From positions 558,001-622,000 of the forward strand of contig NZ_OU015584.1 in assembly GCF_907165195.1 (NCBI RefSeq): a DNA stretch of 64,000 nucleotides. Direction: 5' to 3'. The stretch is from Parvicella tangerina (lineage in GTDB: Bacteria; Bacteroidota; Bacteroidia; Flavobacteriales_D; Parvicellaceae). Position 1 is the stretch's first letter, and each line of letters opens with the position of its first letter. The position numbers and the translations under genes were made by a program. Below are positions 1 to 64,000 of the stretch, piece after piece. Under the pieces are notes generated by a model. That model ran no database searches and was not told the DNA's origin. It saw nothing but the letters and a program-made list of their open reading frames with translations.

Positions 1-611
1 ACAGTTGTCAGAAGTTCTGGTAGTGACGTTTCCAGATCAAAGCTCATCTTGCTAAAGTAGTTGCCTGCAAGCCCCAATGCAGAGTTTGTGAAGATGAATA
101 GGGCTGACACGGCCGCTGTTTCCTTGATGTTTCCCCAGCCAAGAAGTAAAATAACAGGACTTAAAATAATCCCTCCACCAATACCGATCATGCCACTAAA
201 TAGACCAATAGAAGCACCAATAAAAATGGAGAGTAACAAGTTAGATTGCTTTCTGTCGGCTGACGCCTTTTTTTCTAGCAAGAACCTAATAGTAGCAATA
301 AGTAAAAATACTCCCAGAATGCGTTTATACCATAAACTGTCGATTTCTAACATGCCACCGATAAACGAAGCAGGAATAGAACCAATAATAAACGGATAAA
401 ATAATCGACTATTGAAATGTCCTTCTTTTCTAAAGTGTAAAAAACTGATTCCCGCTACAAACAGGTTTAAGGTTAACGCAATGATTCGAATGTCTTCAAC
501 TGCAAAAGAACACAAAGCCATCAAAGCAAGATATCCACTGGCTCCACCATGTCCAACACTTGCGTAGAGAAACGCTACAATTGGCAGGATGACGAAAAAT
601 AAGTACTCCAT
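1..611 (-). CDS. TauE/SafE family sulfite/anion exporter-like membrane permease (partial, C-terminus off window)
   Basis: The reverse strand is open from an ATG at 609-611 to the left edge (203 codons, no stop). The protein is very hydrophobic, with the two half-repeat signatures of TauE/SafE permeases: a glycine-rich SVGHGGASGY near residue 19 and GMIGIGGGIILSP near residue 142. Family members export sulfite, sulfoacetate or related anions, or take up sulfur compounds; the substrate here is unknown. The ATG directly abuts the TAA of moeA (612-614), so the two genes are almost certainly co-transcribed. I infer a link to sulfur or molybdoenzyme metabolism from this pairing only. The C-terminal part lies outside the window. 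Confidence 0.88.
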   Translation of the reverse strand, partial: MEYLFFVILPIVAFLYASVGHGGASGYLALMALCSFAVEDIRIIALTLNLFVAGISFLHFRKEGHFNSRLFYPFIIGSIPASFIGGMLEIDSLWYKRILGVFLLIATIRFLLEKKASADRKQSNLLLSIFIGASIGLFSGMIGIGGGIILSPVILLLGWGNIKETAAVSALFIFTNSALGLAGNYFSKMSFDLETSLPELLTT

Positions 612-1793
612 TTAGGATAGTTTGATTACTTCTACTGTTTCACCTTCCTGCGGAGTAGAGTGAGATGGTAAATGGATCAGGGCATTGGCTTCTGCAAACG
701 ACTTAAGCATGGCAGAACTCTGACCTTCCAAGATTTTTACTGTTCCATTATTGTCGTCATACGCTTTTAGGAATTGTTCCCTAGAATTTGACTTAGTTAA
801 AGAGGTGGTAAGTGTAGAGGTCGATTTTGGTAAACCGATAAAGCCTTGCCCAGACAACTTATTCAGTGCTGGAAGCACGTAGATATAGAAACACGTCAAT
901 GCAGCCGCAGGATTTCCAGGTAAGGCAAAGACTAACTTGTTGCCTTTGGTTCCAAAAAACAGCGGTTTTCCAGGCTTTTGATTAACCTTGTAAAACACTT
1001 GCTTCACGCCATTCTCTTGGAGTCCTTTCCCAACGAAATCATAATCACCAACAGAAATACCCCCTGAAATAATGAGCACATCAGATTCATGCAATGCTTT
1101 CTTGAGCCCCTTGCAGACTTCATTATAATCATCCTGTAGATGCCTCGAATGGCGACTCTCGTAGCCAAGTGAATGCAATGCGGATGACAACATGACGCTA
1201 TTACTCTCAAAAATTTTGCCCTCAGGTAAGGTGTTTAGCTCATCTGGAGAGATCAGTTCGTTTCCAGTTGAAATGATACTGATAATTGGTTTACGGACTA
1301 CAGAGAGGTCTTTGATCCCTAAGTTTGCTAAAAAACCAATAGTAGCCGGATTTACCTTACCTCCTTTAAGGATACTTGTTTCTCCTTTTTTAATTTGTTC
1401 GCCTTGCCACCTAATATTTGCTCCTTTTGTTGGTGTTTTGGTAACGGATATGACGTTTCCCTTTTCAACAATATCTTCAATCCTACAAACGAGATCTGCA
1501 GTTTTTGGAACCATGGCTCCAGTAAAGATCTTTACAGCTTCTCCCTTTGACAAACTAAATTCGCTGGCGTCATCTCCTGCTTGAATTTCACCAATAACTG
1601 AGTAAGTATCTTCACCTCCCAGACAGATTGCATATCCATCCATAGCTGATTGATCAAATGGTGGGAGGTCGATTTTTGCGGTAACGTCTTCTGTCGTGAT
1701 ACAACCAAGACTTTTGCTTAATGCAGTGGTTACCGCTTCAAGTGGTCTGGTTGAGTCGCTAATTAGAGAAATTGCTTCAGCTGTTGAAATCAT
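612..1793 (-). CDS. moeA: Molybdopterin molybdenumtransferase MoeA
   Basis: A 393-residue protein of normal MoeA length (about 390-410). MoeA inserts molybdate into adenylylated molybdopterin, the last step of molybdenum cofactor synthesis, in the cytoplasm. Hallmarks visible: PPFDQSAMDGYAI at about residues 44-56, a GxxWQGEQIKKGE-like segment near 130, the MoCF-binding core SGGISVGDYDFVGKG near 243, QKPGKPLFFG near 272 and the ALPGNPAAAL loop near 290, followed by the C-terminal beta domain. It is transcribed away from the oxidase operon and continues directly into the TauE/SafE gene. Further Moco genes (mobA::moaD, moaE) lie about 55 kb away in this window, so the pathway is split over at least two loci. 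Confidence 0.95.
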   Translation of the reverse strand: MISTAEAISLISDSTRPLEAVTTALSKSLGCITTEDVTAKIDLPPFDQSAMDGYAICLGGEDTYSVIGEIQAGDDASEFSLSKGEAVKIFTGAMVPKTADLVCRIEDIVEKGNVISVTKTPTKGANIRWQGEQIKKGETSILKGGKVNPATIGFLANLGIKDLSVVRKPIISIISTGNELISPDELNTLPEGKIFESNSVMLSSALHSLGYESRHSRHLQDDYNEVCKGLKKALHESDVLIISGGISVGDYDFVGKGLQENGVKQVFYKVNQKPGKPLFFGTKGNKLVFALPGNPAAALTCFYIYVLPALNKLSGQGFIGLPKSTSTLTTSLTKSNSREQFLKAYDDNNGTVKILEGQSSAMLKSFAEANALIHLPSHSTPQEGETVEVIKLS

Positions 1794-1871
1794 AGTGGAT
1801 GGTAAACGTTACTAATGTTGCACAAACTTAAAAAAACTACAAACGATAAACCACAACTTGAAAGGAACAAC

Positions 1872-1879
1872 TATCTTTG
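1872..1879 (+). promoter_or_regulatory. Bacteroidota -7 promoter element (TATCTTTG) of the oxidase operon
   Basis: Exact match to the Bacteroidota TAnnTTTG -7 consensus, 21 bases before the TTG start of ctaB. It lies in the divergent gap between moeA and ctaB. No well-spaced -33 TTG is apparent. Confidence 0.6.
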
Positions 1880-1900
1880 CCCCCTGAAAATCAGGTTTAA

Positions 1901-2818
1901 TTGGCTGAAAACACAGAAATTATTAGTTCAAAGGTAAAGCAATATTCTAAGGTACAAGATTTTGTAGCGTTGGGCAAGTTGAGGCTAGCTTCATTAGTCG
2001 TTTTTTCAGCTGCACTTGGTTATCTGATTGCGCTTCCATCCATTGCTCATTTTGATTGGGTTTCCTTTGGAGCTTTAGTCATTGGCGGTTTTTTGGTTAC
2101 TGCGGCATCCAATGCCTTTAATCAAGTCTGGGAGAGAAACCTGGATGTTAAAATGGATCGAACAAAGGATCGTCCCGTTGCCGCTGGTAGGTTATCTGCA
2201 AAGGAAGCAGTGTTATTTGCTGTTTTTTCGGGAGTTTTGGGAGAGGTAATGCTCTTTATGCTCAACCCTTTAAGTGGAGCTTTGGGCTTACTAGCTATGG
2301 TTATGTATGTTTTGCTTTACACACCTTTGAAGACGGTTTCTCCAATAGCTGTTTTTGTGGGTGCTTTCCCTGGTAGCATTCCTCCAATGTTGGGTTATAT
2401 TGCTGTAACGGGTGAGTTTGGCTGGTTTCCAGGAGTACTTTTTTTAACGCAATTCTTTTGGCAGTTTCCGCATTTCTGGGCGATCGCATGGAATATTCAC
2501 GATGATTACTTAAAAGCAGGTTTTCGTTTGCTACCCAGCAAGGGTGGTAGAACAAAAGGGAGCGCTTTTCAGATCTTTATTTACAGTGCAGCACTAATTC
2601 CTATAGGTATTTTACCCTGTATTCAATTGACTCCTGAAATGGAACCCATGTGTTCGTCTTATGCAGTTTTTGTGCTCATACCGTTGGGTCTGATGAAAAC
2701 AATTCCAGCAATGAGATTGTATCAAACATTGAATAAAAAATATGCTAAACAGTTGATGTTTGCCTCGTTTATCTACCTCCCAGTTGCGCAGTTGGCGTAT
2801 TATTTCTTTAAGCTTTAA
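1901..2818 (+). CDS. ctaB: Protoheme IX farnesyltransferase (heme O synthase)
   Basis: A 305-residue UbiA-superfamily polytopic membrane protein that farnesylates heme B to heme O, the precursor of the heme A used by cytochrome c oxidase. The prenyl-diphosphate/Mg-binding DxxxD motif is present (D82/D86 in RNLDVKMDRTKDRP), as is the family's FPHFW...HDDY segment (about residues 189-203). The start is taken as TTG at 1901, the only initiator that keeps the usual short N-terminus; a TAnnTTTG promoter lies just upstream. Its stop is followed directly by the first subunit III gene, heading an operon that runs to 7603. It is the first gene; subunits I and II, often adjacent in relatives, are not present. 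Confidence 0.95.
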   Translation: MAENTEIISSKVKQYSKVQDFVALGKLRLASLVVFSAALGYLIALPSIAHFDWVSFGALVIGGFLVTAASNAFNQVWERNLDVKMDRTKDRPVAAGRLSAKEAVLFAVFSGVLGEVMLFMLNPLSGALGLLAMVMYVLLYTPLKTVSPIAVFVGAFPGSIPPMLGYIAVTGEFGWFPGVLFLTQFFWQFPHFWAIAWNIHDDYLKAGFRLLPSKGGRTKGSAFQIFIYSAALIPIGILPCIQLTPEMEPMCSSYAVFVLIPLGLMKTIPAMRLYQTLNKKYAKQLMFASFIYLPVAQLAYYFFKL

Positions 2819-2820
2819 TT

Positions 2821-4110
2821 ATGACGGAAGAAACAGTGAACGAACAAGGGTATACCCCTTCGGAAGTGCAAGAAAGAAGAGAACGTACGTATAAATTGAT
2901 CACGGTGCTATTCATGGCAGCTATCTTGATGTTATTTGCTGGTTTGATCAGTGCCGTAGTCGTTTCGAAAATGGATGGTTTTTGGGTAAACCTAAAGTTA
3001 CCATCCGCTTTTTACTGGAGTACACTAACGATCGCAATCAGCAGTTTAACTTTTATCCTTGGTAAACGCTTTGCGATCAAGAATAATCAGGGCGGGCTGA
3101 AAGCAATGATATCCTTAACCTTGTTGTTAGGTTTTGCTTTTATGTTTTTTCAGTTTCAAGGTTGGAAACAACTCGTAGATTCAGGGAACATGGTGCATGG
3201 TGGAATCTATTTCGACAAGGGAGCCTATGGAGATCGGTTTGTAGTCCTAAAAGATGGTGTGCCTATTCACTTTGATGGAGAAAGATATGTGCTGGAAGGA
3301 GATACGTTGACTGGGAGTGATGTAAATTCAATCAAAGATTTTGTATACCCAATTTGCAAGGAGGATCGAAAATTTATTAATCACCCTTATGAGTTCTCCA
3401 ATTACGGTAGTCCTTATTCCATCGGACTAGTCGCGAAAACCAGCCTTAAGCCGAGTGAACTGGATCTGCAAGATGGTAAGTTGATGAAGAACGGTCAAGA
3501 GCTGCCGCTAACAGATCGTTCAACACTATTTGCCTTTGCTTTTGGGATTAAAAATGAAACGGCATTCTTCGGTATGAAAGGGGAGTATGGTACTGATTTC
3601 TCAATTTCGTTGAATGGAGAAGTGTTGGACTTTATTGATCGAAGACTCTATTTTCCGTCTTCTGAAATTGGTAAAGAAAAGATCAACGCTATCGAAACGA
3701 AGCACTTTGAAGGTGGTAAGGAATATGTGATCAAAGGTGGGAAGGTTTATTCAGAAGGTGAGGAAGTAACTGTCAACGATTTTCATTTTGAAGATCTTAA
3801 GACCGGGACAGACTACTATATCCTTGATGGTGTATGGTATTTGATCGGAGAAGAAATCAGCGCTGGTCAATACAATAAATTCTATCAGGCAAGTAATACG
3901 GCCAGTTCTTATGTCTATGTTTTAAGCGCAATGCACGGTCTTCACATTTTGTTTGGGTTCGGATTACTGGTGGTGCTTTTAGTTCGATCATTCAAAGGTT
4001 ACTACAACTCAGAGCATTACGTGGGGTTGACCGTTGGGGGATACTTTTGGCATTTTCTGGGAGTATTGTGGTTAGGACTCTTTGTTTTCTGGATGTCAAT
4101 CACTATTTAG
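2821..4110 (+). CDS. Cytochrome c oxidase subunit III-like protein with a ~230-residue insertion
   Basis: A 429-residue protein with a subunit III membrane core. Helices are visible at about residues 26-50, 66-86, 95-118, 361-390 and 399-429; the last two contain the typical SAMHGLHILFGFG and GYFWHFLGVLWLGLF segments. Bacteroidota usually carry two subunit III genes in tandem, and this is the first; relatives are about 190-330 residues. Here, between helix 3 (QGWKQLVDSG) and helix 4 (SSYVYVLSAMHG), a hydrophilic stretch of about 230 residues is inserted, rich in short beta-like units such as VLKDGVPIHFDGERYVLEGD and YYILDGVWYLIGEE. The reading frame is uninterrupted and codon use looks like the neighbours, so it is a real insertion. 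It starts 2 bases after ctaB. Confidence 0.85.
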   Translation: MTEETVNEQGYTPSEVQERRERTYKLITVLFMAAILMLFAGLISAVVVSKMDGFWVNLKLPSAFYWSTLTIAISSLTFILGKRFAIKNNQGGLKAMISLTLLLGFAFMFFQFQGWKQLVDSGNMVHGGIYFDKGAYGDRFVVLKDGVPIHFDGERYVLEGDTLTGSDVNSIKDFVYPICKEDRKFINHPYEFSNYGSPYSIGLVAKTSLKPSELDLQDGKLMKNGQELPLTDRSTLFAFAFGIKNETAFFGMKGEYGTDFSISLNGEVLDFIDRRLYFPSSEIGKEKINAIETKHFEGGKEYVIKGGKVYSEGEEVTVNDFHFEDLKTGTDYYILDGVWYLIGEEISAGQYNKFYQASNTASSYVYVLSAMHGLHILFGFGLLVVLLVRSFKGYYNSEHYVGLTVGGYFWHFLGVLWLGLFVFWMSITI

Positions 4111-4195
4111 AATTATTCTAAAATCATTATTTAGCAAGATTTCTATTAAAATTTAGAGATAATGCTTAAACTTGCACTTTCAAAATTTGTGAAAA

Positions 4196-5029
4196 ATGGC
4201 AGGACACGCTAAGGAAGTAGATGCAGCAACGGCATGGGGAGGAGACGGCTCTCCGTTTAGAATTTCTTATGGAAAGCAAATGATGTGGTTCTTCTTATTG
4301 TCGGATGCATTGACATTTGGAGGACTTTTGTGTGCTTATGGTTATTTTAGACATCAGTACGGTTCATGGCCGGTAGGAGAGGAAGTGTTTAATGCGATGC
4401 CTTTCTTAGGGAATGGCTATCCGTTGATGTATGTTGCTTTGATGACCTTCATCCTTATTGTTAGTTCCGTAACTATGGTACTGGCTGTTGAAGCTGGTCA
4501 CCGACTGGATAAGAAGGGAGTGATCAAATGGCTTACACTGACTGTTGTAGGAGGGCTTTTCTTCGTTGGTTCGCAGGCTTGGGAGTGGTATCACTTTATT
4601 CACGGTTCACATTATGGTGTTTATCTCACTACAGAAGGTTGGGGTACGCTGATGGAACTGGATATAGAGAAACAGATTGCCGTCTTTGATTTTCATCATG
4701 GTCGAGAGATTATAGAGGGAGCCAAAGGATGGGAGTTATATTCTCATTCAGTAGCGGAAAATATGGGGCACATTCAAGGTGCTAACATGACGGAAAATGA
4801 ATATGCACCAATGATTCCTCAATTCGCAAACTTGTTTTTCTTCATTACTGGTTTTCACGGATTTCACGTATTTTCAGGAGTGGTGATTAACTTGATCATA
4901 TTGATTAATGTGGTTAAGGGTGTTTACGATGAAAGAGGACACTTCGAAATGGTAGAAAAAGTTGGATTGTACTGGCACTTTGTAGATTTAGTTTGGGTAT
5001 TTGTATTTACCTTCTTCTACTTGGTTTAA
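4196..5029 (+). CDS. ctaE: Cytochrome c oxidase subunit III
   Basis: A 277-residue membrane protein and the second subunit III of the operon. Subunit III is a structural subunit of the aa3-type terminal oxidase that stabilises subunit I and helps proton uptake. Visible features: helix 1 with QMMWFFLLSDALTFGG, the QAWEWYHFIHG segment near residue 125, and the conserved FFFITGFHGFHVFSG near 215, ending with YWHFVDLVWVFVFTFFYLV. A loop of about 75 residues between the middle helices is also seen in Bacteroidota homologues. It is separated from the preceding gene by 85 AT-rich bases, the largest gap in the operon, so a secondary promoter is possible, although I see no clear TAnnTTTG there. Confidence 0.93.
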   Translation: MAGHAKEVDAATAWGGDGSPFRISYGKQMMWFFLLSDALTFGGLLCAYGYFRHQYGSWPVGEEVFNAMPFLGNGYPLMYVALMTFILIVSSVTMVLAVEAGHRLDKKGVIKWLTLTVVGGLFFVGSQAWEWYHFIHGSHYGVYLTTEGWGTLMELDIEKQIAVFDFHHGREIIEGAKGWELYSHSVAENMGHIQGANMTENEYAPMIPQFANLFFFITGFHGFHVFSGVVINLIILINVVKGVYDERGHFEMVEKVGLYWHFVDLVWVFVFTFFYLV

Positions 5030-5053
5030 ATTAAAGATTATAGTCTTCTAGAT

Positions 5054-5437
5054 ATGGAAAGAGATGATTTAATAAGAGATAACGAGTATTCATTGTCAGC
5101 GAATCATGATGAAGCTCATGGAAAAGAGATCAGAAAGACGATCTGGTTTGTTACAGGTTTGTTAACACTTATTACTGTGGTTGAAGTTCTTGTTGGGGCT
5201 TTTATTAAGCAATATGACGAAGGTACTGTTGCTGGTTATTGGTGGATTGTCAAGTATAGCTTTATCGCATTAACTCTTGTTAAAGCAGGTTACATCGTGT
5301 TGAAGTTCATGCACTTAGGTGACGAGACGAAATCGTTTAAATATGTTTTGCTTGTGCCTTATTTCATATTTATTGCTTACTTGATCTTTATACTACTCAC
5401 TGAAAGTACCTACTGGAATGGAATTTTATTCCCATAA
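5054..5437 (+). CDS. Cytochrome c oxidase subunit IV (caa3/aa3-type, CtaF-like)
   Basis: A 127-residue protein with three predicted membrane helices (about residues 30-50, 68-88 and 97-117) after a hydrophilic N-terminus. It matches the small prokaryotic subunit IV family in the YIVLKFMHLGDETKSFKYV segment, which ends the second helix. It sits 24 bases after subunit III and 9 bases before the first SCO gene, the usual Bacteroidota order. It probably acts as an assembly or stability subunit of the oxidase in the inner membrane. Confidence 0.88.
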   Translation: MERDDLIRDNEYSLSANHDEAHGKEIRKTIWFVTGLLTLITVVEVLVGAFIKQYDEGTVAGYWWIVKYSFIALTLVKAGYIVLKFMHLGDETKSFKYVLLVPYFIFIAYLIFILLTESTYWNGILFP

Positions 5438-5446
5438 ATCAGTACG

Positions 5447-6151
5447 ATGAGTAAAAAAGAACGAAGCTTAATTTCTAAGATATTATTGTTTGCCGGAATG
5501 TTTGGATTTCCGGCTTTTTTTATTCTCTTCTTCGCGTTAGGGAAGCAGAATTTTGAGTACTTGCTTTATTACGGAGATCATAAGGTAGTCACCAAGACCG
5601 TAGACGGTGAAGAGATTCAAGATACGATTTACTATAAAGTACCTCAATTCAAATTTGATACTCCAGATGGAGGAATGATTACGAACAGTGACTTTAAAGA
5701 TAAGATCCTAGTGGTTAATTTTATTCAGATGGACTGTCCCAATAAGTGTAACCTCGATTTCTTTGCTTTTAAGCGGTTTGTTGCGGATGAGGTGATTGCT
5801 AATGACGGTTTTAAAGATGTAGAGATCATATCATGTGTATTGGACTCTGGTGTTACCAATGAAAGAATTTTGGAGTTCATCGACTTTCACGAAATCAATA
5901 CGGATCGGTGGCACATTGTTACTGGGAATATGGGACAGATCTACGATACGGATATGAAGACACAGAACCCATGGCAAGCGGAAGATGTAGATTATGGGTA
6001 CCCAAAAGTGGCTCATATAATGACGTTGCTTCTCGATCAAGAAAGACATATTAGAGGAAAGTATATTACCCCGCAAACAAGCGAGAATAAAAGAGTAACG
6101 AAAGAAATTAGTATCCTTTTACGTGAACAAGAAGAAAATGGCGGTGTTTAG
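5447..6151 (+). CDS. SCO1/SenC family copper chaperone for cytochrome oxidase (first copy)
   Basis: A 234-residue thioredoxin-fold protein anchored by one N-terminal helix (about residues 11-32), with the rest periplasmic. SCO proteins deliver copper to, or reduce, the CuA site of oxidase subunit II. The copper-binding CxxxC is visible as DCPNKCNLDFF near residue 97, and the distal histidine as PKVAHIMTLL near 190. The C-terminal 14 bases overlap the next SCO gene, so the two are translationally coupled. Two tandem SCO paralogues in one operon suggests division of labour (for example, metal transfer versus thiol reduction); that is inference. Confidence 0.9.
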   Translation: MSKKERSLISKILLFAGMFGFPAFFILFFALGKQNFEYLLYYGDHKVVTKTVDGEEIQDTIYYKVPQFKFDTPDGGMITNSDFKDKILVVNFIQMDCPNKCNLDFFAFKRFVADEVIANDGFKDVEIISCVLDSGVTNERILEFIDFHEINTDRWHIVTGNMGQIYDTDMKTQNPWQAEDVDYGYPKVAHIMTLLLDQERHIRGKYITPQTSENKRVTKEISILLREQEENGGV

Positions 6152-6806
6152 ATTGATTGGCTTTTTCCTTGCTTGCTTCATTTTTCTTCACAGTTGTAAA
6201 CAAGGTGATTCAGAGGCAAGTTCTTCGGAAGAGAAGGAAGCAAAGACATCTTTGCCAATTTTTGGTGTTAAAGAGTTTATTCCTGGAGTGGATTCGGACA
6301 CGGTTTATCACACAGTAGAGGACTGGAAATTTATCAACCAGGATAGTCTTTATGTGAGTAAATCTGACTACCTCGGAAAGCCTTACATTGCATATTTCTT
6401 CTTCTCTCACTGCCCCAAGATTTGTCCCAAGATCAACTCAAATATGAAGTACTTTCAAGAACAGACATCAGGGCTTGAATACAATGTTATCGCACATACT
6501 GTTGATCCAGAAAGAGATTCAGTGGAGCGGCTAAAATTTTATGGAGATGAGTACGGTTTTGATTATGCTAACTATAACTTTGTAACTGGAAACAAAGAAG
6601 AGATTTACACATTAGGTGTAAAAAGTTACCTTGTTCCCAATCAGGAAGATGCCTTGGCACCTGGTGGGTTTCTGCATTCGGAAAAACTGATCCTGATCGA
6701 TAGCAAAGGAAGGATTAGAGGTTATTATGAAGGAACGGAGAAAGATGAAGTGGATTTATTGATTGAGGATTTGAAATTATTGATTAAACTTGAAGAGAAT
6801 GAGTGA
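6138..6806 (+). CDS. SCO1/SenC family lipoprotein (second copy)
   Basis: About 222 residues from the ATG at 6138; a GTG at 6123 in the same frame is less likely because the ATG gives a proper lipoprotein signal (MAVFRLIGFFLACFIFLHSC, lipobox Cys20). The CxxxC copper motif reads HCPKICPKINSN and the distal His lies in GGFLHSEKLILID. It is predicted to sit on the periplasmic face of a membrane as a copper chaperone or thiol-disulfide reductase for the CuA centre. It overlaps the upstream SCO gene and the downstream DUF420 gene (ATG at 6799 inside its last codons), indicating a tightly packed operon. Confidence 0.9.
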   Translation: MAVFRLIGFFLACFIFLHSCKQGDSEASSSEEKEAKTSLPIFGVKEFIPGVDSDTVYHTVEDWKFINQDSLYVSKSDYLGKPYIAYFFFSHCPKICPKINSNMKYFQEQTSGLEYNVIAHTVDPERDSVERLKFYGDEYGFDYANYNFVTGNKEEIYTLGVKSYLVPNQEDALAPGGFLHSEKLILIDSKGRIRGYYEGTEKDEVDLLIEDLKLLIKLEENE

Positions 6807-7344
6807 CGCAGTAGCAAGAGATGAACAAAAATTTAAGCTGTGGATTACGGTTTTGTCTATTGCAATTCCTGTTGCTGTTGCTGTTCTTTTTGGTGTTAAC
6901 CTGCGTGAACTTGGCCTCAACGTTAAGCCATTAACTTTTTTGCCTCCGATTTATGCAAGCATTAATGGATTGACAGCAGTATTGCTAGTCGGGGCTATTC
7001 TTGCGATTAAAAAGGGAAATCGAAAGCTTCACGAACGCTTAATCAAGTTTGCATTAGTGTGTTCAAGTTTGTTTTTGGTGATGTATGTAGCCTACCACAT
7101 GACATCTGACAGTACTCCCTATGGCGGAGAAGGTGCTATGAGGTATGTTTATTTTTTTATTTTAATTAGCCATATTGTGCTGTCTGTAGTTATTATTCCA
7201 TTCGTTTTGGTAACCTACACTAGAGCGTTATTAGGAAAGTTTAATGCACATAAGAAAATTGCTCGAATCGCTTTCCCATTGTGGTTATATGTTGCCATTA
7301 CTGGAGTAGTAGTGTACTTAATGATTAGTCCATATTATGTTTAG
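6799..7344 (+). CDS. DUF420 family membrane protein, cytochrome oxidase assembly
   Basis: About 181 residues from the ATG at 6799, which overlaps the SCO stop (a TTG at 6790 is in frame but less likely). Five hydrophobic helices with the family's histidines: GNRKLHERLIKFAL, VMYVAYHMTSD and ILISHIVLSVVIIP, then FNAHKKIARIAFPLWLY. DUF420 proteins (related to Bacillus CtaM) are found in oxidase operons and are implicated in assembly of aa3 oxidase, probably via heme or CuB handling. The 3' end overlaps the next small gene by 8 bases. Confidence 0.85.
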   Translation: MSDAVARDEQKFKLWITVLSIAIPVAVAVLFGVNLRELGLNVKPLTFLPPIYASINGLTAVLLVGAILAIKKGNRKLHERLIKFALVCSSLFLVMYVAYHMTSDSTPYGGEGAMRYVYFFILISHIVLSVVIIPFVLVTYTRALLGKFNAHKKIARIAFPLWLYVAITGVVVYLMISPYYV

Positions 7345-7603
7345 AAAAGTACTTCAGATATTTATTTTAGTATTGGGCTTGGTCATGTTTAATGCGCAAG
7401 CTCTAGCTCAAGGATGCGTAAACTGTAGGACTCAAATAGAAAGTAGTCAACAGAACGAATTAACAGTAGGTAATGGAATTAATGCCGGTATTACAATTCT
7501 TATGATCTCCCCATACATCCTTTTGGCGGTTGCTTTTTACTTTATTTTTGGCAAAAGGGTGAAGTACTTCTTTAAAGACCTGATCGGGCTTTGGAAAAAA
7601 TGA
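7337..7603 (+). CDS. Small membrane protein with periplasmic CxxC at end of oxidase operon
   Basis: An 88-residue protein with a signal peptide (cleavage probably after ALAQ, residue 25), then a short periplasmic segment GCVNCRTQIESSQQ with a CxxC pair, and one C-terminal helix (about residues 48-72) with a basic tail. Proteins of this kind (Cys-x-x-Cys after a signal sequence, then a helix) are recurrent at the end of Bacteroidota oxidase operons. The function is not known to me; copper or redox handling is an inference from the CxxC and the location. Translation is coupled to the DUF420 gene by an 8-base overlap. Confidence 0.8.
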   Translation: MFRKVLQIFILVLGLVMFNAQALAQGCVNCRTQIESSQQNELTVGNGINAGITILMISPYILLAVAFYFIFGKRVKYFFKDLIGLWKK

Positions 7604-7610
7604 AAATTCC

Positions 7611-7618
7611 TACCTTCG
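7611..7618 (+). promoter_or_regulatory. Probable -7 promoter element (TACCTTCG) 4 bases before the GTG start
   Basis: Seven of eight positions fit TAnnTTTG. The element ends only 4 bases before the GTG at 7623, which would give a leaderless transcript. Confidence 0.45.
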
Positions 7619-7622
7619 TAGG

Positions 7623-9011
7623 GTGAGTTTTACCGACAAATATGCTGATGTATTCAGGAGAATACTCCCTGCTCCGTTTACGATTGCATTAATCTTGACA
7701 TTAATCTCCTTTGTGCTCGTACTTACAATGGGGTCAGGAGATTTTTTTGATAATGAAAAGTCTAAGTTAGTTAATACCTTAGACTTATGGTATCAAGGGT
7801 TATGGGATAGTGGAGGCTTTAAATTTGCGATGCAAATGATGCTCATGTTATTGCTTGGCCATGTAGTTGCCCTTTCTAAGCCAATTGATAACTTTCTGAA
7901 TAAATTATCCAGCTATGCCAAAGATAATGCTTCTGCGGCTGTTTTAGTGACGTTTACCACCATTGTGGTTAGTTTGTTTAATTGGGGGTTAGGACTTGTC
8001 TTCGGGGCTTTATTTGCTAGAAAAATTGGAGAGAAAGCAACAAAAGAACGATGGTCCATCAATTATGGATTAATTGGTGCTTGCGGTTATGTAGGGCTCA
8101 TGGTTTGGCATGGAGGGTTATCTGGTTCAGCACCGATCAAAGCAGCGGACCCTTCTCAACTTGTTGAGTTGATGAAAGGAAGCTCGTTCAGTGGAGAATT
8201 ACCAACATTAATCCCCATGACAGAAACTGTCTTTTCTACGATGAATATTCTGGTGAGTATCACCTTGTTGATCATGTTGTCTTTGCTAGCACTTTGGTTA
8301 GGCAGATCCGTGAAAACAAAAGTTCCATCAATCCAAAAAATAGTGGATGAAAAAGAGGTGGCAGATCAGAAAGTATTCGGTGCTGAAAGACTGGATGCTT
8401 CAATTTGGATTGGAAGAACACTTGGAATTGGATTGCTGTGCTATGTTGGTGTAAGGATTTATTATACACCTGAACCATGGATGCTAAAGTTTATAACTCC
8501 CGATTTTATGAATTTCACTTTGCTAGCCTTAGCATTGCTTTTTCATGGGAGCATTAAGCGAACGTTAGATGCTGTGGGGCAGGCAATCGGTGGAGTAAGT
8601 GGTATTTTACTTCAATTTCCGTTGTATTATGGGATACTATCCTTGATGCAAGGAAGTGGATTAATGAATGAACTGGCGAATAGTGTCAGTAGCATATCGG
8701 ATGAAACAACTTTTCCGCTGATGACGTTCTTTTCTGCAGGGGTAATGAATGTCTTTGTTCCAAGCGGGGGAGGTCAATGGGTTGTTCAGGGACCAGTAAT
8801 TATCGAAACAGCAGTATCTAATCATTTGTCGCTTTCCAAAGGAGTGATGGCCATGGCATACGGAGATCAATTAACGAATATGCTTCAACCGTTTTGGGCA
8901 TTGCCTCTACTAGCCATCACCGGTCTAAAAGCTAAAGAAATACTGCCTTACACATTACTTTTTATGTTGGCTGGTGTGTTGATTTTTAGCGTTGCCCTCA
9001 TCTTTTTATAA
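7623..9011 (+). CDS. Short-chain fatty acid transporter, AtoE family
   Basis: A 462-residue polytopic membrane protein resembling AtoE/YbhL-type short-chain fatty acid permeases along its full length. Characteristic segments include RRILPAPFTIALIL at the N-terminus, VTFTTIVVSLFNWGLGLVFGA, YGLIGACGYVGLMVWHGGLSGSAP, and near the C-terminus FVPSGGGQWVVQGPV and AYGDQLTNMLQPFWALPLLA. It would import acetoacetate, butyrate or similar acids across the inner membrane. The start is GTG at 7623; the next Met would remove the first helix. It follows the oxidase operon by 19 bases but has its own promoter-like element, so it may be a separate unit. Confidence 0.88.
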   Translation: MSFTDKYADVFRRILPAPFTIALILTLISFVLVLTMGSGDFFDNEKSKLVNTLDLWYQGLWDSGGFKFAMQMMLMLLLGHVVALSKPIDNFLNKLSSYAKDNASAAVLVTFTTIVVSLFNWGLGLVFGALFARKIGEKATKERWSINYGLIGACGYVGLMVWHGGLSGSAPIKAADPSQLVELMKGSSFSGELPTLIPMTETVFSTMNILVSITLLIMLSLLALWLGRSVKTKVPSIQKIVDEKEVADQKVFGAERLDASIWIGRTLGIGLLCYVGVRIYYTPEPWMLKFITPDFMNFTLLALALLFHGSIKRTLDAVGQAIGGVSGILLQFPLYYGILSLMQGSGLMNELANSVSSISDETTFPLMTFFSAGVMNVFVPSGGGQWVVQGPVIIETAVSNHLSLSKGVMAMAYGDQLTNMLQPFWALPLLAITGLKAKEILPYTLLFMLAGVLIFSVALIFL

Positions 9012-9061
9012 ATTCTTTTTGCGACTTTTTTTTACTTTCTCGTTAGTATAGGAAAAGTGTT

Positions 9062-9202
9062 ATGAAAAATACAGAAAAAGTAAGTAAAGGAAATTGCACA
9101 TGTACAAATTGTGAGTGCACGAAATGTGATTGTAAGACGTGTTCTCCAACAACCTGTCCGTGTGAAAAGTGTGAGTGCTCCAAATGCAGTTGCTGCAATT
9201 AA
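9062..9202 (+). CDS. Metallothionein-like 46-residue protein with 14 cysteines
   Basis: ATG at 9062 and TAA at 9200-9202. After ten polar residues the protein is two near-repeats of seven cysteines each: Cys 12, 14, 17, 19, 22, 24, 27, then an SPTT linker, then Cys 32, 34, 37, 39, 42, 44, 45. Spacing follows CxCxx with a period of five, with Lys/Glu/Thr between. No signal peptide. This is what a cytoplasmic metal-thiolate (Cu, Zn, Cd) protein looks like, but I do not recognise it as any named prokaryotic metallothionein family. The DNA of the two halves is similar (TGTGAGTGC...AAATG occurs in both), pointing to internal duplication. It lies 93 bases before a Cys-tailed ECF sigma gene on the same strand. 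An antisense open frame over it is judged non-coding. Confidence 0.72.
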   Translation: MKNTEKVSKGNCTCTNCECTKCDCKTCSPTTCPCEKCECSKCSCCN

Positions 9203-9295
9203 TGAATTAGTTGTTTGCAAAGCCAAGCAGAATTGAATAAATTGATGGTCAGCTCAGAACTTGTTTGATGCGTTAGTTGAGCTAGACGGATTCAA

Positions 9296-9856
9296 ATGAC
9301 ACAAAAAAATAACCATACCATAGCAAGAAGCTGGGATGAATTCTCGGAACAACTCCTTGGTTTTATCATTTCAAGAATTCACCACAAGGAAGATGCGGAA
9401 GATATTTTGCAAGAGGTCTATTTGAAGTCGATCAACAATATTGATAAACTGCAAGAAGACAGTAATTTGAATGCATGGCTCTACACGGTAACAAGAAATG
9501 CAATCAATGATTATTTTAGAAATAAGCAAAAGAATAAGGAAACGATTACTCAAGACATATTTACAGAAGACACTGATGCGTTGAATATCAAAGATAGTTT
9601 TTGCTGTCTGGAACCGCACATTAATGAATTACCTGGCAAGTATAAGGAGGTAATACTCTTGTCTGAAATAGAAGGGCTCAAACACCAAGAGATAGCAGAT
9701 AAGCTAAAATTATCGCTTTCCGCAATTAAATCTAGAGTGGTTAGAGGAAGAGAAATGCTCAAAGAAAAGTTTGTGACCTGTTGTAAGTACCGCATTGATG
9801 AGAATGGTAAGCTGGCGGGTGAGCCAGACTGTCAAAGACCTGAATGCAATCACTAG
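9296..9856 (+). CDS. ECF sigma factor, SigZ-like, with cysteine-rich C-terminus
   Basis: A 186-residue protein with sigma70 region 2 (about residues 12-78; DAEDILQEVYLKSI and NAWLYTVTRNAINDYFR) and region 4 (about 108-158; LPGKYKEVILLSEIEG, then the helix-turn-helix HQEIADKLKLSLSAIKSRV). The C-terminal 28 residues carry Cys162, Cys163, Cys179, Cys184 and a final His186, and the linker between regions has Cys103-Cys104. This tail resembles SigZ proteins and recalls the metal-sensing cysteine domains of CorE-type sigma factors. No anti-sigma gene is adjacent, which fits direct sensing by the tail. The neighbouring metallothionein-like gene is a plausible target (inference). Confidence 0.9.
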   Translation: MTQKNNHTIARSWDEFSEQLLGFIISRIHHKEDAEDILQEVYLKSINNIDKLQEDSNLNAWLYTVTRNAINDYFRNKQKNKETITQDIFTEDTDALNIKDSFCCLEPHINELPGKYKEVILLSEIEGLKHQEIADKLKLSLSAIKSRVVRGREMLKEKFVTCCKYRIDENGKLAGEPDCQRPECNH

Positions 9857-9882
9857 TTATATGATGTGATTCAATCAAAACA

Positions 9883-9911
9883 AAAAAGGTCATCGTTTCG
9901 ATGACCTTTTT
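9883..9911. terminator. Bidirectional intrinsic terminator
   Basis: A perfect 13-bp stem (9883-9895 with 9899-9911) around a TTT loop, with an A-tract on the left and a T-tract on the right, lying between convergent genes (sigma factor and MORN protein). It can serve both strands. Confidence 0.85.
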
Positions 9912-9933
9912 ATATTCTAATCTTTTTGTTTAG

Positions 9934-10797
9934 CTAGTATTTATCCTTAGCACCTATAACCCCATTACCCACGTATTCACCGTTCTCATAAACCTCAATG
10001 TGGTCAAGCAGTCCGAATTCGTCATAGATATAGTGGCGACCATTAAATAACCTTCCTTCCTGAAAGCAGCCGTCCATCAGGATGTTCTTATCATCGTCAT
10101 AAGTTTTACCATAACAGTCAACTAATCCACTGTTCCCATTAAACTTACCTTCAATTTTTGGACCTTTCTTAGCTGGTTTTTTGTTCGGATCAACATATGG
10201 AGGGTTTTCCATGGCAAATTCTTCAGCAGGAGCATCCATTACACCACCGGTAAAGTTCTGCTCTTTCTTCTTGTCACCATTCTCATACCACCAGGTTGCT
10301 TTTCCGTCTTCCTGACCATTAACAGTACTGAACTCAATTTCTTTTTGACCATTTGGATACCACATGGTAACAGTTCCTTCGGTAGCCCCATTCTCATTGA
10401 AGGTTTTCTTCTGACGAATCTGTCCATTTGGGTAATACATCTCGTAATCTCCTTTGTACTTCCCACCTTTCCAGGTTCCTTGCTCTTCAACTTGACCATT
10501 ATCGAAATAAGTAACAAACGTACCGCTTGCTCTACCCTTAGTGTATTCTATTTCACTTTTCAGTTGCCCACCTGGATAGTACTTTTTCCAAAGGCCTTCC
10601 TTTCGGCTGCGTTCAAAGTTTCCTTCTTCGACAATCTCATCCGGAGCATAACCTTCTTTTTCGCTCCCACTAACCATTGCACCAGTAATCTGCCAATACC
10701 CAGTTTTCTTGCCATCGGCATCAATTTCATTTTGTCCGAATGCGAACAAACTGCTTAATACGATAAGACAAATAAAGAATCCTCTGAATAAAGTCAT
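9934..10797 (-). CDS. Secreted MORN-repeat (MORN_2) protein
   Basis: A 287-residue protein with a signal peptide (about residues 1-21, ending in FAFGQ) and at least six consecutive MORN_2-type units of about 23 residues, of the form YPNGQ/YYDNG...G...W (for example KKYYPGGQLKSEIEYTKG and TYFDNGQVEEQGTWKGG). A C-terminal segment (residues 220-287) is distinct. Automated annotation often calls such proteins 'YwqK family antitoxin', but there is no toxin partner here; extracytoplasmic localisation and a structural or binding role are more likely. It is monocistronic and ends at a bidirectional terminator. Confidence 0.75.
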   Translation of the reverse strand: MTLFRGFFICLIVLSSLFAFGQNEIDADGKKTGYWQITGAMVSGSEKEGYAPDEIVEEGNFERSRKEGLWKKYYPGGQLKSEIEYTKGRASGTFVTYFDNGQVEEQGTWKGGKYKGDYEMYYPNGQIRQKKTFNENGATEGTVTMWYPNGQKEIEFSTVNGQEDGKATWWYENGDKKKEQNFTGGVMDAPAEEFAMENPPYVDPNKKPAKKGPKIEGKFNGNSGLVDCYGKTYDDDKNILMDGCFQEGRLFNGRHYIYDEFGLLDHIEVYENGEYVGNGVIGAKDKY

Positions 10798-10931
10798 AAT
10801 TACTGTGTTTTGATCAACGCTCTAATTCGCCACAAATTACTGAAAAAATAGGGCCAAAAATTGTTAGCTGGGATAAAAGTAGAAAAACTTATGATAAACA
10901 AAAGAATCTACTCAATAAATGATATCAAAAA

Positions 10932-11561
10932 TTAGTAGTTGAAAGAGCCATTTAAAACTACATGACCAACAGTAGTATTATCTGGTTGATTTACTTCCAG
11001 CATGAACTTACCACATACATGATCTTTATCTACATAGTCGATTTGAACATTTCCCTGCTCTGGCATTCCTGAAACCCAGTTAAACCATACGGTTCCCTGA
11101 GGAGAAATGATGTTCACTTTTGCCCAGTAATCATTTTCCCAATCTTGGTAAGGATACATTGCAGGCGCAAGTACATTTCCGTTCTTGGCGTTCAATTTAA
11201 CGTAGATATCAAGATTATTACCAGTATCTTCTCCAAGGTCGTAATTGTATAGCTTCAATTCAGCAGTGCTATCTGTCAATACAGACCATTGTGATCTTTT
11301 CACTTCGAAAGCACCATTGTGCGTAAAAGGCTCTGTTAAATCATATTCATAGTTTTCTACCTGCAAGAAAATGTCCGTTGCTGCTGTACAAACATCCTCA
11401 AAAGTTGGAGCAACTTCCTCAACCGTTTCTTCGACATTCGTCTCTGTTGTAGTTGTTCCTTCTTTTCCTTCTTTTTCTGCTGATTCTTCTTCACCTCCAC
11501 CACAGCTCACCATTCCAAATGTGAAAGCTGCTAATACGATTAATGTTAATTGTTTTTTCAT
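10932..11561 (-). CDS. Lipoprotein of unknown function
   Basis: A 209-residue protein with a lipoprotein signal (MKKQLTLIVLAAFTFGMVSC, lipid-modified Cys20), then a Gly/Glu/Thr-rich low-complexity linker (about residues 21-50: GGGEEESAEKEGKEGTT...) and a globular domain of about 155 residues rich in Trp, Tyr and Asn. The Gly/acidic residues straight after the lipobox Cys resemble the export signal for surface lipoproteins in Bacteroidota. I do not recognise the domain. It stands alone between a MORN gene and the divergent sulfonucleotide reductase gene. Confidence 0.7.
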   Translation of the reverse strand: MKKQLTLIVLAAFTFGMVSCGGGEEESAEKEGKEGTTTTETNVEETVEEVAPTFEDVCTAATDIFLQVENYEYDLTEPFTHNGAFEVKRSQWSVLTDSTAELKLYNYDLGEDTGNNLDIYVKLNAKNGNVLAPAMYPYQDWENDYWAKVNIISPQGTVWFNWVSGMPEQGNVQIDYVDKDHVCGKFMLEVNQPDNTTVGHVVLNGSFNY

Positions 11562-11576
11562 AGTCTTGTGTTTAGT

Positions 11577-11584
11577 TACCTTTG
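11577..11584 (+). promoter_or_regulatory. -7 promoter element (TACCTTTG) of the APS/PAPS reductase gene
   Basis: Exact TAnnTTTG match, 39 bases before the ATG at 11624, in the divergent gap between the lipoprotein gene and cysH. Confidence 0.55.
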
Positions 11585-11623
11585 CGAAGATAAAAATTAC
11601 TCTTAATCAAAAAAGAAAAAAGG

Positions 11624-12310
11624 ATGGAATTGAGTGAAGGAGTTGCTCTTAGCACAGTGGAAATAACAGAATTGAACAAAAAATATCGAAACTTATCTGT
11701 TGAGCAGCGTATCGTGGAACTTTACAAAGATTTTGATGAAAAGGAGATCATGCTTACGTCATCGTTTGCTACAACTTCTGCATATCTGCTGCATTTGTTC
11801 GCTGAGAATAAGCCAGATCAGTTGATCTACTTCATTGATACTGGCTATCATTTTAAGGAGACATTACTTTACAAAGATTACTTAACTGAAATTTACGGGT
11901 TGAATGTTCAAGACGTTAAAGCAGAAGAATGGAAGCATGACTTTACAACAAAGGATCAAACCTGGAAAACAGATCCAGACCTGTGCTGTTCTGTGAACAA
12001 AGTGGAGCCATTAAATGCCTTAAAAGATAATTATAAGGTCTGGGTTTCTGGCTTGATGGAGTGGCAAAGTGATCACCGATCTACATTGGATATTTTTGAA
12101 GAAAGAGGTGGTATTCTGAAGTTCTATCCTTTGTTGGATGTTACCGCAGAAGAACGGGAGGCTTACATTAAAGAGCATTTATTGCCTTTTCATCCCCTTC
12201 AAGCTAAAGGTTATTTTTCTGTGGGATGTGAACACTGTACTGTTCCTGGAAAGGGAAGGGCAGGTAGATGGAATAATAGTCCGAAAACAGAATGCGGACT
12301 TCACCTTTGA
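11624..12310 (+). CDS. cysH: Assimilatory phosphoadenylyl-/adenylyl-sulfate reductase, [4Fe-4S] type
   Basis: A 228-residue PAPS reductase-family protein. It reduces (P)APS to sulfite in cytoplasmic sulfate assimilation. The nucleotide-binding N-half (TSSFATTSAYLLHLF, then IDTGYHF) is intact. The cluster ligands Cys121-Cys122 (DLCCSVNKVEPL) and Cys202/Cys205 (CEHC) are present, which marks the [4Fe-4S] class that normally prefers APS. The catalytic cysteine is Cys224 in the C-terminal ECGLHL. The other sulfate-assimilation genes are not in this window; it ends 3 bases before the convergent protease gene. Confidence 0.93.
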   Translation: MELSEGVALSTVEITELNKKYRNLSVEQRIVELYKDFDEKEIMLTSSFATTSAYLLHLFAENKPDQLIYFIDTGYHFKETLLYKDYLTEIYGLNVQDVKAEEWKHDFTTKDQTWKTDPDLCCSVNKVEPLNALKDNYKVWVSGLMEWQSDHRSTLDIFEERGGILKFYPLLDVTAEEREAYIKEHLLPFHPLQAKGYFSVGCEHCTVPGKGRAGRWNNSPKTECGLHL

Positions 12311-12313
12311 TGG

Positions 12314-13993
12314 TTACTGAAAAATGAGTCGTTCTTGTGTAAACTCATTTTCATTTTGAAGGATGATTGAATAAACGCCTTTTGCATTGCGAAGATCGCC
12401 ACGAATAGTTATCATATTTACCCCAGTGTTTAGCGAAATAGTGTGTCTGTAGGTTACTTGTCCGAGGACATTGATCAGGAGTACTTCTGCTTCGGTGTCT
12501 AAGTTGGATGCGACTTTAAGCGACAAAGCTTGTGAAGTAGCCACAGGGTTAGGGAATACACTCATGATCTCCAGGTGACTGGGAGATTGATAGGTTATAC
12601 CTGATTGACTACTGTATGCTTCGAAGACCCTAGGATAACCAAAACCTCTTAAGGTGTCAGGCAAGTTGGCTTGACTTGCCGTAGTTTCCAACAAAGATTT
12701 TAATTCCATGTTGTTGAGTTCAGGGAGTGCTTGCCAGAGACAAGCGGCTAAACCTGATACCATAGGGGCAGAAAAAGAAGTTCCATTACCTTGAATAATT
12801 GCATTATCCCAGGGTGCGATCAATTGCGTAAGCCAGCCCACGGAGACAAGATTGGGTTTGATGTCTCCATCAGCGCTAGGACCATAACTACTGAAAGGTG
12901 CTATTTGGTTATACTGATCAATCGCACCAATAGTTAATGTGCTATCCGCGTCTGCCGGAGTGCTGATATATCCCCAATCGCTATTTCCAAGGTTCCCAGC
13001 AGAGGTTACACATAATATTCCTTTTGAAGAAGCAATGTCACTTGCTCTTGCTATTAGTGTGGTGTTGCCATCTAAATCGGCATAGGTATGGTTTTGAGTG
13101 CTGTCATCAAAAGTGGAGTAGCCCAATGAAGTGTTAATGATGTCACAGCCAGCGGAGTCTGCATATTCAGCAGCGCACACCCAAAAATCTTCTTCAATAA
13201 TGTATTCTGCGTTGGCATCTTCTGAACGAAGTAAATGAAAGTTGGCTAGGGTTGATGAACCATAAAACTCTCCCTCAATGAATCCTGCCATAACGGATAG
13301 AACCGCGCTTCCATGAAAGTGATCTTCCGTCACACTTTCTTCACGATCTACAAAATCATACGTACTCAAGATTTGACCATTAGCAAAAAGGTGTTTTATT
13401 CCTTCCAGATCGATCGCATTGTCAAAGCCTGAATCAATAACGGCAATATCAATACCTTGTCCATTAAAGGCTAAGTCATGCATGAAGTCCAGGTGGTGTA
13501 AGTGGTTTTGAGCGTATGTTATTCCGTAAGGATAGTGAGGATTAACCACAATAGACTCCTTTGGGCTTGAAATGGATAACTTCTTATCGGCTATCGGAAA
13601 CTTATCGATAGGCTTTACAAATTGTTTGGTGTTCGCAACAAAAGGAAGTAATTGAATAGCATTGATGTCGTTAGTGTCATTTGAGACCACTACTAACTGA
13701 TTAAACCACTTAGAGTGTGTAATGTAATTCACACTTGCGTAGGAAAGAACCTGAGTAATGTAATTCGGATCGATGGGTAGATCCTGGGTTTTAATTGGAA
13801 TGCCTGATTTTTCTCTCCGCGCAATAGCTTTTTGGCTAAGAAAAGAAGTGGGTTGCTGAATGATGAAGGGGGTATTGTTCTTATCCGTGAACTGAATTCG
13901 GTAAAAGAGAGTGTCTTGCTGCGCCCACAATGACGTATGGCACACAAAAGAAAAGAACATCAGGAAAAAGATTCGATTCCAATTACCTTCCAT
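12314..13993 (-). CDS. Subtilisin-like (S8) serine protease with T9SS type A sorting domain
   Basis: A 559-residue secreted protease. Signal peptide at about residues 1-24, a propeptide-like region to about 150, then the S8 catalytic domain with Asp187 (IAVIDSGFD), His227 (DHFHGSAV), oxyanion Asn334 (SAGNLG) and Ser406 (NGTSFSAPMVSG). The last ~80 residues (from about 475; MSVFPNPVATSQALSLKV ... LINVLGQ ... IILQNENEF) are the Por/T9SS type A C-terminal sorting domain, so the enzyme should be exported through the type IX system and attached to, or released from, the surface. Its start overlaps the end of the upstream lipoprotein gene by 11 bases, forming an operon with two upstream genes. Confidence 0.93.
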   Translation of the reverse strand: MEGNWNRIFFLMFFSFVCHTSLWAQQDTLFYRIQFTDKNNTPFIIQQPTSFLSQKAIARREKSGIPIKTQDLPIDPNYITQVLSYASVNYITHSKWFNQLVVVSNDTNDINAIQLLPFVANTKQFVKPIDKFPIADKKLSISSPKESIVVNPHYPYGITYAQNHLHHLDFMHDLAFNGQGIDIAVIDSGFDNAIDLEGIKHLFANGQILSTYDFVDREESVTEDHFHGSAVLSVMAGFIEGEFYGSSTLANFHLLRSEDANAEYIIEEDFWVCAAEYADSAGCDIINTSLGYSTFDDSTQNHTYADLDGNTTLIARASDIASSKGILCVTSAGNLGNSDWGYISTPADADSTLTIGAIDQYNQIAPFSSYGPSADGDIKPNLVSVGWLTQLIAPWDNAIIQGNGTSFSAPMVSGLAACLWQALPELNNMELKSLLETTASQANLPDTLRGFGYPRVFEAYSSQSGITYQSPSHLEIMSVFPNPVATSQALSLKVASNLDTEAEVLLINVLGQVTYRHTISLNTGVNMITIRGDLRNAKGVYSIILQNENEFTQERLIFQ

Positions 13994-14639
13994 AATCTAT
14001 AATGGTCATTTCGATCTCCCTGCCGTCCCCATTTTCAATATTGACGTAGCTTTTCCTGATCAATCCAATGTAATTGGCATACACCTCGTAAGCAAGCTGT
14101 TTCTGAATGGGGTTTACATTGTCAACCTGCTGTACTTTAATGGTACTATCAAAGATTAAGTTGTTATAGCTTCTTTCTACATGTAAACTGTCATATTCGT
14201 AATCCCACTCAATATCTGTATTGTAGGCGTTACCATCCCAGGACTTATTTTCATTGACTGGAAAAACCAATTTGACGAACCTGATGTTTTCCTCGACTTT
14301 TTCTGCTGTTGTATTGGTTAAATTGCTGTACCACACATCAGAAATGGTGTATTCCTCATTCAGACTATCCTTCTTGAAACGTTCTATGCGAAAAGTTACG
14401 CGACCTTGATTATCAATGAATTCTTCTGCAACTACCTCCTTTAAAAAATAATAAGAGGTATCCGATCCTACGTTTGCGTTATGAATGATTTCACGGACTT
14501 CATATTCGGTCCAAACACCTATTTCTGTTGGAAAATAATTATAGTACATTTTAGCAGGTTGATTATCAGACTTCTTACACCCCACGAATCCTGTGGTGGC
14601 AAAGGCTAAAATCAAAGCTATGTATCCAATTAATCTCAT
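13983..14639 (-). CDS. Lipoprotein of unknown function
   Basis: A 218-residue protein with a lipoprotein signal (MRLIGYIALILAFATTGFVGC, Cys21) followed by KKSDNQP and a globular region beginning YYNYFPTEIGVWTEYEVREI. Proteins with this FPTE.G.W..Y opening recur in Bacteroidota, but no function is known to me. It starts immediately after the MORN-repeat gene and overlaps the secreted protease gene by 11 bases, so the three are probably one transcript. Confidence 0.75.
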   Translation of the reverse strand: MRLIGYIALILAFATTGFVGCKKSDNQPAKMYYNYFPTEIGVWTEYEVREIIHNANVGSDTSYYFLKEVVAEEFIDNQGRVTFRIERFKKDSLNEEYTISDVWYSNLTNTTAEKVEENIRFVKLVFPVNENKSWDGNAYNTDIEWDYEYDSLHVERSYNNLIFDSTIKVQQVDNVNPIQKQLAYEVYANYIGLIRKSYVNIENGDGREIEMTIIDYGR

Positions 14640-15380
14640 TTACTTATTGTTCGCATTTTCCTGAGCTTTCAAATACTCATCCAGTGCTTCTTCTTCTATT
14701 TCATAACCATTCAGGTAATATTTCATGGTGTAGTCTCCGTCTCCATTCTTGTTGTAAAAGCGCCATCTTCCATGTTTCTTACCTAACTTGAAGTATCCAA
14801 CTATTTCAGTTTTTCCAGAAGGAGCATACCAGGTACATTCACCACTTTTTAGTCCGTCTAAATAGTTGCCTTTTACATGAACTTTCCCGTCTTTAAAATA
14901 GCGAGCCCATTCTCCCTGGGCAAGACCATTTACATAATTAACGGCTTCTAAAACTTTTGGTTGCTCACCAATTTCGGTTGGAAAGAATTTGTAAGAGGTC
15001 CCGTGAAGCTCTCCGTCCAAATAAACTTCCTTAGAAATGAGTAATTTGTCTACACTAAAATAGTACCAGGTACCGTTTTTTTTCTGATTGAGGTAGTATC
15101 CTTTAGCCATTAAAGATCCCGTAGTGTAGTAGGTTTTTGATGCAGCTAGACCTTCCTCCTCATACTCCATGATGGTCTGAACTTCTCCAGATTCGTAATA
15201 GTATACAAACTTTCCGTATGGTACATCATCCTTGAATTGTCCTTTGTAACGTATGGTTTTTCCATCGTCATGGTACTTCACCCACTCTCCTTGTTTCCTT
15301 CCCTGACTATCTGTTTGGTTTTGCCCGAAAAATGCCACAGAAAAAATAAATAATACACTCAATAAGATGATTCGCTTCAT
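14640..15380 (-). CDS. Secreted MORN-repeat (MORN_2) protein
   Basis: A 246-residue protein with a signal peptide ending near residue 20 (FFGQ) and about seven MORN_2-type units, e.g. KYHDDGKTIRYKGQFKDD, YYYESGEVQTIMEYEEEG and RYFKDGKVHVKGNYLDG. It resembles the protein encoded at 9934-10797, opening with a very similar Gly-Gln-Asn..D..GkK.G.W segment, so the two are probably paralogues. First gene of a three-gene leftward unit with a lipoprotein and a T9SS protease. A TATCTTTA element (reverse strand, 15444-15451) lies about 63 bases upstream. Likely periplasmic or surface-located; role unknown. Confidence 0.75.
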   Translation of the reverse strand: MKRIILLSVLFIFSVAFFGQNQTDSQGRKQGEWVKYHDDGKTIRYKGQFKDDVPYGKFVYYYESGEVQTIMEYEEEGLAASKTYYTTGSLMAKGYYLNQKKNGTWYYFSVDKLLISKEVYLDGELHGTSYKFFPTEIGEQPKVLEAVNYVNGLAQGEWARYFKDGKVHVKGNYLDGLKSGECTWYAPSGKTEIVGYFKLGKKHGRWRFYNKNGDGDYTMKYYLNGYEIEEEALDEYLKAQENANNK

Positions 15381-15472
15381 ACTTCTTTTATTTGATGATA
15401 TTCAATTATAATGCCGAATTACCATCATAACTTTAAACTTAAGGTAAAGATACAACTTTTGATAGGATTTAG

Positions 15473-15480
15473 TTACTTTG
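15473..15480 (+). promoter_or_regulatory. -7-like promoter element (TTACTTTG) 6 bases before the ATG
   Basis: Seven of eight positions fit TAnnTTTG. It ends 6 bases before the ATG at 15487, predicting a leaderless or nearly leaderless mRNA. Confidence 0.45.
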
Positions 15481-15486
15481 CACGGC

Positions 15487-16428
15487 ATGTCAACCGTTAA
15501 ATATAAGTTGCTGACCGAGTGGTTAATTCGAAGTGGGATTGCGCTGTCGGTAATAGCTTTTGGTGTTTCCAGGCATCTGTTTGGACTGGAGGAAAGCACG
15601 GGTAGCCTTTTAGAATCGGGTTTGGCTTCTTCTTCTCAAATGGCACTGCTTGGAGTTCATGTCATCACGCTTTTGGAGTTGATCTTTGTTGCAATCACGT
15701 TAACGGCCAGGTTCAACAAGGGATATTTATGGTTGGCAATTTCTCTGGGTGCGTTCTACACGCTTTCCTATTTCTTTTCATGGAAAAATACGGTGTTCTT
15801 AAATGCTGATTTGACAAATGTTCTAGGTTTATCAGGTTGTCCATTCGTTATTTTATGTGTTGTGCTCCTTGGTTTCACTTATGGAAAATTGAAGGAAGGA
15901 AAGAAGGTTTTGCCTTCTTGGGCAACAATTGGAGTGATTGTGTTACTAATAACTGGTTATACAACTTATTATGGAGATACGGTAAGCGACTTTAAAAATC
16001 AAGGAAGTGAATATGCTGTGAAATATGCAAAATGGGATGTTTACTGGGAGGATTTGGAAGATCAGCAACCAGAATTCCTGCAAGAATCAACCTATACATT
16101 ATGTTTCTTTAGCACTTCATGCAGCCATTGTGCTGAAGCTGCGAGGAGAATTAGTGTATACCAAAAAAAGTACCCAGAGAATAAACTGTTGGGGGTGTTT
16201 TTCGCTAAAAGTGCAGATGGTGAGTTTTGGAATTCTGATGAAAGAGTAGAGGATTTTTTTGAAAGAACCAGTTTGAAGATTCCTTTCATCAAAATGATTG
16301 ACTACCAGGTAGTTTCCATAGCTGATAATCAGTTTCCTGTTATTATTCGAATGGAGGACAAAAAACCACAATCCATTTATGTGGGTGCAGAGCTAAATGC
16401 ATGGGCTTTTGATCACTTGTTCAAGTGA
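15487..16428 (+). CDS. DoxX/MauE-like membrane domain fused to thioredoxin-like domain
   Basis: A 313-residue protein (ATG 15487; an upstream in-frame TTG lies inside the promoter element). Residues about 1-170 form four to five helices in the style of DoxX/MauE redox-partner membrane proteins, with a Cys-Pro in helix 4 (GLSGCPFVILCVV). The C-terminal part (about 195-313) is a thioredoxin-like extracytoplasmic domain with the active-site pair CSHC (FFSTSCSHCAEAARR) and the cis-Pro segment DNQFPVIIRM. Such fusions resemble electron-relay systems that pass reducing power across the membrane. Partner proteins are not obvious nearby. Convergent with the cytochrome c gene. Confidence 0.75.
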   Translation: MSTVKYKLLTEWLIRSGIALSVIAFGVSRHLFGLEESTGSLLESGLASSSQMALLGVHVITLLELIFVAITLTARFNKGYLWLAISLGAFYTLSYFFSWKNTVFLNADLTNVLGLSGCPFVILCVVLLGFTYGKLKEGKKVLPSWATIGVIVLLITGYTTYYGDTVSDFKNQGSEYAVKYAKWDVYWEDLEDQQPEFLQESTYTLCFFSTSCSHCAEAARRISVYQKKYPENKLLGVFFAKSADGEFWNSDERVEDFFERTSLKIPFIKMIDYQVVSIADNQFPVIIRMEDKKPQSIYVGAELNAWAFDHLFK

Positions 16429-16434
16429 AGAAGA

Positions 16435-16779
16435 TTATTTCGCTAGTGTCTCAACGTATTCCGCAAGCTCATGTAATTGATCATCGGTCAAGGTGCCTCC
16501 ATATTTTACACCGTAAGCCTGCATAATTCCATTTGGGCCACCTTTTTCAATGGTTTTCATTTTCGCTTCCAAACTCTTTTGCGACTTCGAGAGATCTGCA
16601 GCCCCTGAAACACCTAAATCTCCATTTTTACCGTGGCAGGAAACACATTTTTGTAGGTAAATTTTCTCCGCAGACATTTCCTCCCCAATAGATTCAGCCG
16701 AGGCTGGCTCTTCGCAGGAAGCAAGAACAAAAATGCTGAAAATCAGAACCAGTTTGCTGTTTCTACTAAAAATGGCCAT
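16435..16779 (-). CDS. Small c-type cytochrome lipoprotein
   Basis: A 114-residue protein with a lipobox (LASC, Cys22) and a single class I heme c site: Cys45-Cys48-His49 (KCVSCHG) with a probable distal Met86 (GIMQAYG). It should be a membrane-tethered periplasmic electron carrier. Its 5' end overlaps the 3' end of the upstream four-helix membrane protein gene by 37 bases, implying coupled translation and possibly joint function. Electron donation to an oxidase or another acceptor is inferred. Confidence 0.88.
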   Translation of the reverse strand: MAIFSRNSKLVLIFSIFVLASCEEPASAESIGEEMSAEKIYLQKCVSCHGKNGDLGVSGAADLSKSQKSLEAKMKTIEKGGPNGIMQAYGVKYGGTLTDDQLHELAEYVETLAK

Positions 16780-17195
16780 GGTATTCTCGATAAAATAAGT
16801 ACTAATCCAATTCCAAAGAAGATATAGGTCAACTTGAATTTTTTACTGCTTTCTGTTGCCTTTTTAGCTTTGGAATGACCAATAGTGATTAAAACGGCTG
16901 CAATAAGCATGATTAAAGGATGTTCCAAAGCATAAAGTCTTGCTGTGCTTTTCACTTCTTTGGGTAAGCTGTCGTCAAAAGCTACTTTGAACAACTCATA
17001 CTTTCCTTGAATGAAATATAAAACAAGCCCAATAACAACTTGGAGGTGCGTTAAACTCAAAGCAATGATGCTTATCGTTTTGTCGCTGTCTGCATACGCC
17101 TTATTTTTCTTAAGTAGTGCATTAATTATGGCATAAATCAGAATGCCCAATGTTAGCCATCTAAGCCCAGAATGGGCATGTAATAATCCTGACAT
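16743..17195 (-). CDS. Four-helix membrane protein with conserved histidines (HSGLRW family)
   Basis: A 150-residue protein with four helices (about residues 14-28, 43-62, 92-107 and 123-145). It opens with SGLLHAHSGLRWLTLGIL and has His in THLQVV, EHPLIM and IGHSKAK, a pattern suited to transmembrane b-type heme binding. Homologues in Bacteroidota are often mislabelled as a ribosomal protein L27 or 'cytochrome B'; it has no resemblance to L27. The following gene is a cytochrome c that overlaps it by 37 bases, which supports an electron-transfer role; heme binding is not proven from sequence. Confidence 0.7.
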   Translation of the reverse strand: MSGLLHAHSGLRWLTLGILIYAIINALLKKNKAYADSDKTISIIALSLTHLQVVIGLVLYFIQGKYELFKVAFDDSLPKEVKSTARLYALEHPLIMLIAAVLITIGHSKAKKATESSKKFKLTYIFFGIGLVLILSRIPWPFLVETANWF

Positions 17196-17272
17196 TTTTA
17201 GTTGTTTTGGACAAATGTAGATAACATTTCAACAACCGACAATCAAATTTCCTCGCAATCCTTCAAAAAGAC

Positions 17273-17280
17273 TATTTTTG
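17273..17280 (+). promoter_or_regulatory. -7 promoter element (TATTTTTG) 6 bases before tatC ATG
   Basis: Exact TAnnTTTG match ending 6 bases before the ATG at 17287. The in-frame TTG at 17278 is part of this element and is not the start. Confidence 0.55.
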
Positions 17281-17286
17281 TGTGCT

Positions 17287-18105
17287 ATGACGGAAGAGCC
17301 TAAAAATGATAAGGAGATGAGCTTTCTCGGGCACCTTGAGGAGCTAAGATGGAGATTGGTCAAGTCGGTAGCTGCAATACTTGTTGTGGCTATTGTGTTA
17401 TTCATTTTTAGAAAGGAAGTAGTAGATACTGTTTTTATGTCCATGAAAGAGGTGAACTTCCCTACCTACAATTTCTTTTGTTGGTTGTCACACACAGTTG
17501 GAGCAGGTGATGAGCTATGTGCTAACAAGATTAGTATCAATACACAGAGTATTAGTCCAACAGGTCAGTTTAGTGTAAGTATGTACTTTTCTTTTATCGG
17601 TGGATTTATCGTGATGTTCCCATTTGTCTTCTATCAAATTTGGAGTTTTATTCGACCAGCCTTGAAAGAAACTGAGTTCAAAGTTGCTAAAGGTTCCGTA
17701 TTCTGGGCTTCTATTTTATTTCTTTTAGGTGTAGCATTTGGATATTTTGTGGTGAGTCCGTTGGCGGTGCAATTCTTTGGTTCGTTTCACGTTTCAGATG
17801 GAGTGACGAATAATTTTACCATTAACAGTTATTTATCGTTAATCACAACTACTACGCTTTTTAGCGGCTTGTTTTTTGAACTACCGATGGTCATCATGAT
17901 CTTGACGAAACTAGGGTTGGTTTCTTCAGGTTTTCTCAAGAAATATCGAAAGCATGCCCTGGTTATTGTGCTCATCGTTTCAGCTGTTATTACTCCTCCA
18001 GATGTGATCAGCCAGGTGTTGGTTGCGATTCCAGTTATGCTATTGTACGAGATAGGGATTGTTGTTGCGAAAAGAATTGAAAATACTCGTAAATCTTATG
18101 GGTAA
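17287..18105 (+). CDS. tatC: Sec-independent protein translocase TatC
   Basis: A 272-residue inner-membrane protein, the substrate receptor of the twin-arginine translocation system for folded proteins. The N-terminal signature MSFLGHLEELRWRLVKS (residues about 12-28) and the six-helix layout are clear; YQIWSFIRPALKETE and the C-terminal ALVIVLIVSAVITPPDV are typical. The periplasmic loop after helix 1 is somewhat long, as in Bacteroidota. TatA/TatB are not in the window. The stop overlaps the ATG of the DUF5686 gene. The start is ATG 17287 because the TTG at 17278 lies within the promoter element. Confidence 0.95.
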   Translation: MTEEPKNDKEMSFLGHLEELRWRLVKSVAAILVVAIVLFIFRKEVVDTVFMSMKEVNFPTYNFFCWLSHTVGAGDELCANKISINTQSISPTGQFSVSMYFSFIGGFIVMFPFVFYQIWSFIRPALKETEFKVAKGSVFWASILFLLGVAFGYFVVSPLAVQFFGSFHVSDGVTNNFTINSYLSLITTTTLFSGLFFELPMVIMILTKLGLVSSGFLKKYRKHALVIVLIVSAVITPPDVISQVLVAIPVMLLYEIGIVVAKRIENTRKSYG

Positions 18106-20560
18106 ATGGCTCGTACATACCTTGTTAATCTTTACATGTTTCCTTTCGTATGCTCAAAAAACGAAAGTCTCAGGTATTGTAGTAGATGCTGTTAATGGAG
18201 ATACCTTACCTTTTGTTAATATTTACTTTCAGGATACCAAAATAGGAACGACTTCAGACCTTGAAGGTAAGTATGTCCTCGAGAGTTATTATGCCGCTGA
18301 TACGTTGGTTGCTTCATTCGTTGGGTATCGAACTTTCAAACAAAAAATTCAAAAGGATATTGCTCAGGAGGTAGTTATTAAAATGCTTCCTGCCGATGAA
18401 GATTTACCAGAACTAGTTGTCCTTCCAAACGATGAGAACCCTGCGCATCCCATACTGAGAAAGATCATTAAGAACAAAGAGATTAACAACCGAGAAAAAT
18501 TGGCCTTTTATGAATATGAGGTGTACAATAAAATTGAACTTGATCTCAATAATATCACCGAAGAGTTTACGCAGAGTAAGGCATTCAAAAAATTCGACTT
18601 TATTTTTGAAAATATTGATAGTACAGGTGATAAGACGTATTTGCCCGTTTTTATGTCTGAATCCATTTCTGACTTTTACTATAGAAAAGACCCTAAGTCT
18701 GAGAAAGAGTATATAAAAGCTACAAAGGTTTCTGGTGTGAGTAACGAAAGTGTGTCGCAGTTTACGGGTGATATGTACCAAAAAGTAAACGTTTACGAAA
18801 ACTTCTTACCAGTATTTGGGAAGAACTTCGTGAGTCCAATTTCAGATAGAGGCTTGAACTATTACAAGTATTACCTGATGGATAGTGTGTTCATCGATAA
18901 GTATTGGTGTTATGAAATGCAGTTTATTCCCAAACGTAAGGGAGAGCTAACGGTTGAAGGAACCATGTGGGTGAATGATACTACTTATGCCATCAAGTAT
19001 ATTGAAGGAAAGATATCAAAGGATGCAAACATCAATTTTGTGAATGAACTAACGGTGTCTCAGACATTTGAGCAAGTGAAGGATGAAGTTTGGATGCTTA
19101 CGAAAGACGAGCTGCTGGTTGACTTTGAAGTAGCAGATAGAGCGATGGGGTTTTATGGAAGAAAAACAACTTCTTACCGTGATTTCAAGATCAATGAACC
19201 CAAAGATGAAGAATTCTACAGTGGTGTAGAGAATATCTTCGTAAATGATAGTGCACAGGATTATGCAGAAGAGTTTTGGGAAGAAAACCGTCATGAAGAA
19301 CTGACAGATAATCAAAAAGGGGTCTATCACATGATTGATACCTTGGAAGACTTACCAATAATTAATACATACATTGACTTCATACAGACGGTTACTACAG
19401 GTTATTGGGTAATCGGCAAGGTTGAATTGGGACCATTGTACAGCTCGTGGTCCTACAACGCAGTAGAGGGGAATCGATTCCGCTTTGGTATGCGTACAAG
19501 CAATGACTTCAGTAAAATGATTGAGCTCTCAGGTTATGGTGCTTACGGGTTGATCGATAAGGAGTTCAAATATGGATTAGGAACCCGCTTCTTTATCACC
19601 AAAAAGCCCAGGAGGTTGGTTCAGCTGGTATACAAACATGATGTGGAACAGGTAGGGATGAGTTCTAATGCTTATAATAATACAAGTATCGTCACCTTTT
19701 TGAGGAGAAACCCCTACAACAAACTAGTTTTTAATACTGAGTATCGAATTAATTACTTCAGGGAATGGTTTCCAGGTTTTTCGAGTGAATTACTGCTCAG
19801 AAACTCCACATTTAGTCCGCTGGGGATAACACAATTCAATCAACTTCATTCGGATGGAACCGTTACACCCCAAGTTTCGTTGACGGCCACCGAAGTCGCT
19901 TTTAATACAAGGTTTGCTTATAATGAAGAATTTTTGTCTGGCGAGTTTGAAAGAATTTCATTGGGGACAAAATACCCAGTGATTAGCATGACATATACCT
20001 ATGGTATTCCTAATCTCCTTGGTAGTAAGTATGAATATCACAAAGCCCGTCTATCTTTCAATCATAAGTTGCCGATGGGAATTTTCGGAACGTTTAAATA
20101 TCAATTTGAAGTAGGAAAAATCTTTGGAAAAGCTCCTTACCCATTACTAGAGGTACATAATGGTAATGAGACCTGGAACTACAATGAAACGGCATTCAAC
20201 ATGATGAATATCCTTGAGTTTGTTAGTGATGAATACATTAGTTTTAAAGCTCATCAACATTTTGACGGGCTGTTTTTAAATAAAATACCTTTGATCAGAA
20301 AGTTGATGTGGAGAGAAGTCGTCACGCTTACAGGGGTGTATGGAAGGCTATCTAAAAAGAATATTGATTTAATGGAGCTACCGAGCTATACAACTACTTT
20401 GCAGCAAAAACCTTACCTTGAGATGGCTGCTGGGATAGAAAATATTTTTAAGTTTCTCCGAGTTGATGTACTTTGGCGAATGACGTATCTGGATAATGAA
20501 TATGACGGTATAAAGGTGAGTAGGATTGGCATCCGTGGTAAGTTACAATTTGATTTTTAA
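18098..20560 (+). CDS. DUF5686 outer-membrane protein with N-terminal carboxypeptidase-like regulatory domain
   Basis: About 820 residues from the ATG at 18098, which overlaps the tatC stop. A signal peptide ends near residue 20 (LSYAQ). It is followed by a CarboxypepD_reg-like beta-sandwich ([27 protein letters not shown] start; about residues 21-105), then a long region matching DUF5686 and a C-terminal beta-barrel ending in aromatic residues (GKLQFDF). Such proteins are outer-membrane components specific to Bacteroidota, function unknown. It lies between tatC and lptB and is overlapped by both (the last base is the A of the lptB ATG), so it may be linked to envelope biogenesis. Confidence 0.85.
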
Positions 20561-21303
20561 TGCAGTTAAGAACAGAAGAAATAAAGAAGGCTTACAAAGG
20601 TAGGCAGGTCGTTAAAGGAGTTTCCGTAGAGGTGAATCAAGGAGAAATTGTTGGTTTGCTCGGTCCAAACGGTGCGGGAAAAACGACTTCTTTTTACATG
20701 ATGGTGGGGCTTGTTAAACCTGATTCCGGTCGAGTATTTATTGACGATACAGATATTACACGACTTCCCATGTACAAGCGCTCGCAAATGGGAATTGGCT
20801 ATTTGCCTCAAGAGGTTTCTGTTTTTCGATCGTTAAGTGTAGAAGATAATATCTTGTCTATCTTGCAAATGACTAAACTGTCTAAGAAAGAGCAGAAAGA
20901 TCGTTTGGAAGAGTTGATTGAGGAGTTTGGTCTGGGGCATGTAAGAAAGAACCTCGGCAATAAGCTTTCAGGAGGAGAGAAGAGAAGAACGGAGATCGCA
21001 AGAGGATTGGCAATCAGTCCCAAGTTTGTTTTGCTGGATGAGCCGTTTGCTGGAGTGGACCCAATTGCAGTAGAGGATATCCAAAGTATTGTTTTGAAGC
21101 TACGAAAAAAGAATATTGGAATTTTGATCACGGATCATAACGTTCAGGAAACACTTTCTATCGTTGATCGCGCCTATTTACTATTTGAAGGAGCAATTCT
21201 CAAATCGGGAACAGCCGAGGAGCTTTCCGTTGATGAACAGGTGAAAAAAGTCTATCTCGGACAGAATTTCGAGCTAAAGAAAAAAGTGTTTAAAGATATT
21301 TAG
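20560..21303 (+). CDS. lptB: LPS export ABC transporter ATP-binding protein LptB
   Basis: A 247-residue ABC ATPase that powers LPS extraction from the inner membrane (LptB2FG). All motifs are intact: Walker [10 protein letters not shown] (about residues 37-45), Q-loop LPQEVSVFR, signature LSGGEKRR, Walker [12 protein letters not shown] and H-loop ITDHNV. The LptB-specific '[12 protein letters not shown]' and '[10 protein letters not shown]' segments distinguish it from amino-acid transporter ATPases. The start overlaps the preceding stop (TAATG). The 3' end overlaps the convergent OmpA-family gene by 4 bases. Confidence 0.95.
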
Positions 21304-24300
21304 TCCCAGCTAAATTCAAATTCAATTCTTCGATTCTTGGCATGTTCTTCACTAGAACACTTTGTGCCATCCTTGCAGTCATTAATTAGCTTAGTCTCCC
21401 CATATCCTTTTGTTTTAATTCGAGACTTTTCGATCCCCTGTGATTGAAGATATTCGGCTACGGCATCAGCTCTTCTCTGTGAAAGATCTTCATTGATCTT
21501 ACTTGAGCCTCTCGAGTCTGTGTGCGCATTTACAGTAACTTTTAGTTTTGAGTTGTCTTTCATTTTCAACGCAAGGTCATGCAATACTTCCTTTGATCCT
21601 GTTGTCAAACTGTACTTACCAAATTCAAAGTAGATATTATCAAAAACTACTTTTTCCTTAGTTTCCTCCTTTAAAGGCACCTCAATCGTCAAACCATTCT
21701 CATCAATGAGTTCAACTTGATACCCTCCTCCGCTCATATAAAGCTTCTTAAGCTTCAGGCAACCGTTTTCATCTGTTACAGAACTTTCTACCGTTTCGCC
21801 ATTAGGGTCTTTAATGCTATACTTTGCTCTAGAAGCTGGACTGCCATTTTCATAGGTAAGACATTTCTCAGGGAAAATCAATATGATTTTCTCGTCTAGT
21901 TTTTGCCAATTATCACCTCCTATTTCAGGGTCTTTAAATCGCATGCCCATTTCAACCAGCTCTTCTTCGTCCAGTACTAACTTAGACTTATCGTATAATT
22001 TGTGAATCGTGAAACAGCCATTCTCGTCAGTGACAAATTGATCCATTTGTTGATTGCTTTCACTGAGTACCGCAAACCTTACTCTAACAGCTTTAGAACC
22101 ATCTTCATATTCAACACACCGTTTCACCGTGATAGTAACAAACTCGAAATCTTCTGTGTCCATTTCTGTTCTTTCCAGGATGAGATAACTTAGCTTATTT
22201 GTATCCATCTTAGCTTGGTAAGTTAGGCCTTCTTCATCCAATACATAAACGTTGTAAGCGTCATCACTGTTCAGTTTTCGGATCTTCAAGCAACCGTTTT
22301 CATCAGTTAGTCCACCTTCAATAACTTCACCTTCTTTATCCTTTATGATGTATTTTGCATTTGCTGGATAACCACCATTTTTATACACCATGCACTTTCT
22401 TCCATATTTCAAAATGATTTTTTCATCCGATTTTAGCCACATAAATTCCTCTTGATCGTACGGTGGCATTAACTTCATACCGAGCTCTAGAAGTTCTTCT
22501 TCCAACAGTTCTAGATAAGTGTCGTCATCATATAACTTTCTAATGTTAAAACAACCATTTTGATTAGTGACAACTTCATCAATGATATTTCCAAGGCTAT
22601 CTTTTACTGCAAAAGTTACATTAATCGCTGGAGAGCCATCTTCATACTCAACACACTTTTGGTTGGTGATGATTCGAATACTTTTGGTTTTATCTTGCCA
22701 GTTTTCTTCTGCTGAATCATCAGCCATTCTCATGTCCATTTCTAGAAATTCTTCTGATAATTCAAGATAAGAATCTTCAGGGTATAGCTTCTCAAGCTTA
22801 AAGCATCCGTTTTTACCCGTTTTCAGTTCGTCAATGATCTTTCCATTTTTGTTTTTAACATTGAAAATTATTGAAACAGCTTTGTCTCCATTCTCATATA
22901 CAACACATCTGCTTTTCTTACCTTTGTAGGAGCTAATTACAAACGTAACGGGAGCGGGTTGGTCCAAGGCTATCGAATCATCCACAAAACCTTTGCTTGT
23001 CATTAAGTAGAGACTTGTAGCAGGATCTTTTGATAAGTCGCTTGATTTAGGACGAACGATCATTTCGTTACCTTCCTCATCAGGTGGCATAAGCCCGATA
23101 CTTTGATAAGGTAATTCCTCATATTCAAAGTAGCCTTCTTCATTCGAAAATACAGAATCAATGATCTGGTTATTCTCGTCAACAATGTAGATTTTTTGAA
23201 GGGGTAGCGGCAGGTTTTGGTCATCATCTACTAGATAGCCTTCCAGAGTAAACTTACTTGACCTAAGAAAGTAGTAGATGTCATCCCCACCTTTACCTCC
23301 TATTCTGTTTGATGATACATACCCACTGTTCTCATCTAAAAAAACAAGACCAAAGTCATCATAGCTTGAATTGATAGCTTTAGGCATGAGTTCTGGTTTG
23401 CTCCATTTGCCATTTTTATAAGTGGTTTTATAAATGTCTAATCCGCCAAAACCTCGGTATCCATTTGAAGAGAAGTAAATGCTGTTGGGGTCATTAGCAT
23501 CTCTACATGGAAAAACTTCATTGAAAGGCGTGTTGATAGTTGCGATGGGTTGTGGTGCGGAATATTCTGAGTCCTCCCCATAAGAAGAGTAATATAAGTC
23601 CATACCTCCTTTGCCGCCTGGTTTATTACTACTAAAAATGAGCATATTTAACTCTTCGAGTAGAATGGGGTGGGCACATGAAAAGTTGCTATCAAGATTA
23701 ATGTTGAACGTGTGCTGGTTGTCCCAATCCTTTTTGTCAGAACTAGCAATGATGATCTTAGAATGATTAACACTATTTCGATTTTCAATTGAAGCTCTGG
23801 TGATAAAAGCCACATGTTCTTCTTTCGTAAAGGAAATGGGACCATTATGTCCTACATCGTTGATGTGATCGCCAAATAACTTAACTTCATTTGAGGTCGT
23901 ATCAAACTTGAATATTGACAAGTAAGGTGCGTCAGACCACTTATTTCTTGAGAGATCATAAACAGAAGCGGGACGGTCTGAAGTGAAAACTACTTGATCA
24001 CGGAATATAACAGGACTGAAATCATTAAACTCCGTATTGATGCCTTCAACTGTAAATGGTTTAAAATAATCTCCTTTGCGCGGTTGCATCTGAAGCTTCA
24101 TCGAAGGAGCTATTTCCTCTAGTTCGTTAAACGCACGTTCGGCAAGGTCAGTAATACCTTGGCTTAATGCATATTGACCAATGTTGTTCCAATCATTCGG
24201 GTCAAAGTTATCATAACCTGTGGTGATCAGATGAAAATAATGTTCAAAGGAGTGATCCATATCCCCAACTTTGGAATAAGCAATGGCCAGATTATAGTGT

Positions 24301-24455
24301 GCATCCGTATCTTCAGGGTTTTTTTTGAGGGTTTTTTCATATTTTCGAATAGCGTCTGCAAAATGCAAGTCATCAATAACTTGACTGTCATTATTCTGTG
24401 CAAATCCCAATAGAACTGCTAGTGCGAATATGATAGAAAAAAATACTCTTGCCAT
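21300..24455 (-). CDS. OmpA-family peptidoglycan-binding protein with TPR, PD40 propeller and five Cys repeats
   Basis: A 1051-residue secreted protein. Signal peptide at about residues 1-19; TPR-like helices at about 25-125 ([20 protein letters not shown]); a WD40/PD40-like propeller at about 135-400 with repeated '[19 protein letters not shown]' blades; a CarboxypepD_reg-like segment at about 405-460; five tandem Cys-containing repeats of about 85 residues (about 510-925); and a C-terminal OmpA domain ([24 protein letters not shown]) that should bind peptidoglycan. Proteins of this architecture accompany PorP/SprF proteins in T9SS and gliding loci. It is the last gene of a three-gene operon behind PorP/SprF (79-base gap) and the giant adhesin. 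Confidence 0.9.
21680..22920 (-). repeat. Five ~85-residue protein repeats inside the OmpA-family gene
   Basis: Each unit begins KCVxYExGxxA, continues with xFxVKxxxGxxxDE and xTxxNGCFxxxKLY, and ends with an acidic EEELxELGM-type segment. Each has two conserved cysteines. Five copies are visible before the OmpA domain. Confidence 0.8.
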
Positions 24456-24461
24456 CTCTTC

Positions 24462-25382
24462 TTATAAAAATCTCGGGTTAACCACTGAAGCATTTTTCTT
24501 GTTAATATCAACACCGAAGAACAGTTCGTGTGATCCAGATATTCTTGACATTTGGGAAAGTCCAAGTTCGTAGTCAAATGAATACCCAATTCTGAAATTC
24601 TTCGCAAACCACATTTGAGCCATAGCGACTAGCGTGTTGCTTGATCTCCACGACAATCCAAATCCAAATCTTGAGTCATAGATAAATGATGTGTTGATGT
24701 CTATATTGACTGGGGCATTTAGCGTTAGTTTTCCTAATACTGTTGGCTGGAACTTCCACTTGTCTGACAAGGTGAAAACGTACCCAGTGTAAACAAAGGC
24801 GTGTCTTTTGAGGTTATTTGTTGTTACGTTGTCACCCGTCAGTTTAATTTCTGATTCAGTCAGGTTGGTAATACTGAATCCAGCCATGAAATTTCTTTTA
24901 TAGTAATGCATGCCAAAGTCAAATGCCGGAATGAAATTACTTTGAACGTTAGACAATGCACCTGGATCATTTTCATCTCGGTATGAGATATTAGCTTGGA
25001 TTATTCTGTAACTAAAAAAACCAGCTCTCAAACCAAAACTTAATGAGGATTCGGCAGATCGAATGCTGTAAGAATAAGACCCAAATGCTGAAATAGTTCC
25101 ATGAGCACCAATCGTTTCATTAAAAACAGAGACACCGAGTCCCATTTTTCGATTCTTGAATGGCATGTGAAAGTTTAACGCTTGAGAGTGCGGTGCGCCT
25201 TCAATTCCCACCCATTGTTTTCGCTCAGTAATCAATCCTTGAACCTTGTCTTTATTTCCAGCGTAGGCTGGGTTGATGACAAATAAACTGTATTGATATT
25301 GGCTATATTGTGAAAGCTGCTGTGCTTTCAAATTGGAACCAACTACTAGAATAAACAATATGATTAATAACGGTCTTGTCAT
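24462..25382 (-). CDS. PorP/SprF family type IX secretion membrane protein
   Basis: A 306-residue outer-membrane protein with a signal peptide (cleavage after LKAQ, residue 20) and the PorP/SprF opening QLSQYSQYQYSLFVINPAYAGNKD, followed by alternating beta-barrel strands. SprF-type proteins are needed for secretion of, or serve as surface partners for, particular T9SS adhesins. The start overlaps the stop of the giant adhesin gene (ATGA, 25379-25382), the classic sprB-sprF arrangement, so the adhesin is the likely client. Confidence 0.92.
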   Translation of the reverse strand: MTRPLLIILFILVVGSNLKAQQLSQYSQYQYSLFVINPAYAGNKDKVQGLITERKQWVGIEGAPHSQALNFHMPFKNRKMGLGVSVFNETIGAHGTISAFGSYSYSIRSAESSLSFGLRAGFFSYRIIQANISYRDENDPGALSNVQSNFIPAFDFGMHYYKRNFMAGFSITNLTESEIKLTGDNVTTNNLKRHAFVYTGYVFTLSDKWKFQPTVLGKLTLNAPVNIDINTSFIYDSRFGFGLSWRSSNTLVAMAQMWFAKNFRIGYSFDYELGLSQMSRISGSHELFFGVDINKKNASVVNPRFL

Positions 25383-28300
25383 CTCGTCAATTCTATGTAT
25401 CCTGTAAATGTTTTCTCACCTATTTCTATGGAGTAATAGTAAACGCCAGCGGGTAACGCTTGTCCTTGACTGTTCAATCCATTCCAGCTACTGTCAAAGT
25501 TGTTGTAGGCTGCTGTTTCCCAAACCACATCTCCCCAACGATTAAAAATACTGCATGGATAGGTCCCCTCATTCGGTAAGCCCTCTATAAACCAAGAATC
25601 ATTAATGTTATCGTTGTTTGGAGTTATACCCGTATAGAAGATCAATTCGCACGGAGCAGATAGATTAACATGCACGGTGTCAGAAAATGTACAATTTTTA
25701 CTATCACTTACAACTACAACATATTGTCCGTCAGCAAGTTCTTCGAACAATGGAGTGGGTAGAAATGAAGAACCTCCGTCTATACTGTACAAATAAGGTG
25801 CGAAGCCACCTTCAGCGTCTATTTCTATAACCCCTTCTAAAGCATAGCAGAATGTTTCAGTAATGTAAGCGTACATGTTAATATTTGATACATTGATAGT
25901 AACGGAGTCTTTGTGCTCACAAGCAGGACTAGTAGCGGTTGTCCAAATCAATGAAAATGTTCCAGTCTCGGTTGCCGAAAAATTAGTGTTACTAATCGAG
26001 TCGTCATTCAAAGATAATTCTGGAGGATACGTCCAATATCCATATCCAAATGCTGGGTTATTTGCATTTAAAGACCCATTCAATGAACAAAAAGTGGTAT
26101 CGTTTCCAGCGGAAGAAAGTGGCGTTCCTATAAAGTTTGTTTGGTAAAAATCAGCAAAACATCCGGTTGTATCTACAACTGAGACTCCGTAATCATCACC
26201 ATTTGTAACTGGTGAGATCACACTTGTTCCGTTTTGGATTATTGTCGTAGGAGTTACCGATGCCCATGAGGGAGTTATGTTTGTCAATGTGAACGAAGAG
26301 CCATCAGCCGCTGGAAGTCCACCAGAAACTTGAATGGTTACGCTACTGTCTAAACAGTTCTCCGTAAAAACTCCTTTGATTTGTGGTAGCAGTTTCACTT
26401 CTATGCTATCTAAAGCATAGCATCTATTTCCCAAAGTACTGTTATAAACGGTTACTGTATTTGAATTATACATGGTATAAGGCACCAGAAATAAAGTGGT
26501 GTCATCAATGGTATTAACAAAAGGTTGAAAGTTAGCTGTATCGTTGATGATGGTCCATGAATGTCCTGTTTGCGTGGCGGTTACACCAGAAAAACAGGAG
26601 TTGCCCGCATAAAGGTCTTCTGGGGCAAAATTATTGGGCGAACAGTTGTAAATGTCCATTCCTAATTGCGGACTATAAGGTGCCGAACTTCCTGGGTAGA
26701 GAGGATGAGGATCCCATACACTTCCAAGTTCAGGCGCAATTTCGAGCGTGTCTCCGTAACAAAGTTTGAGGTCGTTTATATTGGTTTGAACACCATTTAC
26801 AAAGGCTTCGAAGTTGGGTAGTGAAGCATTGCAGTCACAAAGAGTAGGGTGAACTGTCATTGTGAACGTTGCGGTCGCGGGACAAACCCCCGGAGTATTG
26901 TAGTAAATAATATACGTGCCAGGAGTAGAGTTGCCAAAATCAATTTCACCAGTTGTAGGGTTTAGATCTAGTCCTGAGGCAGCGCTAAAGGTTCCTCCAG
27001 AGATTGAGGGCATTACACTAGGAGATATATTTCCATTGTAGGAGCAATAATAGCTCTCTGCGTAGCTGAAAGTAGTGTATGGCACGTCTGTAATAGTAAC
27101 ATCAAAAGTAGCAGAAGAACTACAAGCCCCTGGACTTGTGTAGGTTATCGTATAAGTTCCTGGGTACGAAAAATAGGTATAGATAGCACCTGTTGTGGAA
27201 CTTATCCAGAGCAAGGACGAACTGGAAGAAAAAGTTCCTCCTGCAACGGAAACAGTAGGATACGGGTAGGGATCATTTTGACAGTAGCTGCTTGATGGGT
27301 AACTCAGGGACACCGTTGGTGTTGTGCCAACGGTGAAGTTTTGAATGGCCGTATCTGGGCATACTCCCGTTGTAATATACTGGATACCATATAAACCATT
27401 ACTGGATGCATCAAGGTCGATATCTCCTGAAGATGGAACTAATGATAGACCCGCTGCGCTGCTAAATGTTCCTCCTGGTGTGTCAATTGTAGATGGAGAG
27501 ATCACGCCTGTTGCAGCCGCATCGCAATACGTATAGGAAGGATAGGTGAAATTAGGGCTAGGTACAGATAAAACATCGACTGTGAAATATGCAGTATCCT
27601 TACAAGATCCAGATGTTACGTAACGTATGTCGTAGGTATTGGCACTTGACGCACTTAAGTTCAGTTGTCCAGTGAGTGGGTCGATATTCAGTCCTGTAGG
27701 AACTGCTGTGAAATTACCACCTGTAGCTGCAATAGAATCTGGTAATGGGTTTCCTAGGTTCTTGCAATAAGAAGAATTATCATAGCTAAAGTAGGGGTCC
27801 TTAGTATTCGCAAATGTTAAAATAAATTCACTAAAGGCAGAGCAATTGTTCAGTGTATCTGAGTAGTGGGTTATTGTATAGGTTCCTTCATGTGAAGCAT
27901 CAAAGTCAATTTCTCCTGTCAAACTATCTAAAACTAACCCGTTACTTGATACAAATATTCCCCCAGGATCAGCTATGTACGAAGGCAGTATGGTACCTGT
28001 AGCGTCACAAAACAAATTTGAAGCGTAAGCAAAGTCAGGATCTGGTACGTCCAAAACCTCAAATGTGAAGTATGTACTATCTCCACAGGGTCCTTGCGTT
28101 TTGTACTTGATCGTGTAAACTCCTGCGGTGGATAAATCCAAATCGATCAACCCATTTTGTGGGTCAATGACAAGTCCTGCAGGAGAAGCAGAAAACTCAC
28201 CTCCACCATGGTTAACCGTGTCAGGAGCGATGGGATCATTGAATTTACAGTCTTCAGTGACAGGGTAAGTGAAATAGGGGTCAAAATAGTCCGTTATTGT

Positions 28301-30112
28301 AACTTCATGAACAGTAGAATCTGAACATACATCAGAAACAACACGTATAACTTCATAAGTCCCTAGCAAAGAGTTGTCAGTATCTATCTCTCCTGTTGTG
28401 GAGTCTACAATGAGATCTGGATAGTCAGGACTGTAAAAATAACTTGTTAAGAGAGAGCCTGTTTGTGTATGGATGGAGTCTGGAAACACATTGATGGCAT
28501 CCAGAATACACATTTCATAGCTTTCATAAGTGAAGTAAGAGTTAAGTTCTTTCACATAGATATGGGCGCTATCTACTTCAGAACACAATCCACCAGTATT
28601 GTAATATATAGCCGTGATAGTATCTTTCTTTGCCGAGGTCCAGTTCACGAGACCGTTGATGCTATCAGTGAATACTAGATTCGAGTCGGTTGACCAAAAG
28701 TGTCCGTTTCCTGGAGTGACAATCGAATCAAAGGGGATGACAAGTGCTGGGTCTTCAAATGCGCAAATAGTGTCCTTAAGGAAAAAATGTGGATCCTCGG
28801 CCGGAGCGATGGAAACTTCAAAAGAACCAACGCCTGAACAAGTATTAGGCTGATTAAATACCGTGTAGGTGCCAGGCAACGTATTGAGTAAGTCAATCAC
28901 ACCACTCGAAGAATCAACAACGATATCGGATTGGTTCGTGTAGAAATTTGTGCTACTAGGGTCGGCTATGAAGTCTGGTGCATACGTAGTTCCTCCGTTC
29001 ACACATTTCACACTAGAAGGGTAGGTGAAAGTGGAGTCAAGAACAGGGGTTAGGTCTACGGTCATAAAACTTGAATTGGTACACCCGTCAGAAGTAGTGA
29101 TATCCAGAATGTAGGTCCCAGATGGAATATTATAAAGGGTGTCAACAGAATTATAGTAAGTGGTTGTCGAGTCTGCAGTAATCACTCTAATCGTATCTCC
29201 AGCAGGGAAATCAGTCCACACATATTGAACGGGAAATACGCCAAGAGTACTTGCTGAGATATATGAGTTTTGAGAATACTCACAAATTTCATTTCCTTGT
29301 GTTAAGTTAATTTGACAGTGTGGTTCAACCACTACTTGCACCGTATCTGCTCCTTCACAGGGAGTATTCCCAACAGAATAAATCACCTCATGAGATCCAA
29401 CACCAGCAGCAATGGGATCAAATTGTCCACTAACTGGGTTTATACAAGAGCCACAACTTGCTGTCCATGTACCTCCTCCAGTAGCAGCAGCCATTGGAAA
29501 CACACCACTCGTATCAGTAAGAGTAGGTGGCGGTATGATCGTAGCATCAAATGCTCCTGTCCCAGCTCCGCCAGGGCATAACTCTAGAGTGAAACTATTA
29601 AGAACATCATCGTAATCATGAGCTATAATCATGATTTGTTGTCCTGCAGTTACATAAGGCGCAGCAACAATACTCGGACAGCCTGTACATGAACTTCCAA
29701 ATTGGGTACAGCCAACTGATTGCGTGGAATAGTTGCAGGCAATTTGATTATTACTGTCTAAAACGGCTGTACAAGGGTCAACGCCAGAGGGAATGTCGTA
29801 CACTACAAAGTCTAGGTGCCCTGTTGGTACATCCCCCATAATCTGTAAGTTCAGTGGGCCCGAAGAAGTGATGTGCAAAAGAACGAAACCAAAGCCATAA
29901 TCACTTCCATACTCTCCAGTGCCACAACCTTGTGGGTTGATATAGTCAAAGGGAGGTCCTGCAGCTGTAGAGATGAAAGGGAAACTAGTAGTTACTCCTG
30001 GTTGACAAATCGAAGCCTGAATATTACAACTGGACTGACCTTGAGTTTCCGTGATAAAGATCAGGACGAACAAAAAAGATAATAGTCGATTTAAATAGGT
30101 ACGTATGTTCAC
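25379..30112 (-). CDS. Giant repeat adhesin with gliding-motility-type (type B) T9SS C-terminal domain
   Basis: A 1577-residue secreted protein. Signal peptide at about residues 1-25; an N-terminal domain rich in Cys and Gly (CNIQASICQPGV...); nine repeats of about 75-85 residues between about 355 and 1085; a middle region of non-repeat beta domains; and a C-terminal CHU_C/type B sorting domain (GITPNNDNINDSWFIEG ... IFNRWGDVVWE ... GVYYYSIEIG). It should be exported by T9SS and remain on the cell surface, like SprB-type adhesins. It is the first gene of the adhesin-PorP-OmpA operon. A TAGATTTG element lies about 47 bases upstream of the ATG. Confidence 0.93.
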   Translation of the reverse strand: MNIRTYLNRLLSFLFVLIFITETQGQSSCNIQASICQPGVTTSFPFISTAAGPPFDYINPQGCGTGEYGSDYGFGFVLLHITSSGPLNLQIMGDVPTGHLDFVVYDIPSGVDPCTAVLDSNNQIACNYSTQSVGCTQFGSSCTGCPSIVAAPYVTAGQQIMIIAHDYDDVLNSFTLELCPGGAGTGAFDATIIPPPTLTDTSGVFPMAAATGGGTWTASCGSCINPVSGQFDPIAAGVGSHEVIYSVGNTPCEGADTVQVVVEPHCQINLTQGNEICEYSQNSYISASTLGVFPVQYVWTDFPAGDTIRVITADSTTTYYNSVDTLYNIPSGTYILDITTSDGCTNSSFMTVDLTPVLDSTFTYPSSVKCVNGGTTYAPDFIADPSSTNFYTNQSDIVVDSSSGVIDLLNTLPGTYTVFNQPNTCSGVGSFEVSIAPAEDPHFFLKDTICAFEDPALVIPFDSIVTPGNGHFWSTDSNLVFTDSINGLVNWTSAKKDTITAIYYNTGGLCSEVDSAHIYVKELNSYFTYESYEMCILDAINVFPDSIHTQTGSLLTSYFYSPDYPDLIVDSTTGEIDTDNSLLGTYEVIRVVSDVCSDSTVHEVTITDYFDPYFTYPVTEDCKFNDPIAPDTVNHGGGEFSASPAGLVIDPQNGLIDLDLSTAGVYTIKYKTQGPCGDSTYFTFEVLDVPDPDFAYASNLFCDATGTILPSYIADPGGIFVSSNGLVLDSLTGEIDFDASHEGTYTITHYSDTLNNCSAFSEFILTFANTKDPYFSYDNSSYCKNLGNPLPDSIAATGGNFTAVPTGLNIDPLTGQLNLSASSANTYDIRYVTSGSCKDTAYFTVDVLSVPSPNFTYPSYTYCDAAATGVISPSTIDTPGGTFSSAAGLSLVPSSGDIDLDASSNGLYGIQYITTGVCPDTAIQNFTVGTTPTVSLSYPSSSYCQNDPYPYPTVSVAGGTFSSSSSLLWISSTTGAIYTYFSYPGTYTITYTSPGACSSSATFDVTITDVPYTTFSYAESYYCSYNGNISPSVMPSISGGTFSAASGLDLNPTTGEIDFGNSTPGTYIIYYNTPGVCPATATFTMTVHPTLCDCNASLPNFEAFVNGVQTNINDLKLCYGDTLEIAPELGSVWDPHPLYPGSSAPYSPQLGMDIYNCSPNNFAPEDLYAGNSCFSGVTATQTGHSWTIINDTANFQPFVNTIDDTTLFLVPYTMYNSNTVTVYNSTLGNRCYALDSIEVKLLPQIKGVFTENCLDSSVTIQVSGGLPAADGSSFTLTNITPSWASVTPTTIIQNGTSVISPVTNGDDYGVSVVDTTGCFADFYQTNFIGTPLSSAGNDTTFCSLNGSLNANNPAFGYGYWTYPPELSLNDDSISNTNFSATETGTFSLIWTTATSPACEHKDSVTINVSNINMYAYITETFCYALEGVIEIDAEGGFAPYLYSIDGGSSFLPTPLFEELADGQYVVVVSDSKNCTFSDTVHVNLSAPCELIFYTGITPNNDNINDSWFIEGLPNEGTYPCSIFNRWGDVVWETAAYNNFDSSWNGLNSQGQALPAGVYYYSIEIGEKTFTGYIELTR
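26860..29040 (-). repeat. Nine tandem ~80-residue repeats within the adhesin gene
   Basis: Units have the form FxYPSxxYC ... GGxFSxxxGLxxxPxTGEIDLxxSxPGTYxIxYxTxGxC...xFxV, each with two conserved Cys. Later copies (5-9) are more alike than copies 1-3, suggesting expansion at the C-terminal side of the array. Confidence 0.82.
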
Positions 30113-30159
30113 GGTCAGGTAGTGTATAGTTTTCTCAAATAAGTGGTTTTAGAGAAGGA

Positions 30160-30167
30160 CAAATCTA
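30160..30167 (-). promoter_or_regulatory. -7 promoter element (TAGATTTG) of the adhesin-PorP-OmpA operon
   Basis: Exact TAnnTTTG match on the reverse strand, with a TTTG at 30192-30195 about 24 bases upstream that could be the -33 element. The rest of the 214-base divergent gap (30113-30326) holds only the tsaB promoter and AT-rich sequence. Confidence 0.55.
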
Positions 30168-30301
30168 AGAAAAAAAATAGTTTTGGGAAGACAAAGAAGT
30201 ATTCAATAGTACATTTTTTGATGAATGAACTCCTTTAGGCGTTGTTTTAGTCCAAATCCTATTTAAGGAAAGGGTTAGAGTGGATACATTTTGTTTTCAG
30301 C

Positions 30302-30309
30302 TATCTTTA
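30302..30309 (+). promoter_or_regulatory. -7-like promoter element (TATCTTTA) of tsaB
   Basis: Seven of eight positions fit TAnnTTTG. It lies 17 bases before the ATG at 30327. Confidence 0.4.
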
Positions 30310-30326
30310 CCGTCCAAATTAGAATC

Positions 30327-30992
30327 ATGTCAACGCTAATATTAAACATAGAAACATCTGGAAAGACTTGTTCTGTTTGCTTGGGTAAAGATGGACAGAT
30401 TCTGGGAGTGAATGAAGTACATCCTGAAGGTTACGTGCATGCTGAACAGTTGAATATATTGATTGAGAGCCTATTGAGAGATAATGAAGTTACCATGCGT
30501 GATCTTGATGCTGTTGCTGTTTCTGCTGGCCCAGGGTCTTATACTGGTTTGAGAATTGGTGTAGCCAGTGCCAAGGGGTTTTGCTATGCACTCGGAATAC
30601 CTCTGATCGCTCTGAATTCTCTTGAGATAATGATGCAGGTCTATCATCAATGGTTCAAGTTAGAAGAGGCAATGTATGTTCCGATGATCGATGCAAGAAG
30701 AATGGAGGTTTATATGGCTGCTTATGAGAAAGGTGCGGAAATTATTCCTCCAGAAGCAAAGGTTATAGATGAAACCTTTATGCAGAATACAAAAAAAGAC
30801 GTTGTTTTATTTGGTGATGGAGCGGATAAGCTAAAAGAGCTTAAGTTTTCTGATAAGATTAAAATTAAGGAAGGATTTCAAACCTCAGCTTCTGGAATGG
30901 TTGATTTGTCCTATCAAAAGTATATCAATGACGATTTTGAAGATGTAGCTTATTTCGATCCGTTATATCTCAAAGAGTTTAAAACAAATTAG
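30327..30992 (+). CDS. tsaB: tRNA threonylcarbamoyladenosine biosynthesis protein TsaB
   Basis: A 221-residue ASKHA-fold protein, partner of TsaD in N6-threonylcarbamoyl-adenosine (t6A37) formation on ANN-decoding tRNAs. The start is ATG 30327, giving the typical MSTLILNIETSGKTCSVCL opening; an in-frame TTG at 30291 would add an untypical extension. The conserved AVSAGPGSYTGLRIGVASAKGF-type segment (about residues 66-87) is intact, as is PMIDARRMEVY. Its stop is followed 6 bases later by a membrane glycosyltransferase-like gene. TsaD/TsaE are not in the window. Confidence 0.93.
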   Translation: MSTLILNIETSGKTCSVCLGKDGQILGVNEVHPEGYVHAEQLNILIESLLRDNEVTMRDLDAVAVSAGPGSYTGLRIGVASAKGFCYALGIPLIALNSLEIMMQVYHQWFKLEEAMYVPMIDARRMEVYMAAYEKGAEIIPPEAKVIDETFMQNTKKDVVLFGDGADKLKELKFSDKIKIKEGFQTSASGMVDLSYQKYINDDFEDVAYFDPLYLKEFKTN

Positions 30993-30998
30993 ATCGTT

Positions 30999-32423
30999 TT
31001 GGCGGTTAGATCTTCCAAACAGGAACAAGTACAGTTGATCTCAATTGTAATTGGCATTGCGATTCTGAAGTTCATATTGCTCTTCGTAAGTCAGACAACA
31101 GATCCTGATGCAGTAGTTCGAATAATAAAAAGTACGGAATGGAAGCAAGATCCTCATTGGGTGGGGAGTAATGTTTGGGGACCGTTTAATTACTACCTCC
31201 ACGGAATTGGACTTATGATCTGTAATGATTTGGTCATTACTCCTAAATTAATCAATACATTACTCAGCATCATTACCATCCTTCCTGTTTATAAGATGCT
31301 GCGGATTGATTTTAATCACCACATCTCGTTGGTAACTGTGATGGTCTTTGCGCTATCTCCACTCGTTTTTCGAAACGCTTTGATGGCAATGACAGAAACA
31401 CCTTATGTCTTGTTTATTTCCGTCAGCATCTGGATGCTAAGAAAGTATTTCGTAGAAAAGACGATTTTAACACTATTGTTGTCTGGACTGTCTATGACCA
31501 TTGCAGCAGGATTTAGGTATGAGGCCTGGGCATTGATGTTTGTTTTTGCTATAATCCTTTTAATCAAGAAACATTTTAAGGCTGTAGTTATTTTTAGCCT
31601 GGTTGCCGGTGTTTTTCCTGTCATTTGGCTAATTAGTAATCACTTGTTTACTGGTGATTTTTTATGGAGTTTAAAAGGGAATAATCACTGGACTCTTGAA
31701 GTAATGAAAACAAATGAGAAAGTGTCTTTTGAAGGCTTGCTAAGGAGGGTTTGGTTTATACCTTTCATGTTCTTCATCGCACTAGGTCCGGTTTTTAGCT
31801 TTGGGTTTTTAAGGGGGCTCAGATCTAACAAGCAGAAGATTTGGTTGCTTCCTTTGGGATTCGTTTTCACGTTGCTGATGTATAAATCCTTAAATGGCAC
31901 ACTGTTGCATCATCCAAGATTTGCAATCACTTTATTGGTCTTGTCTTTGCCCTTCCTTGCCGGAGGACTAGAATTGATTTTGAGAAAAACAAAGCATAAA
32001 TTGATCGTTGGGAGTGGTTTTGCACTGTCCATTCTGGGTAGCCTAGTTTATAATGTGGATAATATTGCCCCAATACCAATGTTAAAGGATCAAAGAGTGG
32101 CAACAATGGTGGCACGAACAAGTGTTTCATCAAAAGAGAAAAATGCAGTATTCATAGATTTTGTGGGATGGCAAGAAACTTATTTTATCGCCCTGCACTT
32201 CTATGAAAGGTTTGATCAAGTTTTTATTGTGGGAGGGTATGATGATGATGACACGAAGAGCAGGAAGTATGGTGAGTTCATAGCGTTGTCTGGAACAAAG
32301 CACTTGGTGCTGAATTGTGAAGAGAATACACAGAACATTATGATGTTCGGACCGTTTATAAAAAAAGAGTTAGTTCATCTAATGTATAAGGATCTTGAAA
32401 GTCTTTGTCAATCAGGAGATTAG
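30999..32423 (+). CDS. GT-C-like (ArnT/PMT-type) membrane glycosyltransferase family protein
   Basis: A 474-residue polytopic protein with about nine to ten helices. The first extracytoplasmic loop (about residues 40-75: TDPDAVVRIIKSTEW, NVWGPFNYYLHG) carries the acidic residues seen in GT-C enzymes that use lipid-linked sugar donors, and the later membrane region (LAMTETPYVLFISVSIWMLRKYF, FRYEAWALMFVFA) resembles the ArnT/PMT superfamily. A soluble C-terminal domain of about 100 residues follows. The start is a TTG at 30999, 6 bases after tsaB; no Met gives the first helix. Substrate unknown. The 3' end overlaps the convergent waaA gene by 12 bases. Confidence 0.7.
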   Translation: MAVRSSKQEQVQLISIVIGIAILKFILLFVSQTTDPDAVVRIIKSTEWKQDPHWVGSNVWGPFNYYLHGIGLMICNDLVITPKLINTLLSIITILPVYKMLRIDFNHHISLVTVMVFALSPLVFRNALMAMTETPYVLFISVSIWMLRKYFVEKTILTLLLSGLSMTIAAGFRYEAWALMFVFAIILLIKKHFKAVVIFSLVAGVFPVIWLISNHLFTGDFLWSLKGNNHWTLEVMKTNEKVSFEGLLRRVWFIPFMFFIALGPVFSFGFLRGLRSNKQKIWLLPLGFVFTLLMYKSLNGTLLHHPRFAITLLVLSLPFLAGGLELILRKTKHKLIVGSGFALSILGSLVYNVDNIAPIPMLKDQRVATMVARTSVSSKEKNAVFIDFVGWQETYFIALHFYERFDQVFIVGGYDDDDTKSRKYGEFIALSGTKHLVLNCEENTQNIMMFGPFIKKELVHLMYKDLESLCQSGD

Positions 32424-33656
32424 TTCCATTGCCTTTTCAAAAACAATGTTCGTAGCCCCTTGATGCTTGTAAACGAATTCTTTGCATTGTTTCTGACATT
32501 GAGATAATAACGCTGGGTCATCCAGTAGTTTATTTAATGCATCGTCAAAATCTTCTTCTTTAATGCTGAAGCTACCACCTTCTTGTGCTAATTCAATACC
32601 TTCTGGGTACTTTTTGATGTTCCCACCATAGATTAGTGCATTTCCCATAGCACAGGCTTCCAGAATGTTGTGCAAGGCATTTGTAAAACCTCCACCAATA
32701 AATGCAATGTCACCATATTGATAGAGGTTAGATAACATTCCTATATTGTCAATCAGTATGATCTTTGTTGTAGAAATATTATCCTTGTTAAGCCGTGAAT
32801 AGCGAGTTAGTCCACGCTCAATTTTTTGTTCAATCTCAATCAGATGGTTTTCTGCAATATCATGGGGAGCAATGATTAGCTTTAAATCGTCACGTATGAA
32901 CGTTGATAAATAATTGGCAATTAGCTCTTCCTCAATTGGCCAACTGCTTCCCGCAATTAGAATTTTGCAGTTCTTGGCAAACAATTCAATTAATGGAATG
33001 GGTACACATCTTTCAGCATTTTGGATTACTTTATCAAAGCGGGTGTCACCACATATACCGGCATTGCTAAAGCCATTTTTTGTAAGTACATTTTCACTCG
33101 ATGTATTGATACAGAGAATTGAATCGATCTTTTGCATGATTTGACGTTGCCACTTCGACCCGCTCTTAAAGTAAAATTGTCCTTCTCGAAAGTTTGAGCT
33201 GAAGAATAGAGTTGGTATTTTTCTCGATTGCAAGGTCTCCAGAAAATTAAACCAGAAGTCATATTTTACGAAAATTGCAAGTTTCGGACTTACACAGTGT
33301 ATAAATTTCTGGGCGTTTTGTTTGGTATCTAAAGGAATATAGAAAACGCCATCTACCAACGGATAGTCCTTGTCCATTTCATAACCGGAAGGGCTAAAGA
33401 ATGTAACGAGGATTTTTTCGTTTTTAAATTTAGGACTTTCTCTAAATAGTTCTATCAATGGTTTAGCCATTTCAAACTCTCCCATAGAGGAAGCATGAAT
33501 CCAAACGACATTTTTGAGTTTTGATTCCTTAAGCTTTTGCAGCCAGTTTTTTCTTCCTTCAATCCATTTAATTGCCTTGGAAGAACCCATCAAACCAGCC
33601 GTAAGAACTCCAAGCTTGTAGGCTCTTATTCCTATGTTGTATAGAGGCTTCAACAT
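32412..33656 (-). CDS. waaA: 3-deoxy-D-manno-octulosonic acid (Kdo) transferase
   Basis: A 414-residue GT-B glycosyltransferase (KdtA/WaaA), which adds Kdo to lipid IVA on the inner face of the cytoplasmic membrane. N-terminal anchor followed by VVWIHASSMGEFEMAKPLIE (about residues 49-68), the FVKYDFWFNF segment near 128, and the C-terminal nucleotide-binding motifs IAGSSWPIEEE and FIGGGFTNALHNILEACAMGNALIYG near 316-340. Length is normal. It overlaps the upstream outer-membrane-like gene by 7 bases and the convergent GT-C gene by 12 bases. Together with lpxK and lptB it is one of several LPS-pathway genes in the window. Confidence 0.94.
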   Translation of the reverse strand: MLKPLYNIGIRAYKLGVLTAGLMGSSKAIKWIEGRKNWLQKLKESKLKNVVWIHASSMGEFEMAKPLIELFRESPKFKNEKILVTFFSPSGYEMDKDYPLVDGVFYIPLDTKQNAQKFIHCVSPKLAIFVKYDFWFNFLETLQSRKIPTLFFSSNFREGQFYFKSGSKWQRQIMQKIDSILCINTSSENVLTKNGFSNAGICGDTRFDKVIQNAERCVPIPLIELFAKNCKILIAGSSWPIEEELIANYLSTFIRDDLKLIIAPHDIAENHLIEIEQKIERGLTRYSRLNKDNISTTKIILIDNIGMLSNLYQYGDIAFIGGGFTNALHNILEACAMGNALIYGGNIKKYPEGIELAQEGGSFSIKEEDFDDALNKLLDDPALLSQCQKQCKEFVYKHQGATNIVFEKAMELIS

Positions 33657-34387
33657 GCTGGAGCTTTACGGTACACTGGGAAAATCCATCCTACTCGCAA
33701 ACCAATCATAAAATCCAAACGGTGTTCATTGTAAGGTCCTTCAAGATCAATCTGGTAATCCCTCATACCTTTCGTGAATCCTTGAATAAACTCAATGCCA
33801 ACGTGAAAATTCGTAAGATTGTTATTTCCAAGGTGTTGATAGCCAAAATACTGTTTCGTCATAACCCCAAGTGTTAATCGATCAAAATAGATGACGTTTT
33901 CATCATCCAATTGAGGAACAAGGTATTCTTGATTTTCAATCCTTATTTTGTGACGGATAAACCCGAGTCCAAATTTAGCAATCAAACCTGAGTTAGGATT
34001 AGGACCTATGACTGGAAAAACTCTTCCTAAATTGACACAGCCAGTAATACCTCTTTCATATACTTCAATATTTGCAGGACCACCATCATTGGCTATAATC
34101 TGTCTGTCTGAAGTGACAATAGGATCGAGTAAAGTCCCAATCTTGATATTCTTACTGAAAAGAAAAGTTCCCTCAAGTTCAATTTGCCAATTATTAGCCA
34201 GTTTCACCCCCCCGTTAACACCAATGTTACTATTCACGCCAAAAGTCTTTGCCATATCCAGCAAAGGAAGTTGTACTGCATAACTCGCACTGATTACAGG
34301 GGCCAATATAGTCGTGTCTCTAATGTTCTGTGCATTGAGATTGATTAGGCATAACGTAATCGATAGAGAGAGAAAAAACTTTTTCAT
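33650..34387 (-). CDS. Predicted outer-membrane protein of unknown function
   Basis: About 245 residues from the ATG at 34387 (a longer in-frame start at 34414 would bury the signal peptide). Signal peptide MKKFFLSLSITLCLINLNAQ. The rest has alternating hydrophobic strands and glycine-rich turns (VNGGVKLANNWQIELEGTFLFS, LIAKFGLGFIRHKIRI, DFMIGLRVGWIFPV), as expected for a small outer-membrane beta-barrel. I do not recognise a family. It precedes and overlaps waaA, so the two are likely co-transcribed. Confidence 0.65.
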   Translation of the reverse strand: MKKFFLSLSITLCLINLNAQNIRDTTILAPVISASYAVQLPLLDMAKTFGVNSNIGVNGGVKLANNWQIELEGTFLFSKNIKIGTLLDPIVTSDRQIIANDGGPANIEVYERGITGCVNLGRVFPVIGPNPNSGLIAKFGLGFIRHKIRIENQEYLVPQLDDENVIYFDRLTLGVMTKQYFGYQHLGNNNLTNFHVGIEFIQGFTKGMRDYQIDLEGPYNEHRLDFMIGLRVGWIFPVYRKAPAC

Positions 34388-34428
34388 TGGGAAAGAACGA
34401 TGCTTTAAATCCATTATTGTACCTTAAA

Positions 34429-34863
34429 CTAATTATCAGCAGCAAACCATTCAGCATAGCTGTTTGCAGTTTCTCTCAGAAATACACTGTGAAGATCCAC
34501 ATTTTCAGGGAGGTGTTCTTTGATTATCCCAACGATTTCAATCAACATATTTTCACAGGTTGGCTGATAAGAAACGTATCTGATGCGATCATTTTTCTCC
34601 TCTAGTCCTTTGAACCGAGAGTCCTCTCTCAATATCAATCGATGGTCAAACTCCTCGTAAACAAATTTGCGGACAATTTTCTTAATATCTCCAAAGTCTA
34701 CCACCATTCCACAGTCAGACAGTCCACAATTATCTTTTGGCTCACCGATCACAGTAACCCTCAGGTGATAAGAGTGCCCATGAATATCCTTGCATTTTCC
34801 CGCATATCCATCTAGCGCGTGAGCTGTCTCAAAATCAAATTCTTTGGTCAACCTTATTTTCAT
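34429..34863 (-). CDS. queD: 6-carboxy-5,6,7,8-tetrahydropterin synthase (QueD)
   Basis: A 144-residue PTPS-family enzyme that converts 7,8-dihydroneopterin triphosphate to 6-carboxytetrahydropterin in queuosine/7-deazaguanine synthesis. Zinc ligands His15, His28 and His30 (FETAHALDG, DIHGHSYH), catalytic Cys24 and the GMVVDFGDIKK and EEFDHRLIL segments are present. The start is ATG 34863; the in-frame TTG at 34884 lies within the promoter element and would add seven untypical residues. It is transcribed divergently from the KPVIYLY gene cluster. No other que gene is in the window. Confidence 0.92.
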   Translation of the reverse strand: MKIRLTKEFDFETAHALDGYAGKCKDIHGHSYHLRVTVIGEPKDNCGLSDCGMVVDFGDIKKIVRKFVYEEFDHRLILREDSRFKGLEEKNDRIRYVSYQPTCENMLIEIVGIIKEHLPENVDLHSVFLRETANSYAEWFAADN

Positions 34864-34881
34864 TCGAATCAATCGTTTGCA

Positions 34882-34889
34882 CAAAAATA
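34882..34889 (-). promoter_or_regulatory. -7 promoter element (TATTTTTG) of queD
   Basis: Exact TAnnTTTG match on the reverse strand, 18 bases before the queD ATG. Confidence 0.55.
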
Positions 34890-34951
34890 CATTATATTTA
34901 TTGAACCAATTCTACCCGCTGGTGTACTATCAAACACAATAAACCACAAAA

Positions 34952-35959
34952 ATGATGTCAATAAAAAAATCACTGTTCCTCCTACTGTTGTTCGTTGCTC
35001 TGGGTTTTCAGTCAAAATCACCTGAATATGTACCTCCTTTCAAGATTATTTCAGATACCATCGATAAAAGTGTTCCAGCTGACAAATGCCTGGTAACAGG
35101 TGTGGTAACCTACAATGAAAAGACAGTTAATGAGGCAACTGTTAAGGCTTATGATTATGACGAAGCCTCTGGGTACACTCAGATGACATTGTTAGTTAAC
35201 TCAGATAAATTAGGCCGAATTAGAATGAGTGTAGATTCTTCAACGTTTTTCTTAACCGCCTGGAAGCCGGGTACAGGCACTGCTTACATTGAAGGAGTTA
35301 AGTTTAAGGGAGGACATCATATTGTTATGGAGATTTATCTGCCTGACGAAGAAATGGAAGTAGTGGAAAAACCAGTTGTTTACTTATACAATAATAAAGA
35401 GCCTTTAGATGCAAGTGTTCAGGTGGATACAGACATGGAAATGATCTTTTCGTATCCGCAACTCAATAAAAATAATAGCTGGAATGTTAATGTCAACGCT
35501 GAAGGAATACGAACTGAGAATGGCAGTAAGTATCCTTATCTTTTCTGGGAAGCAGAAACAAAAGGTTATGAGTTCTATACGCGTAGAGAAGGTTTGATCT
35601 TGGGACAGATCATTAAGACGGATACCGCAGTTCCATACCTTGAAAACAAATTGACTTCACTACATCTCAATTCTACGGAAATAACAGATTTTATCACTTA
35701 CTGGGGGCCAAGACTTCAACAAATGGAGTATGCGTTAATCCAGTTCAAAACAGATGAGGAGGTGGATGATATTGCTCATTTAAACATTACTCCTCAACCA
35801 GATTGGATCAGAAGGGTTTACATGGTCTTTACTGGGTTTGAGAAAGAGCCTGCATTAAAAGTTTTGGATGTTTCGCCAATGGAAGAAGGTTTAGTAAAAA
35901 GAGAGGGATTCCATGTTGTTGAATGGGGAGGAAGTGAAATTTCAAGAATTAATTTGTAA
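34952..35959 (+). CDS. Secreted KPVIYLY/YPYLFWE-family protein, tandem copy 1
   Basis: A 335-residue protein with an N-terminal signal peptide (about residues 1-22) and two parts. Residues about 45-130 look like a CarboxypepD_reg-type beta-sandwich (KCLVTGVVTYNEKTVNEATV). Residues about 138-335 hold KPVVYLY, FSYP, YPYLFWEAET, TDFITYWGPRL, RRVYMVFTGFE and a terminal VEWGGSEIS. The KPVIYLY ... YPYLFWE combination occurs in many uncharacterised bacterial proteins; I know of no function. It is followed by two paralogues on the same strand (5-base gap, then a 4-base overlap), so the three form an operon. No sorting domain or lipobox is seen; periplasmic or secreted location is inferred. Confidence 0.75.
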   Translation: MMSIKKSLFLLLLFVALGFQSKSPEYVPPFKIISDTIDKSVPADKCLVTGVVTYNEKTVNEATVKAYDYDEASGYTQMTLLVNSDKLGRIRMSVDSSTFFLTAWKPGTGTAYIEGVKFKGGHHIVMEIYLPDEEMEVVEKPVVYLYNNKEPLDASVQVDTDMEMIFSYPQLNKNNSWNVNVNAEGIRTENGSKYPYLFWEAETKGYEFYTRREGLILGQIIKTDTAVPYLENKLTSLHLNSTEITDFITYWGPRLQQMEYALIQFKTDEEVDDIAHLNITPQPDWIRRVYMVFTGFEKEPALKVLDVSPMEEGLVKREGFHVVEWGGSEISRINL

Positions 35960-35964
35960 GCAAT

Positions 35965-36945
35965 ATGAGAACAATTGTAATGATATTAATGACGACTTGG
36001 ATAAGTGTCAGTTTTGGAGGTCTGAAGTCTGAATTGGCTATTGGTTATAAAATCATTCAGGATACTACTTCTAGTGATGTTGGGCCTGAGAGGTGCTTGG
36101 TTCAAGGTGTGGTTAAACGAAATAATGGTCAGGTTGTTGAAAATGCATTGGTTTATGGTCAGCAGACCAGAGCAGTTCGAACAAATAACGAAGGTGCATT
36201 TCGTATTTTGCTGGATACGGCAGATCAATACCTAACGGTAAGTAAAGGTGATGAACTTCAAGGATACATGGAAGGTTATAAGTTCAAGGGAGGTCATGAG
36301 ATCACCTGTGAAATATACGTTTATGATATCAATGAAATGTTGATCGTTGACAAACCTGTCATCTATCTCTACAGTGAAAACGAGGTAGATGTTGAACTGA
36401 CTTTGCGAACAGAAATGGAGCTAACATTTACTTATCCCTTGATTAGTGCTACAAATAAGTGGGAGACTAAAGTAAGCGCTGATGGGATTACCACAGCAGA
36501 TGGAAGAAACTATCCTTATTTATTCTGGGAGGCAGAAACAAGTAGCCTGACGTACAGAAGGGAAGAGACGTCAGTTGTTGGTGATATTGTTGGTACAGAT
36601 ACGCTGATTAGTTATTTAGAGAATAAGTTGGATTGTTTTGGATTGAATTCTAAAGAAAGAACGGACTTTATTACTTATTGGGGACCAAGAATGACCCCAT
36701 ACAATTTTGTTCTAACTCAATTTAACTTTGATGAAGTTGTTGAACAAATGGCCGCACTTGAAGTTAGTCCGACTCCTGACAGCCAAAGAAGAGTGTTTAT
36801 GCTGTTTACCGGGTTTGAGGCCATTCCCGATATCGAAATAACTCCGCCAGAAGAGATCGATGAACCTTTTGAACGGACTGGGTTTTGCTTATTGGAGTGG
36901 GGTGGAACTGAAGTTAGTCGTAAACAGTTATATCATTCGTTATGA
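35965..36945 (+). CDS. Secreted KPVIYLY/YPYLFWE-family protein, tandem copy 2
   Basis: A 326-residue paralogue of its two neighbours with the same motif order: signal peptide (about 1-20), RCLVQGVVKRNNGQVVENALV (regulatory-like beta domain), FKGGHEITCEIYVYD, DKPVIYLY near residue 130, LTFTYP, YPYLFWEAET, TDFITYWGPRM, RRVFMLFTGFE and LLEWGGTEVS at the C-terminus. Residues that stay constant across all three copies (Trp, Tyr, Phe and the YPYLFWE block) are probably structural or binding residues. Divergence elsewhere is high, so the duplication is old. Its stop overlaps the start of copy 3 by 4 bases (ATGA). Confidence 0.75.
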   Translation: MRTIVMILMTTWISVSFGGLKSELAIGYKIIQDTTSSDVGPERCLVQGVVKRNNGQVVENALVYGQQTRAVRTNNEGAFRILLDTADQYLTVSKGDELQGYMEGYKFKGGHEITCEIYVYDINEMLIVDKPVIYLYSENEVDVELTLRTEMELTFTYPLISATNKWETKVSADGITTADGRNYPYLFWEAETSSLTYRREETSVVGDIVGTDTLISYLENKLDCFGLNSKERTDFITYWGPRMTPYNFVLTQFNFDEVVEQMAALEVSPTPDSQRRVFMLFTGFEAIPDIEITPPEEIDEPFERTGFCLLEWGGTEVSRKQLYHSL

Positions 36946-37910
36946 GAAAGTGCATAATGTTAATTATAGTGCTTGCTTCGGCAGGGCAACTCTTGGCTAA
37001 AAGTCATTTGCCAAGAATGAAGAATCCGGTTGAGGTTATCTCAGATCAATTTGATGGTAACGTGCCACAAGGAAAGTGTCTGATTACTGGAGAAGTTTGG
37101 TATCAAGGAGAGAAGCAGCAAGAGGCAGAAGTTTGCTCCTATCGTGGGAAATCATGCGTCAAGACCGACAAAAAGGGTCAATTTACAGTGTTAGTGGATA
37201 CAAATGAGACTTATGTCTATGCAACGGTAATTGGAGCAGAAACCATTTATTTGACTAATCATGAATTTAAATCTCAGCATCACGTGGTTCTGAAATTCTC
37301 GATTCCAGACCTCATTCCTGAAGCGGTTAAAAAGCCAGTCATTTATCTCTATGCAGATCAAGAAGTTAGTATGGAACTAAAACTGCTGACTAGCGTTGAA
37401 CTGACGTTTACTTACCCAGTTTATGAAGACGGTTGGCAAGTAAATGTGAGTCCAGAACAGGGAATCAGCGTTGATGGAACGAACTATCCGTATTTATTCT
37501 GGGAAGGAGAGAGTTATGGCGAGCTTTCTTATTTGAGTAAATCGGGGAAACTGGATGGAGAAATCATTCAAACAGATACAGTTATTAATTACCTTGAACG
37601 GCAATTGTCAAGTTACGGATTGAATGAGACTGAGTCGACCGATTTTATTACCTTTTGGGGGCCAGTTTTGTCTCAAAAGAAGTTTGCTTTTGTTCATTTT
37701 GTGATTGATGAAGCTTATGAGCAAATTGCTTCAATTGAAAGCTCTACGGAAATACAACACGAACGCAGGATCTTTTTAATGTTCGATTCCTTTGATGAAC
37801 GACCAAAGTTGGAGATTAGCAATTCGCAACCTGAAGCCTCCCAACTAAACAGGTCAGGTCTTACCCTGATTGAATGGGGCGGAGCTCGGGTAGCTATTCC
37901 ATGGTTGTAA
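36942..37910 (+). CDS. Secreted KPVIYLY/YPYLFWE-family protein, tandem copy 3
   Basis: A 322-residue third copy, the most divergent. Signal peptide MRKCIMLIIVLASAGQLLAK, then KCLITGEVWYQGEKQQEAEV, FKSQHHVVLKFSIPD, KKPVIYLY near residue 132, LTFTYP, YPYLFWEGES, TDFITFWGPVL, RRIFLMFDSFDERP and LIEWGGARVA. The first copies have FKGGH where this has FKSQH. It also carries an extra Cys pair (EVCSYRGKSCVKTDKKG) in the beta domain. Ends 21 bases before the convergent SDR gene. Confidence 0.75.
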   Translation: MRKCIMLIIVLASAGQLLAKSHLPRMKNPVEVISDQFDGNVPQGKCLITGEVWYQGEKQQEAEVCSYRGKSCVKTDKKGQFTVLVDTNETYVYATVIGAETIYLTNHEFKSQHHVVLKFSIPDLIPEAVKKPVIYLYADQEVSMELKLLTSVELTFTYPVYEDGWQVNVSPEQGISVDGTNYPYLFWEGESYGELSYLSKSGKLDGEIIQTDTVINYLERQLSSYGLNETESTDFITFWGPVLSQKKFAFVHFVIDEAYEQIASIESSTEIQHERRIFLMFDSFDERPKLEISNSQPEASQLNRSGLTLIEWGGARVAIPWL

Positions 37911-37931
37911 CTTTTTATTTTGAGCAGAAGG

Positions 37932-38714
37932 TTATTTCTTGACCATTTTAAAGAGTTGACCAGCTACCTTGCCTGCCGTTTTTCTTCCTGCGAACTGTGT
38001 AGCGGCAACACCAATTTTATTCCCCAGTCCATGAACAGCAGTTACTTCTCCAGCAAGCATCTTTTCGTAACCAAATTTGGCTACAGAACTAGCTGTTGGT
38101 AACATACGCGAGTTTGAAATTCGTTCGTCAAGGTTGGCAGACGCACCGAAGTTGCTTCTCGTTGGCCCTGGACATAAAGCCGTAACCGTGATCCCAGAAC
38201 TCTTCAGCTCTTCAGCAAGCGCTTCTGAGAAGGTGAGTACATAGGCTTTTGTTGCGGAATAGACTGAAAGAAATGGAATTCCCTGAAAAGCAGCTGTGCT
38301 GGCAACATTGAGTATTTTTCCAGTTCTATGATTCGCTCTTAAGTCTTTTGCAAAGTAGTAGCAAAGATCAGTCACAGCGTTGATGTTTAGCTGGATCATT
38401 TGCTGCCAGGTGGTGATATCTTCCTCAATAAACTTTTGGGTGAACCCGACTCCTGCATTATTGATCAGATAATCTATTTGTAGTTGGTGCGTATGAACTT
38501 CATCCATTACAATCTTACCTGCATTTTCTGTTGTAAGATCCATTGGGATGACGTGACAATTCACATGAAATTTTGTGGTAACAAGCGTTTTTAAAGCTTC
38601 TAGCTTACTTTCGCTTCGGGCCACAACTACTAAATCCCCGCCAGTGGAAGCGTGATAAATGGCGAGTTCATAACCGATTCCTGAAGAAGCTCCTGTGATT
38701 AATGCCGTACTCAT
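37932..38714 (-). CDS. Short-chain dehydrogenase/reductase (SDR) family oxidoreductase
   Basis: A 260-residue classical SDR. The NAD(P)-binding TGASSGIG is at about residues 7-14, the NNAG motif (YLINNAGVGF) near 88, the catalytic Ser in LNVASTAAFQ near 139 and YxxxK as YSATKAYV near 153. CPGPTRSNF follows in the cofactor-binding C-half. It resembles the YqjQ/DltE-like subgroup of membrane-associated short-chain reductases acting on acyl or ketone substrates, but the substrate cannot be named. Divergent from dxs; convergent with the KPVIYLY genes. Confidence 0.88.
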   Translation of the reverse strand: MSTALITGASSGIGYELAIYHASTGGDLVVVARSESKLEALKTLVTTKFHVNCHVIPMDLTTENAGKIVMDEVHTHQLQIDYLINNAGVGFTQKFIEEDITTWQQMIQLNINAVTDLCYYFAKDLRANHRTGKILNVASTAAFQGIPFLSVYSATKAYVLTFSEALAEELKSSGITVTALCPGPTRSNFGASANLDERISNSRMLPTASSVAKFGYEKMLAGEVTAVHGLGNKIGVAATQFAGRKTAGKVAGQLFKMVKK

Positions 38715-38771
38715 GATGATTTTTTTAAGAGTGGCTAAGATACAAAATAGTCACGAGCCTTTCAATTCTGC

Positions 38772-38779
38772 TATCTTTG
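38772..38779 (+). promoter_or_regulatory. -7 promoter element (TATCTTTG) 10 bases before dxs ATG
   Basis: Exact TAnnTTTG match ending 10 bases before the ATG at 38790, so the 5' UTR should be only a few bases. Confidence 0.55.
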
Positions 38780-38789
38780 TAACCCTTTT

Positions 38790-40526
38790 ATGGCAAGAGG
38801 ATTGGAACATATCAAATGTCCAAAGGATATTAAAGAGTTCGAGCAACATGAACTGAGTGGACTATGTAAAGAGATCAGGAAGATGATCGTGGACGTCATG
38901 TCTACAAATTCTGGTCATCTGGGTGCAAGTTTAGGAGCTGTAGAACTTGCTGTTGCCGTGCACTATATTTTTGATGTCAGAAAAGATAGTTTGGTGTGGG
39001 ATGTTGGTCATCAAGCCTATGCGCATAAAATTCTAACAGGAAGAAAAGAACAGTTTAATACCATCAGGAAGTTTAAGGGACTGTCTGGTTTTCCAAGCCG
39101 AAGCGAAAGTGTATATGACGATTTTGGAACAGGGCATAGCAGTACCTCTATCAGTGCTGTTTTGGGTATGGCGATTGGTAAGAAGTTGAAAGGAGATGAG
39201 TCTACAAATATTGCGATCATCGGAGATGGTAGTCTTACTGGTGGGATGTCTTTCGAGGCGTTGAATCATCTAGCTACAGAAAACGTTAATGTGCTCGTTA
39301 TTATAAACGATAATAACATGTCCATTGATCCGAACGTGGGAGGTTTGCAGCAGCATTTGAATAACATCGATATTCGTCAAAACTACTTCACAGATCTTGG
39401 GTTAAAGTATCATGGAGTTCATAATGGAAACGATATTGATGAGGTAGTAAACGTTCTTAGCGATAATGACTTAAGGAAAGGCGTTCATATAGTTCATTTC
39501 AAAACAAAAAAAGGTTTCGGGTATAAATACTCTCAAGATGGAAACCCCACCCACTGGCATGCACCAGGAAAGTTTGAGGTTGAATCTGGTGTTGGGTCTG
39601 ATGGAAAAACAGATTACCCGAAAAAATATCAAGAGATTGTTGGTGAGACGTTATACGCTTTGATGAGTGAAGATAAAGATGTGGTTGTAGTAACACCAGC
39701 CATGGCTACCGGCTCTTCGTTGAAAGCGATCGAAAAAGATTTTCCAGATCGTTTTTTTGATGTGGGTATTGCAGAACAGCATGCAGTCACCTTTTCAGCT
39801 GGTTTAGCCACATTAGGTAAAAAACCTGTGTGCGTTATTTATTCTACGTTTTTGCAGAGGGGATATGATCAGTTGATTCATGATGTAGCCTTGCAAAATT
39901 TGCCTGTAACTTTTTTAGTTGATCGTGCAGGGCTTGTGGGTAGGGATGGAGCTACACACCACGGAATGTTCGATCTGGCATACCTGAATGCGATTCCCAA
40001 TATGACTTTATACGCTCCGCAGGATGAGAACCAGTTGGCAGCTTTAATACATCAAACGGGTAATTTATCAGTTGGGCCAGTTGCCATTCGTTTTCCAAGA
40101 GGAAAAGGTGTGCTTGAGCAACCCGTAGATACGAAATATCAGCACAAAGATGTTCTGTTGAAGAACTCCTCATCAACAAGCAACCTTGTTATTACCATTG
40201 GTGCAATTGGCAATCAAGTTTCATCGAATGAGCGTTATGATGTCTTGGCATTAATAAAGGTGAAGCCAATTGATTTTGCAAAATTGAGATCGCTCTTAGT
40301 GGATTATGATAGGGTAGCGATCATTGAAGATGGTGTTTCAATGGGTGGAATTGGACAAATGATTCTCGCTGAAATGAAGCGATTGGATGTTAGTGCTGAA
40401 GTAGAATTGATCGCATTCCCTGATGAATTTATTGGTCATGGAAGACAGGAAGAACTATACCAACAAATAGGTATGGATCAAACCAGTTTACAGCAACGGC
40501 TTCAGGATATTTTTAATGGATACTGA
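38790..40526 (+). CDS. dxs: 1-deoxy-D-xylulose-5-phosphate synthase
   Basis: A 578-residue thiamin diphosphate enzyme, the entry step of the MEP isoprenoid pathway (pyruvate + glyceraldehyde 3-phosphate to DXP). The ThDP motif GDGSLTGGMSFEALNHLA...NDNNMSI is at about residues 148-180, the HAPGKFE loop near 253 and the transketolase-like GIAEQHAVTFSAGLA near 329. GRDGATHHGMFDLAYLN follows. It is shorter than the roughly 620-residue enterobacterial enzyme, mainly in the loop region, which is usual for Flavobacteriia. The 3' end overlaps the convergent nitrilase gene by 14 bases. Confidence 0.95.
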   Translation: MARGLEHIKCPKDIKEFEQHELSGLCKEIRKMIVDVMSTNSGHLGASLGAVELAVAVHYIFDVRKDSLVWDVGHQAYAHKILTGRKEQFNTIRKFKGLSGFPSRSESVYDDFGTGHSSTSISAVLGMAIGKKLKGDESTNIAIIGDGSLTGGMSFEALNHLATENVNVLVIINDNNMSIDPNVGGLQQHLNNIDIRQNYFTDLGLKYHGVHNGNDIDEVVNVLSDNDLRKGVHIVHFKTKKGFGYKYSQDGNPTHWHAPGKFEVESGVGSDGKTDYPKKYQEIVGETLYALMSEDKDVVVVTPAMATGSSLKAIEKDFPDRFFDVGIAEQHAVTFSAGLATLGKKPVCVIYSTFLQRGYDQLIHDVALQNLPVTFLVDRAGLVGRDGATHHGMFDLAYLNAIPNMTLYAPQDENQLAALIHQTGNLSVGPVAIRFPRGKGVLEQPVDTKYQHKDVLLKNSSSTSNLVITIGAIGNQVSSNERYDVLALIKVKPIDFAKLRSLLVDYDRVAIIEDGVSMGGIGQMILAEMKRLDVSAEVELIAFPDEFIGHGRQEELYQQIGMDQTSLQQRLQDIFNGY

Positions 40527-41286
40527 AACTGTCAGCATCGAGGTGAGCAGGAAACTTCTGTCTGAATTCTTTCAATGTTTGAAGATTTAACGTTTGGATT
40601 GAAAACCCTTCAACATGATCCTCATGACTATCGATTGCCTGCCCTTTGAAGTCAAAAACTGCTGACTTACCGTCATACGAAATATCATTACCATCTTTAC
40701 CAACACGGTTTACACCTATCACGTAGGAAAGGTTTTCAATCGCTCTCGCTTTAAGAAGGGCATACCAGGCTTCACTTCTAGCTTCTGGCCAGTTGGCTAC
40801 ATAAAGTAAAACATCATAATCTAGTTCTTCATGATTCCTGCTCCAAACAGGAAAGCGTAGATCATAGCAAATCTGTAACATAAATCGAACTCCTTTGTAA
40901 TCAACAACGACTTGGTTCTTACCACCAGTGTAGTGGTGATGCTCTTCTGCCATTCGAAACAAGTGTCGCTTATCGTAGTGGTGAATAGCTCCATCTGGCT
41001 GCACCCAGTAGAGTCGATTGTAAAACTGATTATTTTCTTTTACGGCAACGCTCCCAGTTATTGTCATGCTCTTTGATTGGGCAACTTGTTTCATCCAGGC
41101 TAACGCTTCTCCACCCCCGTTTGAAGCTATTGCCTTAGAGTTCATCGAAAACCCTGTAGTAAACATTTCAGGCAGCACAAGAAGGTCTACGTCTGTGTTT
41201 AAAGTATCTACTAGGCCAGATAGTTTCTCCAGGTTAGCAGAGGTGTCCTCCCAGATAATATTGTATTGTAAAGTAGCAATCTTCAT
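40513..41286 (-). CDS. Nitrilase-family omega-amidase-like hydrolase
   Basis: A 257-residue carbon-nitrogen hydrolase. The catalytic triad is visible as Glu (LLVLPEMFTTGFSM, near residue 41), Lys (HYDKRHLFRMA, near 111) and Cys (LQICYDLRFPVWSR, near 145). The RFPVWSRN and LLYVANWPEARSEAW segments are those of the YafV/NIT2 omega-amidase group, which hydrolyse alpha-keto acid amides in methionine salvage or glutamine transamination, as a repair activity in the cytoplasm. Monocistronic. Confidence 0.9.
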   Translation of the reverse strand: MKIATLQYNIIWEDTSANLEKLSGLVDTLNTDVDLLVLPEMFTTGFSMNSKAIASNGGGEALAWMKQVAQSKSMTITGSVAVKENNQFYNRLYWVQPDGAIHHYDKRHLFRMAEEHHHYTGGKNQVVVDYKGVRFMLQICYDLRFPVWSRNHEELDYDVLLYVANWPEARSEAWYALLKARAIENLSYVIGVNRVGKDGNDISYDGKSAVFDFKGQAIDSHEDHVEGFSIQTLNLQTLKEFRQKFPAHLDADSFSIH

Positions 41287-41364
41287 TGAGTTCTAAATAT
41301 GAGGTGCAAGTCAAAGATTACAATTTATTTAATAAACTCGGCAAGAATCACGAAAGAATAAAGA

Positions 41365-42423
41365 CTAGCTCATTAAGTCTGCATACTTTTTTGTGTCTGG
41401 AATTTGCTCCATGATGGTTTTGACCAGGACGGTAATTGGCACTGACATGATTAATCCAGGTATGCCCCAAACAAACCCCCAAAGTGCCAGCATGATCAAG
41501 ACAGTTATGGTATTGATGCTAAAAGATTTTCCCATAAGGATGGGCTCGAGAATTCCTCCAAACAGAACTTGTACTCCTGTAAGTACAAGAGAAAATGTGA
41601 GCAAGGTTCCAGGCGCGCTGATTTCTATAACACCGAAGATCGTCACAACAATAACTGCAATGACTGAACCAATCATTTGAACGAAGTTAATTGCGAACGT
41701 AAAGAAGCCCCAAAAGATCGGGAAACTCACATCAAAAGCATAACAGGCTATCGTGAAGCCGATACCTGTAAACAGACTGAGTAAAAACTTCACCCAAATA
41801 AACTTAACAATACTCTTTTCAATCTTGATAAACGTACGAATACTTGGAAGCTTTTGATTAAAGATCAGAATGTGCATTAGTTTCTGCATGTCCAGCGTGT
41901 TGGCTAACAACAAGACTAGAAAGAAAAGAAACATCAAAAAACGAGAAATATTACTCATAATACTACCCACCAGGTTGGCACCGTTTTCAACAAACCAGTC
42001 TTGTGCTTTCTGTATAGAAATTGACTTTGCAGATTGTTCCGCAACTTGCTCGTCTTGCGCGAAATACTTGGTAATGGCTACGGAGACGTCTTCAAACCGT
42101 TGTTCTGCAGTAGCCAGAAACTCTGGGTCAGCATTTATAATCTCTCCAGAACTAATTTTGATCACTTGAATTCCAAGAAACATTAGGCTAATAATAATCC
42201 CCACACAGACAATTATTGATAACCATCCAGGAATGTTCTTTTCAGCCATTTTTCTGACCAATGGCATAAATAACACGGAGACGAAAATGGCCGCGAATAG
42301 CGGAATAAAGATGAATTTCAACAGCGACAATACGTAAAACGCTAAAGGAATTGACATCATGATCAAAAGTCGCTTGATCTGTTTCAATTGCCTTGTGTTT
42401 TCAACCTCAGATTTTAGTGTCAT
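41365..42423 (-). CDS. AI-2E family (PerM/YdiK-like) transporter
   Basis: A 352-residue membrane protein with about eight helices and the family layout: two N-terminal helix pairs (LAFYVLSLLKFIFIPLFAAIF, WLSIIVCVGIIISLMFLGIQV), a hydrophilic domain of about 75 residues, and the C-terminal core containing SLFTGIGFTIACYAFDVSFPIFWGFFTFAINFVQMIGS and GGILEPILMGKSFSINTI. Members have been reported as autoinducer-2 exporters or Na+/H+ antiporters; the substrate here is unknown. A TACCTTTA element (reverse strand, 42446-42453) lies 22 bases upstream of the ATG. Confidence 0.9.
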   Translation of the reverse strand: MTLKSEVENTRQLKQIKRLLIMMSIPLAFYVLSLLKFIFIPLFAAIFVSVLFMPLVRKMAEKNIPGWLSIIVCVGIIISLMFLGIQVIKISSGEIINADPEFLATAEQRFEDVSVAITKYFAQDEQVAEQSAKSISIQKAQDWFVENGANLVGSIMSNISRFLMFLFFLVLLLANTLDMQKLMHILIFNQKLPSIRTFIKIEKSIVKFIWVKFLLSLFTGIGFTIACYAFDVSFPIFWGFFTFAINFVQMIGSVIAVIVVTIFGVIEISAPGTLLTFSLVLTGVQVLFGGILEPILMGKSFSINTITVLIMLALWGFVWGIPGLIMSVPITVLVKTIMEQIPDTKKYADLMS

Positions 42424-42490
42424 ACTTACTTAAAAAAATGGAGGCTAAAGGTAACTAAAACTATCTTTCAGGAAAGTGATAAATGAAACC

Positions 42491-43657
42491 TTAATGACCA
42501 AAGATTTCTTCAAGCTTGTTTTCAAGCGCCTGACCTCTGAGTTTTTTGGCAATGATCTTGCCTTCAGGCCCAATCAAGACGGTGTAAGGAATGCCACTAA
42601 ATCCATAGATCTTAGTAGCTTCAGTTTGCCATTGTTTTAGATCACTAACGTGATTCGGCCATATTAGACCGTCCTGAACAATAGCGTTTTCCCAGCTACT
42701 TTTGTTTTTATCCAAGGAAACAGAATACACGGTAAATCCATCTTCCTTGTATTTATTGTACATCTTAACCACATTAGGGTTTTCCATTCTGCACGGCTTG
42801 CACCAACTTGCCCAAAAATCGATCAACACGTAGTTACCTCTTAGTGATTCAAGTGTAATGACTTCACCCGTTGGACTCTTGAAGTTTAATTCTGGAGCAA
42901 CAGCACCAACCGCAGTACGCGCTTCCATTTCTTGCTGTTTTTTCAGTTGCTCCTCTTGAATTTTGATTTGTGTTTCAACTTGAGCAAGTTGAGTTTTTAC
43001 CCCAATGTAATACTCAGATTCAGGCATGGTTTCTTTTAGGCCTGCTTCAATCTTTCGCAGTTGATCTACATCATCAATTGGTCTTAAGTACCCAACAGCT
43101 ACAATTACCGCTGGAGATTTGAAATTCTCCTCAATATACTGATCTCTGATCGTTAGAAAGTTTTGTGAAAGACTGTCCATTGACGTTTGAATAGCACTTC
43201 GCTCATCTATAGATATTCCTTTGGTGTATAACTTCTTATTTAAAGCTTTTTTTGTCTCCTGAAAACGGTAAACATCCTTTGTGAACTCAGCTATGTTGGC
43301 TGCGTCTTTATTTCCTTTTACAGTGTAGGAATTGACAAAGTTCTTTGCGTCACCATTCAGTAGAACTTTCTTATCGGTAGTTGCACTGTCTAAAATTACT
43401 AAGGCGTAGGCATCAGCTGCTAGCATGACAGAAAAGAATTCCTTTTCTTGAACAGTTGTGGAGAGCTTATATTTCCCTTTCTTATTGATTTCACAACTGT
43501 CGATCGTAACTTGTTGATTGTTTACGAACTTGTTGAGTTTGATCACTTCTCCAGCTCCATTTTCAATCACACCTGAGATAGAAACCTCTTTTCCTTGAGC
43601 AAAGAATGTTGTTAATAAAGTTAATGTAAATAATATGCTTAGCGCTTTTTTAATCAT
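42491..43657 (-). CDS. TlpA-like thiol-disulfide oxidoreductase with DUF4369-like N-terminus (tandem copy 2)
   Basis: A 388-residue periplasmic protein. Signal peptide at about residues 1-22; an N-terminal DUF4369-like beta domain (VSISGVIENGAGEVIKLNKF, about 23-120); a helical linker with KIQEEQLKKQQEMEAR; and a C-terminal TlpA/ResA-like redoxin domain from about 245 with the active site WASWCKPCRMENPNVV and cis-Pro segment GFSGIPYTVLIGPEGKI. It is a close paralogue of the gene just upstream, overlapping it by 4 bases, and the two share long identical stretches around the active site. Likely acts in cytochrome c maturation or envelope thiol homeostasis. Last gene of the lpxK-pnp-gatB run. 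Confidence 0.88.
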   Translation of the reverse strand: MIKKALSILFTLTLLTTFFAQGKEVSISGVIENGAGEVIKLNKFVNNQQVTIDSCEINKKGKYKLSTTVQEKEFFSVMLAADAYALVILDSATTDKKVLLNGDAKNFVNSYTVKGNKDAANIAEFTKDVYRFQETKKALNKKLYTKGISIDERSAIQTSMDSLSQNFLTIRDQYIEENFKSPAVIVAVGYLRPIDDVDQLRKIEAGLKETMPESEYYIGVKTQLAQVETQIKIQEEQLKKQQEMEARTAVGAVAPELNFKSPTGEVITLESLRGNYVLIDFWASWCKPCRMENPNVVKMYNKYKEDGFTVYSVSLDKNKSSWENAIVQDGLIWPNHVSDLKQWQTEATKIYGFSGIPYTVLIGPEGKIIAKKLRGQALENKLEEIFGH

Positions 43658-44880
43658 CCTAGAATTTCTTTTAATTTATTTGCAAGGTCTTCACCTCTCA
43701 AATCTTTGGCAATAATTGTTCCATCTTCACCGATAAGATAGGTTTGTGGAATGCTATTCACCCCATAGATGGCTGCAGGTGCCGAGTTCCAACCACCAAG
43801 GTCACTCACATGATTTGGCCAGGAAAGTCCATCTGCTTGAATGGCGTTGGTCCATTTCACCTTGTTATTGTCAAGCGAAACCGAGTAAACCGTGAAACCC
43901 TTGTCCTTATATTGGTTGTAGAGTTTAACAACATTTGGATTCTCCATTCTGCAAGGCTTGCACCAGCTTGCCCAAAAGTCAAGTAGCACTACCTTCCCTT
44001 TCAAGCTTGATAGAGAAAGCATTTTACCTTCAGGTGTTGGAAAAGATAACTCTGGGGCTGGTTTGCCAATGGCTAAAGCTCCTTGAGAGGAAGCCTGCTG
44101 ATCTGCATAGGCCAGTTGTTGCTCTGCTTGTTGGATAAGTTGATTGACTTGGTTAGAGAACATGGAGTTTGGCATATATTTGTTGGTTGCCTCACCAATC
44201 TTTTTCAACTGATCAATATCGCTAACAGGATCGTAAATGTCTTGAAGAGCAATATATAAAGCTGGAGTATCATCCATTTCTTTGATGAAATTGTCTCGCT
44301 TTGCAACAAATTCTTCTTGCATAGCCATGCCTTGAGCATTGATTTCTTCCAGTGTTGCCTGATCAGTTTTTGCAGTGGCTGCAAGCTCTTCTTTCAGCAA
44401 GGTAATCTTATCGGTGTACTCTTGACGCATAAGAAGGTAGTTTCTAACATCATCTGAATAACCTGATCCGGTCACTTGATAATCTCTTGACCAATTATCA
44501 GCGGATCCAGATAGTTGAATTTCATCGCCACTACCCACAAGAAGTAATGCGGCATTATTTGCCTGAAACCCTACACCAACAAAGCTATACCCTTGTTGAG
44601 CTGTATTAAAAGAAAACGCTCCATTATCTGCTAACTGAGCAGAGTCTGCCAACTCTGCAGGATTTACTCCATACCTATACAAGTAAATCGTTGAGCCACT
44701 AGCTCCCTCAATTTTTCCAGAAATATCAACTGATCCAGTATTCGGAATAGAATTGTCTGATGCTTCTGTTGGAGCGTCAGAATTATTTGTTCCGCTGGTT
44801 TCCTCAGATGTAGTAGTTGTATCACCACAACTCCAAAACAGTAGCGTAAAAGATACGAGTGCAAAAGATTTAATTCTCAT
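43654..44880 (-). CDS. TlpA-like thiol-disulfide oxidoreductase lipoprotein (tandem copy 1)
   Basis: A 408-residue lipoprotein (MRIKSFALVSFTLLFWSC, Cys18) with a Thr/Ser/Asn-rich tether (about residues 19-48), a DUF4369-like domain (VDISGKIEGASGSTIYLYRY), a Gln-rich helical linker and a C-terminal TlpA-like domain with WASWCKPCRMENPNVV and GVNSIPQTYLIGEDGT. It differs from its neighbour mainly by being lipid-anchored, so the pair may place the same activity at two sites: membrane-bound and soluble. The first base of its ATG shares position 44880 with the gatB stop, so it is translationally coupled to gatB. Confidence 0.88.
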   Translation of the reverse strand: MRIKSFALVSFTLLFWSCGDTTTTSEETSGTNNSDAPTEASDNSIPNTGSVDISGKIEGASGSTIYLYRYGVNPAELADSAQLADNGAFSFNTAQQGYSFVGVGFQANNAALLLVGSGDEIQLSGSADNWSRDYQVTGSGYSDDVRNYLLMRQEYTDKITLLKEELAATAKTDQATLEEINAQGMAMQEEFVAKRDNFIKEMDDTPALYIALQDIYDPVSDIDQLKKIGEATNKYMPNSMFSNQVNQLIQQAEQQLAYADQQASSQGALAIGKPAPELSFPTPEGKMLSLSSLKGKVVLLDFWASWCKPCRMENPNVVKLYNQYKDKGFTVYSVSLDNNKVKWTNAIQADGLSWPNHVSDLGGWNSAPAAIYGVNSIPQTYLIGEDGTIIAKDLRGEDLANKLKEILG

Positions 44881-46343
44881 TATATTGTATTCACTATTTT
44901 ATTCAATAATTGAGCAGTAGTTTTGGGATCTGCTGTCCCTTTCGTTTCTCGCATTACGAGTCCCATGAAAAAACCGGTTAATTTCTTCTCTCCATCTTTA
45001 AAACGAGCAGTTTCAGAAGGGTTGCTTTCAAAAATGCCCTTAATGATGGATTCTAACTCATCGCTATTGTCCTGAACAATCCAGTTATTGTCTGCGGCAA
45101 TTTGTTCAGGAGTCAAGTTAGGTTTTTCTAGCATTGCAGGGAATACTTTCTGAGTAGCGATACCGTTGTTGATCTTTCCTCCATCAATCAAATTGATTAA
45201 CAAGGCAATGTGTTGCGCAGAGATTGGAAAAGAGTCGATCTCGATAGCGTTTTGATTGAGATACGATTTCACACTACCCATTACCCAGTTTGCTGCTGAT
45301 TTGTAGTTTTTTGTGTGTTGAATGATCTCTTCAAAGTACAACGCAATTGCCTTACTATCAACAATGTTGGAGGCATCGTAATCTGATAAACCAAGATCAT
45401 TGATGTACTTTTTGTAAAGGTCATTGGGCAAGGCAGGTAAGCTACTTTCAATCTGATCGATGTACCCCTGGGTTATGGTAATCCCACCCAAGTCTGGTTC
45501 TGGAAAGTAACGATAATCATGAGCTGCCTCTTTACTCCTTAATCCTGTTGTAGTTCCAGTAACGGCATCAAAGTTTCGTGTTTCCACATCAACTTCTCCT
45601 CCCTTATCAAGGATTTCCGCATGACGGATGATCTCTGAGTCTATGGCTCGTTGCACGTTGCGAATGGAGTTAAGGTTCTTCACTTCACATCGCTTACCAA
45701 ATTCGGTTGAACCTTTGGGCATGATAGAGATGTTCACATCACAACGCATACTACCTTCTTCCATATTGCCATCACAAACATCCAAGTAACGCAATAGCTT
45801 TCTAACTTCGGTCAAATAATTATATGCTTCCGTGGAATCTTTAATGACTGGTTCAGTAACCATTTCGAGAAGTGGAACACCTGCTCTGTTCAAATCAATT
45901 AAGGTGTCAAATGGATCCTGGTCATGCATGCTTTTACCACTATCTTCTTCCATGTGAATCCGAGTCAGCTCAATTCCTTTTTCATTACCTTGAGCATCTT
46001 TGATGAGAATTCTTCCCCCACGGCAAATAGGTGTTTTATCTTGAGTGATCTGATATCCTTTCGGCAAATCTGCATAGAAATAGTTCTTTCTGTCAAAGTG
46101 CATTTCACGTGTAATATCGCATTGACATGCCAATCCTAACTTAATAGCAGAATTAACGACCTCTTTATTCAGACGAGGTAGTGTTCCAGGGTGACCCAGG
46201 CTAATCGGACTTACATTGGTGTTGGGAGTGGATCCAAATTCATTCGGATCAGATGAATACGCTTTACTTTTCGTGTTCAACTGAGCATGAACCTCCAAAC
46301 CGATAACTGGGGTGTATTTTGAAAGTGCTTCTTCTAAAGTCAT
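44880..46343 (-). CDS. gatB: Asp-tRNA(Asn)/Glu-tRNA(Gln) amidotransferase subunit B
   Basis: A 487-residue protein of normal length. GatB phosphorylates the mischarged tRNA's carboxylate before amidation in the GatCAB complex. The opening YTPVIGLEVHAQLNTKSKAY, the SLGHPGTLPRLN loop, GYQITQDKTPICRGG and EDSGKSMHDQDP..LIDLNRAGVPLLEMVTEP are diagnostic, and the YqeY-like C-terminal tail domain is present. GatA and GatC are not in the window. It lies 6 bases after pnp and ends at the start of a TlpA gene. Confidence 0.95.
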   Translation of the reverse strand: MTLEEALSKYTPVIGLEVHAQLNTKSKAYSSDPNEFGSTPNTNVSPISLGHPGTLPRLNKEVVNSAIKLGLACQCDITREMHFDRKNYFYADLPKGYQITQDKTPICRGGRILIKDAQGNEKGIELTRIHMEEDSGKSMHDQDPFDTLIDLNRAGVPLLEMVTEPVIKDSTEAYNYLTEVRKLLRYLDVCDGNMEEGSMRCDVNISIMPKGSTEFGKRCEVKNLNSIRNVQRAIDSEIIRHAEILDKGGEVDVETRNFDAVTGTTTGLRSKEAAHDYRYFPEPDLGGITITQGYIDQIESSLPALPNDLYKKYINDLGLSDYDASNIVDSKAIALYFEEIIQHTKNYKSAANWVMGSVKSYLNQNAIEIDSFPISAQHIALLINLIDGGKINNGIATQKVFPAMLEKPNLTPEQIAADNNWIVQDNSDELESIIKGIFESNPSETARFKDGEKKLTGFFMGLVMRETKGTADPKTTAQLLNKIVNTI

Positions 46344-46349
46344 AAAAGC

Positions 46350-47162
46350 CTAAATAGATTTTAAAAGTTCCTTAACAATCAATGTCATTTTAGGTTCTGC
46401 TTTTTGAGCAACGCCTTGAACGATCTCGTGCGTCATCTCAATGATCTTACCTGGAACCCCTAAGTCGGTGATGATCGAAAATCCAAAGCAAGGAATACTC
46501 ATGTGTCTTGCAGCAATAACTTCTGGAACGGTACTCATGCCCACAGTGTCTGCACCAGTATTGTAAATCCACTGGTATTCAGCAGGTGTTTCCAGGCATG
46601 GGCCCGATAAGCCAGCATAAGTTCCTTTTACCACTTTTATGCTGTTTTCGATAGCAATCTCTTCAGCTTTGGCGATGAGTTGATGGTCATACGGTTCCAT
46701 CATATCAGGAAATCGAGGTCCTAACTCGTCAATATTCTTCCCAATCAACGGATTTGTGGGGAATAGGTTAATATGATCATCGATGATCATAATATCTCCT
46801 ACTTCAAATTTCCTGTTTACCCCTCCACTTGCGTTACTTACGAACAAGTGTTCTATACCGAGAAATTTCATTACTCTAACGGGGAAAACAACCTCGTGCA
46901 TGGTGTAGCCTTCATAGTAATGAAAACGCCCTTGCATAGCAACTACATCCTTGCCACCTAGTTTTCCAAAGATCAATTTTCCGCTGTGACCTTGCACTGT
47001 ACTTACCGGAAAATTTGGAATTTCTTCATAAGGAATGGCATGTAAGGTCTCAATTTCATTCACCAATCCGCCAAGCCCTGTACCTAAAATAATTCCTACA
47101 GAGGGGTTAAAGTTCGTCTTCTCCTTCAGGAAGCTCGCGGTCTCTTTGATTTGCTCTAACAT
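46350..47162 (-). CDS. Purine-nucleoside phosphorylase
   Basis: A 270-residue trimeric-type PNP (PunA/DeoD-II family), which phosphorolyses purine (deoxy)nucleosides to base and (deoxy)ribose 1-phosphate. GIILGTGLGGLVNEI (about residues 23-37) forms the phosphate-binding loop; HSGKLIFGKLGG, MQGRFHYYEGYTMHEVVFPVRVMK and LFVSNASGGVN are family segments; GTYAGLSGPCLETPAEY and GMSTVPEVIAARHMSIPCFGFSIITDL complete the active site. Its start lies 56 bases inside the 3' end of lpxK. Confidence 0.94.
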   Translation of the reverse strand: MLEQIKETASFLKEKTNFNPSVGIILGTGLGGLVNEIETLHAIPYEEIPNFPVSTVQGHSGKLIFGKLGGKDVVAMQGRFHYYEGYTMHEVVFPVRVMKFLGIEHLFVSNASGGVNRKFEVGDIMIIDDHINLFPTNPLIGKNIDELGPRFPDMMEPYDHQLIAKAEEIAIENSIKVVKGTYAGLSGPCLETPAEYQWIYNTGADTVGMSTVPEVIAARHMSIPCFGFSIITDLGVPGKIIEMTHEIVQGVAQKAEPKMTLIVKELLKSI

Positions 47163-48183
47163 ATTCTAAAATCTTCTTGTCAAAATTTTCTTTATCGTTT
47201 AATATAGTGATCTCAATTTCCAGGCAATAAATTGGAAGCTTTTCAAAATCTGAGATCAAAAGCATCCTCGAAAAGTCCTTTTCTGTAGTCAGAATCAGTT
47301 TTTTCGAAGCGGTAAAGGTATCAAATTTTTTAGAGATGTTTTCTACATCCTTCTTTTTGAATTTGTAGTGATCACCATAGTGAATAGCTTCAAATTCAAC
47401 CCCTCTGTTTTGCAGGTATTCCTCTATTGGTTTAGGGTTGGCAATACCCGTAACTAATAGCACCTTGAAATCACCTAATTTACTAGCTAATAACTCTCCT
47501 GATTTTCCTTCGTAGATCCCTTTGTAGTTAACTGAGGAAAAGAAGATGTTCTCATTTGAAACGGAAATATTCCTTTGGAACTCCTGAATTTCATCAGTTG
47601 AAATTGTATCTGGACATTTGGTTACCACAACAAGGTCGGCACGGTCAGCTCCTTTGCGTTGTTCTCTCAGGTCACCAACCGGTAATATATAGTCCCTAAA
47701 GAAAGGTTGGTTATAGTCGGTCAGCAAGATGTTGAGCCCAGCATTAAGCGCCCGATGCTGAAAAGCATCATCCAAAATAATAACCTCTGTATCTTCAGCA
47801 TGATGCAGGGTAAATAAAACTCCCATTACACGCCTCTTCTCAACTGCTACTTTGATGTTCTTGAATTTCCTAAAATATTGCAGAGGTTCGTCACCAATCG
47901 TTAATGCGGTATCGTCTTCCCCTGCTAAAACAAAAGTAGATGTCTTTCGACCGTAGCCCCGACTTAACGTAGCCACTTTATATTTTTCAGAAAGTAATCG
48001 AATCAAGTATTCAGTATGTGGAGTTTTTCCTGTTCCTCCCATAGAAAGGTTACCTATGCAGATTACTGGGAGATCAAAAGAAGAGCTTTTGAAAACACGA
48101 GAATCATATAATGCATTGCGAACAATAGTAACCGCTCCGTAAACCACCGAAATGGGAAAAAGTAAAAATCTTAGCATTCGCAT
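47107..48183 (-). CDS. lpxK: Tetraacyldisaccharide 4'-kinase
   Basis: A 358-residue lipid A kinase, phosphorylating the 4' position of disaccharide-1-P at the inner membrane. N-terminal anchor (about 1-22), Walker A GNLSMGGTGKT at residues 44-54, TLSRGYGRK near 78, the DAFQHRALN catalytic region (DDAFQHR) near 144, and TGIANPKPIEEYL. The start is ATG 48183 (MRMLRFLLFP); the longer frame from 48210 runs through the promoter element. The C-terminal 56 bases overlap the pnp start, an unusually long overlap, yet both ends look genuine. Confidence 0.93.
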   Translation of the reverse strand: MRMLRFLLFPISVVYGAVTIVRNALYDSRVFKSSSFDLPVICIGNLSMGGTGKTPHTEYLIRLLSEKYKVATLSRGYGRKTSTFVLAGEDDTALTIGDEPLQYFRKFKNIKVAVEKRRVMGVLFTLHHAEDTEVIILDDAFQHRALNAGLNILLTDYNQPFFRDYILPVGDLREQRKGADRADLVVVTKCPDTISTDEIQEFQRNISVSNENIFFSSVNYKGIYEGKSGELLASKLGDFKVLLVTGIANPKPIEEYLQNRGVEFEAIHYGDHYKFKKKDVENISKKFDTFTASKKLILTTEKDFSRMLLISDFEKLPIYCLEIEITILNDKENFDKKILEYVRANQRDRELPEGEDEL

Positions 48184-48188
48184 GAGGA

Positions 48189-48196
48189 CAAAGATA
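48189..48196 (-). promoter_or_regulatory. -7 promoter element (TATCTTTG) 5 bases before lpxK ATG
   Basis: Exact TAnnTTTG match on the reverse strand, ending 5 bases upstream of the lpxK ATG. Predicts a leaderless transcript for the lpxK-pnp-gatB-tlpA-tlpA run. Confidence 0.55.
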
Positions 48197-48273
48197 GCAA
48201 CAGAAAACATCTGAAAAGCTTTTTTTGGATTCCAACCTAAGAATATCTAAACTTGTAACAGTATTTCGCTAGA

Positions 48274-49206
48274 ATGAAGATCAATACCAGCTATATTATT
48301 TATGTTTTATTGAGTTTGTTCCTTATAATTTCTTGTTCATCAGAGGAAGAGACTAACGGGAGTGAGTCTGAAAAAGAGGAAAAGGTAGAGGAGGAGAAGG
48401 AGATTGTAGAGAAGGTAATTGATGAGTTTTTTTCAATGCTTCTTTCTAAGGAATTTGAAGAAGCTAAGGTATTCGTCAACAAGGCTTCGTACAGTGCCGT
48501 TAGTTTTCTCGAAAAAACTTCAGAAGAGTTCAAGAGTGTTCAACTTTCAGTAATTGATTCCTGTGAAATAAATGATAATAAAGCAAAATGCCTGTGTGAA
48601 TTCAGTTACTTTGGGGGTGAGAAGTTTGAGCAAGAAGTGCTTTTAGAAAAGTATGATGAGGAATGGTTAATTGATTTTCAATTAGGCATCACTTTTAAGG
48701 ATATCTTTCATTATAATTATGGACGTAAAACAAATGTTAAATGGGAGGATGTGGAACAACAACCTCTTGATAGTTTAGCCAGACATGGAGTGGTCGATAT
48801 TTTAGAAACGCTTGTTTCTGGGGAGGTTAAGATTGGGTTTTCAGATGCTAATTTAATTAGTGAAGTAGATCAAAATTATGAAGGCAATGCGAATTATGGC
48901 TCTAGCGAAACTATTGTAGGAGATTTATTTATTACGACAAACTATTCTTTTTATGATGATAGACTGGAGTCATGCTATGTTGAAATAGTCAGTGCAACAG
49001 CCGATCCAGCAGTTTGTGTTTATGCTAAAGGTATTGCTCAAGTTATCGTGGAGAGCTTAGGGAGACCATTTAATGTTCCCGAAAATGAGGTGGATGAATT
49101 AAGAAAAATAGTGGAGTCAAGATGGTTCATAAAAGGGTATAATGAGTTACTCACAGTAAAGTTTGACCAATCTTATATAAGTCTATCCATCAGTGAAATC
49201 CCGTAG
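48274..49206 (+). CDS. Lipoprotein of unknown function
   Basis: A 310-residue lipoprotein (signal to Cys21, LFLIISC) with a very acidic Glu/Lys-rich linker (about residues 23-48) followed by a segment that looks like a DUF4878/NTF2-like fold (VIDEFFSMLLSKEFEEAKVFVNKAS, near 50) and then a C-terminal region of about 150 residues. The acidic run right after the lipobox suggests export to the cell surface in Bacteroidota. Its stop is 2 bases before the recG ATG, so the two are likely co-transcribed although functionally unrelated. Confidence 0.7.
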   Translation: MKINTSYIIYVLLSLFLIISCSSEEETNGSESEKEEKVEEEKEIVEKVIDEFFSMLLSKEFEEAKVFVNKASYSAVSFLEKTSEEFKSVQLSVIDSCEINDNKAKCLCEFSYFGGEKFEQEVLLEKYDEEWLIDFQLGITFKDIFHYNYGRKTNVKWEDVEQQPLDSLARHGVVDILETLVSGEVKIGFSDANLISEVDQNYEGNANYGSSETIVGDLFITTNYSFYDDRLESCYVEIVSATADPAVCVYAKGIAQVIVESLGRPFNVPENEVDELRKIVESRWFIKGYNELLTVKFDQSYISLSISEIP

Positions 49207-49208
49207 TG

Positions 49209-51308
49209 ATGCCTCAAGATTTTTTGAAAACGGAAATAACCTTTTTGAAAGGCGTAGGTCCTGGACGAGCGCAGTTGCTTAATGAAGAACTTGGATGTTT
49301 TACTTATTACGATTTCATTCATCATTTTCCATTTAGATATGTAGATAAAAGCAACTTTACGAAAGTTAGAGAAGCATTTGGGTTTAACGGACCAGTACAA
49401 ATGAAGGGAAAGATCTCATCGGTAACAGAGGTAGGGGCTGGAAGGAAAAAGCGGTTAACGGCCACGTTTATCGATGATTCAGGACAAGTTGAGTTGGTCT
49501 GGTTTAAGGGAATCAAGTGGGTTAAGCCTCTGATTCAAAAGGAAGCGACCTTTATCATCTATGGAAAAGTCACTCGTTTTGGTAAGAAATACAATATTGC
49601 TCATCCAGAAATTGAGGTGTTTGACCCTGAGAATGTAAAGTCAGGACTCCAACCAGTATATTCTTCTGGAGAGAAACTTACTTCCAAAGGATTGCATTCT
49701 AAAGGTTTGGAAAAACTTATGCGAGTGCTGGTTGCGCTATCCAAAGATAAGATTGGTGAAACGCTTTCTGCAGAAGTTATTGACCAGTATAGGTTAATGT
49801 CTCGTGAGGAAGCATTGCAGCAAATACATTTTCCAAAGAGTCAGGAGCAACTGAAAAGAGCCCAGGTAAGACTAAAGTTTGAGGAGTTGTTCTATATGCA
49901 ATTGGCTTTAATCAAGCAGAAACTGATCAGCCAGCGAAAGATTAAAGGATTCGTTTTCAGTGAAATTGGTGCTCACTTCAATACATTCTACAACAATCAT
50001 TTACCCTTTGAATTAACCGGTGCCCAAAAAAGAGTGGTAAAGGAAATAAGAAAAGATACAGCTACTGGGAATCAAATGAATCGATTGCTTCAAGGAGATG
50101 TGGGTAGTGGTAAGACGTTGGTTTCGGTACTATCTATGTTAGTAGCGCTTGATAATGGATTTCAGGCAACAATATTAGCCCCTACCGAAATTCTTGCAAA
50201 TCAGCATTTTGAGACGGTAAAGGAACTGCTTGACCCGATGGGTGTTAAAGTAGGCCTGCTCACTGGAAGTACAAAGACGGCTGAACGAAAGGTTCTTCAC
50301 GAAGACCTAGAAAATGGTTCTCTGCAGATTTTGATCGGCACACATGCTATTCTAGAGGATAAAGTGAAGTTTAAAAACCTTGGTTTGGCTGTGATCGATG
50401 AACAGCATCGGTTTGGTGTGGCTCAACGAGGGAAGCTATGGTTAAAAAATACGCATCCACCCCATATCTTGGTCATGACAGCTACTCCGATTCCCAGAAC
50501 ACTTGCAATGACGTTTTATGGAGACCTCGATATCTCTGTAATTGATGAGTTACCTCCAGGCAGAAAGCCGATAAAAACATTGCATTATTTTGATAATAAA
50601 CGCTTGGCAGTGTTTCAGTTTCTTGAAGATGAGATCAAGAAAGGGAGACAAGTTTATATTGTTTACCCACTAATTGAGGAAAGTGAGAAGTTAGATTATA
50701 AGGACCTGATGGATGGCTTTGAGAGTATCTCTAGAAGATTTCCGAAACCACGGTTTCAGATTTCAATTGTCCATGGCAGAATGAAGCCAGCCGACAAGGA
50801 TTATGAAATGAACCTTTTCGCAAAGGGTAAGACACAAATACTTGTGGCTACAACGGTGATCGAAGTTGGGGTTAATGTGCCTAATGCTTCAGTAATGGTG
50901 ATTGAAAGTGCGGAAAAATTTGGGTTATCTACACTTCATCAACTTCGAGGAAGAGTTGGAAGAGGTGCTGAACAGTCATACTGTGTTTTGATGACAGGCT
51001 ATAAACTCTCTGAAGACGGCAAGAAACGAATGGAGACCATGGTGCGAACCAATGATGGTTTTGAAATAGCCGAAGTGGACCTGAGAATGCGTGGGCCTGG
51101 TGATATTATGGGAACGCAACAAAGTGGTATGCTTGATCTTAAAATTGCAGATCTGGCAAAGGATAATCAACTTTTAAATGCTGCCAGAATATGTGCAACC
51201 GAACTTCTGGATGAGGACTCTGATTTGACGAATAAAAGAAACTTTATCATTCGGGCAGAACTTCAGGTTCAGATGAAAAAAAGAACCAACTGGAGTCGAA
51301 TTAGTTAA
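49209..51308 (+). CDS. recG: ATP-dependent DNA helicase RecG
   Basis: A 699-residue superfamily 2 helicase that remodels stalled replication forks and Holliday junctions. The N-terminal wedge/OB domain spans about residues 60-140 (VQMKGKISSVTEVGAGRKKR); helicase motifs include GDVGSGKTLVS (about 297-307), APTEILANQH, the DEQH box (397-400, IDEQHRFG), TATPIPRTLA and the C-terminal HQLRGRVGRG. Full length. The start is ATG 49209; an in-frame GTG at 49206 overlaps the preceding stop. The end is followed by 55 AT-rich bases before the next gene. Confidence 0.96.
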   Translation: MPQDFLKTEITFLKGVGPGRAQLLNEELGCFTYYDFIHHFPFRYVDKSNFTKVREAFGFNGPVQMKGKISSVTEVGAGRKKRLTATFIDDSGQVELVWFKGIKWVKPLIQKEATFIIYGKVTRFGKKYNIAHPEIEVFDPENVKSGLQPVYSSGEKLTSKGLHSKGLEKLMRVLVALSKDKIGETLSAEVIDQYRLMSREEALQQIHFPKSQEQLKRAQVRLKFEELFYMQLALIKQKLISQRKIKGFVFSEIGAHFNTFYNNHLPFELTGAQKRVVKEIRKDTATGNQMNRLLQGDVGSGKTLVSVLSMLVALDNGFQATILAPTEILANQHFETVKELLDPMGVKVGLLTGSTKTAERKVLHEDLENGSLQILIGTHAILEDKVKFKNLGLAVIDEQHRFGVAQRGKLWLKNTHPPHILVMTATPIPRTLAMTFYGDLDISVIDELPPGRKPIKTLHYFDNKRLAVFQFLEDEIKKGRQVYIVYPLIEESEKLDYKDLMDGFESISRRFPKPRFQISIVHGRMKPADKDYEMNLFAKGKTQILVATTVIEVGVNVPNASVMVIESAEKFGLSTLHQLRGRVGRGAEQSYCVLMTGYKLSEDGKKRMETMVRTNDGFEIAEVDLRMRGPGDIMGTQQSGMLDLKIADLAKDNQLLNAARICATELLDEDSDLTNKRNFIIRAELQVQMKKRTNWSRIS

Positions 51309-51363
51309 GTGTTTTTTGGATTTTATATAGTTTTTATATAAATTTATCGTAAAAATTAGCCAA

Positions 51364-51792
51364 TTGGTCGAAACACTTGTAAATAGTCAAATATCTACGC
51401 TAGATGCTTTGAAGGGTAGAAAACTCCATTCAAAGGAGTTCGATAAGCATTTTGTAACCATATATGATAGCGGAATATTGTTGTTTGAAGTGAAAAGAGA
51501 CGCTATAGTCACGGCCAGAGATTTGGAACAAACCAGAGCATGGTTGTCGCATTTTGGTGAGCGAAAATACCTTAATCTATTCATTGCCCGAACCCGAGCT
51601 GAGGTAGAAGATGATTTTAGACTGGATGCAGCAACTAGCAATCAGTATACAATTGCAGATGCGATTGTCGTTAATGGGATCTCTCAGCGAATTATGGCTA
51701 ATTTATATTTACGGTTTAATAAACCAGCCACCCCAACGAAAGTTTTTGCAGATGAAGAGTCTGCCGCCTTTTGGTTGATGTCTTTTACTTGA
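51364..51792 (+). CDS. DUF7793/STAS-like protein, copy 1
   Basis: A 142-residue cytoplasmic protein with no membrane segment. The C-terminal half holds YTIADAIVVNGISQRIMANLYLRFNKPATPTKVFADEESAAFWL, which Bacteroidota proteins of the SpoIIAA/STAS-like DUF7793 group share (recognised by pattern only). The start is an unusual TTG at 51364; no Met occurs before residue 110 and a stop lies upstream at 51328. It is followed 2 bases later by a paralogue, suggesting a duplicated pair working together. Function unknown. Confidence 0.68.
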   Translation: MVETLVNSQISTLDALKGRKLHSKEFDKHFVTIYDSGILLFEVKRDAIVTARDLEQTRAWLSHFGERKYLNLFIARTRAEVEDDFRLDAATSNQYTIADAIVVNGISQRIMANLYLRFNKPATPTKVFADEESAAFWLMSFT

Positions 51793-51794
51793 TT

Positions 51795-52220
51795 ATGCAA
51801 GATTTCAATGTAGAAATAGAAAAATCGTTTAAGAATATCACAATGAGACTTTACGATAATGAGGTCATGAATGTGATCTTTCACGATAACTGTTACATTG
51901 ATATTCGAGATATTGAAGAGGTGATGATTTGGATGAAGGATGTAGCTAATGGACGAATGTTTGTCAATTTAATGGAAGGCGGATATAATACTGATTTGGC
52001 CCCTGAAGTTAGAGAGTTTAGTGCTAGCAGTGAGGAGAATAAGTATACCATTGCTGATGCTATTGTGATTTCTAGTCAGGCGCATGACATTGTTTCTAAT
52101 TTTTATGTGAAATTTAATAAGCCAGTCAAGCCGACCAAAATTTTCACTGATCGCAGTAAAGCCATTGAGTGGTTGCTGGAGGAACAACGCAAATTTCGCT
52201 CGGCTCAAAAAGCTTCCTGA
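51795..52220 (+). CDS. DUF7793/STAS-like protein, copy 2
   Basis: About 141 residues from the ATG at 51795 (the upstream in-frame TTG at 51771 lies inside the preceding gene). It shares with its neighbour the block NKYTIADAIVIS...HDIVSNFYVKFNKPVKPTKIF...AIEWL, but the N-terminal half (MRLYDNEVMNVIFHDNCYIDIRDIEEVMIWM) is different. The fold is likely alpha/beta, STAS/SpoIIAA-like. The pair lies between recG and the proline dehydrogenase gene. Partner-switching or regulatory roles are a guess. Confidence 0.68.
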   Translation: MQDFNVEIEKSFKNITMRLYDNEVMNVIFHDNCYIDIRDIEEVMIWMKDVANGRMFVNLMEGGYNTDLAPEVREFSASSEENKYTIADAIVISSQAHDIVSNFYVKFNKPVKPTKIFTDRSKAIEWLLEEQRKFRSAQKAS

Positions 52221-52252
52221 TCAAAATCACAATTTCTAACCTTTTCCTTTAT

Positions 52253-52260
52253 TATCTTCG
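52253..52260 (+). promoter_or_regulatory. -7-like promoter element (TATCTTCG) of the proline dehydrogenase gene
   Basis: Seven of eight positions fit TAnnTTTG; 17 bases before the ATG at 52278. Confidence 0.4.
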
Positions 52261-52277
52261 CAGAATAATTATCTGTG

Positions 52278-53453
52278 ATGGCGGTAGATTTTTCGAATAC
52301 TGAGGTCGCTTTCAAGAGTAAGTCGGATAGAGAACTCAAAAAGGCGTATTGGCTATTTAAAATGGTGGCTAGTCCTACTGTTGTAAATGTAGGCGAGTCG
52401 CTTACAAATTTTGCGTTGGCTTGTAGGTTGCCGATACGCTGGGCCGTAAAACCAACCATCTTTTCTCAGTTTTGTGGCGGTGAAACCATTGATGAATGTG
52501 ATCTTAAAATCAAACAGCTCGAGGAGAATAATATTGGAACTATTCTGGATTATTCTTTGGAAGGTAAGAACACCGATGATAGTCTGAATGCGACAACCGC
52601 GGAAGTGCTGGAAACGATCAAGAAAGCAAAGGATACTCCATCTATACCTTTTGCTGTATTTAAGCCTTCGGGTATTGGTAAGTTTGAAGTGCTTGAAATG
52701 GCGAACGAAAGCGAGGGGAAACTGATTGATGAAGAAAGTAAGTTGGACTATTCTCTTTTTGAAGAGCGTATGGATCGGATTTTCTCTCTCGGGCATGAAC
52801 TGGGAGTCTCTGTTTTCGTGGATGCGGAGGATAGTTGGATTCAAGATAGTATTGATCGGGTCACCGAGAGAATGATGGAAAAGTATAATAAAGATAGGGC
52901 GATTGTTGTGACTACCGTTCAGATGTATCGTTGGGACCGACTAGATTACCTGAGGGATCTTTATCAAAGAGCAAAGGAAAAAGGCTTTAAAGTTGGGGTG
53001 AAGTTGGTTCGTGGAGCCTACATGGAGAAAGAGAGAGAAAGAGCCGCAGAGAAAGGCTACCAAGATCCGATTCAAGCTAATAAGGAAGCAACAGATAGAG
53101 ATTATGATCTCGCTTTGAAATATTGCATAGAAAGACTAGATGTTTTCGAAGTTTGTGCAGGTTCACATAATGAGAAAAGTGCAAACGTATTGGTAGATTT
53201 ATTAGAGGAGAATAATATACATAAGGCTGACAATCGTGTTTATTTTGCACAGTTACTTGGTATGTCTGATCACATAAGTTTTAACTTGGCGGCTAACGGT
53301 TATAATGTGGCTAAGTATGTTCCCTATGGCCCAGTTAGAGATGTGATGCCCTATTTGATTCGAAGAGCTCAAGAAAATACTTCCGTAGCCGGACAAACAG
53401 GTAGGGAGTTAAAGCTAATCAGTCAAGAACTAGAAAGAAGGAAGAAGTCCTAG
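52278..53453 (+). CDS. Proline dehydrogenase
   Basis: A 391-residue FAD-dependent TIM-barrel enzyme oxidising proline to delta-1-pyrroline-5-carboxylate, feeding electrons to quinone. The conserved VKLVRGAYMEKERERA (about residues 241-256) and the later FAQLLGMSDHISFNLA...YVPYGPVRDVMPYLIRRAQEN segment are diagnostic, as is VDAEDSW...D near 193. It is monofunctional; the P5C dehydrogenase half of PutA is absent. The start is ATG 52278; a GTG at 52275 immediately precedes it. Converges on a T9SS protein gene with 2 bases between stops. Confidence 0.93.
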   Translation: MAVDFSNTEVAFKSKSDRELKKAYWLFKMVASPTVVNVGESLTNFALACRLPIRWAVKPTIFSQFCGGETIDECDLKIKQLEENNIGTILDYSLEGKNTDDSLNATTAEVLETIKKAKDTPSIPFAVFKPSGIGKFEVLEMANESEGKLIDEESKLDYSLFEERMDRIFSLGHELGVSVFVDAEDSWIQDSIDRVTERMMEKYNKDRAIVVTTVQMYRWDRLDYLRDLYQRAKEKGFKVGVKLVRGAYMEKERERAAEKGYQDPIQANKEATDRDYDLALKYCIERLDVFEVCAGSHNEKSANVLVDLLEENNIHKADNRVYFAQLLGMSDHISFNLAANGYNVAKYVPYGPVRDVMPYLIRRAQENTSVAGQTGRELKLISQELERRKKS

Positions 53454-53455
53454 AT

Positions 53456-54268
53456 TTACTGGATAATTATTTTCCGTGGGTTGGAGTTATTCGCTTTACA
53501 GAAATAAACTCCAGACTGCAAGTGAGAAAGGTTAAGTGTGTTACCCTGAATAGTGCCTTTATCCATCAATTTACCACTTACCGAGAAAACCTCGTAAGAT
53601 GTATTCTGATTCAGGTCTGTGTAAAAGATTCCATTATCAGATGGATTCGGATAGATCGTAAAAGCGTTTTCATTTTCTGTTACGCTAACGGGGTCATCTA
53701 TCGTAACTTCAATATTATCAAGAGCCAAAATGTAATTGTCTGTACTGATATGTCTAAATGCTATGAAGACACTTTGATTAGCAATTCCCAGGCTGTCCAA
53801 TGATATGGTGTAATTAGTCCAGTTCGGACTCATAGCAACGTTGCCGTATGCAACTGTGTCGAGCGTAAAAAATTGCCAAAGGTCAACTCCTCCGGTTGAT
53901 ACCCTGACCTCCAATCCGTCTGGATGAGAAGCATCTACAGATTTTGCATCAAAAGAGACATAATTACCGTAGCTCCCTAGCGTAACATTCGGCAGGATCA
54001 ACCAGTTATCAGCTTCACCAGGTTCATCAAACCATGAGGTAGCCACTAGAATTGAGTCACCTACTCCAGTGGAGTCGTAATCTTCTGCTACTACAAAAGC
54101 CTCATCAATAAAGTTGACTCCTGCAGATGAGTTTGGTGTTAGTCCATCGTTGTCAAAGAGTTGCCAACCTGCTGGAAAACCATCATTAAAATCTTCTGAC
54201 AGAACAGTGGTTTGACCGAGAAAAACGATCCGAAAAGCAATCAAAATAGTCAATAGTATATATCTCAT
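53456..54268 (-). CDS. T9SS type A sorted secreted protein, choice-of-anchor J domain
   Basis: About 270 residues from ATG 54268 (the upstream in-frame start at 54334 would bury the signal peptide). Signal peptide MRYILLTILIAFRIVFLGQ, then a MAM/choice-of-anchor J beta-sandwich (about residues 22-190: LSEDFNDGFPAGWQLFDNDG, SYGNYVSFDAKSVDASHPDG, FIAFRHISTDNYILALDNIEV) and a C-terminal type A sorting domain (about 195-270: FTIYPNPSDNG ... VFSVSGKL ... SGVYFCKA). Ligand and role unknown. A TAACTTTG element at 54287-54294 is probably its promoter. Confidence 0.88.
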   Translation of the reverse strand: MRYILLTILIAFRIVFLGQTTVLSEDFNDGFPAGWQLFDNDGLTPNSSAGVNFIDEAFVVAEDYDSTGVGDSILVATSWFDEPGEADNWLILPNVTLGSYGNYVSFDAKSVDASHPDGLEVRVSTGGVDLWQFFTLDTVAYGNVAMSPNWTNYTISLDSLGIANQSVFIAFRHISTDNYILALDNIEVTIDDPVSVTENENAFTIYPNPSDNGIFYTDLNQNTSYEVFSVSGKLMDKGTIQGNTLNLSHLQSGVYFCKANNSNPRKIIIQ

Positions 54269-54286
54269 ATGCTGTGTATATGGCAA

Positions 54287-54294
54287 CAAAGTTA
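54287..54294 (-). promoter_or_regulatory. -7 promoter element (TAACTTTG) of the T9SS protein gene
   Basis: Exact TAnnTTTG match on the reverse strand, 18 bases before the ATG at 54268. Confidence 0.5.
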
Positions 54295-54395
54295 GTAGAT
54301 TAAGTGGGAGATGATAATTTTTTTTAAAACTCATTGAACCTATTTGTCACTAGTTTGTACCAATGGTCAAACGATTCCGAGAAATTCGGGAAAAA

Positions 54396-54432
54396 CGAAA
54401 TCATTTTATCGAGGCCTAAAAAAATGATTTCG
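54396..54432. repeat. 12-bp perfect inverted repeat in a divergent intergenic region
   Basis: CGAAATCATTTT (54396-54407) pairs with AAAATGATTTCG (54421-54432) around a 13-base loop, between the divergent T9SS and MuiA-family genes. A second small hairpin (CCGA/TCGG, 54377-54389) precedes it, and CGAGAAAT occurs at 54378-54385 and again at 54431-54438. It could be an operator or an RNA leader structure. Confidence 0.55.
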
Positions 54433-54498
54433 AGAAATCTTGAAAACGATCAAGATACAATCTAGTGATTTTGTAAACACCTAATTAAATAAATTATC

Positions 54499-56214
54499 AT
54501 GAAAAAGCTAATTACAACAGCACTGTCAATGGTGCTGATAGGGACTTCTTTTGCCGCAGAAAAAGAAAAAGTGGTGAAGTCAGACATCGACAAGGTAACT
54601 GTATTTCTTCAGGGAGCACAGATAACGCGTGAATCAAAAATCTACATAGATAAAGGAGTTACTAAAGTGATTGTAGAGGGTATTACACAGGGGTTTAACC
54701 CAAACTCAATCCAGGTAAAAGGGAAAGGAGATTTCATCATTATGGATGTTTCTTCTCAACTCCATTATCCAGAACCTGAACCAGCTCCAGATCCTACAGA
54801 ATTACCAGATAAAATTGTAAAGGAAATTCATCTCTTGAAAGATTCAATTTCTGATATCTATTGGGATATTCAAGAAGTGAACAACAAGATCAAAGTGTAT
54901 GAAAGTGAAAAAAATCTGCTAACCACAAGTGGAGTGATCAAAGGGCAGGCGAGTAATGATTCCATTTTAGCATTAAAAGATGCGATGAACTACTTGAGAG
55001 ATAAAATGATTGAGATCAACGGGCTGTTGCTTAAAGCGCAGATTAAGCAGTCTAAATTAACACTCGCTCAGAACAGAATGAACAAGCGCCTAGTAACATT
55101 ACAAAATTATAATCAGAATATTCAGAACAACTACGTGCCCAAAAGTACCGCCCCTGTTCAGCAAATTGTGGTTACTGTTTCCGCTGAAGAGCACACCAGT
55201 GGTTATTTGGACATCAGTTATATGGTAAACAACGCAGGGTGGTCTCCAGCCTACGATCTAAGGGCGGATGATATTTCCAGTCCGGTTAAGTTGACCTATA
55301 AAGCAAATGTGTATCAGAGTACAGGAATAGATTGGGATAATGTGGATGTTACGTTATCTACCATTAATCCAAATAGAAGTAATGTTAAACCTACGCTTGC
55401 TCCTTGGTACATAAGATACTACCAGCCGGTTCAAACACCTACATACTCGGGTAGAGCCTATCCGCAAAGTACAAAAAAGGATGCTTATGAAATGAGTGCA
55501 GCTCCGACTACAGAAGAGGCTGACCTTGCCTTGGATGATAGTTATTACAAGAGCCAAATGAAAGAGGCAGAGCACATGGCAAACTATACACAGATGTCAG
55601 AGAGTATGACCATGGTAGAATTTGAGTTGAAATTAAAACAATCTATTCCATCTGATGGTCAGAACCACATGATGGCGGTAAAAAGTGAAAATATTGAATC
55701 CAGTTTCGAGCATTTTATAGTACCAAAAATGGATAATGACGCATTCTTAGTAGCTCATATGACTGGGTGGGAAGAGTTGAACTTGCTGCCAGCGGTTGCA
55801 AACATCTACTACGATGGAACTTATGTAGGTCAAACGAGAATCAATCCTTCTGTAATGAGCGATACCCTTGATCTTGCATTGGGAAGAGATAGAGGAATTT
55901 ACGTCACTAGAAAGAAAGTGAGTGATGAAGAAAAAGTTAAAGCACTTTCGAGCGAGAAAACAAAGACCGTTACTTACGAGATTGCGATCAAGAATTACAA
56001 GAGCTCAGAAATTAATTTGACGATTGAAGATCAGATTCCTGTCTCCAATATTGAGGATATCAAAGTAACGATGGGAGAGAATTCGGGAGCTGAATACAAT
56101 GAGGATTTAGGCTACCTAAAATGGAAACGCGACATAAAAAGTAAGGAAACACAGAAGTTTAAGTTTACTTATACGCTGAAATTCGATAAAGATAAAGAGC
56201 TAGCCCTTAATTAG
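54499..56214 (+). CDS. MuiA-family protein (DUF4140/DUF4139)
   Basis: A 571-residue secreted protein. Signal peptide at about residues 1-19 (LIGTSFAAEK). The N-terminal DUF4140 domain opens with IDKVTVFLQGAQITRESKIY and FNPNSIQVKGKGDF; a coiled-coil-like segment follows (about 110-200); the C-terminal DUF4139 starts with TSGYLDISYMVNNAGWSPAYDLRA and ends in a YELAIKNYKSSEINLTIEDQIPVS-like block. The family is named after a mucoidy inhibitor (MuiA) in Azotobacter/Pseudomonas; the mechanism is unknown. Its upstream region holds an unusual inverted repeat, and an intrinsic terminator lies downstream. Confidence 0.88.
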   Translation: MKKLITTALSMVLIGTSFAAEKEKVVKSDIDKVTVFLQGAQITRESKIYIDKGVTKVIVEGITQGFNPNSIQVKGKGDFIIMDVSSQLHYPEPEPAPDPTELPDKIVKEIHLLKDSISDIYWDIQEVNNKIKVYESEKNLLTTSGVIKGQASNDSILALKDAMNYLRDKMIEINGLLLKAQIKQSKLTLAQNRMNKRLVTLQNYNQNIQNNYVPKSTAPVQQIVVTVSAEEHTSGYLDISYMVNNAGWSPAYDLRADDISSPVKLTYKANVYQSTGIDWDNVDVTLSTINPNRSNVKPTLAPWYIRYYQPVQTPTYSGRAYPQSTKKDAYEMSAAPTTEEADLALDDSYYKSQMKEAEHMANYTQMSESMTMVEFELKLKQSIPSDGQNHMMAVKSENIESSFEHFIVPKMDNDAFLVAHMTGWEELNLLPAVANIYYDGTYVGQTRINPSVMSDTLDLALGRDRGIYVTRKKVSDEEKVKALSSEKTKTVTYEIAIKNYKSSEINLTIEDQIPVSNIEDIKVTMGENSGAEYNEDLGYLKWKRDIKSKETQKFKFTYTLKFDKDKELALN

Positions 56215-56272
56215 GGTTCGGTTATAGAGTCTTCTGGAGTTATTCGAAACAAAGGAAGAGATTAGGTGAGGG

Positions 56273-56305
56273 ACACCCAGGTTCTTAGAAACTTGGGTGT
56301 TTTTA
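56273..56305 (+). terminator. Intrinsic terminator after the MuiA-family gene
   Basis: An 11-12 bp stem (ACACCCAGGTT paired with AAACTTGGGTGT, with G-T wobbles and a CTTAG-type loop) is followed by a T-rich run (TTTTTATTTAT). The moaE stop on the other strand lies within the run, so the element may act in both directions. Confidence 0.75.
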
Positions 56306-56731
56306 TTTATTCACCTTCCACTGATGCGTTTCATCTTCAAAAATCTCTTTGCCGAAGATCGGTAGCTGTTCTTTAATGTTTTCTACTAAATAGGTGCAGG
56401 CTTCTCTCGCTTCTTTGCGATGTGCCGATGAAGTAAATACAAACAAGCAAATTTCACCCGTTTTTACTGTGCCCAAACTATGATAGATATGCATACAGGT
56501 AATGTCAAACTTTTCGAAAGCGCTTTCACGAATTTCATGGGCGGTTTTTAAAACCATTTCTTCATAGGCCGTGTACTCGATAGCTGCAACTGTTTTGCCT
56601 TCAATTTGATCAGCTCTAATTTGACCTAAGAATATTTCATGCGCACCAATTTGTGTTTTCACCTGATGATGAGCAATCGAATCTGCTATTTTTTGTGGCG
56701 ATATCGGTCCTTCTACAAATATGTTTTTCAT
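56303..56731 (-). CDS. moaE: Molybdopterin synthase catalytic subunit MoaE
   Basis: A 142-residue large subunit of molybdopterin synthase, which with thiocarboxylated MoaD converts cPMP to molybdopterin. Diagnostic segments: GAHEIFLGQIRADQIEGKTV (about residues 33-52), AIEYTAYEEM, IYHSLGTVKTGEICLFVFTSSAHRKEAREAC and the C-terminal PIFGKEIFEDETHQWK. Length is normal. Its ATG overlaps the stop of the ParE toxin gene by 4 bases, so it is transcribed behind a toxin-antitoxin pair and may be read from that promoter as well as from the tex/mobA promoter. Confidence 0.94.
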   Translation of the reverse strand: MKNIFVEGPISPQKIADSIAHHQVKTQIGAHEIFLGQIRADQIEGKTVAAIEYTAYEEMVLKTAHEIRESAFEKFDITCMHIYHSLGTVKTGEICLFVFTSSAHRKEAREACTYLVENIKEQLPIFGKEIFEDETHQWKVNK

Positions 56732-57036
56732 GGGTCAACTTTTGTTATACTATTATCAGGGTTTTGACGATTATCCCAAAAAGAAAGAATATTGATTTCG
56801 TCCTCACTAATTTCATAAAAAATCAGAAATACATCATGTGTTACAACTCTTGTTCGATCATTAGAAGTTGGTCGTCCGATATGATTGTTCGATGCGATTG
56901 TTGTCATCAATTTCTCCACTGAGTTAAGAACCTTTTTGCTGTATCTTTTGTTGCCATTCCTTAAGATGTAGAATTCAAGAATAGCTTTTAATTCTTTAGA
57001 AGCCCTTGGTGACCAAACTACCTTTCTTGTAGCCAT
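56728..57036 (-). CDS. RelE/ParE-family toxin
   Basis: A 102-residue protein of the ParE/RelE fold: VVWSPRASKELKAILEFY at the N-terminus, KVLNSVEKLMTTIASNNHIGRP in the middle, and the C-terminal TRVVTHDVFLIFYEISEDEINILSFWDNRQNP strand pair with its Arg and Tyr/Phe. ParE toxins poison gyrase, while RelE types cleave ribosome-bound mRNA; the WDNRQNP ending is typical of the ParE-type group in Bacteroidota. It overlaps the antitoxin gene by 19 bases and moaE by 4 bases. Placement inside molybdenum cofactor genes is unusual. Confidence 0.88.
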   Translation of the reverse strand: MATRKVVWSPRASKELKAILEFYILRNGNKRYSKKVLNSVEKLMTTIASNNHIGRPTSNDRTRVVTHDVFLIFYEISEDEINILSFWDNRQNPDNSITKVDP

Positions 57037-57254
57037 AATCTAATTTCAGCAATTGCGACATCACTTTCAATTCCTATGCCTTCAGCAATCTCTTTGCGGC
57101 TCATTTCTATAGCTTCTTCTTGGTCTTTAGTTATCGCAAACAACTTATTCTCGGAAGATTTTAGAATCGTCTGAATTGCAGTTAAAAAGTTCAAATCATC
57201 AATTTCTTGAATTCTCCTAATTAAATCGTTTTTTATGTCTGCAGAATAGTTCAT
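57018..57254 (-). CDS. Antitoxin of the ParE-family toxin
   Basis: A 78-residue protein from ATG 57254 (a longer frame to 57326 would read through the promoter and into mobA::moaD). Helix-rich, acidic and Lys-rich: MNYSADIKNDLIRRIQEIDD, then TILKSSENKLFAITKDQEEAIEMSRKEI with an acidic C-terminal toxin-binding half ending IRLWLQER. It matches the small Bacteroidota antitoxin type that precedes ParE by gene order. The start lies 2 bases downstream of a 17-bp palindrome that also contains a TAnnTTTG element, fitting autorepression. The two genes overlap by 19 bases. Confidence 0.82.
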   Translation of the reverse strand: MNYSADIKNDLIRRIQEIDDLNFLTAIQTILKSSENKLFAITKDQEEAIEMSRKEIAEGIGIESDVAIAEIRLWLQER

Positions 57255-57256
57255 AT

Positions 57257-57273
57257 TACCTTTCTCAAAGGTA
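57257..57273 (-). promoter_or_regulatory. Palindromic operator/promoter of the toxin-antitoxin pair
   Basis: TACCTTT (57257-57263) and AAAGGTA (57267-57273) form a perfect 7-bp inverted repeat with a 3-base spacer. On the coding strand it reads TACCTTTGAGAAAGGTA and contains the TAnnTTTG -7 element (57266-57273), 2 bases before the antitoxin ATG. Confidence 0.6.
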
Positions 57274-57294
57274 CGAAAATATTGATAAATGGTT

Positions 57295-58080
57295 TCATCC
57301 TCCAGCAAATGGGGGCAATAAAGCAATGGTGTCGTTCATTGATAGGTTGGCATTGTCAACTAGTGATTCATTTAACGCGAATCGAAAAGATATTGTGTTC
57401 AGTTCAGGAAAAGCTTCAAATAATTCATTTTTGAATTCGTTCAGATCGGATGATTCGGTCATCCATTCCAGCTCTTTCTTTCCTAGAATTTCTTCAATTT
57501 GTCCAAATGCGATAATCTTCACTTTCATAAATCCAAAGGTATCTAAATCTTTCGGAGAGTTGATATTCGCAATGAATGATTCCAGTGATTTTGGAATGTT
57601 TAGCTTTCTGAAGTTCCCATCCATTAGGAGTTGACCAACACTAAGGTCATCAGAATGAAGGGCTTTTTTGACATCGACTAAAACAGAACGGTGATAAAAC
57701 CCAATCAAGTAGTGATTCCTTTCATTGGCAGCAAATACAATCTTTTCTTTACTCAAAGAGTTGAATTCGTTTGTTAACCAGTTCACGATGCTTTCATTGA
57801 AAAAAAGCATGTCGCACGCCAAAATCAATACCCAGTCATATTTCGCCTGTGAAAGTGCAGTTCTTATACCAGATAGTGGACCTTTATCAGGGGATTCATC
57901 TGGGTAACAGGGAGATTTTTGATGACTTTGCGCACCAGCGATAAAAACGTCATCACTAACTTTTTGGGATAAGCGGATCATTTTAGTAACTAGCTTCTCA
58001 CCTTTGAAAAAGAGTTGAGACTTATCCGTTCCCATTCTGGAGCTTTTGCCTCCCGTTAGTATGCAGACCGAAAAAGACAT
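57295..58080 (-). CDS. MobA-MoaD fusion: molybdenum cofactor guanylyltransferase fused to molybdopterin synthase small subunit
   Basis: A 261-residue protein. Residues 1-185 form a MobA-type nucleotidyltransferase (ILTGGKSSRMGTDKSQL at about 8-24, GPLSGIRTAL near 68, ILACDMLFF near 87). From about residue 189 a MoaD-like beta-grasp domain follows (MKVKIIAFGQIEEILGKKEL) and the chain ends PPFAGG, the Gly-Gly that is thiocarboxylated in MoaD. The junction (DLDTFGF-MKVKII) has no stop, so the two domains are one reading frame here; an internal start at the MoaD Met remains possible. It starts directly after the tex stop and is followed by the toxin-antitoxin pair and moaE. Confidence 0.87.
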   Translation of the reverse strand: MSFSVCILTGGKSSRMGTDKSQLFFKGEKLVTKMIRLSQKVSDDVFIAGAQSHQKSPCYPDESPDKGPLSGIRTALSQAKYDWVLILACDMLFFNESIVNWLTNEFNSLSKEKIVFAANERNHYLIGFYHRSVLVDVKKALHSDDLSVGQLLMDGNFRKLNIPKSLESFIANINSPKDLDTFGFMKVKIIAFGQIEEILGKKELEWMTESSDLNEFKNELFEAFPELNTISFRFALNESLVDNANLSMNDTIALLPPFAGG

Positions 58081-60207
58081 CTAAGCTTCAATTCTTTTTA
58101 GGCCAATCCGCTTACGTTGGATGTCTACTTCAATTACTTCTACGTTCACATGCTCATGCAAGGCAATCACTTCGGCAGGGTTAGAGATGTACTCATCACT
58201 CAAGTTAGAAATATGAATCAACCCATTTTCTTTGATGCCTAAGTCTACAAATGCGCCAAAATTGGTTACATTATTCACAATCCCCGGATATGTTTTTCCA
58301 ACTTCTAAATCGTTAATGGTCTTGAGTTTTGGGTCAAACTCAAATACTTTAACCAGCTTTCTAGGGTCTCTACCAGGCTTCTTAAGTTCTTCGATAATAT
58401 CTGTGAGCGTTTCTAAGCCAGTTTGATCTGAAATGAATTGTTGTGGGTCTAGTTGATCAAGTACCTCTTGATTTCCAATAAGATCCCCGATCGTAACACC
58501 AGCAGCTTTGATCATTTTTGAGACTACCGCATAGCTTTCAGGGTGAACACTGCTGTTGTCAAGTGGCTGCTCTCCTTCTCTGATTCTGAGAAAACCAGCG
58601 GCTTGTTCAAAAGCTTTTGGCCCCATTTTCGGAACATCTAACAGTTCTTGCCTGTTTTTGAAACCACCTTGCTCCTTACGGTATTCAATAATATTCTCTG
58701 CTAATACAGGCCCTATTCCAGAAACATAGTTTAGCAAGTATTTGCTGGCAGTGTTCAAGTCAACGCCTACTTTATTTACACACGAAACGACCACGTTGTC
58801 GAGCTTTTCTTGTAACATTTTTTGATCTACATCATGCTGGTATTGTCCAACACCGATGCTTTTTGGGTCAATTTTAACCAGTTCTGCTAATGGATCCATT
58901 AACCTTCTTCCAATAGATACTGCACCTCGGACTGTCACATCGTATTGAGGAAACTCTTCACGAGCAATTTTGCTGGCCGAGTAGATGGATGCTCCTGCTT
59001 CATTTACCACGAAAACACGAACTTTTCTATCGAAATGGATTCCTTTGATGAATCGCTCTGTCTCTCTGCTTGCTGTGCCATTTCCAATAGCTATCGCCTC
59101 AATTTTGAATTGTTCAACCATGGTAGAGATCTTCTTTTTCGCCATACCTGTTTCACGCTGCGGAGGATGTGGGTAGATCGTTTCGTTATTCAAAAGATTA
59201 CCATGTTCGTCTAGACAGACTACTTTGCAGCCCGTTCTAAAGCCAGGATCAATAGCTAATGTTCTGAACGTCCCAAGAGGAGGTTGTAACAGAAGTTGCT
59301 GAAGGTTTAAAGCGAAGACCTTGATAGCTTCTTCATCTGCTTTTTGTTTAAGGTCTTTAGTAAGTTCATTCTCCAGTGATGGCCGTAGTAACCTTTGGTA
59401 GGCATCTTTGGCTATTGATTGAATAAGGTTCGGACATTTGGAACTTGGTTTTAGCAAGTAGTCTTCTAGTTTTTGAATCGCAGTTTTTTTGTCTGGCTGA
59501 ATGGAAACTTTGAGAAGACCTTCTTCTGCACCTCTGAGTAAAGCTAATATTCGATGCGATTTCGCCTTTTTGGCTAACTCTGAAAAGTCAAAATAGTCTT
59601 TAAACTTCTCTGCCTCCTCTTCTTTACCTTTAACGATTTTGCTCGTAATGATAGCTTCATGCGCAAACAGCTTCCGAAGCATGTTTCGTACACCTGGTCG
59701 TTCACTGATCCATTGTGCGGCAATTTCTTGGGCGCCAGTTAGTACTTCATCATCGGTAGGGTAATCTTTGGATCTAAATCTTGAGGCAGATGATGCTACT
59801 TGATCATTGTTCTGGGCGAGTATCATTTTCGCTAACGGAGCAAGTCCAGCAGCGATTGCTTTATCAGCTTTGGTCTGTCGTTTCGTTTTAAAGGGTAGGT
59901 AGAGATCTTCAACTTCCTTTTCGTCCCATGAGGCAATAATTTTACCTTCAAGTTCAGCATTTAGCTTGTCTTGCTCTTTGATGGATTTTAAGATGGCCTC
60001 TTTTCTTTTTTGAAGTTGCTCAAGTCTACCGTGTTCGGTTTTTATCTTTTCTACTTGCACTTCATCCAGACTGCCCGTCATCTCTTTTCGATACCTGGAA
60101 ATAAAAGGGATGGTAGCACCTTCAGAAAGAAGCTTTATGGTGTTTTCAACTTGTGATTTTTTTAGTTGAAGTTCTTGAGAAATGAGTTGAGTAAATAAGC
60201 TTTGCAT
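58081..60207 (-). CDS. Tex-like transcription accessory protein with S1 RNA-binding domain
   Basis: A 708-residue Tex/YhgF-family protein. N-terminal Tex helical domains (about 1-310; SRYRKEMTGSLDEVQVEKI), a RuvC-like domain around residues 310-460 (LAIDPGFRTGCKVVCLDE), helix-hairpin-helix pair (SGIGPVLAENIIEYRKEQGGF, LDVPKMGPKAFEQAAGFLRI, about 485-540) and a C-terminal S1 domain (YPGIVNNVTNFGAFVDLGIKENG, about 630-705). Shorter than the roughly 770-residue enterobacterial Tex because it ends directly after S1. It is the first gene of a run into mobA::moaD. Confidence 0.93.
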   Translation of the reverse strand: MQSLFTQLISQELQLKKSQVENTIKLLSEGATIPFISRYRKEMTGSLDEVQVEKIKTEHGRLEQLQKRKEAILKSIKEQDKLNAELEGKIIASWDEKEVEDLYLPFKTKRQTKADKAIAAGLAPLAKMILAQNNDQVASSASRFRSKDYPTDDEVLTGAQEIAAQWISERPGVRNMLRKLFAHEAIITSKIVKGKEEEAEKFKDYFDFSELAKKAKSHRILALLRGAEEGLLKVSIQPDKKTAIQKLEDYLLKPSSKCPNLIQSIAKDAYQRLLRPSLENELTKDLKQKADEEAIKVFALNLQQLLLQPPLGTFRTLAIDPGFRTGCKVVCLDEHGNLLNNETIYPHPPQRETGMAKKKISTMVEQFKIEAIAIGNGTASRETERFIKGIHFDRKVRVFVVNEAGASIYSASKIAREEFPQYDVTVRGAVSIGRRLMDPLAELVKIDPKSIGVGQYQHDVDQKMLQEKLDNVVVSCVNKVGVDLNTASKYLLNYVSGIGPVLAENIIEYRKEQGGFKNRQELLDVPKMGPKAFEQAAGFLRIREGEQPLDNSSVHPESYAVVSKMIKAAGVTIGDLIGNQEVLDQLDPQQFISDQTGLETLTDIIEELKKPGRDPRKLVKVFEFDPKLKTINDLEVGKTYPGIVNNVTNFGAFVDLGIKENGLIHISNLSDEYISNPAEVIALHEHVNVEVIEVDIQRKRIGLKRIEA

Positions 60208-60254
60208 AGATTCACGGATAACTATACAAAGCTATAATTCTGTTTCAAGTAATA

Positions 60255-63200
60255 CTACTTCACTGTGAATCTTTCCACATGAATATGAGTTCCTGCTTTA
60301 ACAATCTTCACAAAATAAATCCCCTTAGCCAGGTGTGAAGTAGCAATTTCTAACTTCTTTTCGGTTGATTTGATAGGCTCTCCAATTACCTGGCCAAGTT
60401 GATTAAGTACGATTATGCTTCGCTCCGCTTGATTGCTAAACTCTAAGGTGAGCTGATCATCACCAATGGCAATTGGGTTCGGATAAAGAAGAACACCAGT
60501 GTTTATAGGATTGTTAAACTCAACGACTTCAGTATTTGAGTAAGTGAACTCTCCATTGAAATCAGTTTGCTTCAAGCGGTAGTAAGATGTTCCCTGAATA
60601 GGTGATCTGTCAACCGTTGAGTAGTTAAGAGGTGTGCTTGAGTTTCCAGCACCTTCAATAGTTTCTATCGTGTAAAACTCAAGGCCATCACTACTTCTCT
60701 CGAGGGTAAAATAATCGTTATTAATCTCCGAGGCCGTTTCCCAATTGATTTTCACTTCGTCACCAAAAGGTTTTGCTTCAAATGATAATAATTCAACAGG
60801 AAGTGGATTCGTTGGGTAATTGTTTGTACCTAGCGTAAATGGACTGAATGAAGTAACGGCTCCATTGCTAATGATCTGATTAGGAGTAGCCGAGCCATCA
60901 TTTCCATGGTCTCTCCACATGGATCCATCCCATCTTGCTACGGATACGGTTGCTGGATCATTGACACCACTGCAGGCACCACTGTAGTTTTCATAACTTA
61001 GGGAAACAGAAACATTATTGCCTGAAGCTAATCGATCTAAAGTCCAATATTCGCAATCAGAAATATAATCGAGAGTTGCCTCCATTGAGTTGTCAGCATA
61101 TCCAGATAGATCTGGGTCTGTGTCAAAATACTGTGCTCTAAATTGGGCTGAACCGCTTGAGGGGTTGGAAATAGAAATAGGGCGATAGAAACCATTGTCT
61201 CCAACAGGAAACGCAAATGCATCATTACCGATTTTATCAATGGGGCCATCTACGTGAGATGAGTTAGAGACAGCGGTAACATTGGAATTATCTGTCATTA
61301 CGATCAGGTTTGTTGCATCTGAATACACGATGCCCTGATTCAAAGCAAGATCGTTTAATATGTCAAAGCTACTACCAAGGTAAACGTCTCCTCCAGGTTT
61401 ACTTACTTCTAAATCTCTCATTCTATGTAACACACCACCTACGAGATCTGTAATATTTTGATCTGAACTTCCGTCTAGAACTACACGGCCATTACCAGCT
61501 TCACCAAAGTAGATTTGATCATTGCTGTTCAGGTTAATATCTCCAGCAAAAGTGTCGGAGTTATTTCTTGTAGGTCTTAAATCGCCTGTGTTAGACTCTG
61601 TAAATGTAACATCCCCGTTGTAGTCGTCCGAAAATCCATTGTTGCTGGAAAGTCTAAATGTTCCAGTACTTGCATTATCGAAAGTGACGTTACCGTTATA
61701 GGTATTACCTCCAACAGATGCATCTGTAAAAGCTCCTGTTTTTGTAAATTGGGTAGATCCTTCAAACGTATTTTCTCTTAGAAAAATTCGGGCACTTTCA
61801 AACGATGCGTCAGCATTAAAAATGGCATCTCGAATATCTAATTGTGTTGATGCGCCCGTGGTCACGATATTTTGGGCAGTTGATCCTACTTGTGTGAAGT
61901 TCCTCAACTCCAAATAGCTACCATCAAAACCTCCTGCTCCAACGGTTATAGTATAGGTGTCTGATAGCGATGAGCTGCCGCCTGACGCACCAAACCGAAC
62001 ACCATCGGATGCAGCAACAGATTCTAGGGTAATATCACCGTTAAAAACACCTGTGCTTCCCGATGAAGAGTTCACATAGCATTCAGCGTTGTTTGATGTC
62101 GCGTTATTGTATATGTTGAGTGGGCCATTTAGCGTAATATGACCATTGTTCCCTAGATAAACTCTACCAGTAGTTGCTGAAGAGGAATTGTTCGTAATGT
62201 CGGTAGTCCCATTAATAACAAGACTTCCGTTCGAGTTATTACTAAAATAACTGTTGCTAGAGTTACCTGAAGTTCCTTGAACAACGGTTAGATCACCTGC
62301 TAGATCGATTGTTCCGTCATTAGGAAAATATAGGCGAGTATTATCGTCAGAGCTAGAAAAATCAATTACCGTATTTCCATTAATGGTTAGTGTAGATCCA
62401 TTAGAATTAGATACGTTTAAGTTTTGTCCCGCTCCTACGTGATTGACGTAAAGATCACCCGCAATAGTGTTTCCAGCGCTAGAGTAGGCGAGGAACATGT
62501 CATCACTCCCTGTGTTATTCATGGTGACATTTCCACTAAACATGTCTGGGTTGTTTGCTCCCATCATGAAGTATCTAGATCCAGAGTTAACCATGGTGAA
62601 ATCGCCAGCAAAAGAGTTGTTACCTTGTGATTGATCATCAGCGACTCCCCCAGATTTTTCTAGATATGCTGTACCACCATAGGAAGTGTTGTCAGTTCTG
62701 AATCTAGGTCCGATAAATGAGACATCGCCTCCCCAATCAGAGTTGATGTTATAAAAGTAAGCATCTCCAGTAAGGGTAAGGTTTTGGGCAGTGGCTCCAA
62801 TTTGTGTAAAATTTCTAAATTGTAAATCACCAGTTGTAAAACCGTTGCCACCTATAGAAACTACTTTTGTAGCAGCCAGAGTTGTGGGGCTATCGCTAGG
62901 ACCAAAATAAAAGCCATCAGAACCAACGCCATAATTTTCTAGGGTTAGGTTTCCATTAAAATTGGTAGAGGCTGCTCCGCCATTTGTAATGTAAAACTGA
63001 GAATTGTTGCAGGTAGATGAATTTGAGAAGGAAACATCTCCATTCACTGTTATGGTAGCGTTGTTTCCAAAATAAAAGCGTCCAGTGGTTCCAGAAGTAT
63101 TAAGTGCGATGTCTACATTTCCATCAATGTTAATAACAGAGGCAGCATTGTCTCCGATGTAGAAATTTTGATTCCCTGAACTCCCATTGTCTGTGATTGT

Positions 63201-64000
63201 CAGGTCTCCGTTAATACTGATGTTACCATCATTTGGAAAATAGGCACTATTGGCGTTAGAACTATTATTGGTTATGCTAACATTTCCAGTGATAGTTGTG
63301 CTTGTTGTCCCGGTGTTTGCAAAAGACAAGTTTCCGGCTGTGGCTCCATTTGCAATATTTAAATCTCCATCAATGTAACTATCGCTAACGTTGTAAGCAA
63401 AGTAGAAGTTGCCTGTTCCCGTATTCGAAACAGTCAGGTTATTGGATACGGTGTCTGCATCGCCATTACCAAACAAAAAATTGTCTGCGCCTGAATGCAC
63501 CAAATCTAAAGTAGAGTGGAAATAGTTTCCTCCAGCACTGTTATCGTTAGATGCACCTGTTTTTTCTAAATAAGCGGTTCCTCTGTAAATCGTACCATCT
63601 GTCCTTAATCTTGGTGCTACAAAGTTGATATCACCACCCCAGTCGCTATCTTCGCAATAGAGGTTCGCACCTCCAGTCAATGTTAAGGATTGTGGAGTAC
63701 CACCAACCTGCGTGAAGTTTCTAAAGATCAGATTGCCGTCAATAAAGCCTCCTATTCCTGTAGTAACAGTCTTAGTTGCAACCAAAGTTGCACTACCACC
63801 AGCCTCTCCAAAAGTAATGCCGTCTGAATTTGCTACGGTGGTTGTGACCTCGATGTCATCATTAAATGTAGCTGACGCATTTGAAGTGTAAGCAAATCGA
63901 ATATATGAATTGGTTGCCGCGCTGTTATTATTGGCAATAACTGGTTGGTTAAAGATTACCGAGCCGTTCCAACCCGCTCTAATCTCTTGGTTAGAGGTTG
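60255..64000 (-). CDS. Very large repetitive surface protein with T9SS type A sorting domain (N-terminus off window)
   Basis: The reverse frame is open to the right edge, so the gene is cut; at least 1248 codons are visible (the TTG at 63785 is just the first start-like codon). The visible part is Asn/Ser/Thr/Gly-rich beta-solenoid sequence (GDLTI.NNGSS, GNVTF, ITGNVSITNNSS), with a superrepeat of about 300 residues seen as FRNFTQVGGTPQSLTLTG, FRNFTQIGATAQNLTLTG and LRNFTQVGSTAQNIVTTG. The C-terminal ~350 residues leave the solenoid, and the last ~75 (LLYPNPIAIGDDQLTLEF ... LNQLGQVI ... GIYFVKIVKAG) are a T9SS type A sorting domain. A cell-surface or secreted adhesin-like role is inferred. 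Ends 47 bases before tex. Confidence 0.9.
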   Translation of the reverse strand, partial: TSNQEIRAGWNGSVIFNQPVIANNNSAATNSYIRFAYTSNASATFNDDIEVTTTVANSDGITFGEAGGSATLVATKTVTTGIGGFIDGNLIFRNFTQVGGTPQSLTLTGGANLYCEDSDWGGDINFVAPRLRTDGTIYRGTAYLEKTGASNDNSAGGNYFHSTLDLVHSGADNFLFGNGDADTVSNNLTVSNTGTGNFYFAYNVSDSYIDGDLNIANGATAGNLSFANTGTTSTTITGNVSITNNSSNANSAYFPNDGNISINGDLTITDNGSSGNQNFYIGDNAASVINIDGNVDIALNTSGTTGRFYFGNNATITVNGDVSFSNSSTCNNSQFYITNGGAASTNFNGNLTLENYGVGSDGFYFGPSDSPTTLAATKVVSIGGNGFTTGDLQFRNFTQIGATAQNLTLTGDAYFYNINSDWGGDVSFIGPRFRTDNTSYGGTAYLEKSGGVADDQSQGNNSFAGDFTMVNSGSRYFMMGANNPDMFSGNVTMNNTGSDDMFLAYSSAGNTIAGDLYVNHVGAGQNLNVSNSNGSTLTINGNTVIDFSSSDDNTRLYFPNDGTIDLAGDLTVVQGTSGNSSNSYFSNNSNGSLVINGTTDITNNSSSATTGRVYLGNNGHITLNGPLNIYNNATSNNAECYVNSSSGSTGVFNGDITLESVAASDGVRFGASGGSSSLSDTYTITVGAGGFDGSYLELRNFTQVGSTAQNIVTTGASTQLDIRDAIFNADASFESARIFLRENTFEGSTQFTKTGAFTDASVGGNTYNGNVTFDNASTGTFRLSSNNGFSDDYNGDVTFTESNTGDLRPTRNNSDTFAGDINLNSNDQIYFGEAGNGRVVLDGSSDQNITDLVGGVLHRMRDLEVSKPGGDVYLGSSFDILNDLALNQGIVYSDATNLIVMTDNSNVTAVSNSSHVDGPIDKIGNDAFAFPVGDNGFYRPISISNPSSGSAQFRAQYFDTDPDLSGYADNSMEATLDYISDCEYWTLDRLASGNNVSVSLSYENYSGACSGVNDPATVSVARWDGSMWRDHGNDGSATPNQIISNGAVTSFSPFTLGTNNYPTNPLPVELLSFEAKPFGDEVKINWETASEINNDYFTLERSSDGLEFYTIETIEGAGNSSTPLNYSTVDRSPIQGTSYYRLKQTDFNGEFTYSNTEVVEFNNPINTGVLLYPNPIAIGDDQLTLEFSNQAERSIIVLNQLGQVIGEPIKSTEKKLEIATSHLAKGIYFVKIVKAGTHIHVERFTVK
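61610..64000 (-). repeat. ~300-residue superrepeats in the T9SS beta-solenoid gene
   Basis: Three copies of a roughly 900-bp unit are readable, with landmark 'RNFTQVG.TAQN' segments near 63725, 62830 and 61915. Inside each lie smaller units of the type NNSGN/GDLT(I/V). Copies differ by many substitutions. Confidence 0.75.

Follow-up and report, generated by a model that had tools for sequence, protein, structure and literature searches.

A cysteine-rich mini-protein gene and a SigZ-type sigma factor gene form a conserved two-gene module in Bacteroidota

In the 64,000-nucleotide stretch of Parvicella tangerina DNA that was analysed (the window), a gene for a small protein, almost one-third of whose residues are cysteine, lies directly 5′ of the gene for an ECF sigma factor of the SigZ type. 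We find that the mini-protein and SigZ form a real, conserved two-gene module that recurs in dozens of Bacteroidota. Judged from the sequences compared here, our best reading of this module, which we hold to be likely, is that the mini-protein serves as a thiol buffer akin to the metallothioneins and is controlled by a SigZ that senses metal(loid)s and regulates its own gene. The locus comprises the following features.

9020–9046, forward strand: weak copy of the promoter motif of SigZ loci, found by pattern match in the organism's own genome.
9062–9202, forward strand: gene for a 46-residue, 14-Cys metallothionein-like (putative) mini-protein, called from its open reading frame, homologues and codon-position pattern.
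9203–9295, forward strand: 93-nt spacer between the mini-protein gene and sigZ, read from the sequence.
9296–9856, forward strand: gene for a SigZ-type ECF sigma factor of 186 residues (TIGR02959; Pfam regions 2 and 4).
9602–9607, forward strand: codons of the linker residues Cys103 and Cys104, from cysteine conservation in the SigZ alignment.
9779–9853, forward strand: C-terminal tail with Cys162, Cys163, Cys179 and Cys184, from the same alignment.
9883–9911, no strand assigned: 13-bp hairpin with a T-run, a probable terminator, from a terminator scan.

The mini-protein carries its cysteines at positions 12, 14, 17, 19, 22, 24 and 27 and again at 32, 34, 37, 39, 42, 44 and 45, two blocks of seven separated by SPTT, exactly as an earlier, sequence-only reading of this DNA had described them; the same reading called the blocks near-identical, which is generous, since they are alike but match at only 8 of 13 compared residues. 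The CxC/CxxC spacing was equalled by 330 of 10,000 shuffles of the same composition and is therefore only mildly unusual, so that the case for the frame lies in its conservation and not in the single sequence. Comparison of 23 homologues of 37 residues (164 pairs, which share ancestry and are not independent) gave 677, 603 and 2408 differences at codon positions 1, 2 and 3, and 1612 synonymous against 608 non-synonymous single-base codon changes, a substitution pattern that shows the mini-frame to be under protein-level selection. A chance frame is ruled out by this codon pattern and by homologues adjoining sigZ in dozens of genomes. Among 47 homologues, 35 have exactly 14 cysteines and 45 contain CxCxxCxC, while histidine occurs in none and an aromatic residue in two. 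Bacterial metallothioneins are small and Cys-rich, with few or no aromatic residues and with CxC/CxxC motifs. The mini-protein, with 14 cysteines in 46 residues, shares these traits and has no match to a curated metallothionein profile. Neither the window protein (Pfam and NCBIfam, E up to 1) nor eight of its homologues (Pfam, E up to 1) matched a family, and a profile of the eight found nothing in the PDB at E up to 10; the earlier statement that the protein belongs to no named family stands for Pfam and NCBIfam. By sequence, it belongs to a coherent 14-Cys family of Bacteroidota, as yet unnamed and putatively metallothionein-like. At 37–38%, the GC content of the two genes differs little from the 39% of the window.

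The pairing was followed from both of its genes. Within the organism's own genome and 99 relatives, the mini-protein was found in 2 of 100, the second (G048) belonging to another family of the order and carrying its copy 76 nt 5′ of its SigZ gene; a class-level search of 395 genomes found it in six. When named genomes were scanned by means of an eight-homologue alignment, 37 loci emerged (six of them in genomes also met under G handles), mostly from Flavobacteriaceae, with Balneolaceae, Portibacter and Roseivirga in addition. SigZ lies directly 3′ on the same strand in 34 of these 37 loci, the two frames being up to 254 nt apart or, when the longest frames are taken, overlapping by as much as 32 nt, so that the small frame is kept beside the sigma gene in relatives, on which the sequence-only reading had staked its gene call. 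The three exceptions are a locus in which the mini-protein gene lies near the locus end (L138), Robiginitalea aurantiaca (L153) and a member of the Pirellulaceae (L154); the last, having neither SigZ nor a Cys-rich mini-frame as defined below, was judged a stray match.

Starting from the sigma factor, we detected TIGR02959 at E ≤ 1e-30 at 53 places in 52 genomes out of 395 from the phylum, 14 of these genomes being over the curated cut-off; the same model finds SigZ in Bacillus subtilis, our search control. All 52 places besides the window were examined, and the sigma frame was found in 51, the remaining one (L109) being cut by a contig end. A Cys-rich mini-frame, defined as at most 80 residues with at least seven cysteines and at least 22% cysteine within 200 nt of sigZ, is present in 16 of the 51 loci; away from sigZ, the same composition and length limits returned one frame in the remaining 430 kb of SigZ loci, and the loci of other ECF factors returned none (0/25; 85.6 kb). 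No neighbour family other than SigZ occurs in more than 5 of 46 mini-bearing loci (complete frames of at least 90 residues within about 3 kb), which rules out that the pair is part of a larger conserved operon.

The mini-protein can also exist alone, because SigZ at E ≤ 1e-30 is absent from three of the six mini-bearing genomes of the class-level search (G541, G694 and G620). Minis of the 14-Cys type in SigZ-less genomes are those at L161, L162 and L163, the L162 gene having, by eye, a peroxiredoxin-like gene and a ZIP-type transporter-like gene as neighbours. The congeners G001–G003 have neither mini-protein nor SigZ, G001 and G003 being only 82% and 74% complete; a comparison with the empty site reached as far as a G002 contig whose end follows shortly behind the transporter gene, a gene for which neither G001 nor G003 gave a match. 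At two close SigZ loci, L116 and L118 (G056 and G068), a 3′ mini is intact, by the mini-frame definition above, in the former and diverges after its first codons in the latter.

Against the SigZ equivalog TIGR02959, the window sigma factor clears the cut-off (174.5 versus 168.65 bits), but it falls short of that of a second NCBI SigZ model, NF007215 (176.5 versus 212 bits). Its predicted structure (mean pLDDT 83, pTM 0.48) matches the fold of known ECF sigma factors. The Cys162, Cys163, Cys179, Cys184 and His186 listed in the sequence-only reading are all present, and we found a further pair that it did not mention, Cys103–Cys104, in the linker that joins regions 2 and 4. Cysteine is kept at positions 103, 104, 162, 163, 179 and 184 in 36, 41, 42, 42, 42 and 41, respectively, of 42 SigZs with a 5′ mini-protein, and at 104, 162, 163, 179 and 184 in 15, 29, 30, 16 and 32 of 36 SigZs without one. 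The tail cysteines are therefore common to most SigZs sampled, the window's included, whereas SigZs without a mini-protein rarely have the linker pair.

This arrangement resembles that of CorE and CorE2 of Myxococcus xanthus, metal-dependent ECF sigma factors with linker cysteines and a Cys-rich C-terminal extension; in CorE, the linker CXC and the C-terminal Cys-rich domain are both essential (PMC8999054 and PMC3107203, excerpts). A Cys-rich extension of the CorE kind is found in the window SigZ, with its cysteines kept in 41–42 of 42 partners. The likeness has limits, as the window linker reads CC at 103–104 instead of CXC and the tail is short, with four cysteines; also, SigZ is paired with a Cys-rich mini-protein, unlike CorE, which activates a multicopper oxidase and a copper ATPase (PMC10141476, excerpts). 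On their aligned sequences, the partner SigZs with linker cysteines and a CC..C..C tail are CorE-like in layout, with a linker motif that is not the same.

In a tree of 76 SigZs, from which seven divergent rows were left out, presence of the mini-protein needs six changes of state, and the window SigZ sits on a long branch with the SigZ of G048 as its nearest relative. Linker cysteines and mini-protein are associated at the level of clades only, with three independent contrasts on supported branches, and we dropped the idea of their correlated evolution because these contrasts are too few. Two placements in this tree suggest transfer: Roseivirga falls with Psychroflexus tropicus on a starred branch, and Portibacter (G255) joins Algibacter at 94/78. 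Near the pair, L135 has a tyrosine recombinase (over cut-off) and L134 a mobilization-protein-like gene (below cut-off); a search of plasmid records with one mini-partnered SigZ, that of L134, gave no match.

Tight gene pairing and conserved cysteines in both proteins could also mean that the mini-protein acts on SigZ directly, either as a metal-dependent anti-sigma factor or as a metal donor to the sigma tail, and not as a bulk buffer. We consider this unlikely, as minis occur without SigZ in the three genomes named above, and as the mini classes that pair with SigZ have from 8 to 14 cysteines and very different lengths, unlike what a fixed protein interface would lead one to expect.

Evidence on what a buffer and its sigma factor might handle comes from sister loci. 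Genes of the arsenic or heavy-metal type were found in 23 of the 37 SigZ loci without a mini-protein (tblastn, E ≤ 1e-8, with queries taken from the same loci or from L142), comprising ArsI/CadI-like genes in 14, ArsM in 4, Acr3 in 4, ArsO-like flavoproteins in 4, and ArsC and ArsR in 1 each, some loci being counted in several classes. The same search found none in 25 loci of other ECF factors, a control set smaller in DNA; in two overlapping sets of mini-bearing loci, it placed such genes near 3 of 18 and 3 of 37, respectively. Profile checks put ArsI/CadI over the cut-off in three of four sequences tested, Acr3 (L075) over it and ArsM over it in one of two partial sequences, with the ArsO-like protein far below. 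The arsenic genes (ArsM, ArsI/CadI, Acr3, ArsO-like) thus resemble the mini-protein gene in adjoining SigZ, some of them behind the same motif, but at most loci they replace the mini-protein rather than accompany it; no arsenic gene adjoins the window pair. In L142 of Zeaxanthinibacter, the mini-protein gene and sigZ come after genes for an ArsR-type regulator, a protein without a name, an ArsC-like protein that stays below its cut-off and an Acr3 that exceeds its own. Because of L142 and the arsenic-type genes at SigZ loci, arsenite or another thiol-binding metal(loid) is our best guess for the ligand, and the earlier guess of Cu, Zn or Cd should be extended to take in arsenite and metal(loid)s that bind thiols in a similar way. 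At L081, L108, L111 and L117 we also observed a flavoprotein monooxygenase near SigZ that is weakly ArsO-like, the L117 copy having a Cys-rich end.

Thiol sensors can respond to oxidants, and the unit might accordingly sense oxidative or electrophile stress via its thiols in place of metal, with the peroxiredoxin-like gene seen by eye near one SigZ-less mini (L162) as a point in favour; the recurrence of ArsM, ArsI/CadI and Acr3 genes at sister SigZ loci makes this quite improbable.

A shared promoter motif, TGYRTCYTTTT followed after 10–11 nt by NGTCT, stands within 150 nt before 39 of 47 minis and before none of 197 further genes from these loci. Since the motif was derived from the counted sites, the contrast with the control genes, and not the raw count, is the evidence. 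The motif also precedes arsM in L064, L065 and L097 and an ArsI/CadI gene in L075; Acr3 adjoins motif-bearing genes in L075 and L104, all five of these being SigZ loci without a mini-protein, and at some loci with a 3′ mini each of the two genes has its own copy. Across 31 chosen SigZ genomes, the pattern gave 33 matches in 23 genomes, against 16 for the reversed pattern; 26 of them are no more than 1.5 kb from sigZ and one is about 5 kb off, while the other 6 are elsewhere, each inside an opposite-strand frame. A wide SigZ regulon is accordingly not seen with the pattern used, and, as far as the pattern tells, SigZ seems mainly to serve its own locus, because most matches are near sigZ. In the organism's own genome, the pattern, widened to include 9020–9046, matched twice, as did the reversed control. 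Scored with training that left the window out, this site was equalled by 19 of 197 control genes and 641 of 2,000 shuffles, and it was dropped as stand-alone evidence for want of statistical support; it rests on its position and on the analogous site 116 nt before the G048 mini-protein gene. At L083 and L091, a SigZ-type motif was seen before a secreted-looking protein of ~315 residues behind sigZ.

The gap from the mini-protein gene to the sigma ATG at 9296 is exactly 93 nt, as had been reported, and predicted RNA structure in 9160–9300 is nothing unusual against shuffles (z-score 0.01), so that an attenuator in the window spacer, beyond what shuffles give, was discarded. Poly-Cys leader peptides occur in mycobacteria, and in 42 of 47 aligned pairs (window included) the small frame immediately precedes sigZ, yet that it is itself such a leader, on whose Cys codons ribosomes stall at Cys shortage or upon metal binding to the nascent chain, thereby tuning sigZ, is very doubtful, given the 3′ position of the mini in the other five pairs, the three genomes with minis and no SigZ, the ordinary spacer, and a conserved number and spacing of cysteines together with a codon-position bias that point to selection on the protein. 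The hairpin at 9883–9911 probably ends the unit; it was called on the reverse strand only, and its use on the forward strand would follow from its symmetric sequence.

We therefore return to the buffer under a metal(loid)-sensing SigZ. The pair of metal buffer and metal-sensing sigma factor proposed in the sequence-only reading is partly supported, as it would fit the composition of the mini-protein, the conserved sigma cysteines and the metal(loid) genes at sister loci. SigZ would carry its own thiol sensor, made up of the linker Cys pair and the C-terminal CC..C..C tail. A thiol-binding metal(loid), arsenite-like or else Cd, Zn, Cu or Hg, would enter the cell and bind these cysteines, upon which metal-bound SigZ would use the promoter before the unit (TGYRTC-TTTT ... 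NGTCTA), giving more SigZ and more of the 14-Cys mini-protein from what may be a common transcript. The mini-protein would hold the metal in thiolate clusters and, in taking it up, could switch SigZ off again by feedback; for the window, this scheme supposes that the weak promoter copy works. More tentatively, and as something possible rather than probable, the unit may be a near single-target, self-limiting circuit without a separate anti-sigma factor, in which SigZ senses arsenite-like thiol-binding metal(loid)s by its linker and tail cysteines, acts in many Bacteroidota chiefly on a single metallothionein family of two 7-Cys clusters from its own unit, and is switched off when this buffer strips it of the metal.

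Such a circuit would place a metallothionein under the positive control of a metal-sensing sigma factor, where sister loci have arsenic enzymes. SmtA and MymT, the latter a copper-protective metallothionein, are controlled by the repressors SmtB and RicR, respectively (PMC10141476, excerpts), whereas the present family is tied to SigZ by gene order and a shared motif. The mini-protein is like SmtA and MymT in being small, Cys-rich and near a putative metal-type regulator, and differs in its all-Cys CxC/CxxC make-up without histidine and in matching no Pfam or NCBIfam profile. The module adds a variant to known kinds, a metallothionein-like buffer and a CorE-like sigma factor, and no new category. 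In the open-access literature, we found no paper on SigZ and metallothionein (earlier mention elsewhere is possible), none on a SigZ-arsenic link by title, nothing for Bacteroidetes with 'sigma factor SigZ', and no title on the mini-SigZ pairing among the matches listed; SigZ with ECF sigma factor and cysteine gave a sole match by title, on B. subtilis EF-P. The literature searched gives no signal for SigZ, and the pairing makes what SigZ senses a two-gene question, with the sister loci linking SigZ to arsenic and heavy-metal defence.

The window pair is flanked on the 5′ side by a gene for a short-chain fatty acid transporter and on the 3′ side by one for a MORN-repeat protein, which runs on the opposite strand; a scan of seven proteins of the window revealed none recognisable as an anti-sigma factor or a metal-resistance protein. 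Further upstream, at 7337–7603, in a putative cytochrome-oxidase assembly cluster and beside DUF420, lies a gene for an 88-residue protein that has a membrane stretch and, close to its N-terminal third, a CxxC; this protein has no significant Pfam or NCBIfam family match and is 49% identical to a protein of the congener G002 whose gene also adjoins DUF420. Two frames that look, by eye, like SCO-type copper chaperones occupy 5447–6806, 2.3–3.6 kb before the mini-protein gene.
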